This document shows positions 1 through 64,000 of a stretch of DNA of 64,000 nt, one piece after another. The notes beneath the pieces are model-generated. The model saw nothing but the letters and a program-made list of their open reading frames with translations, was not told the DNA's origin and ran no database searches. The DNA lies in assembly GCF_021462225.1 (NCBI RefSeq), contig NC_061816.1:3939249-4003248 (forward strand), read 5' to 3'. Origin of the DNA: Girardinichthys multiradiatus. Taxonomy: Eukaryota > Chordata > Actinopteri > Cyprinodontiformes > Goodeidae. How positions within the stretch are numbered: position 1 is the stretch's first letter; every line of letters starts with the position of its first letter. The position numbers and the translations under genes are program-made.

Positions 1-1049
1 TACAACTATTCAACTAAAATTACCAAACAAAATAAAGGAATACAGAAACTAATTAAACAATATACAAATAAAAGATAAAAGGGGACCAATAAAATTGATG
101 CAATGATGTCATAGTTCAGTGTTGATATTTAGGTTTAAGGACCAGGATTTATTTTGAGGAATCTGGAAATGAGGTCAAATTAGTTTTAAAAGTAATTAAG
201 AGCAACAACTGGTATATGTTCAAAACACCAGTCACAACACAAAACAGAAGGTAAGTAAAACATTATTTTAATAAAATAATTTTCAAAAGAATAACTTCCC
301 AAATAAGAAATCTATAACCTTTTGGGACAATTGATTTTCAATGGTATGTAATTATTCTTCAGCACATGGTTGAACAGAGTTATTACCGCTTAAAATGGAA
401 GTGAGAAACTTTATTTGAAGACGCCAGGGGGCGAACCGCCAATGGACGGATAGAGAGATGTGGTGATTCACATCTAGGTCACCAGCTGCTAAGACAAAGA
501 AAATACCTTATTCAATAATTGTATACGTTATTTTAAATACCATACAATACAAATATTGATGGCGTTATCCACACCATCAATGGTGTGGATAATGTACCAT
601 TGATGGTGCGTTATCCAACGATTACGGAGCGAATGAGACAAGCTCTCGTGTAAACAAAGCTGTATACCATGTTTATAAGCAAGGCTATTAGCCTGTTAGC
701 CGCTAGCAAAGAAAACCTTTAGCATGATTTAAGCAGTACTGGAACACATTTTTAGCAGGTTAGTTCAAAGCGATTATACAAAAACACAGATAAAATGGAG
801 CAAACTCCCATTACTGGATCATCACTGTTTAAAACATCTCATTGAAGTAACATTTGTTTCAACTTTAAAACACAGAACAAATAAAACTAGCCTTAAGGCT
901 TAGAGGTCTGTTCAGATTAGCTTCACCAGGTAGCCTCATACTACCACAAACAAAAGCTAAACACAATGAAATTAACAGTATTTAGGTTGTTTTATCCTAA
1001 ACTAAATTTATTTAACGAGACACTGACTCTTAAGTGGACTGTTCTGATG
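1..1049. other. No gene recognised
   Basis: AT-rich non-coding sequence. The only structure I see is a short perfect hairpin near 565-592 and a repeated ATTGATGG..GCGTTATCC phrase at about 556-570 and 599-617. No open frame with a recognisable product. Confidence 0.5.
565..592. repeat. Perfect 13-bp inverted repeat, 2-nt loop
   Basis: TTATCCACACCAT at 565-577 is followed, after CA, by its exact reverse complement at 580-592. Part of the left arm is repeated downstream at about 609-617, so the hairpin sits inside a small direct repeat. Confidence 0.8.
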
Positions 1050-1560
1050 AACAGAAGTCAAGGACATTCTAAGGGTGTTAAGTTGCCCTGTCAGCCCATG
1101 AGTCTCACCTTAGATGGCAGTCCAGAACCATGCCCAGGTACTTCTAGCATTAGTCTCAATTTGATCTCCATCGATGATGGTTGGAGAGAATGACTGAAGC
1201 TTCCTGAACTCAATAGCAACTTGGATTTTTTGCACCAATTAGTGAAAGGGCCTGAACTAGTCCATGCTCCTCTCCTTTGTTGTCTAAAAGGACCATGTTG
1301 TCGGCATATTTAATTAAATGTCTATTAGGGAAAGTGCTTTTGCAGGAGTTTGTGTACGAGGTGAATAACAATGAAGATAAAACACATCCCTGAGGAGAGC
1401 TTGTGCTGGTAATTGTTTTGTCAGAGAGTGTTGAACCTGCTGGACTCTACCTATTAAAAAGTCTGTAATCCATAAAACCAACCTATGTGCGATGAAACAC
1501 TCATTGAAATCTGTTAAAACCCTAGGATGAATGGTGGCCCTGGCAAACATAACTAGCAAT
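1050..1560 (-). mobile_element. LINE reverse transcriptase fragment
   Basis: Read on the minus strand in several frames this gives WITDFLIGR (thumb-side RT motif), then YADNMVLL, a changed form of the YADD catalytic box, then KYLGMVLD, which in fish L2/CR1-type LINEs follows the RT core. Frames are broken by stops and small indels, so it is dead. It abuts the broken 3' end of ZNF-1, which it may have helped truncate. Confidence 0.7.
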
Positions 1561-1725
1561 GGGTTTGTCTTTTCTGTAAATTCTATCATCCTGGTTTAGA
1601 TTTGACTTGAAGGTAAAGTTTTTACCACATTCATCACAACCAAAAGGTTTCTCTCCAGTTTGGATTCTTGCGTTTGTTTTATTGTGACTTGAAACCAAAG
1701 CAGTCCACGCAAAGATCTTAACCAA
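1561..1725 (-). pseudogene. Broken C-terminal finger(s) of ZNF-1
   Basis: After the ZNF-1 stop, another frame still reads a C2H2 unit (GEKPFGCDECGKNFTFKSNL) followed by a decayed linker (RIYRKDKP) before LINE sequence begins. The stop at 1718-1720 and a frameshift therefore cut off at least one former finger. Confidence 0.7.
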
Positions 1726-3178
1726 AGGGTTTATTTCCAGTGTGAATTCTCTTGTGCGTGTTTAATAGTGACTTGGTGATAAATCTTTTTCCACATGCAT
1801 CACAACTAAAAGGTTTGTCTCCTGTGTGGGTTCTCATGTGTGTGTTTAAATATGACTTGTAGGCAAATCTTTTTCCACAAGCATCGCAACTAAAAGGTTT
1901 GTCTCCTGTGTGAATTCTCATGTGTTTGTTTAAATCTGACTTGAAGGCAAATCTTCTTCCACATGCATCGCAACTAAAAGGTTTGTCTCCTGTGTGAATT
2001 CTCATGTGTGTGTTTAAATCTGACTTGAAGGCAAATTTTCTTCCACATGCATCACAACTAACAGGTTTGTCTCCTGTGTGGATTCTCATGTGTCTGTTTA
2101 ATTGTGACTTGCAGGCAAATTTTTTTCCACATGCATCACAACTAAAAGGTTTGTCTCCTGTGTGAATTCTCATGTGTTTGTTTAAATCTGACTTGAAGGC
2201 AAATCTTTTTCCACATGCATCACAAATAACAGGTTTGTCTCCTGTGTGGATTCTCATGTGTCTGTTTAATTGTGACTTGAAGGCAAATCTTTTTCCACAT
2301 GTATCACAACTAAAGGGTTTGTATTCTGTCTGAATACTGATGTGTTTCCCTAAACTTGACTTGTAGGTAAATCTTGTTCCAGATGCATCGCAAATGAAAG
2401 GTTTGTCTCCTGTGTGGACGTTTGTGTGCCTTTTGAGATCTCGTTTCAAGTTAAAACTTTTACCACACTCACTACAGTTAAAATCTTTACTACCCGTCTG
2501 AAACTTTGTCAGTGAATCTATGTTTTTCTTTTCTCTGAAGCTTGTCTCATTACCAGAACAATCTGAAGACGTTAATCTTGGATGACATGTCATGTGACTC
2601 TGAAGAGAGCGTCTGTTAGCAAATTTTCCTCCACATTCAGAGCAGCTCAAAGATTTGTTGACAGCGTTTCTGTCTGATCCTGGAGTCCTGCTCTCCTTCC
2701 AATCATCCTCACTGTCTTCAGTTTCAGAGTCTGATAAGTGTTTAAGCTCAGATTTATGATACTTCACATCATCATCCTCTTCATCATCCTCACTGTCTTC
2801 AGTTTCAGAATAGTTGGAAGAGCCTCCATGAGTATTTAGATCTGGGTTCCTGCTGAATACTGATGTCCCACAGTCCTCTTCTTTAATTTCTACTTTTATC
2901 TGGTCAGTTGAGATGCTTCTTGGAAGATCTCTCTCTTCTGTTTGGTGTTGATGAACCTGAGAGAGCAGAGGTTTCTCTTCATCCTCTTCACTCTTCATAT
3001 AAACAACAGTTACTGGAAACCTGGTATCATCAGTCTCCTTCTTCACATTCAGTTGTTCTCCATCCTGGCTGGCCCAGATTCTTTCATTTTCCTCCTTTAT
3101 GTGGAAGAGCTTCAGCTCCTGCTGGTTCAAATCAGGACTCTGTTCTTCAGGAGCCTCTTCTTTAACATCTGCAGACAT
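1718..3178 (-). CDS. ZNF-1: C2H2 zinc-finger protein, main exon
   Basis: A 486-codon open frame, probably a nuclear DNA-binding transcription regulator. Residues about 1-165 are acidic and carry repeated psi-K-x-E motifs (VKEE, IKEE, VKKE, IKVE, IKEE) that fit SUMO attachment. One atypical finger (CSECGGKFANRRSLQSH) comes next, then nine TGDKP-linked units; one of these is degenerate (CDASG replaces the second Cys). Helix positions -1, 3 and 6 vary while the backbone is nearly fixed. In fish relatives this is the last exon: a pyrimidine tract and CTGCAG just upstream look like an acceptor, so MSADV may not be the true start. ZNF-2 is its closest paralogue in the window. No first exon was identified. 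The frame ends early compared with the finger remnant downstream. Confidence 0.85.
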   Translation of the reverse strand: MSADVKEEAPEEQSPDLNQQELKLFHIKEENERIWASQDGEQLNVKKETDDTRFPVTVVYMKSEEDEEKPLLSQVHQHQTEERDLPRSISTDQIKVEIKEEDCGTSVFSRNPDLNTHGGSSNYSETEDSEDDEEDDDVKYHKSELKHLSDSETEDSEDDWKESRTPGSDRNAVNKSLSCSECGGKFANRRSLQSHMTCHPRLTSSDCSGNETSFREKKNIDSLTKFQTGSKDFNCSECGKSFNLKRDLKRHTNVHTGDKPFICDASGTRFTYKSSLGKHISIQTEYKPFSCDTCGKRFAFKSQLNRHMRIHTGDKPVICDACGKRFAFKSDLNKHMRIHTGDKPFSCDACGKKFACKSQLNRHMRIHTGDKPVSCDACGRKFAFKSDLNTHMRIHTGDKPFSCDACGRRFAFKSDLNKHMRIHTGDKPFSCDACGKRFAYKSYLNTHMRTHTGDKPFSCDACGKRFITKSLLNTHKRIHTGNKPFG

Positions 3179-3362
3179 AATTGAAACACTTTATATGCAT
3201 AATGAACAACTTTATCCTGATAATGTTACAAAGATGATAAAGATTAAAACTAGAGAAAAGAATCTGATAAATATCAGTGAACAGTACAGTAGGTAAAATC
3301 AGAGAGGCCACAATGGTGTGATAACCTGGACTGTAAATATATTGGTTTCACGGTGTCATGGT

Positions 3363-4690
3363 TTAACACTAGAACTCCCAGGGCCGTCAATTTGACGGTT
3401 TTGAAAGTTTGACATGCCATAGCTCTCGTTTTTATTAAAACTCTTATCTTCCTGGCATCCTGACCATTTTCTAAACCTGTGTCTTGTGTATTCCTATGTC
3501 TCTATTTAAAGATCTAAGTATTTCTACCTCTAACTACCACAGCCGCTATTTTGACGGCCCTATTATTTACATTGATATTTTTTTTCCCACAGCTGAGTAT
3601 ACGCGTGAGCGTTGCCTAGCCACCGCCACTCTAGAACGCAGTCTGAGAAGGAGATTGTTGGCATCCTACAAATGGCTTCTAGAAGGATATTTTCTGCTCA
3701 AGAGGCATTGGAGATGCTTCAAAAATTTGATGATCGTGATTCTGGGGTCGAGAGGGATTCTGACGGTTCTTGGTCAGCATTCAGTTCCAGTGACAGCGGG
3801 TCAGAGAGTGAGCCTCCCCCGGCTAAAAAACACAAGTCGTCCCGTTAGCAGGAGGTTGAGGCGCATTATTTCAAGGAAGTAAAAGACTAGCCTATGTAAC
3901 CATTTTATCATTTCAGGCTATAGTTTACTGATTAGTAAACTAATAATATATAAACTATAGCAACAGTGCCACAATCAGCGCAGGTTAAGAGACAGGGAGA
4001 CGAGCCAGGTGATCAGTGCCCAGCTATAAACCCAGCAATCCAGCTGGCAGGAGAGAAACTAGAGATCAAGATACTGATGATGGACAAAGAAATAAACAAT
4101 AAGTTAGGTCATAGATATAGTAGCCCAAGAACAACAATCTATTCTGCGCTTTACTGCGTTTTCATCGCAAGACGAGCGCACACCTGGGAAGGAGAAGGAA
4201 ATAGGAAAGGATGGCACTGTGTGGACAGTAGTAGGGGAGGAAGAAAGTAGAGGGAGCCGTCAGAGCCAGAACACGTTGACAGAGCGCCAGATCCAAGATG
4301 CCCAGACCGCGATCCTCTGCTTGGAGATGATTCCTCCTGGGACATGAGTGTGGATGAGCTGAAGGCATTTTTAGCGCTAGTTTATGTCCGCGGAGTGAAA
4401 GGGGGGCGTAACATGGAGCTGTCCAGCTTTTGGTCAGATTAGTAAAGCTTTTTTTTTTTTTTTTTAAATGTACCCGCTACTCTGTATTATTTTTCAGTAC
4501 TATATATAAATCATAATAAAACATAATAGGTTTTGATCAAATACTATTATTAATTCTTGTCAAAACCATCATTTTATAGCGTGCAAGAAAACCTTTAGCA
4601 TGCTGACCAATGTAATGTGATGACATCATCACCGCCTCGCATCCAGAATGCTCGCCGTCAAAATGACGGGCTTGGGAGTTCTAGTGTTAA
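3363..4690 (+). mobile_element. piggyBac element, internally deleted
   Basis: TTAA target duplications at 3363-3366 and 4687-4690 flank an inverted terminal repeat beginning CACTAGAACTCCCA on the left and matching in reverse on the right (TTGGGAGTTCTAGTG). Just inside both ends is a TGACGG subterminal motif. The 1320-bp interior holds only the N-terminal third of a transposase, so the copy is non-autonomous. Confidence 0.9.
3672..4441 (+). pseudogene. piggyBac transposase, N-terminal remnant
   Basis: The start at 3672 opens MASRRIFSAQEALEM followed by an acidic, Ser-rich stretch, typical of fish piggyBac (PGBD-like) N-termini; it stops at about 3848. In other frames, around 4200-4441, KDGTVWTVVG and DELKAFLALVYVRG with MELSSFW appear, which begin the DDE_Tnp_1_7 domain. 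Everything after this, including the catalytic Asp residues, is missing. Confidence 0.8.
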
Positions 4691-5369
4691 TTACCATATT
4701 CTAAAACACAAATGTATATTCTGATTTAAATGCTTTATTTTAAAGCTGAAAAAGAATAGTTATTACATTGTTGATAAAAATACCGTATGTTTATTATTTT
4801 GTACATAATATATAAAGCTTTTTTTGTTATTTTTGAGGATTTTCAATTACTTTGGATGCTTTTATTAGAAGCTTCATGCGTTTGATTGGTTATGATTTTA
4901 ATCAGATTTTCTTGAATCTCTTTACTCCTGCCTTACAGGTAGATTTTGCTGTTTTGCCCATTACTATGTTTTCAAAACATTCGTCTACCTAGCTATCCAA
5001 GCTGTCTAAGGTTTCCTCTTCCAGTTTGTTTTATTGGGAAATATGAGACAGTGGTTAGTATTTTAAACGTTTCTATGTTGGGCTTCAATTTATTGGCTTG
5101 TTTTACTTTAGTTATTACTTGAGCACAGCTCTCACGAGATCTCAGCCACTCATCATGTCCTCACGTCCATGCTTCTCACTTAATACTTCCAATTATTAAG
5201 TGCAAGCAGCCAAACAATCACATTTTCATTGTATATTCTGAATATCTAAACACTGTGGGTGATTTTGGATATGAATGATACATTATATATTAATTATGAT
5301 TGTTGAATTATATATTTTTTTCTAAATATTCATAATCAAATAATCATAATTTCATAACATGCCATTCTA
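4691..5369. other. No gene recognised
   Basis: AT-rich sequence with no open frame or known repeat that I can support. Confidence 0.4.
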
Positions 5370-5560
5370 ACAAACAGACACACACATCCTTATACTTCTA
5401 CCTTCATGAGGATTTTCAGTTACTTCCATTCATTATCCTTGATTTCTTGAGCCTAAACTCAATTCATACCCTAGTCCTAAACCTAACCCCTGTCCCAAAA
5501 TCGGAATTTGAAAAAGTGAGGACCAGGAAACGTCCTCACAAGGCCAGTACATCCATACAT
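5370..5560. repeat. Dispersed fish repeat (CCTAAACC / GTCCTCAC type)
   Basis: Contains CACACACATCCTTATACTTC, a CCTAAACCTAACCCC tract and GTGAGGACC...GTCCTCAC, the ordered parts of a short repeat scattered in many teleost introns. Its transposon class is not clear from this copy. Confidence 0.5.
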
Positions 5561-5809
5561 CGATGTGGAACCTTGGGAATAAGCGCCTCTTGCCCAAGGG
5601 GATATCTACCTTTAGAAGGTCTGGAGCTGGAATTAAATATCAGGATAAATACTATCCCCAGCGCGTGCATCAACTCTAGACCAACAGTTTCCCGACAAAG
5701 CTGGTTGCCTTTTAGCCACTAAATGTCACAGCAAGACAGAGAAAGACTAGAGGGGCTTGATTTCTGACGGCCGCCTCAACTGAAAGAAAGAAGACCTGTG
5801 AGCCAAGCT

Positions 5810-6330
5810 TTGACTGATTGATTGAAACTTTATTAATCCTCAAAGGGGAAATTAATTTGTCCCAGCATAAAATACACCCATAAAAACAAACAATATGCAC
5901 TAATAAAAGTCTAAAAGACACACACAGGACTCCACTCCAACATGGGGCTGGTGAGCAAACTGCAGAGGCTTCTGGGCTGCAGACACCCGTGTCCTCAGGT
6001 GCACCAGAACCAGCCTCTCTCTGACCTTCATAATGTGGGAGGTCAGAGCTATGGGTCTATAGCCATGAAGTCCTTCAGAATGTACTTTTTTTGGCACTGG
6101 GACCAGACATGATGTTTTCCATAGCTCTGGAACTCTTTGTTGCTTCAGGCTCATAGTAAAGGGGTACTGCAGCACTCCACTCAGCTGACCCGCACAAGCC
6201 TTCAGAACTCTTGGGCTGATACCGTCAGGACCAGGAGATTTCCTAGGGTGAAGGTTTTAAAGCTCTCTACGCACCTGGTCAACAGAGATATCAAAGCTAC
6301 ATGCAGAAGATAAATTAGGAGGGGGAGTCA
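5810..6330 (-). mobile_element. LINE fragment: RT piece joined to 3' tail
   Basis: The minus strand encodes VPELWKTSCLVPVPKK, GYRPIALTSHIMK and LQFAHQPHVGVE, the conserved start of the reverse transcriptase of fish L2/CR1/Rex-type LINEs. It is followed almost at once (5815-5900) by the element's TTTATTAATCCTCAAAGGGG tail and TGATTGATTGA repeat. The rest of the RT is deleted. The copy is inactive. Confidence 0.75.
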
Positions 6331-6599
6331 GACCCAGGACCTTCAGGCTACCGCTGAGAGGTAGTCGATGTAACAATGAAGCAGAATTAAAGCTGCTACT
6401 GGGGTGGGACATTCAAACCTGTTTTAAATTTTAGGCCATAGTTCATTTTTATTAAACTAAAACTTAATTAATGATGCTGGATTTTTATGCTGGGCCACAG
6501 GAAGAAATACTGCTGGAGTCACTGGATTTGAAAAGCATGACCAGTTATTTTTAATAAAAATTAAGAAAATTCTGTGCCATCCATGCCCAGATGTCACTA

Positions 6600-7570
6600 A
6601 GACAATCAAGGAGAGGCTAAACAGAAACATTATGTTTTAAAGGGAAATAGACTTGACAGTCATCAGCACAAATATAAAACGCAACCTCAGGGCACCAAGA
6701 ATGGAGCCTTGAGGTATCCCCCAGGGGAGGTAAAATCATCCACCATGACCCAGAAACTCCTATCAGAGAAGTAGGACCTGAACCATTAAAGAGCTGAGCC
6801 AGTGATGCCCACCCACTGCTCCAGTCTGGAGATGAGAACGTTATGATCCACTGGATCAAAAGCAGCTGGTAAATCTAAAAGCAGTTCCCAGAATCCGTTG
6901 CTAAGAATACATCATCAAAAATCCCTAAAAGAGCCGATTCAGTGGTAAGTTTTAAACCCAGACTGGAACACTTCCATAATCATATGTTTATCCAGTAAGG
7001 CTTCAGCTGGTTGTAAACTGTTGTTCCAAAATTTTGGACAGAAAAGGGTAACTTGGAGATTGACCTAAAGCTTATCAAAGCAAACTGATTGGGGCCAGAT
7101 TTCACAATAGTATGTTTAAAATTGTTCTGCTCCACGCTGGAGGTCAAACTACTGTTAATAATTTTAAGGATAAAGAGGCCAATAGAAGAAGAAAACTCCT
7201 TAAGACGACATGGAGGAAGAACATCACAGGGGGAGCCAGATGGTTTTATACTGATAACCAGTGTCTCTAGAGAGGAAAGGAATTAAGGCTCCCAGTGATC
7301 AAAGACAGCGAGGCAGGTGACCAAGATGGACGGGTCATAGGAGGGAAGAGAAATACAGGCCCTAATGTCAACCTTGTCCAAGAAATTAAGAAACTAATTA
7401 GAGTTCTCTGGAAGCTGTCAGAGGAACAGGTTCATGCGCATTAAGAGCAGTGTTAAAGGAGACATCTGCAAAATCCACTTTTTTAGCCTTTAAATACATT
7501 TTGTTGTGAACTTTGAGTCTGTAGGAGAGCAGAATAGTTTAATTTAGTCTCTCCAGGCTCTGCGTAGATA
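6600..7570 (-). mobile_element. LINE (CR1/L2-like) reverse transcriptase remnant
   Basis: Read on the minus strand from about 7290 downward, the frames give LFILKIINSSLTS, ISKLPF, TVYNQLKPYW, FQSGFK..TTESALL, DHNVLISRLEQWVG, WFRSYFSDRSFWVM and finally ICADDCQVYFPLK. This is the ordered set of RT motifs of a CR1/L2-type LINE, with many stops and frameshifts. It occupies the place where the zinc-finger exon of ZNF-3 would be expected. Confidence 0.75.
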
Positions 7571-7573
7571 TCT

Positions 7574-7926
7574 TTATAATCTGTTTGGGTCGTATTTTCC
7601 CGGCAGTTTCAGCTCAAGAAACGTCTCATTTCTTCCTCCTTTTTGTGAAGCTAATCTACTTTTGATCATAAAAGACAACCAGATGCACCAGACTGTTAGC
7701 TGGCAGACAGGAGACACACACACAAACAAATCCTTACTCTTGAAAGGAGCTGCAGTTAATGGAAACCTGGTATCAGTCTCCTCCTTCACAGTGAGCTGCT
7801 CTCCTTCCTGACTGGTCCAGAGTTCCTCCTGTTCCTCCTTTATCTGGAGGGGCTCTGGCTCCTGCTGATCCACATCAGGACTCTGTTCTTCAGGAGCCTC
7901 TTCTTTAACATCTGCTGGCAGCACTG
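7574..7926 (-). pseudogene. ZNF-3: orphan N-terminal exon of a zinc-finger gene
   Basis: The exon follows a clear acceptor (TGTGTTTCAG, ending about 7927) and encodes LPADVKEEAPEEQSPDV, then EPLQIKEEQEELW and LTVKEETDTRFPL, the same block that begins ZNF-1 and ZNF-2. Similarity ends near PFKS; a possible donor (GTAAGG) lies there, after which the frame runs into LINE sequence and stops. No zinc fingers lie between it and the LINE. It is either a truncated gene or an exon whose partners have been lost. The intron upstream holds Tc1 copy A and then the 247-bp block with a promoter-like region. Confidence 0.7.
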
Positions 7927-7929
7927 AAA

Positions 7930-8997
7930 CACATTACATGCATTATGATCAACTTTAACTTCATGTTTCTAAGCTGGTAAAGATTCACATTAGAGAAAAA
8001 CATCTGATCAGCAGTTTAGAGAAAACTGAACCTCAAGAACTGACAGTTTAGGTCATGTGCAGAATCTCATATTTAACCCCTGAATTAAATCACTATTATA
8101 TAAAACATAATTGCCTGAGTTTTGCTGTGAAGCAGATGGTTTGTGAAGTAGAGATTGTTCATATGAATATAGCACAGAGAACAGAAATAAACACATTTCA
8201 TCATTTAGTGCAGTGATAAGAAAAAGGAGACATAATTTATCATAAACCAACAACTAGTTGTTCCTTAAACAATCCTTCAATGTGTGAAATATGCATCAAG
8301 CGGCATTAGTGGACAGTTTCTGAGGGAAATCCATCAGAACCCATGAGATCTATTCTATTTTATGATTAGTTGTAGCTTTAATTATTAAGTATCACTTTTA
8401 TATCAGTGAGCGTTATTATTCAATGATGGGAACTCGTGTTACTCCATGCTTGTGGCTTTATGTTCAGAATATTTGACGTGCAAACGATAGTTTAATATGC
8501 ACTGAAGGAGCTTTCTCTACATCAGCAACAAGAAGATTACAGAACAGTTTCTGGTTATTTTATTGAACTTCATATTCAGTGAGATGTTTTGTCCTAAACT
8601 AGAGGTCTGTCACCTTTACAATAAAAAGAGCAATTATTGCCCTCAGTCCAGCTACATAAAACTAATTTAAAGACACAAATCTTACATGACCTTTTGAAAA
8701 AGACAAGTTATAATTCCTGATAAATATCTACTATGTTAAAATTTGTTTTTATTATTCAAGAACCTATTTTAGTTTTAGATTCTAAAATAATGAGAAAAAA
8801 AAGAGGATGGACACATTTTCCTCTATTGGATGTTGATATTTGTGGAAAATGATGTAAAAACATCACATAGTTTCTAACCTGATGACAAGAAAAATAAATG
8901 TTGGGAAAAGTCTGTGGAAATCTAAATAACTGCTAAAACCTGCATTTATTATTTTATCTTCATTTTTAAAAACACACACACATCAGATCCATTGACT
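7930..8997. other. Intron-like sequence, no gene
   Basis: AT-rich sequence upstream of the ZNF-3 exon. The first about 100 bases still resemble the intron bases upstream of ZNF-1 and ZNF-2 (CATTATGATCAACTTT phrase), showing common descent. Nothing else recognised. Confidence 0.5.
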
Positions 8998-8999
8998 TA

Positions 9000-10567
9000 C
9001 AGGTCCTTCTCAAAAAATTAGCATATTGTGATAAAGTTCATTATTTTCCATAATGTCATGATGAAAATTTAACATTCATTTGTTTTAGATTCATTGCACA
9101 CTAACTGAAATATTTCAGGTCTTTTATTGTCTTAATACGGATGATTTTGGCATACAGCTCATGAAAACCCAAAATTCCTATCTCACAAAATTAGCATATT
9201 TCATCTGACCAATAAAATAAAAGTGTTTTTAATACAAAAAACATCAACCTTCAAATAATCATATACAGTTATGCACTCAATACTTGGTCGGGAATCCTTT
9301 TGCAGAAATGACTGCTTCAATGCGGCGTGGCATGGAGGCAATCAGCCTGTGGCACTGCTGAGGTCTTATGGAGGCCCAGGATGCTTCGATAGCGGCCTTT
9401 AGCTCATCCAGAGTGTTGGGTCTTGAGTCTCTCAACGTTCTCTTCACAATATCCCACAGATTCTCTATGGGGTTCAGGTCAGGAGAGTTGGCAGGCCAAT
9501 TGAGCACAGTGATACCATGGTCAGTAAACCATTTACCAGTGGTTTTGGCACTGTGAGCAGGTGCCAGGTTGTGCTGAAAAATGAAATCTTCATCTCCATA
9601 AAGCTTTTCAGCAGATGGAAGCATGAAGTGCTCCAAAATCTCCTGATAGCTAGCTGCATTGACCCTGCCCTTGATAAAACACAGTGGACCAACACCAGCA
9701 GCTGACACGGCACCCCAGACCATCACTGACTGTGGGTACTTGACACTGGACTTCTGGCATTTTGGCATTTCCTTCTCCCTAGTCTTCCTCCAGACTCTGG
9801 CACCTTGATTTCCGAATGACATGCAGAATTTGCTTTCATCCGAAAAAAGTACTTTGGACCACTGAGCAACAGTCCAGTGCTGCTTCTCTGTAGCCCAGGT
9901 CTGGGGAATGCGGCACCTGTAGCCCATTTCCTGCACACGCCTGTGCACGGTGGCTCTGGATGTTTCTACTCCAGACTCAGTCCACTGCTTCCGCAGGTCC
10001 CCCAAGGTCTGGAATCGGCCCTTCTCCACAATCTTCCTCAGGGTCCGGTCACCTCTTCTCGTTGTGCAGCGTTTTCTGCCACACTTTTTCCTTCCCACAG
10101 ACTTCCCACTGAGGTGCCTTGATACAGCACTCTGGGAACAGCCTATTTGTTCAGAAATGTCTTTCTGTGTCTTACCCTCTTGCTTGAGGGTGTCAATAGT
10201 GGTCTTCTGGACAGCAGTCAGGTCGGCAGTCTTACCTATGATTGGGGTTTTGAGTGATGAACCAGGCTGGGAGTTTTAAAGGCCTCAGGAATCTTTTGCA
10301 GGTGTTTAGAGTTAACTCGTTGATTCAGATGATTAGGTTCATAGGTCGTTTAGAGACCCTTTTAATGATATGCTAATTTTGTGAGATAGGAATTTTGGGT
10401 TTTCATGAGCTGTATGCCAAAATCATCTGTATTAAGACAATAAAAGACCTGAAATATTTCAGTTAGTGCGCAATGAATCTAAAATATATGAATGTTAAAT
10501 TTTCATCATGACATTATGGAAAATAATGAACTTTATCACAATATGCTAATATTTTGAGAAGGACCTG
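9000..10567 (-). mobile_element. Tc1 element, copy A (full length, inactive)
   Basis: Flanked by TA dinucleotides (8998-8999 and 10568-10569). Ends are CAGGTCCTTCTCAAA and its reverse complement, and the inverted repeats are long (about 210 bp). Length 1568 bp. The transposase is dead (see the next entry). Copy D has exactly the same length and both lack the same 42 bp present in copy C. Confidence 0.95.
9277..10239 (-). pseudogene. Tc1 transposase, copy A
   Basis: A DD34E transposase (cut-and-paste, nuclear) with an N-terminal HTH, the DDE core and [12 protein letters not shown] near the C-terminus. Three lesions are visible. The start codon is ATA instead of ATG (10237-10239). 14 residues between RCRIPQ and TWATEKQ are missing. 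The second catalytic Asp of [10 protein letters not shown] has become Asn (FQHNLAPAHS). The frame is otherwise open to its normal stop. Confidence 0.9.
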
Positions 10568-10747
10568 TATATCGGCTCACTTCACCGCAGTTAGATGATC
10601 CTCTGTCGTTTCAAACTCTAATATTTCTGAGCTGGGCTCCAGAAGCTCCTGCTGATGTTTCACTATCCTAACAACGAGTTCTAATTCAGAGGAATAATCC
10701 ACCAGCAGACTGAAAACGGCTCCTAAACTTTAACTACCATCCACACA

Positions 10748-10994
10748 GTTGGCATGAAGAAGGAAACATCCAAACCTAATCTGGGCTGGAAAACATCATC
10801 CATCATCTGGTGTCTCTTCCTCTGCTGCGTCCTGCCGCTGTTTGAGCTCCTGCTTCCCTCCAGTTTCTTTGACCAGATGTTCCTCAAGCTGCTGGACTTC
10901 TTTCCAGAGTTCATCAACTGCTGCTGCTGCAGCTCTCTTACAGCTTTATCAACACTCCCGCTTCTGGGCTGCTGACGAACAGAGAACAAAGGAT
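10748..10994. repeat. 247-bp block, copy 1 (matches 34171-34417)
   Basis: From GTTGGCATGAAGAAGG to AGAACAAAGGAT I see no difference from the second copy, while both flanks are unrelated. On the minus strand one frame opens KRAAAAAVDELWKEVQQLEE, which would be a coiled coil; another is open from before the block (VRELQQQQL...). It sits just downstream (minus strand) of a promoter-like stretch and upstream of the ZNF-3 exon, so it may be a first exon. I do not recognise a family. Confidence 0.8.
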
Positions 10995-11260
10995 AAATGC
11001 TGCGGAACCTCGGAAGTCGGAACTGGGACGTAGGAACTTACGTCATTTCCGGGTTGTAGCGTTCCAGTTTCCTGCTTGTTTTCGTTCGTGTTGCTAACAA
11101 CTGTAACAGCAGCCTTACAACAATAACACTGATCTACGCGCTATTTCGTGCATATAAACAGCGTTGAAACATCTCGTCTTATAAACACTGAAAGTAGTTC
11201 GTCTACAACTGACTCATAATTCAGACTTTCGTGGAGGTTCCAGATTAAATTTCCTAATCG
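10995..11260 (-). promoter_or_regulatory. CpG-containing promoter-like region
   Basis: Contains CGGAAGT-type ETS sites, TTACGTCATTTCC (CRE/ATF-like) and several CpGs in an otherwise CpG-poor region, next to the 247-bp block. The second copy of the block has a similar but unrelated-sequence neighbour. The minus orientation is inferred from the ZNF genes. Confidence 0.35.
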
Positions 11261-11479
11261 GAGCTCGGATATTCCGACTTCCTATTTGATGAGAATTTGT
11301 GCCTCTCTGTGTTTTTTTCTCTTTCATCTTATAATTTTATGTGTGCCTTAAACTTTTACAACCTGGTATTTCTTTTGTATATACATGCCACTCGTTTCTG
11401 TACAGTTTGTTCCAAATGTTTAATAAAAAAACAAAAATGCGACTTCCGAGTAGAAATGTTCTTCTTCTTTAGTTTTTAA

Positions 11480-12300
11480 CGGCAGGTTGCATCCATCATT
11501 GTTGCACTACTACCAGCTCTTGGATTTAACTCCTCATTATTTGTTTCCTCAAATTCTATTAATCAGACCAGTATTTTTCAAAAAACGAAATATCTTTCCC
11601 CTCCATCACTATTCAACTGATAAACCACATAATCACATTTCAGCTCTCTATTACAACCTATTTCCACACTCAATAATCTTCTTAGACTCACATATTTCTC
11701 ACAATTTATAAAAACATGTTCCATCGTTTCTATAGAATTACACCAATTAGATAAACCAGTAAGATGTTTCCCCTTCTTAAAAAGAGTGCCAATCAACAAA
11801 CTATGACCAGTTCTTATTCTATTTATAATTACATCTATGAATAAATATATATATTATATATTAAATATATATAATTATATCCTCCCTCCTATTTAATCCT
11901 CTCATTCTTGTAACATCAACTGTATTTTGAATCCTATCTAAATGTCTCCCTTTTATCTCATTATCTCACCTCATTTTCCATAACTTCTTACTTTCTTTCC
12001 AAACTATACTTTTACCTTCAGATTTAAACAACTTGGTTGGCTTTTCAATATCTACTTTTTTAACAGTTTCCTTAGCCAACCTATCTGCTCTTTCATTACC
12101 CAAAATACCTATATGATCATTAGTCCATATTATTACTATATTTTTGTTTGGTTCACATAATCTATGATGAACAAAAATAATCTCTTAAAGTATTGTCAAA
12201 ATAAGGTGAAATCTTTCCATATAATCCATGCAACATTTAGTAACTGTACAGTTACTAATCTATCCAATCATGCCTTAATGACATCAAAATATGTTTATCA
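11480..12300 (-). mobile_element. I-clade LINE, RNase H and C-terminal part
   Basis: On the minus strand around 12040-12150 the frame reads IIWTNDHIGILGNERADRLA, an RNase H signature. Further on (11578-11799) come GTLFKKGKHLTG, CNWC and ETMEHVFINCEKY, the Cys/His tail of I-type LINE ORF2. Stops interrupt it. RNase H puts it in the I/R1 group, unlike the other LINEs nearby. The pieces at 34.7-36.3 and 46.4-48.2 kb cover the other domains. Confidence 0.75.
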
Positions 12301-13527
12301 CAAAACTTTTTTTGTTTGAATGAATCCAAAGTTCATACTCCTTGGTCCTTCTAGCTAAGCAAATGCGTTAAATGAGTTCATGAAATCTGCTCACTAATAC
12401 ATGCCCCTGAACGCTCTCCATTTCGTGTCAGTGCACGTTCACCCTCCTGCAGGTCCCACAAGGCCTCTGGTCGTTCTCTCTTCTGATGTGAGCAGATGTA
12501 AGCTCTGACATGGCCCATGAGTGCCACTGTAATATTTACATCTCAGATAATTGTGTAGAGTTGGCGTTTATCTCTTTCTCCCTCTCAAATTTCTTATTTC
12601 AATGGACAGTGCATCAAGGTCAAGAAAGAATGCTTCACCTAATAAATGCAGCATTGCTATTTTTTACTCATTTTTCCTTTTTTTTTTTATAGGAGCATGC
12701 AGGCGTTACTATGAACATTGTAAGAGGATCACAGACTGATTGAAGAGAACAAGATCAAACAAGACTGAAGACATAAAGCCCTGAATAACAGGAGGCACAG
12801 AGTAAGGATATAACTATCCTAAGCACTATTTTTGGACAAGATAATTCTCAGACGACACTGTTGTTCTGTCCCTTCTCCAAGATGCTAACCATGAGCATGA
12901 CCTGGCCTTTTCCTCTTTTATCACCTGGTGTTATGAAAATAATTTAGACCTTAATTTGTCAAAATAAAAGAGCGTATTATAGACATGTCAATCCATTGAG
13001 CCACACAGTAGCACAAGATGCGTCAACTGTTTTATTTGTTTTGTTTTTTTTACTCTAATTTTAATTGAGACTTTTTCTTCATACAGGTGACAGACAACTT
13101 CAGGTAGAATAATAAAAATTTTTAAATGATGATTTATTTTTTATGTACTGACCAATAAATGAGAATTTACAGAGCTACTGTCAACACAGATTTGTGTCTG
13201 TTTGACCACATTTGTAAAATCAGTAAACACTTAATTTGTAAGAAATTAATGCTGGAAGCTTATATACACAGGACAAAGTGATATTGTGAAAATTAATCTT
13301 AAGAATTTAGCATTTTCTGCATGCCTTTTTAGATATGAGGGTAAGTTTTTGAATGCAGATAGCTCAGTGTTTTGATGCAAACACGGGTGGCTTTAGAAAC
13401 AGATAAATATTCTAAAATGTAGTGAAATAAAAAAGTTCAGAAGATGATACATCCACTTAATCTTTCATTGATTGTGTTTATACATGTTTTTATTACCAAT
13501 TTTGACTTCCATTTTTGTAATTTTTCA
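12301..13527. other. No gene recognised
   Basis: AT-rich sequence. A short open stretch after a T-rich tract and AG at about 12692 (CRRYYEHCKRITD) could be exon debris but cannot be supported. Confidence 0.4.
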
Positions 13528-13528
13528 G

Positions 13529-13717
13529 CTACTTAATGCACACAAGGAGGTGGCCAGAGAGTTGCTGAGTGCTGAAGATCTACTAAAGTGCCAGGGAGCT
13601 CTTGAGGAAAGGTTTACTTACAACTCAAGGCTGGTCCACCGTAGAGTGACCAGTGGTGTGGTCAGCCTGCGAGAGATTCCCAACGGGATTAATCCCATGT
13701 ATCTTAAAGGAATATAA
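13529..13717 (+). pseudogene. Possible orphan terminal exon, unknown protein
   Basis: After a good acceptor (TTTTTGTAATTTTTCAG) the frame reads LLNAHKEVARELLSAEDLL, then LEERFTYNSRLVHRR and GINPMYLKGI before TAA. The composition is protein-like (charged, helical, few rare residues), unlike its AT-rich surroundings. I do not recognise the family and see no matching upstream exon, so it may be exon debris of a transposon or gene. Confidence 0.3.
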
Positions 13718-13719
13718 TA

Positions 13720-14329
13720 TTTAAAACAGGGTGTTGTTCAAGGAACATTTTTGTATAGCGTTTTAAGTGCTTACGACAGGTTGTCAGGTGTTTGTAATTC
13801 TTCTCATTTTGGTGTTAAACAAATCTATTGCAAAAGGTTAAAACTAAGTATTGATTTTTTTATTTACAATCTTTTTAAGAAAATTTTGAGTTTTATATAA
13901 TAAAACCATTTCAATGTTCTCTGTGTTTTGAGTCATTGTGCGTTACAATTTATGTGCCTACTCCACAGTGGTTGTTGGTTCATGATAAACAGCAGGCTAC
14001 TTCAATAAACCAAATTTTCTCTATGTAACTGTATTGTTATATTTGTATTCAAAATACTTTGCTATTGGTTAGTGGTTACGTAACAATATTACAATATAGA
14101 TTCCAATCAGTACAACATGACACTTTTTCAGCTGTATGTGCATGGGCCCATAGCAAATATGCAGAATTATAGTAAAGTGTATATAAATCTGTTTCAACTG
14201 GGAATTTTCTACCCTCGAAGTTGTTTTTGACCTAAAAATGTAGAATTATTTTGTAATAAAAAAAAAGTTAAACTAGATATTTCAGTTTGAAATACCTGAT
14301 GCGTTACAGGAATAAATACCATCTTGCAA
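13720..14329. other. No gene recognised
   Basis: AT-rich sequence without supported features. Confidence 0.4.
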
Positions 14330-14845
14330 ATGTCATGTGTAGGATGTGAAGATCCCAGATGTCATTGTTTAAGGGTTTGGGTTCACTGTAGGATATGTAT
14401 CGAGATCTTCAGAAGATCCAGAAAAAATGCAAGAAAATCCAATTTGGGATCTTCTGAGAATAAAAGCTCAGGATATGTAAGGATAACGGGAAATCTTCAA
14501 AAGATGCATTCAATATACAAAGAAATCCTTAATAGGATCTTAGGAGAATGCGGGCCCAGGATATTAGTGTATACTTCAGGATACGTGTCGAGAGATATTA
14601 GGAAAATCCGTTTAAAAGGCAAGAAGATCGTGGGTGGATCCTCTGAAAATCCGTGTGTTGGATTTTATCAGTATACTCCAGACATAAGTATCCGAAGTCC
14701 GGATATCTCCAGATGCAAAGTAGTCCCGATCCTGAATTATCCGGAATTTGCATACCTCAAATATGCATTTTGCATATCTTCGGATATGTCCTATATCTTT
14801 GAAAAATACGGAAAAAAATACGGGTTGCATCTTCCCGGATTCCAA
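14330..14845. repeat. GGATAT/AGATCTTC-rich degenerate repeat island
   Basis: Three diverged direct units begin with AGGATAT at 14390, 14470 and 14558 (spacings 80 and 88 bp). The first two share the order AGGATATGT, ATCTTCA.AAGAT, AAATCC and GGATCTT. From about 14690 the same motifs appear in the opposite orientation (TATCCGAAG, CCGGATATC, CTTCGGATATGTCC). A 192-codon frame crosses the island, but its protein is repetitive and I do not think it is a gene. Confidence 0.6.
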
Positions 14846-14849
14846 TCCT

Positions 14850-15435
14850 TTTTGTCCAGTGTTAGTTTAACAGATTTAATATTCATAAATGTTGTTTCAT
14901 AAAATCTTCACCAACTGAGAAGATGTCAAAAAATGAGTTTTTGTTATTTTATACTTTAAATAAATGAATTCAGCCCCTGTTTATCTTTCATAGCAGAATT
15001 GAATTTGTTATTAACCCATTTTAACATATTTATTTTAGTTTTTGTTAAGATATTTTTGTTTGTATAGTTTGCTGTAAAATGTAACTATTAGAAATGTTAA
15101 TTCTCTCCATCAGGTGTGATGTTAGCAAGTTTCTTGTTTTTAATGTAGATAATTTCTTTCTCCTCTTATTAGTTTTGTCCTAATTTTGTCCCAATTAGTT
15201 AAGGAGGCATATTTAAGTTGTCTGATACAGAAAAATCTGTAAATGTGAAGATGTCGATGTCTTAAACTCTTTGTGTGTTTTTCTCTATGAATATTTTACT
15301 GTTTTGGTTAATAAAAAAGGTTTGTAGCGCTGTAGCTAACTGGTTTCCAGCTTCAGATCAGCGAGTTAACTGGTTCCCAGTCAGATAAATGAATACAGAT
15401 TCTTCTCCTGGGTTTCTTCAATGTTTTCTCAGTAA
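14850..15435. other. No gene recognised
   Basis: AT-rich intergenic sequence. Confidence 0.4.
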
Positions 15436-15439
15436 TTGT

Positions 15440-15527
15440 GAATTAGAAGCAGCTCCACAGAGTTGAAAACAGCTCCACAGAGACTCAGAGCGGAGCTACC
15501 GATGCTAACAGACTGCAGCAGCAGCTT
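15440..15527. repeat. Direct repeat with 17655-17721
   Basis: GAATTAGAAGCAGCTCCACAG and CGGAGCTACCGATGCTAACA occur in both places in the same orientation; the first copy has an extra internal duplication of the CAGCTCCACAGAG phrase. Its class is unknown. Confidence 0.7.
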
Positions 15528-15900
15528 CAGAGGAGCTGTGGCTCCTAAACTCCAAGCAGAGGTTCAGCTCCAACAGACAGATGAAACTAAGCTCTACAAC
15601 TCTGCTTTAAACGCTAAGATGCTGAGCTTCTACTTTAAAGTTAGGAAAATATTTATGAAATGTTAAATTATGGAAACAGTCAGAATAATGATGATGTCTT
15701 AGCAGCGGAGCCGCAAAATTAAACTCTTTATCAGAGCAGGGCGGTTATTATTTCCCTCTACTGGACACAGACGGTAACTGCAGCTAATTAATCAAGGTGA
15801 AGAATTTACAGATCATTCACTTCCGGTCTGTCCTTTCACATTAAGGCAATAAAAACACGTTAATAGTTTCCTCCGTTATTAGTGGAATAAAAGGATCTTT

Positions 15901-15982
15901 AAGTGGAAAGCTGTTTTCTCCCTGAAACATTTTACTTTTAGTCAGAAATCAGCCAATTCAACTCTTTGCTGAGGCAAATTTA
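15901..15982. repeat. Inverted repeat with 17541-17620
   Basis: GCTGTTTTCTCCCTGAAA, ACTTTTAGTCAGAAA and CTCTTTGCTGAGG reappear in reverse complement at 17541-17620, roughly 80% alike. Tc1 copy B lies between the two arms. Confidence 0.65.
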
Positions 15983-16228
15983 TTATTTTCTTAATTAAAC
16001 CCTGATTCCTTTCTCATTATTGTTTTTTACCATAAATAAACTTGATTAAATTTAAAACAGCATATTTTACAACTTTGAAAATAACTAAAGAATGATAAAT
16101 AATTTTACTATTTCTATACAGTTGTTTGACACCTTGTGGTCTGTCTCTGATCAACTTCACTGTAAATATGAGTCTGAAATATGTAGATTTTTATTTTCAG
16201 GATAATTCATACAGTCTATTTAGTTATA

Positions 16229-17162
16229 CAGGTCCTTCTCAAAATATTAGCATATTGTGATAAAGTTCATTATTTTCCATAATGTCATGATGAAAATTTA
16301 ACATTCATATATTTTAGATTCATTGCACACTAATTAAAATATTTCAATATAAATCAAGGTGCCAGAGTCTGGAGGAAGACTGGGGAGAAGGAAATGCCAA
16401 AATGCCAGAAGTCCAGTGTCAAGTACCCACAGTCAGTGATGGTCTGGGGTGCCGTGTCAGCTGCTGGTGTTGGTCCACTGTGTTTTATCAAGGGCAGGGT
16501 CAATGCAGCTAGCTATCAGGAGATTTTGAAGCACTTCATGCTTCCATCTGCTGAAAAGCTTTATGGAGATGAAGATTTCATTTTTCAGCACGACCTGGCA
16601 CCTGCTCACAGTGCCAAAACCACTGGTAAATGGTTTACTGACCATGGTATCACTGTGCTCAATTGGCCTGCCAACTCTCCTGACCTGAACCCCATAGAGA
16701 ATCTGTGGGATATTGTGAAGAGAACGTTGAGAGACTCAAGACCCAACACTCTGGATGAGCTAAAGGCCGCTATCGAAGCATCCTGGGCCTCCATAAGACC
16801 TCAGCAGTGCCACAGGCTGATTGCCTCCATGCCACACCACATTGAAGCAGTAATGTCTGCCAAAGGATTCCCGACCAAGTATTGAGTGCATAACTGTACA
16901 TGATTATTTGAAGGTTGACGTTTTTTGTATTAAAAACACTTTTCTTTTATTGGTCGGATGAAATATGCTAATTTTGTGAGATAGGAATTTTGGGTTTTCA
17001 TGAGCTGTATGCCAAAATCATCCGTATTAAGACAATAAAAGACCTGAAATATTTCAGTTAGTGTGCAATGAATCTAAAATATATGAATGTTAAATTTTCA
17101 TCATTACATTATGGAAAATAATTAACTTTATCACAATATGCTAATATTTTGAGAAGGACTTG
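16229..17162 (+). mobile_element. Tc1 element, copy B (internal deletion)
   Basis: Same family as copies A, C and D, in the opposite orientation. TA lies at 16227-16228 and 17163-17164. The 934-bp element has lost the left half of the transposase gene: the left inverted repeat joins directly to the middle of the gene at about 16350. The right terminus has a substitution (GGACTTG for GGACCTG). Confidence 0.9.
16394..16885 (+). pseudogene. Tc1 transposase C-terminal half, copy B
   Basis: Open from MPKCQKSSV to the normal PTKY stop. The second catalytic Asp ([10 protein letters not shown]) and the Glu (LNPIENLW) are intact, but the N-terminal HTH and first Asp are deleted. It cannot act alone. 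Confidence 0.9.
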
Positions 17163-17164
17163 TA

Positions 17165-18269
17165 TTTATTGTTTTCACAGCAGAAGGACATTATGTCTGA
17201 TTTTTGTTATATTTTGTTTTTAGCTAAATGAGGTGAAAACTAATAGACACAAAGGAAACAATTCATGATAACTATGTTTAATTATAAATAATAATAATAA
17301 TAACAAATACTTATTTCTCAATGGTGGTGAGTTATTGTAATTACTATTATTCATATTGTTCAATTAGATGTATTGTTTATGTTTGTTGTAATTTAAGTTT
17401 TTATCAGTCAATAAAATCAGCTTAAATTACTGTTGTTAAACATGAATAAGATTCCCTGCAGGGTTTAATTTAGTCTCATCAGAAACATCCTGTTAATATA
17501 AATATGGCAGCTAGCTTTATAATTCAGTGTATTGTCATAAAGTCTCCTCAGCAAAGAACTTATTTCATCGTTTTCTGACTAAAAGTCTAATATTTCAGGG
17601 AGAAAACAGTTTCAACTTAAAGAAAACTATAAAATCATCATTTTCTCTGTTAGAGTGAATTAGAAGCAGCTCCACAGAGACTCAGAGCGGAGCTACCGAT
17701 GCTAACAGACTCCAGCAGCAGGTTGAGACACCTTGGAGGAGGTTTTTAGCTCTGAAGCTGATCTTCACTTCTGCTTCCTGTTTTACACACAAACTCAGAT
17801 CATCAGCAGCTGCAGATCTACAAGCTGATGTTGAACAGCAGCATCTGTCTTTCAGTTTACAGTCACTAATATTTTTATCATTAATCAAATTCATTATTAA
17901 ACTAATGTAAACGATTGTAGTGTGTAATTACTGTCTGCGACCACAGGAGGGCGGTATCAAGACCGAGTTTAGGGCCAAAATGATTAAAATCTTAATTTTT
18001 GTTTTTGTTTGTTAAATTATTATTATGTGTATCTCTATATGTGTCTCTATGATTATTAATGAATGTCCATCTCTAATAACATACATGTATAAAATATGTA
18101 GATTGTTATTTACAGGGTTATATCAATAGATGTAATCAGAAAGTATTTAATGAAAATATAAAGTTTAACAGTTTTGTTTCTTTATAACTAGTCACTGCCC
18201 TCTGGTGGTGATGTGTTGTAACTACAGATATTCATCATATTTATTGTTCAACAGGATGGATTGTTTTTC
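17165..18269. other. No gene; repeat arms only
   Basis: Holds the second copies of the two repeats described at 15440 and 15901, an (ATA)n tract near 17287 and otherwise AT-rich sequence. Confidence 0.4.
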
Positions 18270-20870
18270 TTCAATGGTGATTTTAGGGGGGGGGGCAAGG
18301 GTCAGCGCGCCACCCCTGGTCGTTGTTCAACTTCGTCAACTCAAGAAACAAGAGAAACGCTGTCAATCAATGGTGATGTCTGACTGACGGATCTAGGATC
18401 AGTTTTGCACGTTTAACACAATAATGACTGAGGCTGCAGAGCTGATTTCTAATCAGCGGAGGTTTTCTCGAGTGACCTTGCAGGTCAGAGGTCAGTAGAG
18501 CCACGCTGCATCTTGCTGCCTGCAGCTAAGCTCTAACAGAGACAGCATTCATTGGAACTGGATAAAAACGGATTCAGACAATTGAGAGGTATGTAATATT
18601 TTATTATATTTTATTTAATGTTTTATTAAGTCGGAATTTGCTCTGAATGTGTAGGAAAAAACTTTATTTAGCAAACTTTATATAAGTAGCAGCAGCTAAA
18701 AGACAAGAACAAGTTAACTAGTGTAGCAGCAGCCTGCAAAGCAAGTTAGTTTTAACCTCAGTTGCTTTTTTGTTGTTATTAATGAGATAAATTGAAGATG
18801 AAACGGGTCTGGACTGAAGACTGGGGTTATTTTGCTGATGTGTGTGTTCAATATCTAAAGCTGATGTCATATTTTTCACTAAGCAGTGGAAGAAATGTGA
18901 CAGTCGTGTCAACAACAAACGGGCTTATTTGCAGTTCTGGGGAAATAAATCAGGACACCATGCAGTTTGAAATACAACCAAAATACTAAATGATCTTAAA
19001 GAAAAACATTGAACTGTACATTGATTGGTTATACATTCTTAACATATTTAAGGTTGGTTCAGCACTTTTTTCCAGCGCTGTATTTGCTCTGTGTTTTAAA
19101 TGCTGTTTAGATACTTTTTTCTCTTAGAGATTAAGGACTAGGCTTCATTTTCACAACTCACATATTTTAGACAATAGGCAGACCAACCTGCATTCAAATG
19201 CCACAAATGTTAGAGATCCAATGTGTTGATTGTGCTATTAAGTGTAAAAAGAACATAATTATACAGATTGTTGAAACTTCCTTGTTTTCTAAACGTTTTT
19301 AATGAAGTCAAAGCCCCAGAAACACCTTAAATTTGTACACTGATTTAAACTCAATTCAATGATCCCTCTTGATATTGTAGTTCTAGCTGCACGAAGTGAG
19401 TTGACTGACTGGTTGATTGAATGATTGATTGGTTGCATGATTGAGTGATTGAATTACATTTCCTCCAGAGATATTAAGAGAAGATGAAGAGAAGCAAAGA
19501 TCTTCAGAGCTTCTTCAGCTTCTACCAGCAGCAGCACAAAGGTCCACACAAGCCAGCAGCCTGGTGATGAAGATGATGAGCCGTCCACTCCCCCAATACA
19601 GGATGGTAGGTTATGCATGGAGAGTTTGAATTACAGTTACAACTTTCTGAAATACGACACACACAATTAAAACAGTTGACAAATGTGAAGACAGAAGAAC
19701 AAGGTGTGTGTGTGTGTGTGTGTGTCATTTTAAACCATCCTTGTATTCCCACAGTTGACCAGCAACACTTAGAGGAGGAAACTGGTTGTGAACCAACATT
19801 GTCTGGAGCTCCACCTACTAAGCAGGTATGTCAGGTTCAGATGTAATTCATGAACATGTTACTTGAAGTTGTTGTGTTCTCTCTCTCATACTTGAGTTCA
19901 TTTACTATAAAAAACAAAAGATTGTCTAATTGTGTTTGATATTTCTATGTGAATACATAGAAAACGTCAGACCTAAACATAGAAAATCTCAATAGAATAT
20001 CAAGAACAATATGTGACACTAATCTCTCCACATTCAGTCTGTTTAATGGTTGTTGTTTTTACTGCTTCAGGCGACACTGATGACAGAGATCCTCCTAATG
20101 TTGTACCTGCTGCTCCACCTGGACCGTACGGTATGTTGGGACATTTTATCTTTCAGTTCACACAGCATTATGATTTCCTTCTTTCATTTTAAGTAACATT
20201 GAAATATGGATCACATTTTCAATTTGTAACTTGTCATTTTGAATAAAACCTTGTAAAAACTGAAGCAAGTGCTTATCACGATTCTTTATATTTTACAGAC
20301 ATTTCACCGTCCAGAGCAGCAGGTCCTCGTCTCAGCATTTTCCCACAAACCCTGCAAGGCGACAGGAAGAGGTCCTTCAAAGGCGAGTGTTACAAACAGC
20401 ACCCATGGCTTGAGTCTCACAAAGTAAAAACTCTGCCTACTGATTTGTGTGCAGACATTTTTCTTTGCTAAATACTCAAGCATCTGCATTTACTTCATCT
20501 ATGGGATTCTGGAACTGGAAAAAGGCGATGGATTTAAAGTACATGAAAGGTCAAAGGGTCATGTCAATGCCATGTTTGCATGGGGTGAGCACAAGAAGGC
20601 AGCACTAACCGATTCTTCAATATGTGATGCTCTCAATGAAGCATATAAACAGAAAATAAAAGAGAATGGAAAATATATTAAAACAGTGGCTGAAGTGCTC
20701 CTTTTGACTGCAACACAAAACAACGAGGTCACCGTGAGACAGAGGAGGCAGCTAACAGAGGAAACTTCTTAGAAATATTAGAAATGATTGCAAAGCATGA
20801 CCCAGTGGTAGAGAAAATAATGAAAGGAAAGCAGAATGCAACACACCCTCCATTTCTGCTACCTGTGTGA
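18270..20870 (+). mobile_element. hAT element (TTF-type zinc-finger transposase), decayed
   Basis: A G-rich start (TTTAGGGGGGGGGG...CGCGCCACCCC) is followed by an exon-like 5' segment ending GAGAG/GTATGT near 18590. Next come a start at 19484 (MKRSKDLQSFFSFYQQ), an acidic segment in another frame, and at 20300-20420 GPRLSIFPQTLQGDRKRSFK and YKQHPWLESH, the TTF-type finger region of ZMYM/hAT transposases. Around 20600-20810 come YIKTVAEVLLLTATQN and FLEILEMIAKHDP. The catalytic RNase H-like core and dimerisation region are absent. Frameshifts occur in the CAG-rich segment and near 20460. The left boundary is uncertain. Confidence 0.65.
19703..19725. repeat. (TG)n microsatellite
   Basis: Perfect TG dinucleotide run inside the hAT element's intron. 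Confidence 0.9.
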
Positions 20871-20879
20871 CCCCTTCTC

Positions 20880-21719
20880 TTTTCCAATGGTTATAATCAG
20901 TCTGACAGAGAGAGGTATCCCAATCATTGTGGTTTTTAGTATAACAATGACCATCAGTGGGACCCTTTGTGGGGTTCCTTGAGACGACATTGTTGTAAAT
21001 AAGCGCCATTTAACTAAATAATCTGAACTGAAACTATCTGTGTAGTTATGCTGCTATAGGCTTAGGCTGCTGGAGGAAATAATAACCACTTTCACCGTCT
21101 TCGCTACATTCTCACACTACTCTCCAATTTTGCATTATTTGCTGTTATTTCAGCTTTTAACTTTGTTCTCTCTTTTCTCTTCCTAGAAGCTACACCTGGC
21201 CTGACTCTGTGTCTACCTGTGACACATTTCTGGAGAGGGGAATTGTCCGAGCTTCTGCTGGTAACAACTTAATGCTCACCCTCTACCGATGATCCACATA
21301 GCCCTGTCTTTTAGTGTTTAACCCTTTCTCTCTCCTAGACATGGAAATTGACTGAACTTTTACTGTAACTAATTATATGTGCTCTCTTTCAGACTCTAAC
21401 CTTGAAAACTGGCTCAGAGTTTATCTGTTCTTTCTTTCTAGGTGAAATGACTAAAGGAGCTACATCCATTAACATTTACTTTTCCTTCCCATAGAAAGTA
21501 CTCCTTGATCAGTGCTTCTTTGTTCTCTGTGTCTCTGCTCTGTTCTCTCTAACCCCCAGTCGGTCGTGACAGATGGCCGCTCACACTGAGCCCGGTTCTG
21601 GTTCTGCTGGAGGTTTCTTCCTGTTAAAAGGGAGTTTTTCCTCTCCACTGTCGCTACATGCATGCTCAGTATGAGGGATTGCTGCAAAGTCAACGCCAGT
21701 GACTGTCCACTGTCTCTAC
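20880..21719. repeat. Widespread teleost interspersed repeat
   Basis: CCGCTCACACTGAGCCC, GTTTCTTCCTGTTAAAAGGG and TTCCTCTCCACTGTCGC are the core of a repeat found throughout teleost genomes. Its usual 3' end (CCTTGAGACGACATTGTTG...) is found separately at about 20970-21000, ahead of the core, so the copy is rearranged or two copies abut. Class not decided here. Confidence 0.6.
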
Positions 21720-21990
21720 AGTGGACGATCAGGCCATGCTCACTGAGCTGCACAAACAGCTCCTGGAGATGCACCATGTGTTCCTCCGCAGAAGGACAAG
21801 GCACCAGGATATTATCCAAATAGACAAACAAAAACAGCATGCCCTGCAGTAACGAGTCCATGATTCGCTGGAACGTCTGTGTAGCACCTTTAAGGCCAAA
21901 CGGGATCCGTAAAAACTCAAAAAGACTTAAAGGAGCGATAACTGCAGTTTTGGGTACATTTAACTGATGGTTTTGTTGTCCGATGAACTA
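21720..21990 (-). mobile_element. Ty3/gypsy reverse transcriptase fragment
   Basis: The minus strand encodes FLRIPFGLKGATQTFQRIMD, then LFVYLDNILV (catalytic box YLDD changed to YLDN) and HLQELFVQLSEHGLIV, a typical gypsy RT run. The rest of pol is absent and the frame ends in the neighbouring repeat. Confidence 0.8.
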
Positions 21991-21999
21991 ACCCTTCCC

Positions 22000-23789
22000 T
22001 CCTACTTCCCTATTTCTAAGGGGATTGCTCAATCCAGTTCTCCATCCAACGGTTCCGGACTTCCCTAAACCTGGATGGTCTTACTTAGCAGGTTTACTGG
22101 AAAATCTGTTTAAGCTGGTGTCGGGAAATGACACGCCTAACCTCTAACAGCCTGCATCCAAAAGTCTCACCCTTCTTCAACTGGTAGGCTGGACAACTGA
22201 GTAGTCCACAGCAGTCATCCACTCCTCGACAGTTACTTCTGTTAACGGCGGCTCATTACCTATTTTACAACTTTCAATTGGTATATGGGTTAGGTTGATT
22301 TTAGTGGCTCAGCACGAGCCCCTAGGGCATTGTTTTAACAAGTTTGGCTTAAGGCAACCTATAAAAACCTCCTAAAATCATTTGGAACCAGGCAACAAGA
22401 CTTTTTACCACCAACGAAAAACCCAAAAATAAGGAGACTCAAATAATTGACTGTCCACAATAAATCTAGAATTTTATATGCTTTATTTAATTAGTAATGC
22501 TTTTGCAGGTGCCAGTAACAGATTAACAATCAGCAAAACTTAAAAAAATTGAATAATAGAAATAAATAAATCAACTTAACCTATCTTACCCTAAAGCTGA
22601 AACTGGTAAGGCTGAAGAGGCTTTGGAGACGGAGGTTCACCATGGATCCGACTGGAATGATTTCTTCAATAGGCAACAAGTGATTGTTTTCTTGGATGAG
22701 AGGCAAATCTTCAGTTTTCTTCCTCTACGTGGACAGGCGCTGATGCTCGGGGTTTCAATGGTAAAGTTGAAAAAAAAAAAATTTTCAATTTAAAAAACGG
22801 AAACTTTGTTGGCATATGTTTCAAAAGTCGGTAGCTTCCAGAGCCTGAATAGTTGTAGGAAACCTTTGAGGTGTAATTGAGGTTGGTTCAAGATTTCCAG
22901 AAGCCTGAAACTTAGAGCAATCAGTTGTTCACTGACCAAGTTCATTTCAATTGTCTTGGTAAAAATGCAACAGATGAAATTCAGATTCTCAATTCTGAGT
23001 TGCAGCTCTTCTCAGGGCACACGGGTTGATCCTCTCTATAATGCAGAATTGTCAGCGGGGCTGCGTCTCCGGTCTTCTGATTCATCTGTAGCTTCTTTCT
23101 TTGTCCCATCTTGTTCGCTGGTCTTCTGCGAGGAAACAACCCCGTTTCTTTCTTTGGCAGTTTTTATAGTGCAGATAGCCTCACTGCTCATCCCCTGTTG
23201 CTGGGCAAGCTATCCAATCATTGAGTTACATGGTTGCCGTGATTTTTTGTTGCTGTCTCTTGGCCTCCGTAGACAGAGTCATAAACAGCCCCCAGCTGGC
23301 TCCCTGTGTTATGACTTTTGCCTGTTTTTTGACTTTCATGACTGCCGCTCCCATCCTGGTCCGATGACCTTTGCCTGTTTTTTTGACCTTCATGACTGAT
23401 GAAAAACAGTATGAAACTGGCTTCTCGTTTTTCGCTCCCATGCTTGTTATGACTTGAGCTTGCTCGTTGACCTTCCATCCATGCCCAGTTCCCGTGAGCT
23501 GGCTCTGCCCCTCCCGTCCTAATGTTATGTCTCTGCCGCCTCTGGCTCCCAAGCCATAGTGCCCTCCTTATCTGCTCAGCCTCAAGCTTTCTAACACAGT
23601 ATTTATCTGCTTCTTGCTCTCATACCAGTTACAGCTAAAAAAAAAAACATCACTTCATTTTTATTCATACATCACAATTGATTAACATTACCCCTCTTCA
23701 TTACATTTAATAATTGTAGAAAAATAGAAAATCATCATACATGTTGCTGTGATTATACTTGTAGTTTTACACTTCTGAAAAAGATAAGA
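22000..23789. other. No gene; GC-richer non-coding with a short tandem duplication
   Basis: No supported coding sequence. Around 23315-23400 a phrase of about 50 bp (TGACTTTTGCCTGTTTTTTGAC...TTCATGACTG) occurs twice in tandem. Parts may be LTR-element debris adjoining the gypsy fragment, but I cannot show this. Confidence 0.35.
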
Positions 23790-24240
23790 CAGTCACAGTT
23801 AATGTGTGACTTTTCACTTTAAAACTGTATTATAATCTTAACTGAGAAAAAGCTTGTTTATGCTCGAAAAACCTCCAACGTGACAGAATTACAACAATTC
23901 TGCAAAGATTAGTGGACCAAAATTCCTCCGCAGGGCTGTAAAAGACTCATTGCATGTTATAGCAAACGGTTTATTGCAGTTGTTGCTGTTGAGGGTTAGC
24001 CCAACCAGTTGTTAGGTTTAGGTGGCAAACACTTTTTCACCACCACTATCTGGTGAATAGCCACTCCCAGGCAAACTAAATAAGCGAGCTGCTGCTGCTT
24101 TTCAGCACAAGCAACTGGGACTTACACGAATCTGCCACTATTGGCTAGCTAAACTGATAACAGATGTGGAAAAACATTGCTTCCCGGGACGTACGCAATA
24201 TGGTGTAAAGAGGGTCTTAAATTATGCTTAAATCTTTTCT
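23790..24240. repeat. Paralogous flank of ZNF-2 (matches 32600-33120), with a Tc1 C-terminus
   Basis: Shares a long, clearly homologous order with the flank of the ZNF-4 remnant, showing that gene plus 3' flank was duplicated. Inside (about 23870-24050, plus strand) is the end of another Tc1-type transposase: TELQQFCKD, W.KIPPQ.CKRLI and RFIAVVAVEG. This insertion predates the duplication because both copies carry it. Confidence 0.75.
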
Positions 24241-24249
24241 ACAATCATA

Positions 24250-24436
24250 ACCAGCAAAGGGTTTATCTTTTATTTCATCAGAAAAAGTGTCTCTCCAGTT
24301 TGGATTCTTTTGTGTATGTTTAAAGATGACTTGAAGGCAAAGAAGTTGCCACAAGCATCTGAACCAAATGTTTTTTTTCTCTCCTGTGTGGATTTGTCAT
24401 GTGTTTGTATAAATATGATTTTGAAGCAAAACTTTT
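24250..24436 (-). pseudogene. Cut-off C-terminal fingers of ZNF-2
   Basis: A GGA-to-TGA change turns CDACGKSF into CDAC-stop. Beyond it the frame still reads SFASKSYLYKHM and, after a frameshift, FAFKSSLNIHKRIQTGE. Two fingers have been lost from the reading frame. Confidence 0.75.
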
Positions 24437-25993
24437 TCAACATGCATCACAACCAAAGGGTTTGTCTCCTGTGTGAATTCTCATGTGCCTGTTCAAAACT
24501 GACTTGTAGACAAATCTTTTTCCACATGCATCACAACTAAAAGGTTTATATCCTGTGTGAATTCTCATGTGTCTGTTTAATTGTGACTTGAAGACAAATC
24601 TTTTTCCACATGCATCACAACCAAAGGGTTTGTCTCCTGTGTGAATTCTCATGTGCCTGTTCAAAACTGACTTGTAGACAAATCTTTTTCCACATGCATC
24701 ACAACTAAAAGGTTCATCTCCTGTGTGAATTCTCATGTGTGTATTTAATTCTGACTTGTAGTAAAATCTTTTCCCACATGCATCACAACCAAAAGGTTTA
24801 TATCCTGTGTGGATTCTCATGTGTTTATCTAAAGTTGACATCTGCACAAATCTTTTCCCACATGCATCACAACCAAAAGGTTTATCTCCTGTGTGAATTC
24901 TCATGTGTTTATCTAAAGTTGACTTCTGCACAAAGCTTTTTCCACATACATCACAAGGAAAGGGTTTGTCTCCTGTGTGGATTCTCATGTGTGTGTTTAA
25001 TTGTGACTTGAAGACAAATCTTTTTCCACATACATCACAAGCAAAGGGTTTGTCTCCTTTGTGAATTCTCAAGTGCCTGTTTAAAGCTGACTTGTAGACA
25101 AATCTTTTTCCACAAGCATCACAAACAAAAGGTTTGTCTCCTGTGTGGATTCTCATGTGTGTGTTTAATTTTGACTTGGAGGAAAATCTTTTTCCACATG
25201 CATCACAAATAAAAGGTTTCTCCCCAGTATGGACTTTTGTGTGTCGTTTTAAATTATATTTCCTGGTAAAACCTTGACCACACTCACCACAATTAAATGT
25301 TTTACTACCTTTCTGGACATTTGTCAGTGAATCTATAATTTTCTTTTCTCTGAAACAAATCTCATTACCAGAACAATCTGAAGACGTTAATCTTGGATGA
25401 CATGTCATGTGACTCTGAAGAGAGCGTCTGTTAGCAAATTTTCCTCCACACTCAGAGCAGCTCAAAGATTTGTTGACAGTGTTTCTGCCTGATCCTGAAG
25501 TCCTGCTCTCCTTCCAATCCTCCTCACTGTCTTCAGTTTCAGAGTCTGATAAGTGTTTAAGCTCAGATTTATGATGCTTCACATCATCATCCTCTTCATC
25601 ATCTTCACCGTCTTTAGTCTCTAAATAGTTGGAAGAGCCTCCATGAGTATTTAGATCTGGGTTTATGCTGATTTCTGCTGTTCCACAGTCCTCTTCTTTA
25701 ATTTCTGCTTTTATCTGGTCAGTTGAGATACTTCTTGGAAGATCTCTGTCGTCTGTGTGGTGTTGATGAAGCTGAGAGAACAGAGGTTTCTCTTCATCCT
25801 CTTCACTCTTCATATTAACAACAGTTACTGGAAACCTGGTATCATCAGTCTCCTCCTTCACATTCAGTTGTTCTCCATCCTGGCTGGTCCAGATTCTTTC
25901 ACTTTCCTCTTTTATGTGGAGGAGCTCCAGTTCCTGCTGGTCCATATCAGGACTCTGTTCTTCAGGAGCCTCTTCTTTAAAATCTGCAGACAT
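24437..25993 (-). CDS. ZNF-2: C2H2 zinc-finger protein, main exon
   Basis: A 518-codon open frame, likely a nuclear DNA-binding regulator. The acidic N-terminal about 170 residues match ZNF-1 closely and carry psi-K-x-E motifs (FKEE, IKEE, VKEE, IKAE, IKEE). Eleven fingers follow: CSECGGKFANRRSLQSH, CGECGQGFTRKYNLKRH, then nine CDACGKRF-type units linked by HTGDKP. Helix residues -1, 3 and 6 change from finger to finger (SKSKLNT, YKSALNR, QKSTLDK, YKSELNT, YKSVLNR and others). The frame ends at a nonsense change in what would be finger 12. TCTGCAG at the start is a possible acceptor, so the first codons may lie in an unseen exon. A Tc1-like element sits about 90 bp upstream in the presumed intron. 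Confidence 0.85.
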   Translation of the reverse strand: MSADFKEEAPEEQSPDMDQQELELLHIKEESERIWTSQDGEQLNVKEETDDTRFPVTVVNMKSEEDEEKPLFSQLHQHHTDDRDLPRSISTDQIKAEIKEEDCGTAEISINPDLNTHGGSSNYLETKDGEDDEEDDDVKHHKSELKHLSDSETEDSEEDWKESRTSGSGRNTVNKSLSCSECGGKFANRRSLQSHMTCHPRLTSSDCSGNEICFREKKIIDSLTNVQKGSKTFNCGECGQGFTRKYNLKRHTKVHTGEKPFICDACGKRFSSKSKLNTHMRIHTGDKPFVCDACGKRFVYKSALNRHLRIHKGDKPFACDVCGKRFVFKSQLNTHMRIHTGDKPFPCDVCGKSFVQKSTLDKHMRIHTGDKPFGCDACGKRFVQMSTLDKHMRIHTGYKPFGCDACGKRFYYKSELNTHMRIHTGDEPFSCDACGKRFVYKSVLNRHMRIHTGDKPFGCDACGKRFVFKSQLNRHMRIHTGYKPFSCDACGKRFVYKSVLNRHMRIHTGDKPFGCDAC

Positions 25994-26085
25994 AATTGAA
26001 ACACTTTATATGCATAATGAACAACTTTACCTTGACAATGTTACAAAGATGATAAAGATCAGAACTAGATAAACAATCTGAAATA

Positions 26086-27300
26086 CACTCACCAGCCACT
26101 TTATTTAGGTACACCAGTCCAACTGCTCGTTAACACAAATTTCTAATCAGCCAATCACATGGCAGCAACTCAATGCATTTCGGCATGTAGACATGGTCGA
26201 TATTATCTGCTGCAGTTCAAACCGAGCATCCGAATGGGGAAGAAAGGTGATTTAGGTGACATTGAATGTGGCATAGTTGTTGGTGCCAGACAGGCTGGTC
26301 TGAGTATTTTAGAAACTGCTGATCTGCTGGAATTTTCACGCCCTACCATCTCTAGGGTTTACAGAGAATGGTCCGAAAAAGAGAAAATATCCAGTGAGCA
26401 GCAGTTCAGTGGGCGCAAATGCCTTATTGATGCCAGAGGTCAGAGGAGAATGGCCAGACTGGTTCGAGCCGATAGAAAGGAAACAGTAACTCAAATAACC
26501 ACTCGTTACAACCAAGGCATGCAGAAGAGCATCTCTGAACCTACAACACGTCGAACCTTGAGGCGGATGGGCTACAAGAGCAGAAGACCACACCAGGTGC
26601 CACTCATTTCAGTTAAGAACAGAAAACTGAGGGTACAATTGGTACAGGCTCAACAAAATTGGACAATAGAAGACTGGAAAAACGTTGCCTGGTCTGATGA
26701 GTCTCGATTTCAGCTGCGACATTCGGACATTAGGGTCAGAATTTGACTTCAACAACATGAAAGCATGGATCCATCCTGCCTTGTATCAACGGTTCAGGCT
26801 GGTGGTGGTGGTGTAATGGTGTGGGGGATATTTTCTTGGCACACTTTGGACCCCTTGGTACCAATTGAGCATCGTGTCAATGCCACAGCCTACCTGAGTA
26901 TTGTTGCTGACCATATAACTTTATGACCACAGTGTACCCATCTTCTGATGGTTACTTCCGGCAGGATAGCGTGCCATGTCATAAAGTATGAATCATCTCA
27001 GATTGGTTTCTTGAACATGACAATGAGTTCACTGTACTCAAATGACCTCCACAGTCACCAGACCTCAATCCAATAGAGCATCTTTGGGATGTGGTGGAAC
27101 AGGAGATTCGCATCATGGATGCAGGCGACAAATCTGCAGCATCTGTGTGATGCTGTCATGTCAATATGGACCAAACTCTTTGAGGAATGTTTCCAGTACC
27201 TTGTTGAATCTACGCCACCAAGGATTAAGACAGTTCTGAAGCCAAAAGGGGGTCCAACCCGGAAGTAGCAAGGTGTACCTAATAAAGTGGCCAGTGAGTG
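26086..27300 (+). mobile_element. Tc1/mariner-type element with short TIRs
   Basis: Flanked by TA (26084-26085 and 27301-27302). Ends CACTCACCAGCCACTTTATT...GGTACACC and their reverse complement form a TIR of about 28 bp. This is a different family from copies A-D. Length 1215 bp. It is inserted just upstream of ZNF-2; the equivalent position next to ZNF-1 lacks it. Confidence 0.95.
26234..27268 (+). pseudogene. Tc1-type transposase, disrupted
   Basis: Starts MGKKGDLGDIE and keeps an HTH (ILETADLLEFSRPTISRVY) and WSDESRFQL with the first catalytic Asp. A TGG-to-TGA change gives the stop near 26746. Later frames still show MVWGIFSWH, a QD box (RQDSVPCHK) and SPDLNPIEHLWDV with the catalytic Glu, with frameshifts in between. 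Inactive. Confidence 0.85.
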
Positions 27301-27302
27301 TA

Positions 27303-28049
27303 TGTCAAAACATGCGACTCAGATGTTAGAGATGTGCTACTACTTCTAGCGTCACTGTGAGTAACCATGTTCACAAGAAAAATGAAACACTGATTTTAGT
27401 TTTGTCAAAGTGCTCTTACTGTTCATACTTCACATAGAAAATTCAAATTTTTTTTACAACAATTTGTCCTCTAATATTTACTGTGACCTCCAAGATTTTG
27501 TTCCCTACAGACATTCAATTACGTCCCTCAAAATCTATAAAATGTTGGTCATTGTTTTTCATTCCTTGGATAAATATCTGGTAAGATGTTTGTTGTTGTA
27601 GAGCAGTTGTGTCCACATTTGTGACACATGGAAAACAAATGACCAGCATGTAATTGTCCCTCTGAATCTTGTGTGCAAAGCAGCCCTGCAACTACTGTCA
27701 TTGGCCTTATGTATTTTATATAATAAGGTCAGGTCAGAGGGCATGTTTTAACTCATAATGAACCCCGGACGCTGTTTCAGGCACACATGAACATTTTTTT
27801 GGTCATAACACTGGTACAATCACACAGAAATTTACAGTTTTTTAAAGCTTTTCAAGGTTCTACCCTGACACAAGCTGAGCCTAACCCAGCCACAGGACCT
27901 TTGGCTCTAGAGGTAGGTCCTGTCTAAATTTCATCAGAAATTTTCTAGTTTTAATTATTATGTATTTTATAACTTTTATGTTCATACTTCAGAGTATGAT
28001 ACTACTTTGTAACACACTTTAAAACAACCACAGCTGCAACAAAGTAGAA
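27303..28049. other. No gene recognised
   Basis: AT-rich sequence; presumably the rest of the intron upstream of ZNF-2. Confidence 0.4.
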
Positions 28050-28200
28050 GTAAGGATCAAGGATCAAGAATCTTTATTGTCATTATGTCACCATAATGAA
28101 ATTCTTGTTGAGGCTTGGCTCCAAAGACATACATGAATTGCACAGACTTAATTGAACAAACACTTACAAAAATTAAGGACATATTTTGCAAGATATAAAA
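28050..28200 (-). mobile_element. LINE 3' tail fragment
   Basis: AAGAATCTTTATTGTCATTATG...CATAATGAAATTCTTGTTGAGGC is the reverse of the 3' end seen at 58620-58690 (GAGCCTCAACAAAATGTCATTATGG...). Same LINE family, minus orientation, 3' end only. Confidence 0.7.
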
Positions 28201-28239
28201 CACCTTGAACACACTTTAGTTTGACACTTGTAGAATTCT

Positions 28240-28530
28240 CCAACTTTCTCATTAAGAGGCGGGGTACACCCTGGACAGGTCGCCAGTCCATCGCAAGACA
28301 ACAAACAACCATGCACACACCTTTTCACAATTCAGAGTCCAATTAACCTAATAGTCATGTTCTTGGACTGTAGGAGGAAGCCGGAGTACCCGGAGAGAAC
28401 CCACGCATGCACGGAGAGAACATGTAAACTCCATGCAGAAAGAACCCCGGCCGGGAGTCGAGCTCAGGACCTTCTTGCTGCAAGGCAACAGTGCTATTAA
28501 CTGCGTCACCGTGCAGCCTACAAAGTTCAA
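28240..28530 (-). repeat. Common fish dispersed repeat
   Basis: Contains GGGGTACACCCTGGACAGG, TCGCCAGTCCATCGC, TGTAGGAGGAAGCCGGAGTA, CCCCGGCCGGGAGTCGA and the GCGTCACCGTGCAGCC end, the typical order of a very abundant teleost repeat. A fragment of it recurs at 39975-40070. Confidence 0.75.
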
Positions 28531-28889
28531 ATGAAATTAATTTTAAAATTAAATGAAATACTGTAAGAAACAAAAGGTAAGAAAGTGAGTGAGGTTTAAT
28601 TATTCAACTTCTTTGCCAGTGTGGTGGAACAAAAATTATTCAACAAAGGAAGTTCCTCAGTTTTATTAATTTAGCCTTGCAAGGGAGAAGCGGTCTTCCA
28701 GCATCAGCCATGTGCCTAGGAGCCGTGCTGTAACTGTTCTGATCAGACAAAGGAAAAGCTTCACTTTATCACGGCATTTCAAGGTCAAAACCCTCTTGGA
28801 TCCTAGGTCTCCTTAGGAGAGGCTGAGGTGGGAACTTTTGTAATTCTTCACTCAGACATGTTGGTTACTCTGCATCAAGTTCCTCCTTT

Positions 28890-29150
28890 AATCTTGTGTG
28901 TCATAGACACAGAATCATTGGCATAACTAAAACTAGGCCACAGAGTTCGATTCTAGCTTCCTTCTGCCATATGTCCATGTGCCCCTGGGCAAGGCATTTA
29001 ACCTCAAGTTGCCTACCGATCTGCATGTTGGTGTATGAATGTTTTAATACACATTGTGTGAATGTGGCTCTAGTGTCAAGCGCTTTGAGTAGTCTGTATG
29101 ACTGGGAAGGAACTATATAGGTTCAGTCCATTTGCCCTGAACCCTGACAT
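28890..29150 (+). repeat. SINE-like short interspersed repeat
   Basis: CCCTGGGCAAGGCATTTAACC, TTGCCTACCGATCTGC, AGCGCTTTGAGTAGTC and AACTATATAGGTTCAGTCCA follow the order of a common fish short repeat whose 3' part resembles an L2-type LINE tail. Confidence 0.6.
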
Positions 29151-29189
29151 AAATAATACAGCATCGAGGACCAGCACTTCGGATTTCAG

Positions 29190-29973
29190 GTTTCAGCTGT
29201 TAAGAGCAGACCGTAACACTGACTTATTGGGAAAAAAGCGAGGACACAGGATCTGATTTTATAAAAACAAAAGTTGGTGCAGAGATATCAAAGTGTGAAG
29301 AAGACATGTAGTCCTGACCTGGAGTCATTTATCATAAACTGTAAACCGTTTTATTCACCAAGGGAGTTCTCCTCCTGGTTGGTGTTTATATTCCACCTGA
29401 AGGCTCCATCAATGAGGCAGAAAGTCATCTAGCTGTGCAGATAACAGATGTGGAGAAAAAACATCCTGACTGTCTCATCATTGTTCTTGGGGATTTTAAC
29501 AGAGCAAACCTCATCAATGAACTTCCCAAATACAGACAGCACATTAAGTGTCCCACCAGAGAAAAACATTCTGGAAAACTGATACACAATTATAAAGGAT
29601 GCATATCACGCAGTCACCAGGGCTGCTTTGAGACTTTCTGACCACCTTCTGGTCCATCTCATCCCAACCTACAGGCAGAAATTAAAAACTTCCAAACCAG
29701 TTGTTCGGACTTGTTAAGAAGTGGACTGATGAGTCAAAGCAGATGTTACAGGCCTGCTTTGACAGCGCAGATTGGACTGCTTTTGAAACTTCAGCCACAG
29801 ACTTAAACCAACTCACTGATGTGATGACATCATACATCAGCTTCTGGGAGGACATGTGTGTGCAGACCAAGACCTTCTACACTTACAATAACAGCAAACC
29901 TCGGTTCCCTTCAGATCTGACGACACTGCACACAAAGAAGGTAGCAGCACACAGCAGTAGAGATCAAGCCCTA
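29190..29973 (+). mobile_element. LINE (L2/Rex1-like), endonuclease part
   Basis: Frames give FYSPREFSS-like and VYIPPEG-like phrases, then LIIVLGDFNRANLINELPKY with the endonuclease GDFN motif, IKCPTRE, and the stretch after the endonuclease (FGLVKKWTDESKQMLQACFD, TDVMTSYISFWEDMC). The LINE is interrupted at 29974 by another element and resumes at 30957. Confidence 0.8.
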
Positions 29974-30956
29974 TGGACGTCATGACGCTTTGCACTCTGG
30001 GATTGCTGCCATCATTTTGTCGGTGGAAACACCGGCATCGCTAACAGAAGCTACCAGTGAAAGCAATGGATCGTAAGTAGAGCAAGTCACGGATTCCGTA
30101 CCAAAACAATCTAAACAGCATTTGGAGACAGCGATACCTCAAAAAGAAATCTGGTCAGTTAACAGGTTCGACCCATACAAACACAGCGAGTGGACCAGCA
30201 ACTTAAATGAGCTTCTAGAAGTAAAGTTACCCAACGTGTTTGGTTGCCTTGTATGTGGAGTGAGTGCAGTTCCGAAATTACATGTCCCAGAAAGCTCAAC
30301 TGCAGTTTACCAACGGAAGGGTGCAGGATCTTCAGATTTACTGAGTAAGTCACCTCAACACTGTTGTTCTCACTAAGGTACATGCAGATAACCTGTACAC
30401 AAAAACATGTCTCCCAAACAACGTTTCTTAGCCCACTACACGCTTGGTGCCAGTGCAATGCTAAACAGTCATGTTAAGTGTTGTTTCTGTTGATCCATAT
30501 TAGCAATCTGAACAGTTACCTCCATGGAGGCAGTAGTGGCAGAGTTTTCCTCCCTGGTAGCTGGTTAGACATATGAAGCTTAGCAGCTTATGTGCAGCTT
30601 TTTAGCTAAGAAAAATGATTTAAATATTACTACATGAAACTTACCTGAGTGGAAACGCAGAGAACACACCAACATGTGTCGTGTAATGTTGGTGAAGGTG
30701 ATGTTAGGTCGCCTAATAGCTGCCAGCCAGCTCTGACTGCTGAGCTCCGTAGTTTTTCTTCCACTTTGGAAAACTGAAAAAACTCTATCCATTTGGAATC
30801 CCCTTTCCTTTACGGCCATGAAAATGACTGTGGCAGTTACAGACGCAACAAAACATTCCCATTTTAACAAAACAGCGCCGATCCAACTAAATGCCCGCTA
30901 CTACTTATGTCTTCCACCGCTATTTCCAAACTGCACGGCATCACATTCCCAACCCC
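29974..30956. mobile_element. DNA transposon nested in the LINE
   Basis: The LINE frame (SRDQAL) breaks off at CCCTA and resumes after 983 bp (YKQARNKLTKK) at CCCCTATAAG, so the insert lies between TA or slightly longer duplicates. The ends show a weak inverted match (TGACGCTTTGCACTCTGGGA against a diverged reverse copy at the right). Inside, 30122-30345 encodes NRFDPYKHSEWTSNLNELL and KLPNVFGCLV, ending at a GTAAGT donor. This resembles the first exon of ISL2EU-like (YqaJ-carrying) fish transposons, but I am not sure of that assignment. Confidence 0.55.
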
Positions 30957-31990
30957 TATAAGCAGGCCAGGAACAAACTGACCAAGAAGATCAAGGCAGC
31001 AAAGACAAACTATGGTGGAAAATTAGAAAAAAACTTCTCACATGGAAGCACCACTGCTGTCTGGACTGGCTTGAAAAGCCTGACCGCCTACAGGACCCCC
31101 TCCTCTTTTGAGCTACTGGTGTTGAAGCACCTGAAGGACCCCTCGCAGTTTGCCTACCAGGCAAACAGGTCGGCAGGTGATGCAATCAACATGGGACTAT
31201 ATTTCATCCCTCAACACCTCGACCACCCAGGGATGTAAGCCAGAATCCTGTTTGTGGGCTTCAGCTCGGCGTTCAATCTACATTTCAACCTACACGAATG
31301 CCTGCACCTCAGCAGATCCGTCTGTGAAACGCCTGAAGTTTGCAGAAGACACCACTGTTATTGGCCTGATCCAGGATGATGACGAGTCTGCATACAGACA
31401 GGAGGTAGACCAGCTGGGACACTGGTGTGGTCAGAACCACAAGGCTGTAGAGATGTTAGTGGACTTTTGGAGATCAGCTCCCTACACACCCCTCCTCACC
31501 ATCCTCTAAAACACTGTATCAACTGTGGACCACTTCGGGTTCCTAGGAACCACAGTTTCTCAAAACCTGAGATGGTCCTCACACATAGACAGCGTTCGGA
31601 ATAAGGCCCAGCAGAGACCGTCTTCCTGAGGCAACTCAAGAAGTACAACCTTTCCCAGAAGCTGTTGGTCATCTTCTCCACTGCCATTATTCAGTCTGTC
31701 CTGTCTTCCTCCATCTCAGTGTGGTTTGGATCATCCACAAAACAGGACAGGTCCAGACTGCAACGAATAATCAGGTCTGCAGAGAGGATCATCAGGGCTG
31801 ACCTTCCCTCCATCCAGGACTTATACAGGTCTAGGGTCATGAAAAAGCTGATAAAATTTCTGCAGATTCAACTCACCCTGCAAACAAGCTGTTTAGACTT
31901 TTACCATCAGGTGGCGCTACAGAGCAATGCCTGCTGAAACCAGCCACCACAGCCAGTTTCTTTCCCCAGGATGTTGCTCTGATGAACACT
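30957..31990 (+). mobile_element. LINE (L2/Rex1-like), reverse transcriptase part
   Basis: Continues from 29973: ARNKLTKKIKAAK, VWTGLKSLTAYRTPSSF, PSQFAYQANRSAGDAI, FAEDTTVIGLIQDDDESAYR (altered YADD box) and LGTTVSQNLRWSSHI. From 31665 come SSSISVWFGSSTKQD and RLQRIIRSAERII. Several frameshifts and deletions; inactive. Confidence 0.85.
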
Positions 31991-32599
31991 GGAAAGGCAG
32001 AGTCACAGAAAAAACAAATTTCACCCATACTTGGACTGTTTAACCGAAGTCAAACTCCTTGTTAGTCACACAAACAAAGTCCCAAACTATCATCAAGCTT
32101 TGGACCCACTGGCTAATAGATCCTGTTCCCCTTTGCTTTTAGCCTGGGACAAGGAACACATCAACAGATTCTGAGCAGCACTTTGGTAACAATATCACAA
32201 ACTAATCCTAATATCTGCTGGGAGCCAGAGTGAAGAATATAAAACCGGTGCAATATGACTTCATTAATATGATTTTCTGCAGACACCAAAACAGGACCAT
32301 CGACACCGGGCCATAACTCCTCCCACTGGAGCAGAGGTTTCCTTTAGCTGCTGAATGTAGGAGAGAGGTCTTCCCCATGGATGTAATGTTATTATCAGCA
32401 GCAATAAAACTAGAATCAATAATCCTGCCACACCTGCAATTTGTGACTTTTATAGACTTAATAGAAACTCCATGTAGAGGTGAAACTTTAACAGTTTCTA
32501 AGGAGGTTTGTCAAAGTGGAGTTCAGTGTTTTGTTGCTTCAGAGGCAAAGAAGGTAAGACAGCTCCTGGTTGGATTAAAACCCATGTTTGAAGCATGAA
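31991..32599. other. No gene recognised
   Basis: The first about 60 bp may be the LINE's 3' untranslated end. The rest holds nothing I can support. Confidence 0.4.
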
Positions 32600-33120
32600 T
32601 GTTCACTTTAAAACTGTATTAAAATCTTAACTGAGGAAAAGCTTGTTCATGTTAAAAAACCCTCCAACGTGGCAGAATTACAACAATTCTGCAAAGATGA
32701 GTGGACTAAAACTCCTCCACAGGGCAGTAAAAGACTCATTGCATGTTATCACAAACACTTTATTGCAGTTGTTGCTGTTGAGGGTTAGTCCAACCAGTTA
32801 TTAGGTTTAGGAGAAGATCACTTTTTCACACCACTATCTACCTGGTGGATATCCACTCCCTGGGGAACTAAACAAGCAAGCTGCTCCTCCTAAGCACGAG
32901 AAACTGGGACTTCCACGACTCTGCCACCATTAGCTAGCTAACCTGATAACAGACAATGGAAGAACAAACACCAAGACTCCAGCATCATTGTTTTCTGGGA
33001 CTATAACAGCAGAGGGCGGATGGATGTTTAGGTAAATGTTACCGATCATTTGTTGTTACTGAGGTGGACTGCTAGGCCATATCACTCAGCCCTACGCTAT
33101 ATGATGTAAAAGAGTCTTAA
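32600..33120. repeat. Second copy of the ZNF-2 flank
   Basis: Collinear with 23790-24240, including the Tc1 C-terminal fragment (32640-32820). It differs by scattered substitutions and by about 100 extra bases near 32955-33075. It places the ZNF-4 remnant as a duplicate of the ZNF-2 unit. Confidence 0.75.
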
Positions 33121-33129
33121 ATTATGCTT

Positions 33130-33490
33130 AAATTGTTTCCACAATCATAACCAGTAGGGGCTTTTCTTTACTGTAAATTCTAGTGTGTTTGTTTAGGTAT
33201 GAATTAGGTTTTTACCACATTTATCACATCCAAAAAGTTTCCAGTTCGGATCCTTGTGTGTTTGTTTAAAGATGACTTGAAGGAAAAACTTTTACCACAA
33301 GCATCTCAACCAATGGGTTTTTCTCTCCTGTGTGGATTTGTCATGTGTTTGTATGAATATGATTTTAAAGCAAAACGTTTTCCACACACAAGCAAATTAT
33401 TCTGTGTGGATTCTCATGTGTATTTTTAATTGTGACTTCTAGGCAAATCTTTTTCCACATGCATCACAGCTAAAGGGTTTGTCTCCTGTG
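33130..33490 (-). pseudogene. ZNF-4: zinc-finger gene remnant
   Basis: Minus-strand finger debris in several frames: GDKPFSCDACGKRFA, then HMRIHTE, KIIFIQTHDKS and CDKCGKNL. The order matches the last fingers and tail of ZNF-2. The upstream fingers and N-terminal block are missing because LTR-like sequence begins at about 33491. Confidence 0.8.
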
Positions 33491-33738
33491 TGTCTAACTT
33501 TAACTTACAGCTGCCTGTCTTGTGTGCCTTTAAAAGCTTTTGTGGGCTTCTGAAGGCAGGCTCAGAAGCTTCACTTTAGGAAGTTAAAACTCTCCTTTTA
33601 TTTTATTTTTGTCAAAAACCTGAAACTAAGGAAGCTTAGATAGCTTTTATTCAAAAACCAACAACACCCGGCTTAATGTCGCTTCCCCTTTCCCTGGCTG
33701 AGCTGGGTTGCAACATTTAATGGGGGCTCGTCCTGGAT
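33491..33738 (+). mobile_element. Endogenous retrovirus LTR end with proline-tRNA primer site
   Basis: At 33721-33738 TGGGGGCTCGTCCTGGAT matches the tRNA-Pro primer-binding site of gammaretrovirus-like elements with one mismatch. It lies four or five bases after a CA that could end an LTR. The LTR would run from TG at 33491 to about 33716 (short, about 226 bp). No gag or pol follows. It is an old host-genome copy without coding capacity. Confidence 0.55.
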
Positions 33739-34170
33739 CTTAATGTAATCCTGGTGACTGAACCAAAAAAAGTAAAAAATATACACACGGCCACCGGCCG
33801 TAACAACGCAGCTCCTCTCTTGGGATGAACGAGACAAGTTTAACTCCCTTAACAGACCTGTTGTTACTAAATCATTTCAAGGCAGGAGGAAGCATAAAGC
33901 TTTGATTATAAAAAAACAACTAAAGGTTTTATTAAATCCCCTTTATTACATTAATAACACAAACATATCTTGGTGCCACTACCAGCCACTAGGGGGCAAT
34001 ATTCTTCCCAAACCAAACAAGGAGAACTAGTTGATTGTGGAGGTGTTATGGTGTAGTTAGTTTTGTTGATTGAGGTGGGTGCAGATGAGAGTTAAAATCT
34101 GGTAATTCAGCAGATAAACTGACCGACAATCAGGCCCCCAAGCACTAACTGCTATTTTTTTTAAAATAGT
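33739..34170. other. Leader-like sequence, no gene
   Basis: AT-rich sequence after the primer site; probably retroviral leader debris, then unassigned. No coding frame. Confidence 0.35.
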
Positions 34171-34417
34171 GTTGGCATGAAGAAGGAAACATCCAAACCT
34201 AATCTGGGCTGGAAAACATCATCCATCATCTGGTGTCTCTTCCTCTGCTGCGTCCTGCCGCTGTTTGAGCTCCTGCTTCCCTCCAGTTTCTTTGACCAGA
34301 TGTTCCTCAAGCTGCTGGACTTCTTTCCAGAGTTCATCAACTGCTGCTGCTGCAGCTCTCTTACAGCTTTATCAACACTCCCGCTTCTGGGCTGCTGACG
34401 AACAGAGAACAAAGGAT
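34171..34417. repeat. 247-bp block, copy 2 (matches 10748-10994)
   Basis: Base-for-base the same as copy 1 by eye. It lies upstream, in minus-strand sense, of the ZNF-4 remnant, as copy 1 lies upstream of the ZNF-3 exon, supporting the idea of a first exon shared by duplicated ZNF genes. Confidence 0.8.
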
Positions 34418-34640
34418 GAAGAACCCGGAAGAGATCCACGTGTTTGGGAAGAGGGGGCGGGGCCAGCGGAACCGGAAATCATGACTAAATGTATTATTGT
34501 TTTCCACACCTCAAGGAGAATAAAGTAGTGTCTGTACTTCCACATAGAAAACGCAATCTTCCCTCCAGACCCGCCATTGTTGCATCTTACATCTGCTAGT
34601 TTACCTGAGCAGGGCTGCTGGGGGCGTTTCTGTGTAAACT
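34418..34640 (-). promoter_or_regulatory. GC-box/ETS/E-box promoter-like region
   Basis: AGAACCCGGAAGAG (ETS-like), CCACGTG (E-box), GAGGGGGCGGGGCC (GC box) and AACCGGAAATC stand close together next to the 247-bp block. No TATA box. Orientation inferred. Confidence 0.4.
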
Positions 34641-34699
34641 GAACTCTGCCTCTGATTGGCTTACCTTGAAAGCCTCTTCTACCTTCTTCTTCTTTTATA

Positions 34700-36290
34700 T
34701 ACATCTGAAGGAAGCATTACCGCCACCAACTGGTAAGGAGTGTGGACCACATGACATCTGTACATACTTATACATACCCCTACATACACTAAATCCTACA
34801 ACTTACACTGTTTTAAAAAATAAAACATTAGCTGCTTCTATTATAGCATTACATATAGAAGGATTAAATTCATCAATACTACCATTTATTTCCAGTTTTT
34901 TGTAGTTTTATTTCACTATTATTCCTAAAAGATTCCCAATTTGCAGATCTAAAGCACCATTTTTTCATCCCATTTATACAATATTTTTCTATATGTAGTT
35001 TTACTTCAGTTATAATAGGGAAGTGATCACTTCCTATAGTTGTTTTATTGATTACTTTCCATTAACACCTGCTAGAGAATCTGAAACTAATGTTAAATCA
35101 ATTTCTGACACTGTATTTTCTCTCAAATTAATTGTTGTTCCACTCCCATCATTTAAAACTACCAAATATTTCACATCCATTATTTCTTCAATTACACCCC
35201 CATTTTGATCATTATGATCACTCCATAGTGAGCTATGTCCATTAAAATCCCCACAAATCACTTTATCCTCTAAATACTTCCCAAGTTCCTCCATTAGATC
35301 TAAAGAAAGTCTTTTACATGGATTAGAAAAATGTGTTATTTTAACTTTCCCAATTTTTGTCCAGATTTCAATAATAATATATTCTAACTCTTTTCCTTTA
35401 GGTCAAACTCTAAATTGAATCCCCTTTTTAATGAATATTATACATCCTCCTCCTGATGATCTGTCTCTATCTCTTCTAATGCTTTCATATCCTTTGATAA
35501 CAAAATCAAGATTTGGTTTTAGCCAAGTTTCCTGAATTTATATAATATCTAATTCTTCTTTAAAATCTTTAATAAATCCTTTAAACTGTTGCCCATTTGA
35601 AATTAGACTTCTATCATTCCATTGTAAGACGATCAATTTGTTCTTTCTTCCAGTCCTCCTACCCTCCCTTCTTCCCCTAATCTCTTATTTATGTGCTCCC
35701 ATGATATATCCTTAATACTGAAAAACCTCTCTGCTCCTTTCACGATTATTTTGATTTTCTCTGTCTTGTGCTTAACTTGATCTGTACAATTAATTACATC
35801 AGCAATAAACAGCATAATCTTTTCAAATGTCAGTACTGTGTCTGATCTAATCTGCCTTTGCTCTGGTGTTGGACTCAGCTGAACTTTTCCTGGAACATCT
35901 TTTGGTTTCTTCACTCTTTTTGCAGCTTCTGCATAACTTCTATTATTAATGACTTCAACTTGTTCAATTTCCACTGCTTTTCTCCTTACTTCACATCCTC
36001 CATGAGTCACCCTGTGTTGCCCTCCACAGTTCCAACAAGTATCCTTTCCATTTTTACATTCATCATACCCATGCTCCCCTCCACACTTTGGACATCTTTG
36101 TTTCCCCTTACATGCTGCTGCGATATGTCCATATCTCTGGCATTTATAACATCTTAGAGGAGGAGGAATGTATGGCCTAACAGGAAAACACATACACCCT
36201 ACTTTTATTCTTTCAGGAAGAGTAGCTGCTTGAAACTCCAACATCACCTAAAGACTTTCTACTCTTTTTCCTTCAACTGTTCTCATCAGT
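34700..36290 (-). mobile_element. I-clade LINE, ORF1 and endonuclease part
   Basis: Upstream on the minus strand is ORF1 (35633-36247): FPVRPYIPPPLRCYKCQRYG begins a CCHC knuckle, followed by CPKCGGEHGYDEC and CWNCGGQHRVTHGGC, the gag-like knuckles of I/Nimb elements. Then, with two stops, comes the endonuclease: IQETWLKPNLDFVIKGY, GGGCIIFIKKG, ICGDFNGHSSLWSDH and EIDLTLVSDSL. The RT is absent here. Confidence 0.85.
35633..36247 (-). pseudogene. I-type LINE ORF1 (gag-like CCHC protein) remnant
   Basis: A 204-codon open stretch with three Cys/His knuckles, expected to bind the element's RNA as a nucleocapsid-like chaperone. The N-terminus is missing: the open frame begins inside the usual RRM-like region. 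The last part (SYAEAAKRVKKP) matches the basic linker before the ORF1 end. Confidence 0.75.
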
Positions 36291-36299
36291 CTTTTTCTT

Positions 36300-37330
36300 T
36301 TGTTTATTTCACTTCCATAGAATCATATTGAACTAATTCAACTTTAACTGTCCTTTTATTTGGTTTTGTCTCTAAACTTTAAACCAACTCTTTATTTTCC
36401 TCTCCAGGCTGCAGAGTCTGCTGATATAAACATGCATCATGCATTCATGTTTTTCCTGATAAACTGTGTAAAATAATGTGCACTACATGTGGCATCCCTG
36501 CTACTTCACACTTTGAGCTTGTTAAATGTTTGAAGCTAAATATTTCTAGAATAAAAGACATCATCTGGCAGATTTGCTCAGATTGCTTCAAAACTCTTCC
36601 ATGATGAAGAGCATTAGTGAAAACGAAGACTGGTCATAGTTGGAAAGTGTTTTAGCTGTGATCAAATAGCTCCGTCTGTTAGAGGATCTCCTGTAGTCTG
36701 TAGGGTCGGTTCTCTGAAGGTTCCTGAGGACCAACAAGCTGACAAGGAAATGGATCCATAAAAAGTTTGAGACACAAGAGTGTCGACCTGTTGTTGGAGA
36801 TGATGATCTCAGAGTGGAAAGTTTGAACCATGTTTCATGTATCATGTGTGACCTGGTAGATCAAGGTGTTGGTTAGTATGAACTGCATGGGCTTCATCTA
36901 AAACCAACTGTGTCAGGGTTTAAACGCAGCAAACTGGAGGAAGGACAGACAGGGTATGAAACACAGAAAACATCTGATTCATGGAGACACTGATCAAGAA
37001 TGATGATATCTGTGCAGCGTCCCAACTCAGTTACCTTCTGCCACAACTAATCTGTCCACTAGAGGGAGCACAGATACTTCCACAGGTTCTGCTTCAAACT
37101 TAAAGATGAAATAACTGCATTCAGTGTTATTTGACTACTTTGTTAAATCTTTGAATAAAGAAATGTCTGTTTTTATTTCCTTGTTTTCCTTCAAATAGTT
37201 TTAAGAAGCAACGTCCAGCTTTCTGACTCAATAACTCATTTTATTAAGAATTGGAGGATAAAGAAACCAAACACTGACAAACACATTTAACACGACTAAA
37301 ACAAGATGAAATGCTGAAGGAAAGAACTCA
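36300..37330. other. No gene recognised
   Basis: Unremarkable non-coding sequence with no supported feature. Confidence 0.4.
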
Positions 37331-37814
37331 GTGTGTCAAGTTCATTTTTCATGATGTGTTTTTAATCAAATATTTAGACTGAAAATAAAACAAGTCAAAT
37401 AAAACAACAGCAACAAATTTCAACCCACTGCTCCAAAAGTGAGAGCTGTAAAAAACGACAGCATGAATAAAAGCAAATAAAAACAGAAGGTTACAGTAAA
37501 CACACATAAAATGATTCCTTGGCTGCTGATATAGAAATGACCTGTTACTGGATACAAATTCACATTTACCTTCAGAAAGTTCAACCATGTTTTCCAGCTG
37601 GAGCCAAACACTGTTGAGCTGGATGTCACCTGTGCTGAAAGCCAGCAGATAACCAAACCCCAGCATGATTTCAATGTGTGAGAACATAATAGAAGGGGAG
37701 GAAGGGAGGGAATAAAGCTCAGACAGCATGGGATCAAAGTCTGTGGTGACATTAACTTGAGTCCAACTGTGGAAATAAAAAGATAAAAGTCCAGAAAAGA
37801 CAACAAACCTGAAT

Positions 37815-38420
37815 GAGCCAACAGCTCAGTGTGATAGACTAAAGTACTGAGAACATCTAGTGTCCTAGTTCAAGTCCTCAACTGACCAAAGAGCTTATAT
37901 TAATAGATCTTTACCATAAATTATGTTGAGACTATGTTCAACTTGACATTAGTTAGTAAAGTTGAAAGAAAATTCGCATTAGTTGATAAACCAGCTGCTG
38001 TCAGCTCCATCCATCACATTAAGCCAATAGGTCAGAGGTCATGACTGAAAGGCTTTAGGGTACAATAGCAAAGTGTCTGGTTGGATAGCTTAAGGTGTTT
38101 GCTCAGCGATCATCAACATGGAGGTCATTGGATCAAGACTGAGAAGATCCATGTTTTTAAAAACCAAAACTGAATAATTTGAGAGAACTTTGAAGAACAT
38201 TTCAAAGAGTTGAACCAGTGTGAGTCAATAGCTCAACATGATGGACCGTAGGGTGGAGAACCTCAGAGTCTGTATTTTGAGGAGTTCAGGGATGAAAAAT
38301 AAAAGTTGAAAAGCACCAAGAGAAGAGAGATGAGAGGGGAGCAGACCTGATGGTGTGGAGGAACTGTCTGTGACCAGAAGATGCCAGTGGTGGAGTTCCT
38401 GGGTTCAAGTCCTGCCTGAG
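37815..38420 (+). repeat. Cluster of degenerate tRNA-like units
   Basis: Four segments starting near 37815, 38075, 38225 and 38345 each pair an A-box-like CAGCTCAGTG/TAGCTCAACA/TAGCTTAAGG or similar with a B-box-like GTTCAAGTCC, GGATCAAGAC, GAGTTCAGGG or GGGTTCAAGTCC 40-60 bp later. Units 1 and 3 align well through AGCTCA..GTGAT.GAC...GAGAAC. None folds as a full cloverleaf by eye, so they are not called tRNA genes. Confidence 0.5.
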
Positions 38421-38424
38421 CTAC

Positions 38425-39420
38425 GACCTGGAGAGAAGATCTAGTCCTGCTGCAGAGAGTGGGTGAGGGGGCCGTGTCTCCTCCCTGGCTTCTCAGGAGG
38501 TAAATGGAGGAGGTTATGATCTTCTAAACAACACAGGATCAATATTTTATTACACACTCTGGATCTTCTGCACTGACACACTTTCACTGCTTGGACCTGA
38601 TTGCTTTTGGCTGAACTGATACCAGTGACATTAAACCTGAAACTGGATTAAAATCACTGGGAATGTGGAGATCTACTGGGAGAACAAGAACAACTTTGGA
38701 CCTGAGTAGAACCTGCTGCTGCTTTCTTTCTTTAGCTTCTGGATCTTCTCAATCAAAATGCCTTCAAAGCTGGATTCAAATCTAATTTTCTTACATGGAG
38801 ACTCTAAAACAGATCATCCAGATTGGTTCAACACCAACATCTGATCTGAGTTTCAGCAGCAACTTACAAAACATCTCAGCATCAGCATCTGGAGAACAAC
38901 ATGCTAAATTCAGCTAAACTGCTGAAAGAAGTTCAACCAACCTTCAGAAACTCAACATCACAACTGAACACAAGTCTCTGAAGACAGTCAAACATCTTCA
39001 AGCAGTTCAAACCTGTTAGCATGTTCTCCTCCACATGCTAACACCAACATGTTGTGAAAGTTCTTCAGCAAACAGATCAAACTCCAAAGCTGAGCTAGAA
39101 GAACCTTGGATCTAAATGACCTCAGTTAGTGTTTCAATGCAACAAACTTTCATTTGAATCCAACATTTAAACCAATCTCATTGAGCTCATCCAGAAGCTG
39201 GAGAACCAAAGCAACAGTTTTCAGGTCTCCTAACATCTAAACCTTCTCCTCTTCACTCACCATCTGAACTCCACATTCACAGTCACATTAATACAGTTAC
39301 AGATTTAAAGTCACTGATTGATATCAAAGTGTAGTTACCCAAATGTTGGCTCCATGTGCTTCCTCCATCCAAACCAGCTCAGGTGAAAGGTCAGACTGTC
39401 AAACAGGAAGTAAAGGCTTC
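38425..39420. other. No gene recognised
   Basis: Intron-like sequence between the tRNA-like cluster and the promoter below; nothing supported. Confidence 0.35.
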
Positions 39421-39426
39421 CACTTC

Positions 39427-39444
39427 CTTTTATAGGGCGGGGCC
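39427..39444 (-). promoter_or_regulatory. TATA box with adjacent GC box
   Basis: On the minus strand GGCCCCGCCCTATAAAAGG: a TATAAAAG box directly behind a GC box. A start site would fall near 39400. Its gene is uncertain. Confidence 0.5.
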
Positions 39445-40931
39445 AGGCAGCCTCCACTAACAGGGTGGGGTGATGTAGTTTGAAATCACTCCAGATGACA
39501 ATCATCGTCTCTCTTGTGATCCACTAACAGGATGGTATTCTCTCTAGTTTCTTCAGGATGATCCAAGCATCAGTTGGAGATAGATCTGGACTGCAGGCGT
39601 GTTTCTCAACAACAAATCAGAACAGGAACCCAAAGAGACCCAGAAAATGGTTCCTCTGTCTTCCTGTCCATCAGATATGTGTCTCCTTCTGATACCTTTA
39701 AAAGTCAGATGTTAATCTGCTGCCAGAAGAACCTGGAGGAACAAAGTTATCTTCATGTTTTGAGCTTTTCTTCCATTTATTTATTCCAACAATTCCTGCT
39801 GGAAGACAGCCTCCCCTACCCCTGCAGTGGGACTGGTTTCTGCTGATCCAGGTTCTGATGTAGGCAGGACTCGAATTAATAGAACCTGAACAACAAACTT
39901 GACATCATTTTATAAAGTTGGTCCAGTGGACCCAATCAGAACCTAGACTTTGGTGAGGTAGATCCAACCCTGACTCTGTGATGGACTGGTGACCTGTCCA
40001 GTGTGTCCTCAGCCTGTAGTCCATTAATGACATCTGGGACAGACACCCCCTCCTCCTCTTTTGGGACTAAAGGTCAAATGAGTATTTGCAGGAGACTGAG
40101 ACTGGCTGAGTCCATCACTGTTTTAACCTTTTAGACATATTTGATGTTCTGTAAAATAACAGTCAGAAAACTGGTAGCAAATACTGTTTTATTCTCCAAT
40201 ATTTACATTTCCATCATCTGCAGTTCAGCCACAGATAGTCTGGAATTCTTCTTCTTTTAGGAACAGTCTCATCAGAAGTCATATTGTGAACTGATCTGGC
40301 TCATTAAAACATAGCAGATACTAACAGTGAGGAACTGAACAACCACCTGGGCAGTTAAAACAGCAGCTCCACTCACGTCATCATTTTTCATCACAAATCA
40401 GTTCCAGAAACCCTGAACTTCACAGCCCACAGATCCTGAGGAGGCAGCCTGTTTATCTGGGACTGAAGTACAAAACTGTTCAGATCAGATGAAGAAAAAC
40501 TACATTAGTGACACAAACAAGAAACATGACAGAAGAGATTGGAGATAGAAATGTTAAAACTTCTTCTGATGGAGATATTAAGAGCCAGGATCAAACATTT
40601 ACTGGAAGAGACGTAAAGAACCAGTAAAGAACCAGTAAAGAACCAACTCCAGTAGCAGTCTTGGTATAGCACTGGAAGCACATTGGAGGAAAATCCCTAA
40701 ATGAAGCTTCGACTGGAAACAGAACCAAACCTTTGGATCCTGGAATAATCCCAGCTTCCATCTTTAAAGGACTGGAAGAGGACGAAGTTTACAAGAAATC
40801 TTTTCCAAGAGTTTCAGAAAGAAACCGACTGAATATGAAAATGTTTCTGAGTGAAAGAGACAGACATGTAGAGACTGAACTATCTGTTCAACAGTGAGAA
40901 TGTTTCTCTGACAGGAGGAGACTCTTTAGAC
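39445..40931. other. Non-coding, with one repeat fragment
   Basis: A fragment of the common fish repeat (GATGGACTGGTGACCTGTCC...GTGTGTCC) lies at 39975-40070. The remainder includes the 3' flank of the NLR gene, without a clear polyadenylation signal. Confidence 0.45.
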
Positions 40932-41461
40932 TCAACACAGAAACACGGAGGAACCAGACCAGAACCAGAATCCAGGATAAAGAGGTTCAGTGAATGTGGT
41001 GTTGAAGGTGTGGAGGTGGATCAGTGAGTCAGAGGAGACTCTGTAGAAGGACAGAATGCCAGCAGGACAGTCCACATACACTGCTACTCTGTTAGAGATG
41101 GACGAAGAGGAGGAGGAGGAGGATACTGATGCTTTCTTCTTATTGTGCCAGACAGAGTAACCATCATCAGAGCAGCTCAGACTCCAGGACTGATCATTAA
41201 ATCCAAACAAACAGTCATCACTGTATCCTTTCCTCCTGATTCTTCTGTAACTCACTGATATAAAAACATCTCCTTTCCATCCGACCTCCCAGTAACAGCG
41301 ACCAGTCAGACCATCACTACACAGCAGCTGAGGAACATCAAATCTGTCTGGATGATCAGGATATGACTGAAGCTTCTCCACATGTGTCACCTTCCTGTTG
41401 TCTTCAGACAGTTGGAGGTTTCTGTTCACTGTGTTTGTGTCGATTGAGAGCTGACAGGAAT
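40932..41461 (-). CDS. NLR exon 10: PRY-SPRY (B30.2) domain and stop
   Basis: Starts [20 protein letters not shown] (PRY) after acceptor CTCCATCAG. Then come [34 protein letters not shown], a Ser run (SSSSSSSS), [13 protein letters not shown] and PLYPGFWFW, ending TGA at 40932. The domain is complete (about 175 residues); B30.2 domains usually mediate target or protein binding. The Ser run in a variable loop comes from GAG/CTC repeats. Confidence 0.9.
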
Positions 41462-44400
41462 CTGATGGAGAGAACAAACACAATCCAGCTGCAGTTATTG
41501 ATCATTTATTGACACTTTGATGATGACTCCTGAATGAGTGATGGACAGTTTGAAGATGGTTGAATGTGAGCTGCTTTGTTGTCATGAATCAAATGAAAAA
41601 CACACTTACACTTCCTCAGACCTGGTTTCAACCATCGGACTCCATCAGGCTCCCTGAAAGGAGGAGGAGGGTCAGACCATCAGTCTCTTTCAGCAGCAAA
41701 CATGGACATTGTAATAGATCAGATCAGATTCCACTCTGACATGCTGCTGGAAGAACTGGATCTGGGTCATTTGGACTCTGTGACCTGCTGCATACGTTGT
41801 CTGGTCCATTGTGGGAGGAACCAGACTGATAGAGCAGAATCAACCAAGACAACATGACGCAGCCTGTACTGTCTGTCAGTTGCTAACAATGAACTATGCT
41901 GTATAAAGCTTCTCATGACTGAGGAACCTTGGCTCATGTCTGGGTCAGCCAAGCTGCAGTCAGCCGGGCCTCTGGACCCAATTCTCTTCATTTTCTACTT
42001 TTTACATTATACTGATGATATGGGAGACAGTCAAGCAGGTTTTTCAGCATCTATCAGCTCTGCTGCCTGGACAAGATGAGCTGCAGCAGCTTCATCTGCT
42101 CAAAGATCTTCATCAAAGAGTCCTGACCTGTCTGAGACTTGAACTATTAAAGTCCTCTGCTATGATAGGAGCAGCATCCAGGTGACTGTTCTGATCTTCA
42201 CTGAGCTCATCATGTAGTGCAGTCAAAGCTAGATCTTTATCTGCCTGAGGTGGAATATAGACAGCTGTGTTAGTTACTGATGGAAACGTTCTGATCCAGA
42301 AGGATGGTCAGAGCAGGTCAACTGATGGACAGATGCTCCAGATGTGCTAAATCAGAATGGGAAAGTCCTGATGTTCTCACCATCAAACCATCTGTTATTA
42401 GATATGACACACACTCCACCACCTGGTGATGTTCCTGCCTTTGCTGTTCTGTCCACCCAGTGCAGGGTAAAACAATTGGACCGTATCATGGTGAGGTCCA
42501 GAACCACTGGGGTTCTCCATGTCTCAGAGAAGCAGACAAGGTTAACCTTAAATTGGTGGAGTTTTGACTAGTTTTATAGACCACCAACATGGGGCTCGGT
42601 GTAGCAGACCTGGCGGCAGGCTCGTGCGGCCCCAGAGGTTAAAATCTCTGATGTTCTACTGTAACTTTACTCTGGACACAGATAATCCAGTTTGATGTCT
42701 AGAAGCGGTGACTATTTGTGCTTTGTTTTTGAAGTGAGGTGTACCTCTGGAGGCCATCTTGAGTCTACAGACTTTCCAGGAATTGGTGAGTAGATGGTTC
42801 TATAAGGTCCAAAAGAATCAATGTTCTGTAAGTAGTCAGAACTAAAGTGTTTGGTTAGAAAAGTGAACTTAAAGAGACGTTCCATAAAACCAGAGTCGGG
42901 TCAGAGGGACCAGGACAGCGTTTTATCTTGGTCCCACATGATTCTAAATAAGACAATGAAACAGATGATGAACTAACTGCTGTCTGTTCCAGCTGAGAAA
43001 CTAACAACTCAGAAGGATTTTCCAGAAAATCATCAACTTAGCATTTAAACCATTTTAATTTGTGAAACGGAGAATACTGTTCCTCATTAAAACCCAGAAG
43101 AACCAGTTTGATGAATCTTCACCTGAATATTTCCAGTGTACAGTCTGAACTAGACAGCAACTTCTCCCCTGAATCTTGTAGGTTGTTGTTCTGCAGGTCA
43201 ACTTCTCTCAGACAGCAGGACTGGGAGCTAAGAACTGATGACAGAACTTCACAAGTTCTCCTTGAGAGGTTACAGGATCTAAGTCTGAGAGACAAAATGA
43301 AACAAGTCAGAAGAAGAACAAACCGATGTTATTTGGACATAAAAAAACTTTGTCTCAATCCATGAACAGTTAGGATGATCAAAGTTTGCTCAGATAAAAA
43401 TATTGGGTTGGTATTTATGTTGCACTGTTACGACCCCTGCAGGACCCTTGTGTCATACCCACAGTGGCTGTGTACAGGTGTTTTTGTTGTGTTGTGCTGT
43501 TTTTCTCCTCTCTTACAGGGTGTGACTGACAGGTGTAGCTAAGCAGCTGTTTCTCGTCAAGCCCTATCAACAGGGCTTTTTAAGGAGCAGGAACCTTGCT
43601 GGAAGATTTGTACATAAATCATCATTATGTCTAACTCTGACATTTCTTTGGTCCTTTGAGCCAGATCACAGGTTTTTCCCATTCAGAGGAGCCCGGTGCC
43701 TGACTGAGGGTTAAGTCTGCATGCAGCCTCCAGCACGTCTGGGGAACTAAAATCCTCCACAGTGAATTCTGTGTGGGTAACCGCTCCCTGGGGCGTGGGA
43801 CTCCGGACTGTGGACCAACGTGATCCCGAACAGAGGGTGTGATTGAACGCACGAGGTAAAAAGTTAAACCTAGGTAAAACGCAGGCAGAGAGGCCTGGCG
43901 TCCGCGGTAAAAAGAGTAAAAATGATAAATAAATCTTGGCTAAGGTTTAGAGGCTCCAGTTGCCTCCTTAAGGAGCACAGAAGCCGCCAGTGACACCATG
44001 ATAAAATGCAAAAGATTAATTTTACAGGGAAATAATTCCATATCAGATTTTGTGCATTTTTGTTTTTTTTTCCTCTTTGAGAGAAGTTAAATTTCAGCTC
44101 TGTGAAACGACCTTGACACAGGAAATGCAGCTGCCTGAAAACAAAGATAAAACTTCTGCAAACAGCAGAAGCCTGTCTCTGCTGAGAGCTCTAATGAAGA
44201 TTGTAACTCTACCCTGCATGTGTCAAACTCAAGGTCCGCGGGCCATTACCCGGGCCACAGATGTTTATGTGATTCTCTAGAAGTAGAGCCTTTAATATGG
44301 TGATTGTGTGCTTGAATGTTATTTTGTCAATCAATAAGCAGTTTTGTCTACATTCTGCCACAATCTGCCTTTTGAAAATGTTTTGGATCTTTATCTTTAT

Positions 44401-47400
44401 GTATACAAAATCAAAAATTGGCTAAAGTCTGTAGATACAAAATTAACCTGTATTGAAGCTCTAACTAAGTTTATTTAATCTGAGATCCTCTCCAAATGCA
44501 ACAGTATATGTCAGTCTACGTGAGATACTAACAACTTCACCTACTGGTATAATATAAAGATCTGATTGAATATTTAAAACAACTGACTAAAACAATGATG
44601 AAAGTTTTTCAACAGGTGATGCTCATCCAGAAGGAAGACAGTGTTCCTAGGAAATTCAGCTCATTCATTAACAATCAGTTTTTCTCCTATAGGTGGAAGA
44701 CATAACCTCACACTGAGTGGAAGTTTTGCTGACTAATCTTAGGCTGGATCTATGAAACATTATGAGCACAGACCAAACGGCCAAGGTTCTGACTGACCTA
44801 TGAACCTCACTGACCTGACAATGATAACCTGACACTTCTCCACACTGGACGAACCGGATAAACAACACCTTTAACGTGGACCCCATTAACACCACCTTAT
44901 TGGTTCTGGGTGGAATAAAAAAGAATTGAAGCGTTCAAAATAGACCTAGTGGAAACACAAGGGTTATGAGGAAACGATGTGCATTTTAAGAATAATAGAA
45001 GTAAAATTATGTTCAAATTTTTGCAAATAAAATTACTCTGACAGAGAAATAAGTAAGTAGTGTGTGAATGTGTGTGAATGGGAATGATTGATTTCATTAT
45101 AGAGCGTCTTTGAGGGACTTTAAAAGCGCTAATAAAGGTCTGATGTTCTGATGATCGTTGCCAAACTTCTATCTCAATAGGTTTTCCAGAATTTTTCCAA
45201 AATCATACAATGATAGCAACTGTTCTACCTGTATTGAAAATACTGATAAACATAACACAGCTCATAGACCGGTCTTCAATTTTTTACAATTCTTTTACAA
45301 ACAGGGTAATCAAACTTTTATGTGGCCAATGTCTGTCCATTTTGTCTGTCTGTTTTTGTGAAATAAATGTTTCAAATTTAACACAAGATGAAATGCACCT
45401 TAATAGAATCACTGGACTGGACTGAAATGGAGAACTTGAGTTAATTGAAATAGACTTTAGTCATTTGAAATAAATACAAAGTGTAACTAAAAGGAAAAAC
45501 TACAGCTGACTGAAACTGTGCGGTGTGTTTATAAAACTGGGTAGGACAATAAATGGCAGCACAATGGAAAAATGCAAAGTTATTACTGAAATTATTAGAT
45601 GCCGTACTGTTACCAGCTAAATTAGCTGAGTGTAAATGTGAAAGGATTACAAATGTAAGTCATGGGCAAAGCCATGTCTCAACAGGAAGGAGTATAAATA
45701 TTGATATTGCTTAATGACAAATGCATTTTCAAAGTGAGTAGAAATCTTTCCCTGCAAATCACCTGATGCAATAACAGTAGAAAAGCTTTGTGAAAAAAAT
45801 ATACCAACTTTTGAAATTTGAAGAAGAATATATAGTGATAATGGAACGCATTTTGTAAATAAAATAATACAGGAATTAGGAGAATGTCTCAACATTGATC
45901 TAAAAACACATCCTCAGAGTAAATTAAGAAAAACAATGGAAGAAACAAAAAGCAACTGGGTTGAATGCTTGGATATAGTAAACCTTAGTATGAGAATAAT
46001 TCCATCAGCTCAAGGAGGTTTAACACCTTTTGAAATAATACATGACAGACCCCATTACATTCCTGATTTGGAGAAGGAATTAATAGACCCATAACTGGAT
46101 AGAACAATGACAGATTATATGAGAAAAACATTAAAATCTAGAGAAAAAGATAAAATAATCTACTAAATGTTTTGACACCCCACAGACCTCCTCAGATGTG
46201 AAGGAAGGAGCCTGGTGGTTCTCACAACTCCCACTGCTACTTGGATACATTAAGGTGGGTCAGTCAATACTTTCTCTTGACCACTAGGGAGCGACTCTGT
46301 CTAAATGGCTACAAAGGGGTTGTAGCCATTTAGACAGAGACCTATTAAGACAGTGTCTCGCCCACGGCCAAAATTGAATAGATTTAAACAATAATCTAAA
46401 AGGAGCAAATTAGGAAAATCTCATAAAAACAAACAACTCAGACTAAAAAGATACTGATAGTTTTACTCTCCATTTTTCTAATGGAGTCTCTCCAGTCTCT
46501 ACTGATAGAGCATTAATGGGAGTGGTCTTAATTGCTCCGGCACACTCTCGCAATGTCCTCTATTGTAATCTATCTGCAATCTGTAGTGTTGACTTTGCTG
46601 CTGCTCCATAAACCATACATCTATAGTCTAATGCTAATCTCATAAGTGCCCTGTAGATATTTAGTAATTATGTCCAGCCATGGCTTTCATAAGATTTATT
46701 ACTTTCTTACATTTTGTTTCTAAGTGTTTCATATGAGTTTTTCATGTATAAGAACTGTCTAACCATAATCCTAAAAACTGGAATTCTGATACCATTTCTA
46801 AAGGCTGGTCCTATAATGTCAGTTTTCTATATCAACTTTGCTCTCTGTATGAATAATCATGTAGCAGGATTTACTTCATGATAACTTGAAACCCCATCCG
46901 TATGACAATTTCTATCTTAACTGTTTTCTTTATGTTTTCTGCTAGGTGTGAAACATTTCTTCCCCTCATCATATCATAATCTGCATAGAGTGCTGATTTA
47001 ATGCAATCATTTAGATGTGAAAATTTTATTCAGCGTAATAGTAAATAGAAAAGGGCTTTTTACACTCCCTTGTAGTGTGCTATTTTTCACTTTAAGATCT
47101 GTTGAATGTTCATGCCCAACTTTACTCTTATTTTCGTGTCTGTAAAGAAACTTACTATCCAGTTGTGCATCCTCCCACCTATTCCCATTTGTTCCAGTTT
47201 TATGAGCAACCCTTCCCTCCATATTGAGTCATTTGCTATTTCTATGTCAAATAATACAACAATCATCAGTTCTTTCATTCATAGAGCTTTTTTTCTATAT
47301 CATTACTTCCTCTAACAAGTGCATCTATGACTGACTGACCTGTTCTGTTTCCACACTGGTAATTACTAATTAGCTCTCTTTGGTGCAAGATATACACCAA

Positions 47401-50400
47401 TTTAATGACTAATATTCTCTCCATCCATTTGTGCATGTGAGATGTAAACGGCATCAGTCTGTAATGGTTGGGGTTAATGTATCTTTTTCTGGCTTATTAA
47501 ATGGAAGAATTGTTGTCCTTTTCCATCTATTCAGAATTGTACCTTCTCTCCAAATGTAACAAAATGTTTTAATACTAAATTTAATGTTACTTCAGGAAGC
47601 TTCTGGAACATGGCACAGCATAGATTGTCTTCCCCTGGAGCTGAATATCCTTATGTTTTATTATTGTTTTTAGCTCTTTCATATTTATATCTTCATTTAA
47701 TGTTGACATAGAGCTTCTTTCTTCCTTCCTACATCACTAAATTCTTAGATTTTTGGTCTTTCTGCTCTCTGTGTATATTTCTGAGATGTTCCAAACTGTG
47801 TACTGCAGCAAACGCCTCACTCAGAACATCAGCCTTATCTTTATTAAACACAATTATTTACTGATCTCTAACCAGAGCTGGAATTTTAGCTGCATTTCCC
47901 ATGCATTGTCCTAAACATTGACCAGATATTTTGTGGTTTTATTTCTGATCCTATGGAGGAACAATAACCTCTTGTTTTATGTTTTGCATTTTTGATAATC
48001 TTACGAGCCTCTGCACTTTTCCTTTTGTAGTCTATAAGGTTTTGTCCTGTCATATTTTTCTATAATGTTTTAAATGCTTTATTGTGCTCTCTAACCTGTC
48101 TGCTACATTCCTCATTCCACCATGGTACCACTTTAGCACTTCCTTTTCTTGTAACTGTTGAATACTAAGCTCTGCAGCATTTAATGGATGCTCTGTTACC
48201 TGTTTAGTGAATACTTCTGTTTTCCTTTAATGTTACCAAGTGACTTGTCTTTTCACTGATTGTTTGAACATTTTGCCAGTTAGCTTTATTAAAGCACCAT
48301 ATTGTTAATATGAATTCTCCTTGTCTAAATATACTGTCATTAATTATTATGTTTACTGGAAAGTCATCACTCTCTAATGTAGTCTCTCCCCTCACATGAA
48401 CTTACAATAGTCAGATACTAATGTAGGATCAAGGCATGAAACTGTACCTTTGTTTATATTCATTCTTGTTCCCTGACCATCATTAAGGCAGACCAATGAT
48501 CTTTCATCCATCATTTCTTTTCTTCAATTACTCTGCCATTATCACATGGACATTCTGCTTGTATTCAGGTATAAAACAAGGCTGTATTTGTTCATAACCA
48601 CATTAATAATGTCCTGACCTCAGAGTTTTCAGTTTGCAGTGTGGACTCTTCAGTCCAGAAGACAGCAGCTCCACTCCAGAATCCTGCAGCTTGTTGTTAC
48701 TCAGGTCCATCTCTCTCAGATTAGAGGACGGGGAGCTGAGAACTGAGACCAAAACTTTACAGCTTCTCTTTGAGAGGTTACAGTTCTTCAATCTGAAGAG
48801 AGAGAGATCAAAATGAATAGGAACAATTCTGATGGAATAAAACTAAATGAAAACATCTTAAAGTGTTAAACAAGACAGATGAAACTACTTCATGAAATAA
48901 GAACTAAAAAGCAATGCAATGAAGGACAAAACCTTAAAACTTAAAATTGTCCCCTTTGATAAAAGTCAGGGGTTTGCAAGATAAAACATAGAAAAAGACA
49001 AAAAAATATAAATAAATGAATGAATAAACAGACTATATCTATTTTAAGTCTGGGGAAGTTATGTGTTAAAAGTGAAAAATTAATATTTAAACTGAACTAT
49101 ATTGTTCCACTTTTGAGAGGAAATATTTGGTACCAGATTCTGTGTCAGTCAGGTCTTGTGGAATAAAAAATGTTAGTTTCTAAAGCACCTTGACAAGTGT
49201 TTCTTTTTATTAACACACATTTGAGAGAAGTAACAGTCAAACATTATCACTTATACTTTCTAATAAATCCTTAGTTGTTGAGCAGAACATCCAGGATAAT
49301 ACAGGTCCTTCTCAAAATATTAGCATATTGTGATAAAGTTAATTATTTTCCATAATGTCATGATGAAAATTTAACATTCATATATTTTAGATTCGTTGCA
49401 CACTAACTGAAATATTTCAGGTCTTTTATTGTCTTAATACGGATGATTTTGGCATACAGCTCATGAAAACCCAAAATTCCTATCTCACAAAATTAGCATA
49501 TTTCATCTGACCAATAAAAGAAAAGTGTTTTTAATACAAAAAATGTCAACCTTAAAATAATCATGTACAGTTATGCACTCAATACTTGGTCGGGAATCCT
49601 TTGGCAGAAATGACTGCTTCAATGCGGCGTGGCATGGAGGCAATCAGCCTGTGGCACTGCTGAGGTCTTATGGAGGCCCAGGATGCTTCGATAGCAGCCT
49701 TTAGTTCATCCAGAGTGTTGGGTCTTGAGTCTCTCAACGTTCTCTTCACAATATCCCACAGATTCTCTATGGGGTTCAGGTCAGCAGAGTTGGCAGGCTA
49801 ATTGAACACAGTGATACCATGGTCAGTAAACCATTTACCAGTGGTTTTGGCACTGTGAGAAGGTGCCAGGTCGTGCTGAAAAATTAAATCTTCATCTCCA
49901 TAAAGCTTTTCAGCAGATGGAAGCATGAAGTGCTCCAAAATCTCCTGATAGCTAGCTGCATTGACCCTGCCCTTGATAAAACACAGTGGACCAACACCAG
50001 CAGCTGACACGGCACCCCAGACCATCACTGACTGTGGGTACTTGACACTGGACATCTGGCATTTTGGCATTTCCTTCTCCCCAGTCTTCCTCCAGACTCT
50101 AGCACCTTGATTTCCGAATGACATGCAGAATTTGCTTTCATCTGAAAAAAGTACTTTGGACCACTGAGCAACAGTCCAGTGCTGCTTCTCTGTAGCCCAG
50201 GTCAGGCGCTTCTGCCGCTGTTTCTGGTTCAAAAGTGGCTTGACCTGGGGAATGCGGCACCTGTAGCCCATTTCCTGCACACGCCTGTGCACGGTGGCTC
50301 TGGATGTTTCTACTCCAGACTCAGTCCACTGCTTCCTCAGGTCCCCCAAGGTCTGGAATCGGCCCTTCTCCACAATCTTCTTCAGGGTCCGGTCACCTCT

Positions 50401-53400
50401 TCTCGTTGTGCAGCGTTTTCTGCCACACTTTTTCCTTCCCACAGACTTCCCACTGAGGTGCCTTGATACAGCACTCTGGGAACAGCCTATTCGTTCAGAA
50501 ATTTCTTTCTGTGTCTTACCCTCTTGCTTGAGGGTGTCAATAGTGGCCTTCTGGACAGCAGTCAGGTCGGCAGTCTTACCCATGATTGGGGTTTTGAGTG
50601 ATGAACCAGGCTGGGAGTTTTAAAGGCCTCAGGAATCTTTTGCAGGTGTTTAGAGTTAACTCGTTGATTCAGATGATTAGGTTCATACCTCGTTTAGAGA
50701 CCCTTTTAATGATATGCTAATTTTGTGAGATAGGAATTTTGGGTTTTCATGAGCTGTATGCCAAAATCATCCATATTAAGACAATAAAAGACCTGAAATA
50801 TTTCAGTTAGTGTGCAATGAATCTAAAATATATGAATGTTACATTTTCATCATGACATTATGGAAAATAATGAACTTTATCACAATATGCTAATATTTTG
50901 AGAAGGACCTGTAGTCACTCTTTCCTAGTTTTAGCTCCTGGTGTCAAAACCCAGATTCTGTTAGAACTTACAGAACTTTGTTTGACGTTTTGACCACTGG
51001 CAGCAGCCTGAGAAGAGCCTCCTCTGAAGCAGAGTATTTCTCCAGGTCAAACACATCCAGATCTTCTCCTGATGACAGTAAGATGAAGACCAAAGCTGAC
51101 CACTGAGCAGGAGACAGTTTATCTGTGGAGAGACTTCCTGAACTCAGAGACTGTTGGATCTCCTGGACCAGAGAACAATCATTCAGTTCATTCAGACAGT
51201 GGAACAGATTGATGCTTTTCTCTGCAGACAGGTTCTGTTTGATCTTCTTCATGATGTACTGAACTGTTCCCTCATTGGTCTGTGAGCTACTTCCTGTCTT
51301 TGTTAGCAGACCTTGCAGGAGAATCTGATTGGTCTCCACTGAGAGACCCAGGAGGAAGCGGAGGAACAAGTCAAGATGTCCATTTGGACTCTGTAAGGCC
51401 TTGTCCACAGCTCTCTGATGGAGACTCTTTGGATTTTGTTTGTTAAATAATTTGGACCCAACAGAAATATTTTGCTCCATATCCATCAAATTGATACCAT
51501 CCTTGATGAAGGTCCGATGGACATGAAGAGCAGCCAGAAACTCCTGAACACTCAGATGGATGAAGCAGAACACCTTGTCCTGGTACAGCCCTCTCTCCTC
51601 TCTAAAGATCTGTGTGAACACTCCTGAGTACACTGAGGCTGCTCTGATGTCGAATCCACACTCTGTCATGTCTGATTCATAGAAGATCAGGTTTCCTTTC
51701 TGCAGCTGATCAAAAGCCAGTTTTCCCAGAGACTCAATCATCTTCCTGCTTTCTGGACTCCAGTGTGGATATATCTCAGATCCTCCATCATACTTGACCT
51801 TCTTCACTTTTGTCTGAACCACCAGGAAGTGGATGTACATCTCAGTAAGGGTGCTGGGCAGCTCTCCTCCCTCTCTAGTCTCCAACACATCCTCCAGAAC
51901 CGTAGCAGTGATCCAGCAGAAGACTGGGATGTGGCACATGATGTGGAGGCTTCTTGATGTCTTCATGTGGGAGATGATCCTGCTGGCCTGCTTCTCATCT
52001 CTGAATCTCTTCCTGAAGTACTCCTCCTTCTGGGGGTCAGTGAACCCTCTGACCTCTGTTACCATGCCAACACACTCAGGAGGGATCTGATTGGCTGCTG
52101 CAGGTCGTGTGGTTATCCAGAGGAGAGCAGAGGGAAGCAGTTTCCCCCTGATGAGGTTTGTCAGCAGAACATCCACTGAGGTGGATTCTGTAACATCAGT
52201 CAGGATCTCCTTGTTGTGGAAGTCCAGAGGAAGTCGACTCTCATCCAGACCATCAAAGATGAACAGAACCTGGAAGTGTTCAAAGCTGCAGATTTCTTTG
52301 GTTTCAGTAAAGAAGTGATGAACAAGGTCCACCAAGCTGAACTTTTTCTCTTTCAGCACATTCAGCTCTCTGAAGGTGAATGGAAATATGAACTGGATGT
52401 TCTGGTGGTCTTTGTCTTCAGCCCAGTCCAGAGTGAACTTCTGGGTTAAGACTGTTTTCCCAATGCCAGCCACTCCCTTTGTCATCACTGTTCTGATTGG
52501 TTGATCTCTTCCAGGTGGGACTTTAAAGATGTCTTCTTGTCTGATGGTTGTTTCTGGTCTGTGTGGTTTCCTGGATGCTGTTTCAATCTGTCTGACCTCA
52601 TGTTCATCATTGACCTCTCCAGTCCCTCCCTCTGTGATGTAGAGCTCTGTGTAGATCTGGTTCAGAAGGGTTGGACTTCCTGCTTTAGCAGTCCCCTCAA
52701 ACACACACTGGAACCTCTTCTTCAGACCAGATTTAAGTTTACATTGAAATACTGAGGGAAAACGCCCTGAAGGAAGACAAAAATATTATTAGCAATTAAA
52801 TTGATTCCTCTAAATAGAGAATTTGATATCTGTTTTTCTCCTCTTGAAACTGAAATAAATTCAGCATTTATCTTCCAGCTTTAATCTGTAGAGAAATCTT
52901 CTTACTGCGCTGCAGACGTTCAGCCAGCTCCTTCTGCTTTATCTTCTTCAGGAAGTTCAGTGTGATCTTCACAAAAGCCTCTCTGCTGCTCCTCCTCTGC
53001 TCTTCATCCTCACTTTCCAACGCCTCTTTATCCTCCCAATGACTCTCTAAGCCTTCTGGATTATCTGGACTCAGAACCTTCTGGATCTTCTTCAGCTCGT
53101 TCTTCACAAAAGTAACAATGTTGTCCTCCAGCAGCTGGAACAGAACAATATATGAAGGACACATCAGACTGAGATCATAGAGCCAAACATCAGGTCCATG
53201 TTGGACAGACTGACAGTCCTCTGGTCTACAAAGTGCAGCATGGAGATGACTGTGAACAGAACCGATGGAGAAGTAGTTGTTGTACATGTACAGACCATAA
53301 ATATGGAGTCCAGCTGTGTTTGATGCTGCTGGGAAGACAGACAACTGGGAACCTCTGAGTTCTGCTGGTCCACTCTGTGGAAGAACCAGGAAGCATTAGC

Positions 53401-56400
53401 TCACATTCTGTAGAACAACAAACAGACAAAGACGAAGGTCCATGTGGTGTCCTGCTCCAAAAGCTACGTGTCTTTTCCCATTCAGGGACAGCTGTCCCCA
53501 GAGGAGAAGTTCCTACCTGAGCAGAGTCTGAGTTGTCATGGTAACTGTGTTGAAACATGGCTGATTTCTCAGAGCTCTAAAAGCTCAGTTGTTCCACTTG
53601 CTGATTACAAGAACTTTAAACTGAACATCCAGAGGAACATGAACATTTATTTTGTTTTTGCTCCATATCTTCACCACCAGTAAAAAACTTGCCTTAAACA
53701 TTTGTGCATTTCTATTTATTTACAGTCTCACACTTAAACCTACGAGTTAAATATGATCAGATAAAAAAGGTTGGTTGTTAATTTGGTCATTTATCTTGTA
53801 TTATCTGCCCTCCTTTAGTTCTTCCCTTTTAAAAGTCGTCTGATTCAACATATGAATTAAAACTGATGGAGAAAAACATCAGAAGCACAAATTCAGGAAC
53901 AAAACAATCCACTAGAGTCTGAACTGGGAACACACTTATTTTGTCATTGATTATTTCTTTAAAATGGTGAACCTGAATTATGTCTTCAGCTGGAATCATC
54001 CTGACCCCTGCTGGACCAACAGGTGAACTACAGACACTTAGAAACACCTCCAACAATGTTTACCCTGAACTCACTGGAGACTGAATTTGTGGAAAAGCTG
54101 CCAGCAAAAACAAACTGTTTCATAAATAGGAATAAAAATGTGGAAAAATGTGGAATCAAAACATTTCAAACTGAATCAGTTCAGTTTCATACAGTTAAAA
54201 CATTTAGACAGAGCTCACCTCTTTGCAGCTGAAGGTTGATCTGATTTAAAATGAATAATAAGATCCTTTGAATCATCGCTCTTTAAGGACACACAGCTGG
54301 GTTCTGGTTCTGGTTTGAGGGTCTGTTGGATCCTGAAGGAAAAACACTGAATTCAAACTTAGTCTAATAATGTATTTAAAGTTAAACCCTGAAGCTCAGA
54401 ACTCTAAAGTGTCTCACAGTGGCTCTTGTTTGAAGAGGATCCAAATATTCCTGGTTTCACTGTAAACCGTATATTAATGATGGATTAATAATTAGCACTG
54501 ATGATCATTAATAAGGGATGATGTTTTGGTTTGGTAGCAGGAACTGAACAATAATCAGAAAGTTTTTCTGTAGAACAGTGTTTGATGTGTTCTGATCTTC
54601 TATCCTGACAAACTTTCTTCCTTTGGATCAGAGTCAGAACTGCTGATGGAGAAACAAGTTCATTTATCTTCTTGTCGTTTGTTTTACTTGTTCTAGTCTT
54701 AAACTGATGATGGAACCCCTTTAGAGCAGCAGCTTTATTCTCAGCTCATCATTTCTGAGCTTCTGGAAAGCTTTTTATGGTCATACAGGCCATGGTGGTG
54801 CATTCAAGGACCTTTCATAAATCAAGTAATCCACACTAAATGTCCTCTAAAACATTGATCTTGTTCTCATCATCAGACTTCATCACAGCAGCACGTAGAT
54901 GATCTTGTATTGTTGATGACATTTAGTGGCTGCTGAAGGAGACTGTGGAGCAGTTTGCTGATAATAAGACTGATGATCATTTTGAATGAACACAAATGTA
55001 CTTTAGAAGCTGTTGATTTCACTGATGTTTGCAGATAACAGTGAGAGATCATGTTTTCCATCAGATTTAGTTTGGATTATTTAGTTGACATCTAATCCTT
55101 GAATCAGCATCATGACTTGCCTACAGGTCCTTCTCAAAATATTAGCATATTGTGATAAAGTTAATTATTTTCCATAATGTCATGATGAAAATTTAACATT
55201 CATATATTTTAGATTCATTGCACACTAACTGAAATATTTCAGGTCTTTTATTGTCTTAATACGGATGATTTTGGCATACAGCTCATGAAAACCCAAAATT
55301 CCTATCTCACAAAATTAGCATATTTCATCCGACCAATAAAAGAAAAGTATTTTTAATACAAACAACGTCAACCTTCAAATAATCATGTACAGTTATGCAC
55401 TCAATACTTGGTCGGGAATCCTTTTGCAGAAATGACTGCTTCAATGCGGCGTGGCATGGAGGCAATCAGCCTGTGGCACTGCTGAGGTCTTATGGAGGCC
55501 CAGGATGCTTCAATAGCAGCCTTTAGCTCATCCAGAGTGTTGGGTCTTGAGTCTCTCAACGTTCTCTTCACAATATCCCACAGATTCTCTATGTGGTTCA
55601 GGTCAGGAGAGTTGGCAGGCCAATTGAGCACAGTGATACCATGGTCAGTAAACCATTTACCAGTGGTTTTGGCACTGTGAGCAGGTGCCAGGTCGTGCTG
55701 AAAAACGAAATCTTCATCTCCATAAAGCTTTTCAGCAGATGGAAGCATGAAGTGCTCCAAAATCTCCTGATAGCTAGCTGCATTGACCCTGCCCTTGATA
55801 AAACACAGTGGACCAACACCAGCAGCTGACACGGCATCCCAGACCATCACTGACTGTGGGTACTTGACACTGGACTTCTGGCATTTTGGCATTTCCTTCT
55901 CCCCAGTCTTCCTCCAGACTCTGGCACCTTGATTTCCGAATGACATGCAGAATTTGCTTTCATCCGAAAAAAGTACTTTGGACCACTGAGCAACAGTCCA
56001 GTGCTGCTTCTCTGTAGCCCAGGTCTGGGGAATGCGGCACCTGTAGCCCATTTCCTGCACACGCCTGTGCACGGTGGCTCTGGATGTTTCTAGTCCAGAC
56101 TCAGTCCACTGCTTCCACAGGTCCCCCAAGGTCTGGAATCAGCCCTTCTCCAAAATCTTCCTCAGGGTCCGGTCACCTCTTCTCGTTGTGCAGCGTTTTC
56201 TGTCACACTTTTTCCTTCCCACAGACTTCCCACTGAGGTGCCTTGATACAGCACTCTGGGAACAGCCTATTCGTTCAGAAATGTCTTTCTGTGTCTTACC
56301 CTCTTGCTTGAGGGTGTCAATAGTGGCCTTCTGGACAGCAGTCAGGTCGGCAGTCTTACCCATGATTGGGGTTTTGAGTGATGAATCAGGCTGGGAGTTT

Positions 56401-57282
56401 TAAAGGCCTCAGGAATCTTTTGCAGGTGTTTAGAGTTAACTTGTTGATTCAGATGATTAGGTTCAGAGCTCGTTTAGAGACCCTTTTAATAATATGCTAA
56501 TTTTGTGAGATAGGAATTTTGGGTTTTCATGAGCTGTATGCCAAAATCATCCGTATTAAGACAATAAAAGACCTGAAATATTTCAGTTAGTGTGCAATGA
56601 ATCTAAAATATATGAATGTTAAATTTTCATCATGACATTATGGAAAATAATGTACTTTATCACAATATGCTAATATTTTGAGAAGGACCTGTACATGTGC
56701 AGTCACCTTAAGCTCTGCAGAAGCACCAACTCTGATGAACTAATGTGACACAAGGTGATACAGAATGATTCAACTGGATGGAAGAACAACTGATTTTAGC
56801 TCCAATATCATCTAACAAGATCATTTCATATCATCACAATAATACAATGGTTTGATTATTTCCATGATTTAGCATCCATCACACACTGCTTCACATGTGA
56901 ACACAGACATGTGTGAGAAAGAGTTGTGTTCTCATTAATATGTTGGAATTAAGTTAGTTTCAACTAATTAGTTTGAACATTTAGAAACAGCTCACCTGTT
57001 TACAGCTGAATGTTGAGCTGATTTAAAATCAATACCCATATCCTTTGACCTGTTGCTCTTTAAGGACACACAGCTGGGTCCAGGTCCAGGTTCTGGTTCT
57101 GATCGTTTCCTGTGAATAAAGATGGTTTGGTGATGTGAGAGCTGAGCTCTGACATGGAGAAGAGTCCTGGACAGTTAGAGATGGTGATCTGACCTCTGAA
57201 CTTTGCTCTGGTCCTCATGTTCTCCACACAGAGTGGTTTTAGAGGGAGGGACTCTGTCCTCTCTGTCCTCACACTGATCCAT
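40932..57282 (-). CDS. Fish NLR receptor (NLR-C type), FISNA-NACHT-LRR-B30.2
   Basis: Likely a cytosolic innate immune sensor of the teleost NLR-C group. Exons, 5' to 3' on the minus strand: 57282-57194, 57109-56996, 54332-54219, 53374-53296, 53134-52906, 52766-50972, 48792-48619, 43284-43123, 41653-41610, 41461-40932. Each has AG/GT borders, and the phases join without a break into 3330 nt (1109 aa). Starting at MDQCEDRED, it has two 38-residue repeat exons, a helical linker, FISNA, NACHT with Walker A GVAGIGKT (about 306-313) and Walker [11 protein letters not shown] (about 375-384), two LRR exons and PRY-SPRY. Only two LRR exons is few for the family; others may have been missed in the large intron or lost. 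No PYD or CARD is seen. Introns carry Tc1 and LINE insertions, none in exons. The gene looks intact; transcription is untested. Confidence 0.85.
41610..41653 (-). CDS. NLR exon 9: 44-bp linker exon
   Basis: Encodes [14 protein letters not shown] between acceptor CCTTTCAG and donor GTAAGT; this short exon precedes B30.2 in fish NLR-C genes. Its phase joins exons 8 and 10 exactly. Confidence 0.8.
43123..43284 (-). CDS. NLR exon 8: shortened LRR exon
   Basis: 162 bp, 12 shorter than exon 7 but still in frame: [44 protein letters not shown]. Acceptor GTCTCTCAG, donor GTGAAG. The four-codon loss is in the last repeat. Confidence 0.8.
43427..43998. other. Possible solo LTR in an NLR intron
   Basis: Begins TGTTACGACCCCTGCAGG, a start seen in fish gypsy LTRs. 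The right end (GTGACACCA) is only a guess and no target duplication is visible. Reported as unassigned repeat-like sequence. Confidence 0.2.
44000..45540. other. Intron sequence without recognised gene
   Basis: Part of NLR intron 7. Contains a fragment of a common repeat (CATGTGTCAAACTCAAGGTC, about 44216) and otherwise nothing supported. I looked for extra LRR exons here and found none. Confidence 0.4.
45545..46165 (+). mobile_element. Endogenous retrovirus integrase remnant
   Basis: Plus-strand frames show [16 protein letters not shown] (start of integrase after RNase H), [26 protein letters not shown] around the second catalytic Asp, and [20 protein letters not shown] at the integrase end. 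Stops (for example before RRIYSDNG) and frameshifts show it is dead. It resembles pol of fish epsilon-/gamma-like retroviruses; no LTR or env adjoins it. It lies inside NLR intron 7, opposite to the gene. Confidence 0.75.
46295..46339. repeat. Perfect 20-bp inverted repeat with 5-nt loop
   Basis: CTCTGTCTAAATGGCTACAA (46295-46314), loop AGGGG, then the exact reverse complement (46320-46339). The pairing has no mismatch, unlike the decayed sequence around it. Confidence 0.9.
46430..48230 (-). mobile_element. I-clade LINE, reverse transcriptase part
   Basis: Read on the minus strand from about 48120 down: [15 protein letters not shown] and [16 protein letters not shown] (pre-RT), then [36 protein letters not shown] and [14 protein letters not shown] (RT core, QGS box). 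At about 46500-46630 comes [16 protein letters not shown] with [11 protein letters not shown]. Many stops. It covers the domain missing from the piece at 34.7-36.3 kb. Confidence 0.75.
48619..48792 (-). CDS. NLR exon 7: leucine-rich repeat exon
   Basis: A 174-bp exon, the usual LRR exon length in fish NLRs: [18 protein letters not shown], then [19 protein letters not shown] and [10 protein letters not shown]. Acceptor CTCTTCAG, donor GTCAGG; phase matches its neighbours. It forms part of the ligand-sensing horseshoe. Confidence 0.85.
49302..50911 (-). mobile_element. Tc1 element, copy C (longest form)
   Basis: Same family as A, B and D; TA at 49300-49301 and 50912-50913; 1610 bp, exactly 42 bp longer than A and D because it keeps the segment [14 protein letters not shown] in the transposase. 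It sits in NLR intron 6, same strand as the gene. Confidence 0.95.
49584..50583 (-). pseudogene. Tc1 transposase, copy C
   Basis: Starts with an intact ATG ([20 protein letters not shown]) and has the complete HTH region and both Asp residues. A TGG-to-TAG change after HGITVFN stops it at 49798, before the catalytic Glu; beyond, [12 protein letters not shown] (P to A) continues to the normal end. Inactive as it stands. Confidence 0.9.
50972..52766 (-). CDS. NLR exon 6: FISNA-NACHT exon
   Basis: A 1795-bp exon from acceptor CTTCCTTCAG to donor GTAAGT. FISNA starts with [14 protein letters not shown] and [20 protein letters not shown] follows with Walker [17 protein letters not shown] and FPFTFRELN, Walker B FDGLDE, and sensor-region [13 protein letters not shown]. 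The exon ends with the winged-helix/HD2 part ([41 protein letters not shown]). No stop or frameshift. The NACHT would bind ATP and drive oligomerisation. Confidence 0.9.
52906..53374 (-). CDS. NLR exons 4 and 5: linker before FISNA
   Basis: Exon 4 (53296-53374) encodes [20 protein letters not shown] and LDSIFM. Exon 5 (52906-53134) encodes [20 protein letters not shown] and an acidic then helical segment ([20 protein letters not shown]). This segment is standard in fish NLR-C proteins ahead of FISNA. Splice sites and phases are good. Confidence 0.8.
54219..54332 (-). CDS. NLR exon 3: second copy of the 38-residue peptide
   Basis: 114 bp, same length and phase as exon 2, encoding [18 protein letters not shown] and [12 protein letters not shown]. 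It is a tandem exon duplication; such N-terminal repeats vary in number among fish NLR-C genes. Tc1 copy D lies in the intron between the two copies. Confidence 0.8.
55124..56691 (-). mobile_element. Tc1 element, copy D (full length, inactive)
   Basis: TA at 55122-55123 and 56692-56693; 1568 bp, same length and same 42-bp deletion as copy A. It lies in NLR intron 2 between the two duplicated peptide exons. Confidence 0.95.
55401..56363 (-). pseudogene. Tc1 transposase, copy D
   Basis: The ATG is intact at 56363, but a CGA-to-TGA change after KILEKG stops it at about 56139; the frame then reopens to the normal end. The 14 residues before TWATEKQ are missing. [10 protein letters not shown] is intact; the catalytic Glu context is [10 protein letters not shown] (P to H). 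Confidence 0.9.
56996..57282 (-). CDS. NLR exons 1 and 2: start and first peptide repeat
   Basis: Exon 1 (57194-57282) begins with ATG in the context CAGCATGG and reads [20 protein letters not shown], the characteristic opening of fish NLR-C proteins; the donor is GTCAGA. Exon 2 (56996-57109, 114 bp) encodes [20 protein letters not shown] and [12 protein letters not shown]. Its acceptor is TTATTCACAG and its donor GTGAGC. This ATG is in frame with all later exons. Confidence 0.8.
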
Positions 57283-57719
57283 GCTGCTCAGTTCACATCA
57301 GCTCACACACATGGAGCTGCAGCCAAGAACACACATGATGAAGATACATTTTCATTCACTGATTGACTTTAACTAGAAGCTTCGGTTCCTTCAGTCACTC
57401 AGTTTAACACATGGAAACATTTCAGCTGATAGACGATGCAGCAGAGGATCATCTTCACACCATCAGACTGATCATTACTGATTCACTTTCAGAGGACATT
57501 AGAACAGAAATTAACACAAACACTGAGATATAAATCTCACCAGGTGGGAGAACGATTGTTCAGTGAATAAAAATAAGTAGTTGTTGTCCCTCTGATTTAC
57601 TTTTATACAGTTAAATCAAATAATGTACAAAGCTAGAAGTAACACCTCAGTGATGTCCAGTATTTTACGGTTATGACAAGGAGGGTCCATACAGTCTGGG
57701 GGGATAAAACACATTAAAG

Positions 57720-58690
57720 TACAACAGTGATTCACAACATAAACATGGTTGTGAAGTTTGTAGACGACACCACTGTGGTGGGTCTCATATCTAACAGTGA
57801 TGTTAGACAGGAGGTCCTCAGTCTGACTCAGTGGTGCTCCAGCAAAACCAAGGAAGTCATAGTGGATTACAGGAGGTCCAGGAGGACTGAACACGCTCCT
57901 CTCTACATACAAAGGGAGGTGGTGGAGTGTGTGGACAGCATAAAGTTCCTGGAAATTCACATTTCTTGTGACCTCTCCTGGATTGAGAACACCTCCCACC
58001 TGGTAAAGAAGGTCCAACAACGGCTCTTCTTTGTCAGGAAGCTGAAACGGACTGGACTCTCTACTCAGCTGCTCACAAACCTTTACAGGACCACAGCTGA
58101 AAGCATCCTGTGCCTCAGTGTGATGGTGTGATATGGGAACTGCATGGCACAGGAGAGAAAGGGCTGAGCACGAGTGGTGAGGACAGCACAGGGGATTGTG
58201 GGATGTTGTCTACCGGATCTGGACTCAATTTATGCAGCACGAGTCCAGAAAAGAGCCAGACACATTGCTAGAGACCACACCCACCCAGGCAATGTACTGT
58301 TTGTCCCACTTCCTTCAGGAAAACGATTCAGGAACATCACAGCAAGAACAAATAGACTCAGAAATAGTTTATTTGATGAAGCAGTGAAGGTAATTGTCCA
58401 CCTGCAGGCAGACATTAAACATCCCTGCTGACAATGAAACAAACCACCAGCCCATCTTAGACTGTTTCAGCACAAGCTACACTTCATGTAAATACTAAAT
58501 ACTACATGCCACATTCAATGCACATATGTTCACTTTTTCTATAAGTGTTTTCTGAAAGTGTTGTTTAATTTCTGGTTAAATTCTGCAAGTGTTTTTAATT
58601 ATGTCTGTGAAATTCATGTGAGTCTGTGGAGCCGAGCCTCAACAAAATGTCATTATGGTGAAATAATGAGAATAAAGAATCATGAATCTC
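57720..58690 (+). mobile_element. LINE (L2/Rex1-like) 3' end
   Basis: Begins within the RT: FVDDTTVVGLISNSD (YADD box as FVDD), LTQWCSSK, KEVIVDYRR, FLEIHISCDLSW, QQRLFFVRKLKRTGLS. From 58174 comes RTAQGIVGCCLPDLDSIY and the terminal HPGNVLFVPLPSGKRFR. It ends with the 3' tail GAGCCTCAACAAAATG...GAATCTTGAATC. 5' truncated and with one frameshift near 58130. It lies upstream of the NLR first exon, opposite strand. Confidence 0.85.
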
Positions 58691-58699
58691 TTGAATCTT

Positions 58700-61100
58700 G
58701 AATCACTTACTGCAGATGGAGGTTTCCACTGAGAAAACGAACTGGGCCTAAACATCCAGGTTCTCCAAGAAGCAGGTTTTCATTGGGAGGAGCTGAAATT
58801 CACTTTGGATTCAGCTGCTGAGAAAAAGGTCAGAATGGAAACAAAGAAAAAACTAAATGGTTGCAGGTTTTCCTCTTTGTGATAACATACTTCTAACAAG
58901 AACAGTGAGTCCAACTTCCTTAGAAAACTGGTGTTTATATTAAGTTATTTTGATAAAGTTCTGTCTAGTTGGGATTCATGTGAAAAGTGGGTGTGCTCCT
59001 TTTCAGTTCACAGGCAGAGAACCCGGCTAGAGATGATGAGGAGCAGTGAGAGGAGCAGAAGGAGGTGACACCTTTCACTGACAGCTTCACTTTATTCCTT
59101 CATCTAAGCATTGATTTTCACATTGATAGAGTTCTAGTTGTTTCAGTCATAAATGGTCACAGAAGTTGTTCATCACCTTGAGAAAGTTGTGCATTTTAGA
59201 ACAGCAGCACACATGACAAACTGCTCACAAAACAAACAGCACTGATGTGGCTTTGATATGATTTATTTATCATATGTAGGTTAACACACAGTCAACGATG
59301 CAGTGAAATGCTTGGGATAAGAAGAATCGTTCAACTCGCTATAAAAACAAAAGCACTGATGATGTGCAAAATAAAGCTGATAAGCTGATAAAGTTTCACA
59401 AATGTGGTTTAGTTCACTATTATTATCCAGAGTTCAGTAGTCTGACAGCTTGTGGATTAAAACTGTCTTTAAGTCTGACTGAATATCCTTTTATTTAAGG
59501 CCGATTTCAAAATAAAACTCAATAAATCTCAAAAACGGGTTTTAGTGTTTGTTCCACTGTTGCTGTTGTCTGGTTTGGAAACTGTCCCACAAAGTATTGC
59601 GTAAGAGGAGAAAAATGTTGCGTGGGGACACAAGAAAAAAAAATCCCCCCAAGTTCCAACAAATGAAGTCGGGGAACAAAACACATGAAAATATCTGGAT
59701 CCATAAAACGAAACATGAAGCAGTTTCACTGGTTTAACTTACATGACTTGTTGTGGACTTTCTACCGCATTTATCACCGGCTTTTATTGCGCGATCTTTG
59801 TATGATTCTTGGAGCTCCTCTGGGCTTTGAAGCGAACCGGACCGGACCGGACCAGAGCAGATCCAGAACGTGTATCCCCTGCGTCGGGAGCGCGCATTCA
59901 TCAGTTAACTCCGCCTCATTTCCAACCAACCAGACGTGGAAATAAAGATGTTTTACTTTTGTTAACAGAGTGTCGTTACTTTATCGTTCAGTTAGTGATT
60001 AAAACTGAAAGTTTCACACTGATTGTCATCACGTGGTATCGTGATAATCACGTCTGTTTAAACTCATTGATCATTCAATATAAACTCATCGATCACTTAA
60101 TATAAACTTATTGATCAATCAATATAACTATTTCTCAACAAGTAAACGGCTCTGAGGTCATTTCCAGATGTCTCACATAAATATTATTTGCTTTGAGTTA
60201 TTAGATCATCGCTTGTCTCTCTGCTGAAAGCAAACATCCACCTTCCTGAGTTTATCACAGCTGTCTGCTGGTTCATGTATTTTTATTGATAGATATGAAT
60301 GGATCATATAAAATTGATCCCAAATATGATCAAATAAACACTGAAGAAAGTTACAGCCAAACTTATTTGTATCTGGAATTTCTAGATTCAATGAGATTTT
60401 AATTCAGTCAAGAAGTATATTAAGGAAACGAGACAAAATATAACAATGTATAAGTTTTAAAATTATATATTTTCATTTTATTAGAAGGACATGTTTAAAA
60501 TTATTCAGACTTCAATACTAAATGTTAAACGTTTTGATGATTTAAAGCACTGCAGTTTATAAGTACTGACCAGCTTTTTTTCATCTTTCTAAAGGTATTT
60601 AGACATTTGTCTTTGGATCAGAGTCATGCAGGCTGGAAGTATCCTGTCACCATCTTTTCTAACATCAGGTTTCATATTTTATTTTACACAGCTATCCTTG
60701 GATTATGATTAGTGGTCTTTGTGTTTTTAAGTCTTTCTGTCCTAATCTTAATCAAAGTCAGCCAACAAATTTCCACATTTCTTTAAGGGAAACAGACTCC
60801 ATCATGCTGAGCCTGCCTGGATTTTTATTCTCCTTCCAGAAAAGGACCAACAATGTCCCACATTCTTGATTTTTCGGATCAGAAACACTTCTTACAATGA
60901 TTAACTACTCCTTCAATTTTGGAGCTGTCAGTTCTTATACAGTAAAGTTACAGGGGGATACCAAAAGTATCAGGATGACACTGATCAGTTTTCAACATTC
61001 TTGATTTTTCTGCCTAACAATATTTCTCACCATGATTTTCTACTCTAGAAACTTTGGATCATGTTCCTCCCAGCAAGACCAAGCAGGGGAAGAAGACTCA
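58700..61100. other. No gene recognised
   Basis: Non-coding sequence between the LINE and the virus-like element. A CGGACCGGACCGGACC run occurs near 59840. I found no supported open frame. Confidence 0.45.
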
Positions 61101-61148
61101 TTAGAGAATTTAAGTACACCCTTTCATCAAACTTTTTGACAGGTGGGT

Positions 61149-61176
61149 GGGACTTCCGGTGAGGGCGGGATTTCCG
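61149..61176. promoter_or_regulatory. Two kappaB-like/ETS-like motifs
   Basis: GGGACTTCCG (61149-61158) and GGGATTTCCG (61167-61176) are spaced 18 bp and resemble NF-kappaB half-consensus sites joined to an ETS core (TTCCGG). They are followed by repeated GGGCGCCAT and GCCATGTGG and a CACGTG at about 61222. Confidence 0.4.
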
Positions 61177-61311
61177 GTGGGCGCCATATGGGCGCCATGT
61201 GGTTGCCATGTGGGCAGGAGGTCACGTGGTCAAGCAGGTGGTGTGTCCAAGGGGGGCGTAACAGTGGATGCTGATTGGTTGTCGTCATTAGGGGCAATAC
61301 CTTAAATGAGT

Positions 61312-61470
61312 CAATTAAAACACAGGGGTGTGTTTGTTATAAATAGAACAAGACAAATATGGTATTATCGGAAACTGTTTGGCATCAGCACCAATTAAAA
61401 ATAGAGGGGGTGTGTTTGTAAGCATCGTTAAACCTTGAATAACCCAATGAAAACAATAGGGCGTGCCTTA
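61312..61470. repeat. Three diverged leader repeats
   Basis: CAATTAAAACACAGGGGTGTG (from 61312), CAATTAAAAATAGAGGGGGTG (from 61391) and CAATGAAAACAATAGGGCGTG (from 61444) are related units. The first two are each followed by TGTTTGT. They flank the TATA box at 61338. Confidence 0.6.
61338..61345 (+). promoter_or_regulatory. TATA box, candidate
   Basis: TATAAATA, 206 bp before the first ATG frame. A second AT-rich box (TTTAAATACA, about 61480) lies nearer to it and could also serve. Confidence 0.4.
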
Positions 61471-61550
61471 GTGTTTACTTTAAATACAGAGATAAAACTC
61501 TGCACTTTACATGCAGCATTCGTTGGAAAAAAAAGAACACCCGTTCAGCA

Positions 61551-62504
61551 ATGGCTAGAGTTAAGAGAGTTTATCGTCAAGCGGAGGAGAAACGCAACGC
61601 GTGCCAAGATGATGATGATGAACAAGCAACTGCATCATATACTTCCTCAACGGAGATACCTATCGGAATTCCCGTCGTGACATACTCTACCGATGATGAG
61701 GATCCAACATCAACTTCAACAACCATGGTTGAAAATCAGACCTCGGTTCGGCCAAGAGGTATGTCAGTTCTGTGCGAAACCCCAGTGACCGTCTACCAGT
61801 ATTCATCCCGTGAATTGAATGCTCCTAAGAAATCAACATACTACATCTGCAGGGTACAAAGACCCCCGTTCAAGACTCTGCAGGAAGAATGGTCTTTGGA
61901 GCCATATGGCCTGGTTGGCAGCTGGGGTTATATTTTCATGTATTAAATAGGAGAGCTTTGCCTGTATCAATTGGATCAAGATGAGGTATTTAATGGATCA
62001 CTGGCTCTGTGTACACTCACCCACAGCGACTGGGCTGTGTTAAAGCTTGCAATCCCGCACCTTAATGATAGCCCTGAAACAGTCTCAAGGCAGGAGAGGG
62101 AGGAAGAAGAAGAAGAAGAAAATGAACTGTCTCCTCGACCTGTAAAATGGGCGAGAATGTTTCATATACCATCCGATGTTGAAATAGCTGAGAGAGAACC
62201 TCTCTTTAGCGCAGTGTGGGGGTCAAAAACCACAGCAAATGGCCGCTGGTCTTTTCGGGCAAGCAGACGCAGGAACAACCGGACGAGTCCCTCAGATCTG
62301 TTTGTGTTGGAGGCTTTCAATCAAGACTGCGGCGTATTCAAGACACTGCTGGCTCTGCCGTTTGAAGCTTGGGCAGAGAAGATGAGTGAAATTGGACATC
62401 GTCTTTCCGACCTTTTCCAAAAGTCACGAAGTTGGATCGATGTCATGTCAGTGAAAAAAACGCTGACGTTTCCTGTTTTACGTTTAGAACGAACCCTCTT
62501 CTGA
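61551..62504 (+). pseudogene. Unrecognised element protein 1, split by one in-frame TAA
   Basis: From ATG at 61551 the frame runs to a TAA at 61944 (131 aa), then continues in the same frame without another stop to TGA at 62504 (186 more codons). The first part starts basic (MARVKRVYRQAEEKRNA), then acidic (DDDDE) and Thr/Ser-rich. Both sides of the TAA look like one globular domain (LVGSWGYIFMY before, GELCLYQLD after). The second part has an E-run (about 62105-62125), KWARMFHIPSDVEI, a basic RRRNNR patch and a helical C-terminus. I know no family for it. It lies just upstream of protein 2, 70 bp before that start. The TAA may be a mutation in an old copy, readthrough or an intron boundary. 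Confidence 0.5.
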
Positions 62505-62523
62505 GGACACGCCCCTTCCTATG

Positions 62524-62533
62524 ATATATATAC
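62524..62533 (+). promoter_or_regulatory. TATA box, candidate, before protein 2
   Basis: ATATATATAC directly after the stop of protein 1 and about 45 bp ahead of the preferred ATG (62575). The distance suits a short leader, so each frame may have its own promoter. Confidence 0.35.
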
Positions 62534-62574
62534 GGGGGGATAACTGCAAGCTCACAGACACTGAGAATCGTATC

Positions 62575-63297
62575 ATGAGAATGAGTGGACCGACACCATA
62601 CAGGGATCTCTACAACCACCGAGCAGAGATCCACTTCTCTCCTGAGCACGATGAAAGCTTCAACATTGGACCATATCATCCGCCTTCCCCTGACCTCTTC
62701 TCACCATCCACCTCAACATCCTCATTCTCAGAGAACCACTACAGTCCTGCATCACCTACAGGATACAACATGAAATATCTACCGCTTTCTCCAGACCTCT
62801 GCTCACCATCACCGCTATTCATGGCTGAGTCTGTAGACGCGAATGTCCTGCCTGAAGACATGAAGGTGGTCGTGGAGGAGGAGGTAGCCACCGGCTACTC
62901 ACCCTCTACCGAAGCCCCTACACAAACCCTGGAACCGATGGAGGACCCACAGCCTTCAGCAGAGGATGAGAGTAACCAGGAGGACGAAATTGACGGTTGG
63001 TTGTCAACCACCCTCATCAATACGGTGAAAACAGCGATACTTCATTTATTCAACATAACCTCTTTGAACTATCTCAGAGAAACCTGCTATGGATGTATAA
63101 CGAACCACCCAAGCCAGCGTCAACACCATTGCCTGGAGGTACTGGGGGAGGATTATTACCAAGTCAACTTTCAACGCATCGTACGACGACTCGTAACCCC
63201 CAAACTTATTCCTGCTATTCAGAATCTTCTGGTACTTCGAAGCATACAAGCGGATGACTTCAGAGTGAAGACGATTGCCAAGACGGTTTTATATTAA
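62575..63297 (+). CDS. Unrecognised element protein 2 with HPSQ zinc-like motif
   Basis: About 240 aa. ATG at 62575 (MRMSGPTPYRDLYNH) is preferred to the upstream ATG at 62521, which lies on the TATA box. The N-terminal half is Ser/Pro-rich and acidic with a repeated P/L-SPDL-x-SPS phrase, like an activation or scaffold region. The C-terminal half is globular: a helix (LINTVKTAILHLFNITSL), then CYGC....HPSQRQHHC, a Cx2Cx4H...HxC pattern that could bind zinc, then helices (FQRIVRRLVTPKLIPAIQ). It ends at TAA 63295-63297, but the same frame stays open to TGA at 63414 (38 further codons, helical), so the protein may be truncated by this stop. Family not known to me. Confidence 0.6.
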   Translation: MRMSGPTPYRDLYNHRAEIHFSPEHDESFNIGPYHPPSPDLFSPSTSTSSFSENHYSPASPTGYNMKYLPLSPDLCSPSPLFMAESVDANVLPEDMKVVVEEEVATGYSPSTEAPTQTLEPMEDPQPSAEDESNQEDEIDGWLSTTLINTVKTAILHLFNITSLNYLRETCYGCITNHPSQRQHHCLEVLGEDYYQVNFQRIVRRLVTPKLIPAIQNLLVLRSIQADDFRVKTIAKTVLY

Positions 63298-63639
63298 CTG
63301 AAATCGGTACAAGGCATCCACAGTGCAATAGCGCACGTTTATGATCGCATGGTCGATGAGAAACATCTCAAACAACTTAACTCTGTTTCAAAGTGCTATG
63401 GACTGACAAACTGATCTCACATGTTTGATGACTTGTTGTATCATTTTTTTTTTTTAGTATTCCAGTAGTTTAGTTAATCTGCATTATATGATTTTTCTTC
63501 TTTTTTCTTTTTACTATTAAATACAATTAAAGTAGGAACATAGTAACCTTTCCCAAAAGTGTTGTTTAAAAGCTAGTAGTGTTTGAATTCATCTGCATTT
63601 TATCTGATTTTGTTTTCTGGTTGTTTTTTGTTTATATTA

Positions 63640-63665
63640 AATAAAAAAATAAAAAAATAAAAAAT
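63640..63665 (+). terminator. Polyadenylation signals, candidate
   Basis: AATAAA occurs several times in an A-rich run (ATTAAATAAAAAAATAAAA) between protein 2 and the integrase start; suitable for ending the upstream transcripts. Confidence 0.4.
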
Positions 63666-63740
63666 AAGGATAAATCTACCCTCCTGTGTGTTTTTTCTCA
63701 TTATTTAACAAGTAATCGGCAGAGTGAGCATAAGGCAGAG

Positions 63741-64000
63741 ATGGCAGGAAGACGGCTGATGAAGAAAGTATATTATAGCCCTTCAAATCCGGGAAGTTTT
63801 GGGGGTGTAGATAGGCTGAGGAGGGTTATGCAAGATGAAACGGGAAAGAAGGTTGCGGTTGAAAAAGTTAAAGATTTTTTATCAGGAGAAGATACCTATA
63901 CTCTACATAAACCTGCAAGAATAAAGTTCCCGAGAAACAGAGTTTTTGTCACCAGACCATTGAGGCAGTTCCAGGCTGATCTCTGTGACATGCAAGCTCT
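63741..64000 (+). CDS. Maverick-type integrase, N-terminal part (runs off the window)
   Basis: ATG at 63741 (MAGRRLMKKVYYSPSNPGSF) opens a frame with no stop to the window end (86 codons). YY.P..PGSFGGVDRL, FLSGEDTYTLHKPAR, FPRNRVFV and RQFQADLCDMQ follow the order of the F54H12.3-like integrases of Mavericks. The Asp of QADLCDMQ is at the position of the first catalytic residue of the rve core. In these elements the enzyme inserts the linear DNA into the genome. The rest of the core, the other acidic residues and any chromodomain lie beyond 64000. Confidence 0.75.
   Translation, partial: MAGRRLMKKVYYSPSNPGSFGGVDRLRRVMQDETGKKVAVEKVKDFLSGEDTYTLHKPARIKFPRNRVFVTRPLRQFQADLCDMQA

Follow-up and report, generated by a model that had tools for sequence, protein, structure and literature searches.

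A Maverick with two accessory genes in Girardinichthys multiradiatus and its chromosomally inserted palindromic forms

The window, meaning the whole 64,000-nucleotide stretch of Girardinichthys multiradiatus DNA analysed here, closes on the left 2.9 kb (61103–64000) of a Maverick (Polinton), the rest of which continues to the right of the window. Its sequence features mark this as the left end of a vertebrate Maverick; such virus-like DNA elements form a group that we take to correspond to the betaadintoviruses. The whole element runs from 61103 to C23:4019016 (18,666 bp), has CTCATT on either side, and shares its left limit with other copies in the genome. The window part comprises:

61097–61102, no strand: target site duplication CTCATT, 6 bp; the same bases follow the right end at C23:4019016
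61103–61335, plus strand: left terminal inverted repeat, starting AGAGAATTTAAG, with 90% identity to its right-hand counterpart (L010:7549-7768)
61551–62504, plus strand: protein 1 gene, one frame split by an in-frame stop at 61944–61946
62521–63297, plus strand: protein 2 gene, 258 aa, with a Ser/Pro-rich N-terminal part
63085–63132, plus strand: conserved motif CYGCITNHPSQRQHHC of protein 2, putatively zinc-binding
63741–64000, plus strand: start of the integrase gene; rve match below the curated cut-off, chromodomain to the right of the window

The ends of the element read AGAGAATTTAAG ... CTTAAATTCTCT, and the inverted repeat spans 233 alignment columns at 90% identity. The sequence-only reading of this DNA had placed a leader here, followed by two coding regions and the beginning of an integrase frame, an arrangement that is borne out, with the element beginning at 61103. 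It had also proposed looking to the right for polymerase B (PolB), capsid and protease genes and a matching terminal inverted repeat; of these, PolB, protease and repeat are present within 18.7 kb: a PolB match in Pfam on the opposite strand (PF03175, E 4.7e-42), for which gene content suggests protein priming, an adenovirus-type protease above the cut-off (PF00770, E 7.4e-6), and a repeat of ~233 bp with a 6-bp target duplication. Its assignment of the integrase frame to the Maverick type holds as well, with a Chromo match above the cut-off (PF00385, found in L009) and an rve match below the curated one (PF00665, E 5.3e-4). From left to right, the genes are protein 1, protein 2, the integrase, ORFs of 257, 167 and 435 aa, and the protease; the opposite strand carries ORFs of 118 and 113 aa, an A32-like ATPase fragment and PolB. 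The three ORFs gave no capsid profile match in Pfam, and capsid genes were assigned by published order and length only. The candidate packaging ATPase (Pox_A32, E 0.0021, below the cut-off) is interrupted by a LINE.

This organisation is the same as that described for vertebrate Mavericks in the accessible part of PMC8097293, where the integrase is outermost in one module and is followed by three genes and the protease, the opposite module holds PolB and an ATPase-like gene, and inverted repeats, a 6-bp target duplication and AG-rich ends are found. Proteins 1 and 2 lie outside the integrase and the core modules, as do the accessory regions in that account, which agrees with the accessory position first proposed for them; the two families are not named in the accessible part of that source (PMC8097293).

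The window copy is broken in several genes, and its family is young. Stops split its integrase frame, to the right of the window, and its PolB frame (once), with the same reading frame on either side in both cases; its protein 2 frame stops ~40 codons short of relatives, and its 118-aa frame is 285–286 long in ten sampled copies. The LINE in the ATPase gene (L009:5652-8000 plus L010:1-651) has reverse transcriptase and ALKBH8_N matches. Outside the element, at 57616–58431 of the window, there are ORF remnants that resemble a LINE reverse transcriptase tail. Copies with longer frames are present elsewhere in the genome.

Protein 2 is encoded at 98–100% identity at no fewer than 147 scored places in the same genome (from 1284 first-look candidates), a number that may slightly overstate separate insertions since parallel places on C24 and C25 may be alleles. 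The order of several element places is parallel between C24 and C25, as would be expected of two haplotypes or sex chromosomes. Because protein 2 recurs at this many places and has matches in other fish, the feature is not a chance one. Ten single hits, taken from the best-scoring part of the protein 2 list (rows 3–9 and 12–14), were traced to their far ends, and all ten are full-length left-to-right elements of 15.5–16.3 kb with a 6-bp target duplication, accompanied by an extra dinucleotide in two. Stop-to-stop frames in these copies are at least 335 long for protein 1 (9/10), 308 for protein 2 (10/10), at least 362 for the integrase (9/10) and at least 1117 for PolB (6/10). Among the matches listed, the N-terminal part of PolB is more varied (88–100% identity) than protein 2 (98–100%), and one in-frame TAG, inside or ahead of the PolB start, is common to many PolB rows and absent from the window copy and some others.

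Fourteen aligned left arms differ by 0.4–11.3 per 1000. In protein 1 there are 5 synonymous and 17 amino acid changes and 1 stop, a neutral-looking pattern; protein 2, with 9 synonymous and 8 amino acid changes and 1 stop, looks slightly constrained. The numbers are too small to conclude from in either case, and a further 21 changes fall outside both frames. In the accessible part of the vertebrate survey, the largest locus count for one genome is 287 (axolotl, all defective) and the most intact copies in one genome are 38, compared with at least 147 near-identical accessory-gene places here (PMC8097293). A genome with this many near-identical copies is a place to look for Maverick activity.

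Ahead of the integrase stand two accessory genes, which most of the ten sampled copies keep open and which have relatives in other fish. The expectation of two proteins at this position was correct as to their presence but not as to the form of protein 1, which in the window copy is one frame split by a stop; it is continuous in public relatives (P0032, 324 aa; P0034, 319 aa) and in 7/7 other fetched copies (L002–L008). Several public gene models (P0009, P0010 and P0013 among them) join parts of proteins 1 and 2, as would be seen if both were products of one spliced gene. We regard this as rather unlikely, given that P0032/P0002 and P0034/P0017 are separate frames, each pair apparently on one contig, and that the joined models may be forced joins.

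That the two proteins match no nameable family was confirmed: database searches link them to unnamed fish proteins and contigs, protein 1 has no convincing Pfam match, and the best match of protein 2 relatives (Retrotran_gag_4, E 0.001, in 3 of 17) is not convincing either. No relatives of the accessory proteins were found in three viral contig scans and one genome-contig scan. A PHROGs search with four window pieces gave three weak matches for the second piece of protein 1 (E 0.09–0.33) and no match for the other three.

For the C-terminal part of protein 1, a predicted unit of four strands and a helix weakly suggests a PC4/PUR-like fold that would bind single-stranded DNA. Protein 1 is like PC4/Sub1 and PUR proteins in this predicted unit and differs from them in having no significant sequence match; unrelated VIA rows rank close to the PC4/PUR rows, the PC4 profile had no Pfam match in nine alignment members (hhalign P 0.078), and the protein 1 model had no Foldseek match in PDB at E < 0.4. 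No paper linking Polintons with PC4 was found in open-licence literature. During strand-displacement copying, protein 1 may bind the single-stranded DNA, as the DNA-binding protein does in adenovirus.

Protein 2 has homologues in other fish with E values down to 3e-109. In the first protein search, named matches came from Goodea (Goodeidae, Cyprinodontiformes) and from Ataeniobius, Xenoophorus, Crenichthys, Xenotaenia and Characodon, presumably also Goodeidae. The CxxC...HPSQ...HxC motif noticed earlier in one of the two proteins is indeed there, in protein 2, and its form CxGCxxxHPSQxQHxC recurs in pufferfish, grouper and pipefish; no paper on the HPSQ motif was found in the literature. A structural model of a protein 2 relative predicts a helical C-terminal domain, with no Foldseek match in PDB or BFVD at E < 0.4, and the LxCxE Rb-binding motif is absent from 35/35 proteins checked. 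Protein 2 could bind zinc and act early or as a regulator, and its N-terminal part may be disordered. Both families can serve as profile seeds for annotating fish Mavericks.

Neighbours within 40 kb among the protein 2 places (at least 147) form six inward, one outward and three direct pairs. Left ends are found on both sides of all six inward pairs and of L002, which has one protein 2 copy, giving seven two-left-end elements. Five have direct target duplications (ACTGTG, TACTAT, CCTGGT, CAAAAA and AACACC), and in two (GCTGCA and CACAGT) one end bears an additional CT; the absence of a duplication in these two was considered and ruled out, as wider flanks show both the duplication and the extra CT. 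Four of the elements measure 3,078, 5,100, 6,220 and 7,186 bp, and end coordinates give about 11.2, 13.2 and 14.6 kb for the others. Mapped on one canonical piece, six forms consist of two unequal arms, with joint overlaps of 10, 11, 4, 14, 1 and 0 bp; two of these six carry a small additional segment where the arms meet, and the seventh (C12) holds an internal right end. One palindromic element, L011, is nested in another Maverick copy (flanks C9:29826400-29831750).

A corresponding set exists at the other end. PolB places, numbering at least 131, include four inward, one outward and one direct neighbour pair, and three of the four inward pairs have right ends on both sides, with target duplications GTGGTG, TGTAAA, and TGTATG with an extra AG; these two-right-end forms were characterised at their ends and flanks only. 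The fourth pair (C17:5546482-5561443), with mirror-image host flanks and an ambiguous end type, was excluded from the counts and probably arose by inverted duplication of a segment that takes in host DNA. Altogether, ten chromosomal palindromic elements, seven two-left and three two-right, are flanked by 6-bp target duplications (10/10, with an extra AG or CT allowed in three).

Inverted duplications are known assembly errors, and the palindromes might be such artefacts, or might stem from ordinary insertions that were later rearranged in the chromosome. The C17 pair, with host flanks that are mirror images over the 11 bases compared, looks like an inverted duplication rather than an insertion, in keeping with this. 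However, 7/7 two-left-end and 3/4 two-right-end candidates have 6-bp target duplications that are different at each locus, which an artefact would not create, and one palindrome lies inside another Maverick whose sequence continues on both flanks, making such an origin quite improbable. The differences between target duplications from locus to locus indicate instead that each palindrome entered the chromosome whole.

Another route without any replication step would be the insertion of one element into an oppositely oriented one, followed by deletion. The C12 element, with a right end beside a left arm, could have arisen in this way, but no internal right end is seen in the mapped parts of 6/7 two-left-end elements, and three of six joints overlap by 10–14 bp. 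In addition, the two arms of L011 and those of L012 are mutually nearest among the 14 compared, while one arm of L013 is not. We consider this origin unlikely.

The best explanation, to which we give a probability of roughly two in three, is that of a Maverick with two accessory genes whose palindromes are foldback products inserted by the integrase. From its gene content, the Maverick would be copied as linear protein-primed DNA and inserted by the integrase. During copying, a new strand may fold back, often where short inverted repeats occur, and so give a mirror-image molecule whose two ends are identical; complete copies could then supply the integrase that inserts it in trans. Foldback of a nascent strand would leave just such traces: arms of unequal length flanking a single-copy stretch and, in four of the six forms, a short overlap at the turn. 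Adenovirus, with its protein-primed linear DNA, produces defective genomes that are mirror-image molecules with two identical ends. The Maverick palindromes are alike in this respect and differ in being chromosomal, with target duplications, and in occurring with both end types.

In adenovirus defective genomes the packaging signal is at the left end, and a similar signal could favour two-left-end forms, the seven of which came to light first. With both end types present, such a signal need not be invoked, and it was dropped once two-right-end elements were found: three of these among at least 131 PolB places, against six inward pairs among at least 147 protein 2 places, are counts without a clear difference. 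We regard a packaging bias as very unlikely.

More generally, we lean slightly towards the view that fish Mavericks in the germ line copy extrachromosomally as protein-primed linear DNA, and that the integrase captures foldback errors as two-left or two-right palindromes, in effect chromosomal defective virus-like genomes carrying only the genes nearest one end. In the accessible part of PMC8097293, Maverick particles are described as not observed and the copying mode as inferred mainly from genes. Palindromes that were inserted with target duplications would record physically that copying in the germ line is linear and end-primed. They set this genome apart from the vertebrate Mavericks described in the accessible part of that survey (PMC8097293), and no report of inserted palindromic Mavericks was seen among the open-licence literature matches listed (titles and abstract starts), where no paper on Goodeidae Mavericks was found either.

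In adenovirus, slippage on repeated ends occurs at primed initiation. Slippage of this kind would fit the AG or CT added at some of the Maverick ends; a study of jumping back is cited in the reference list of PMC8097293.
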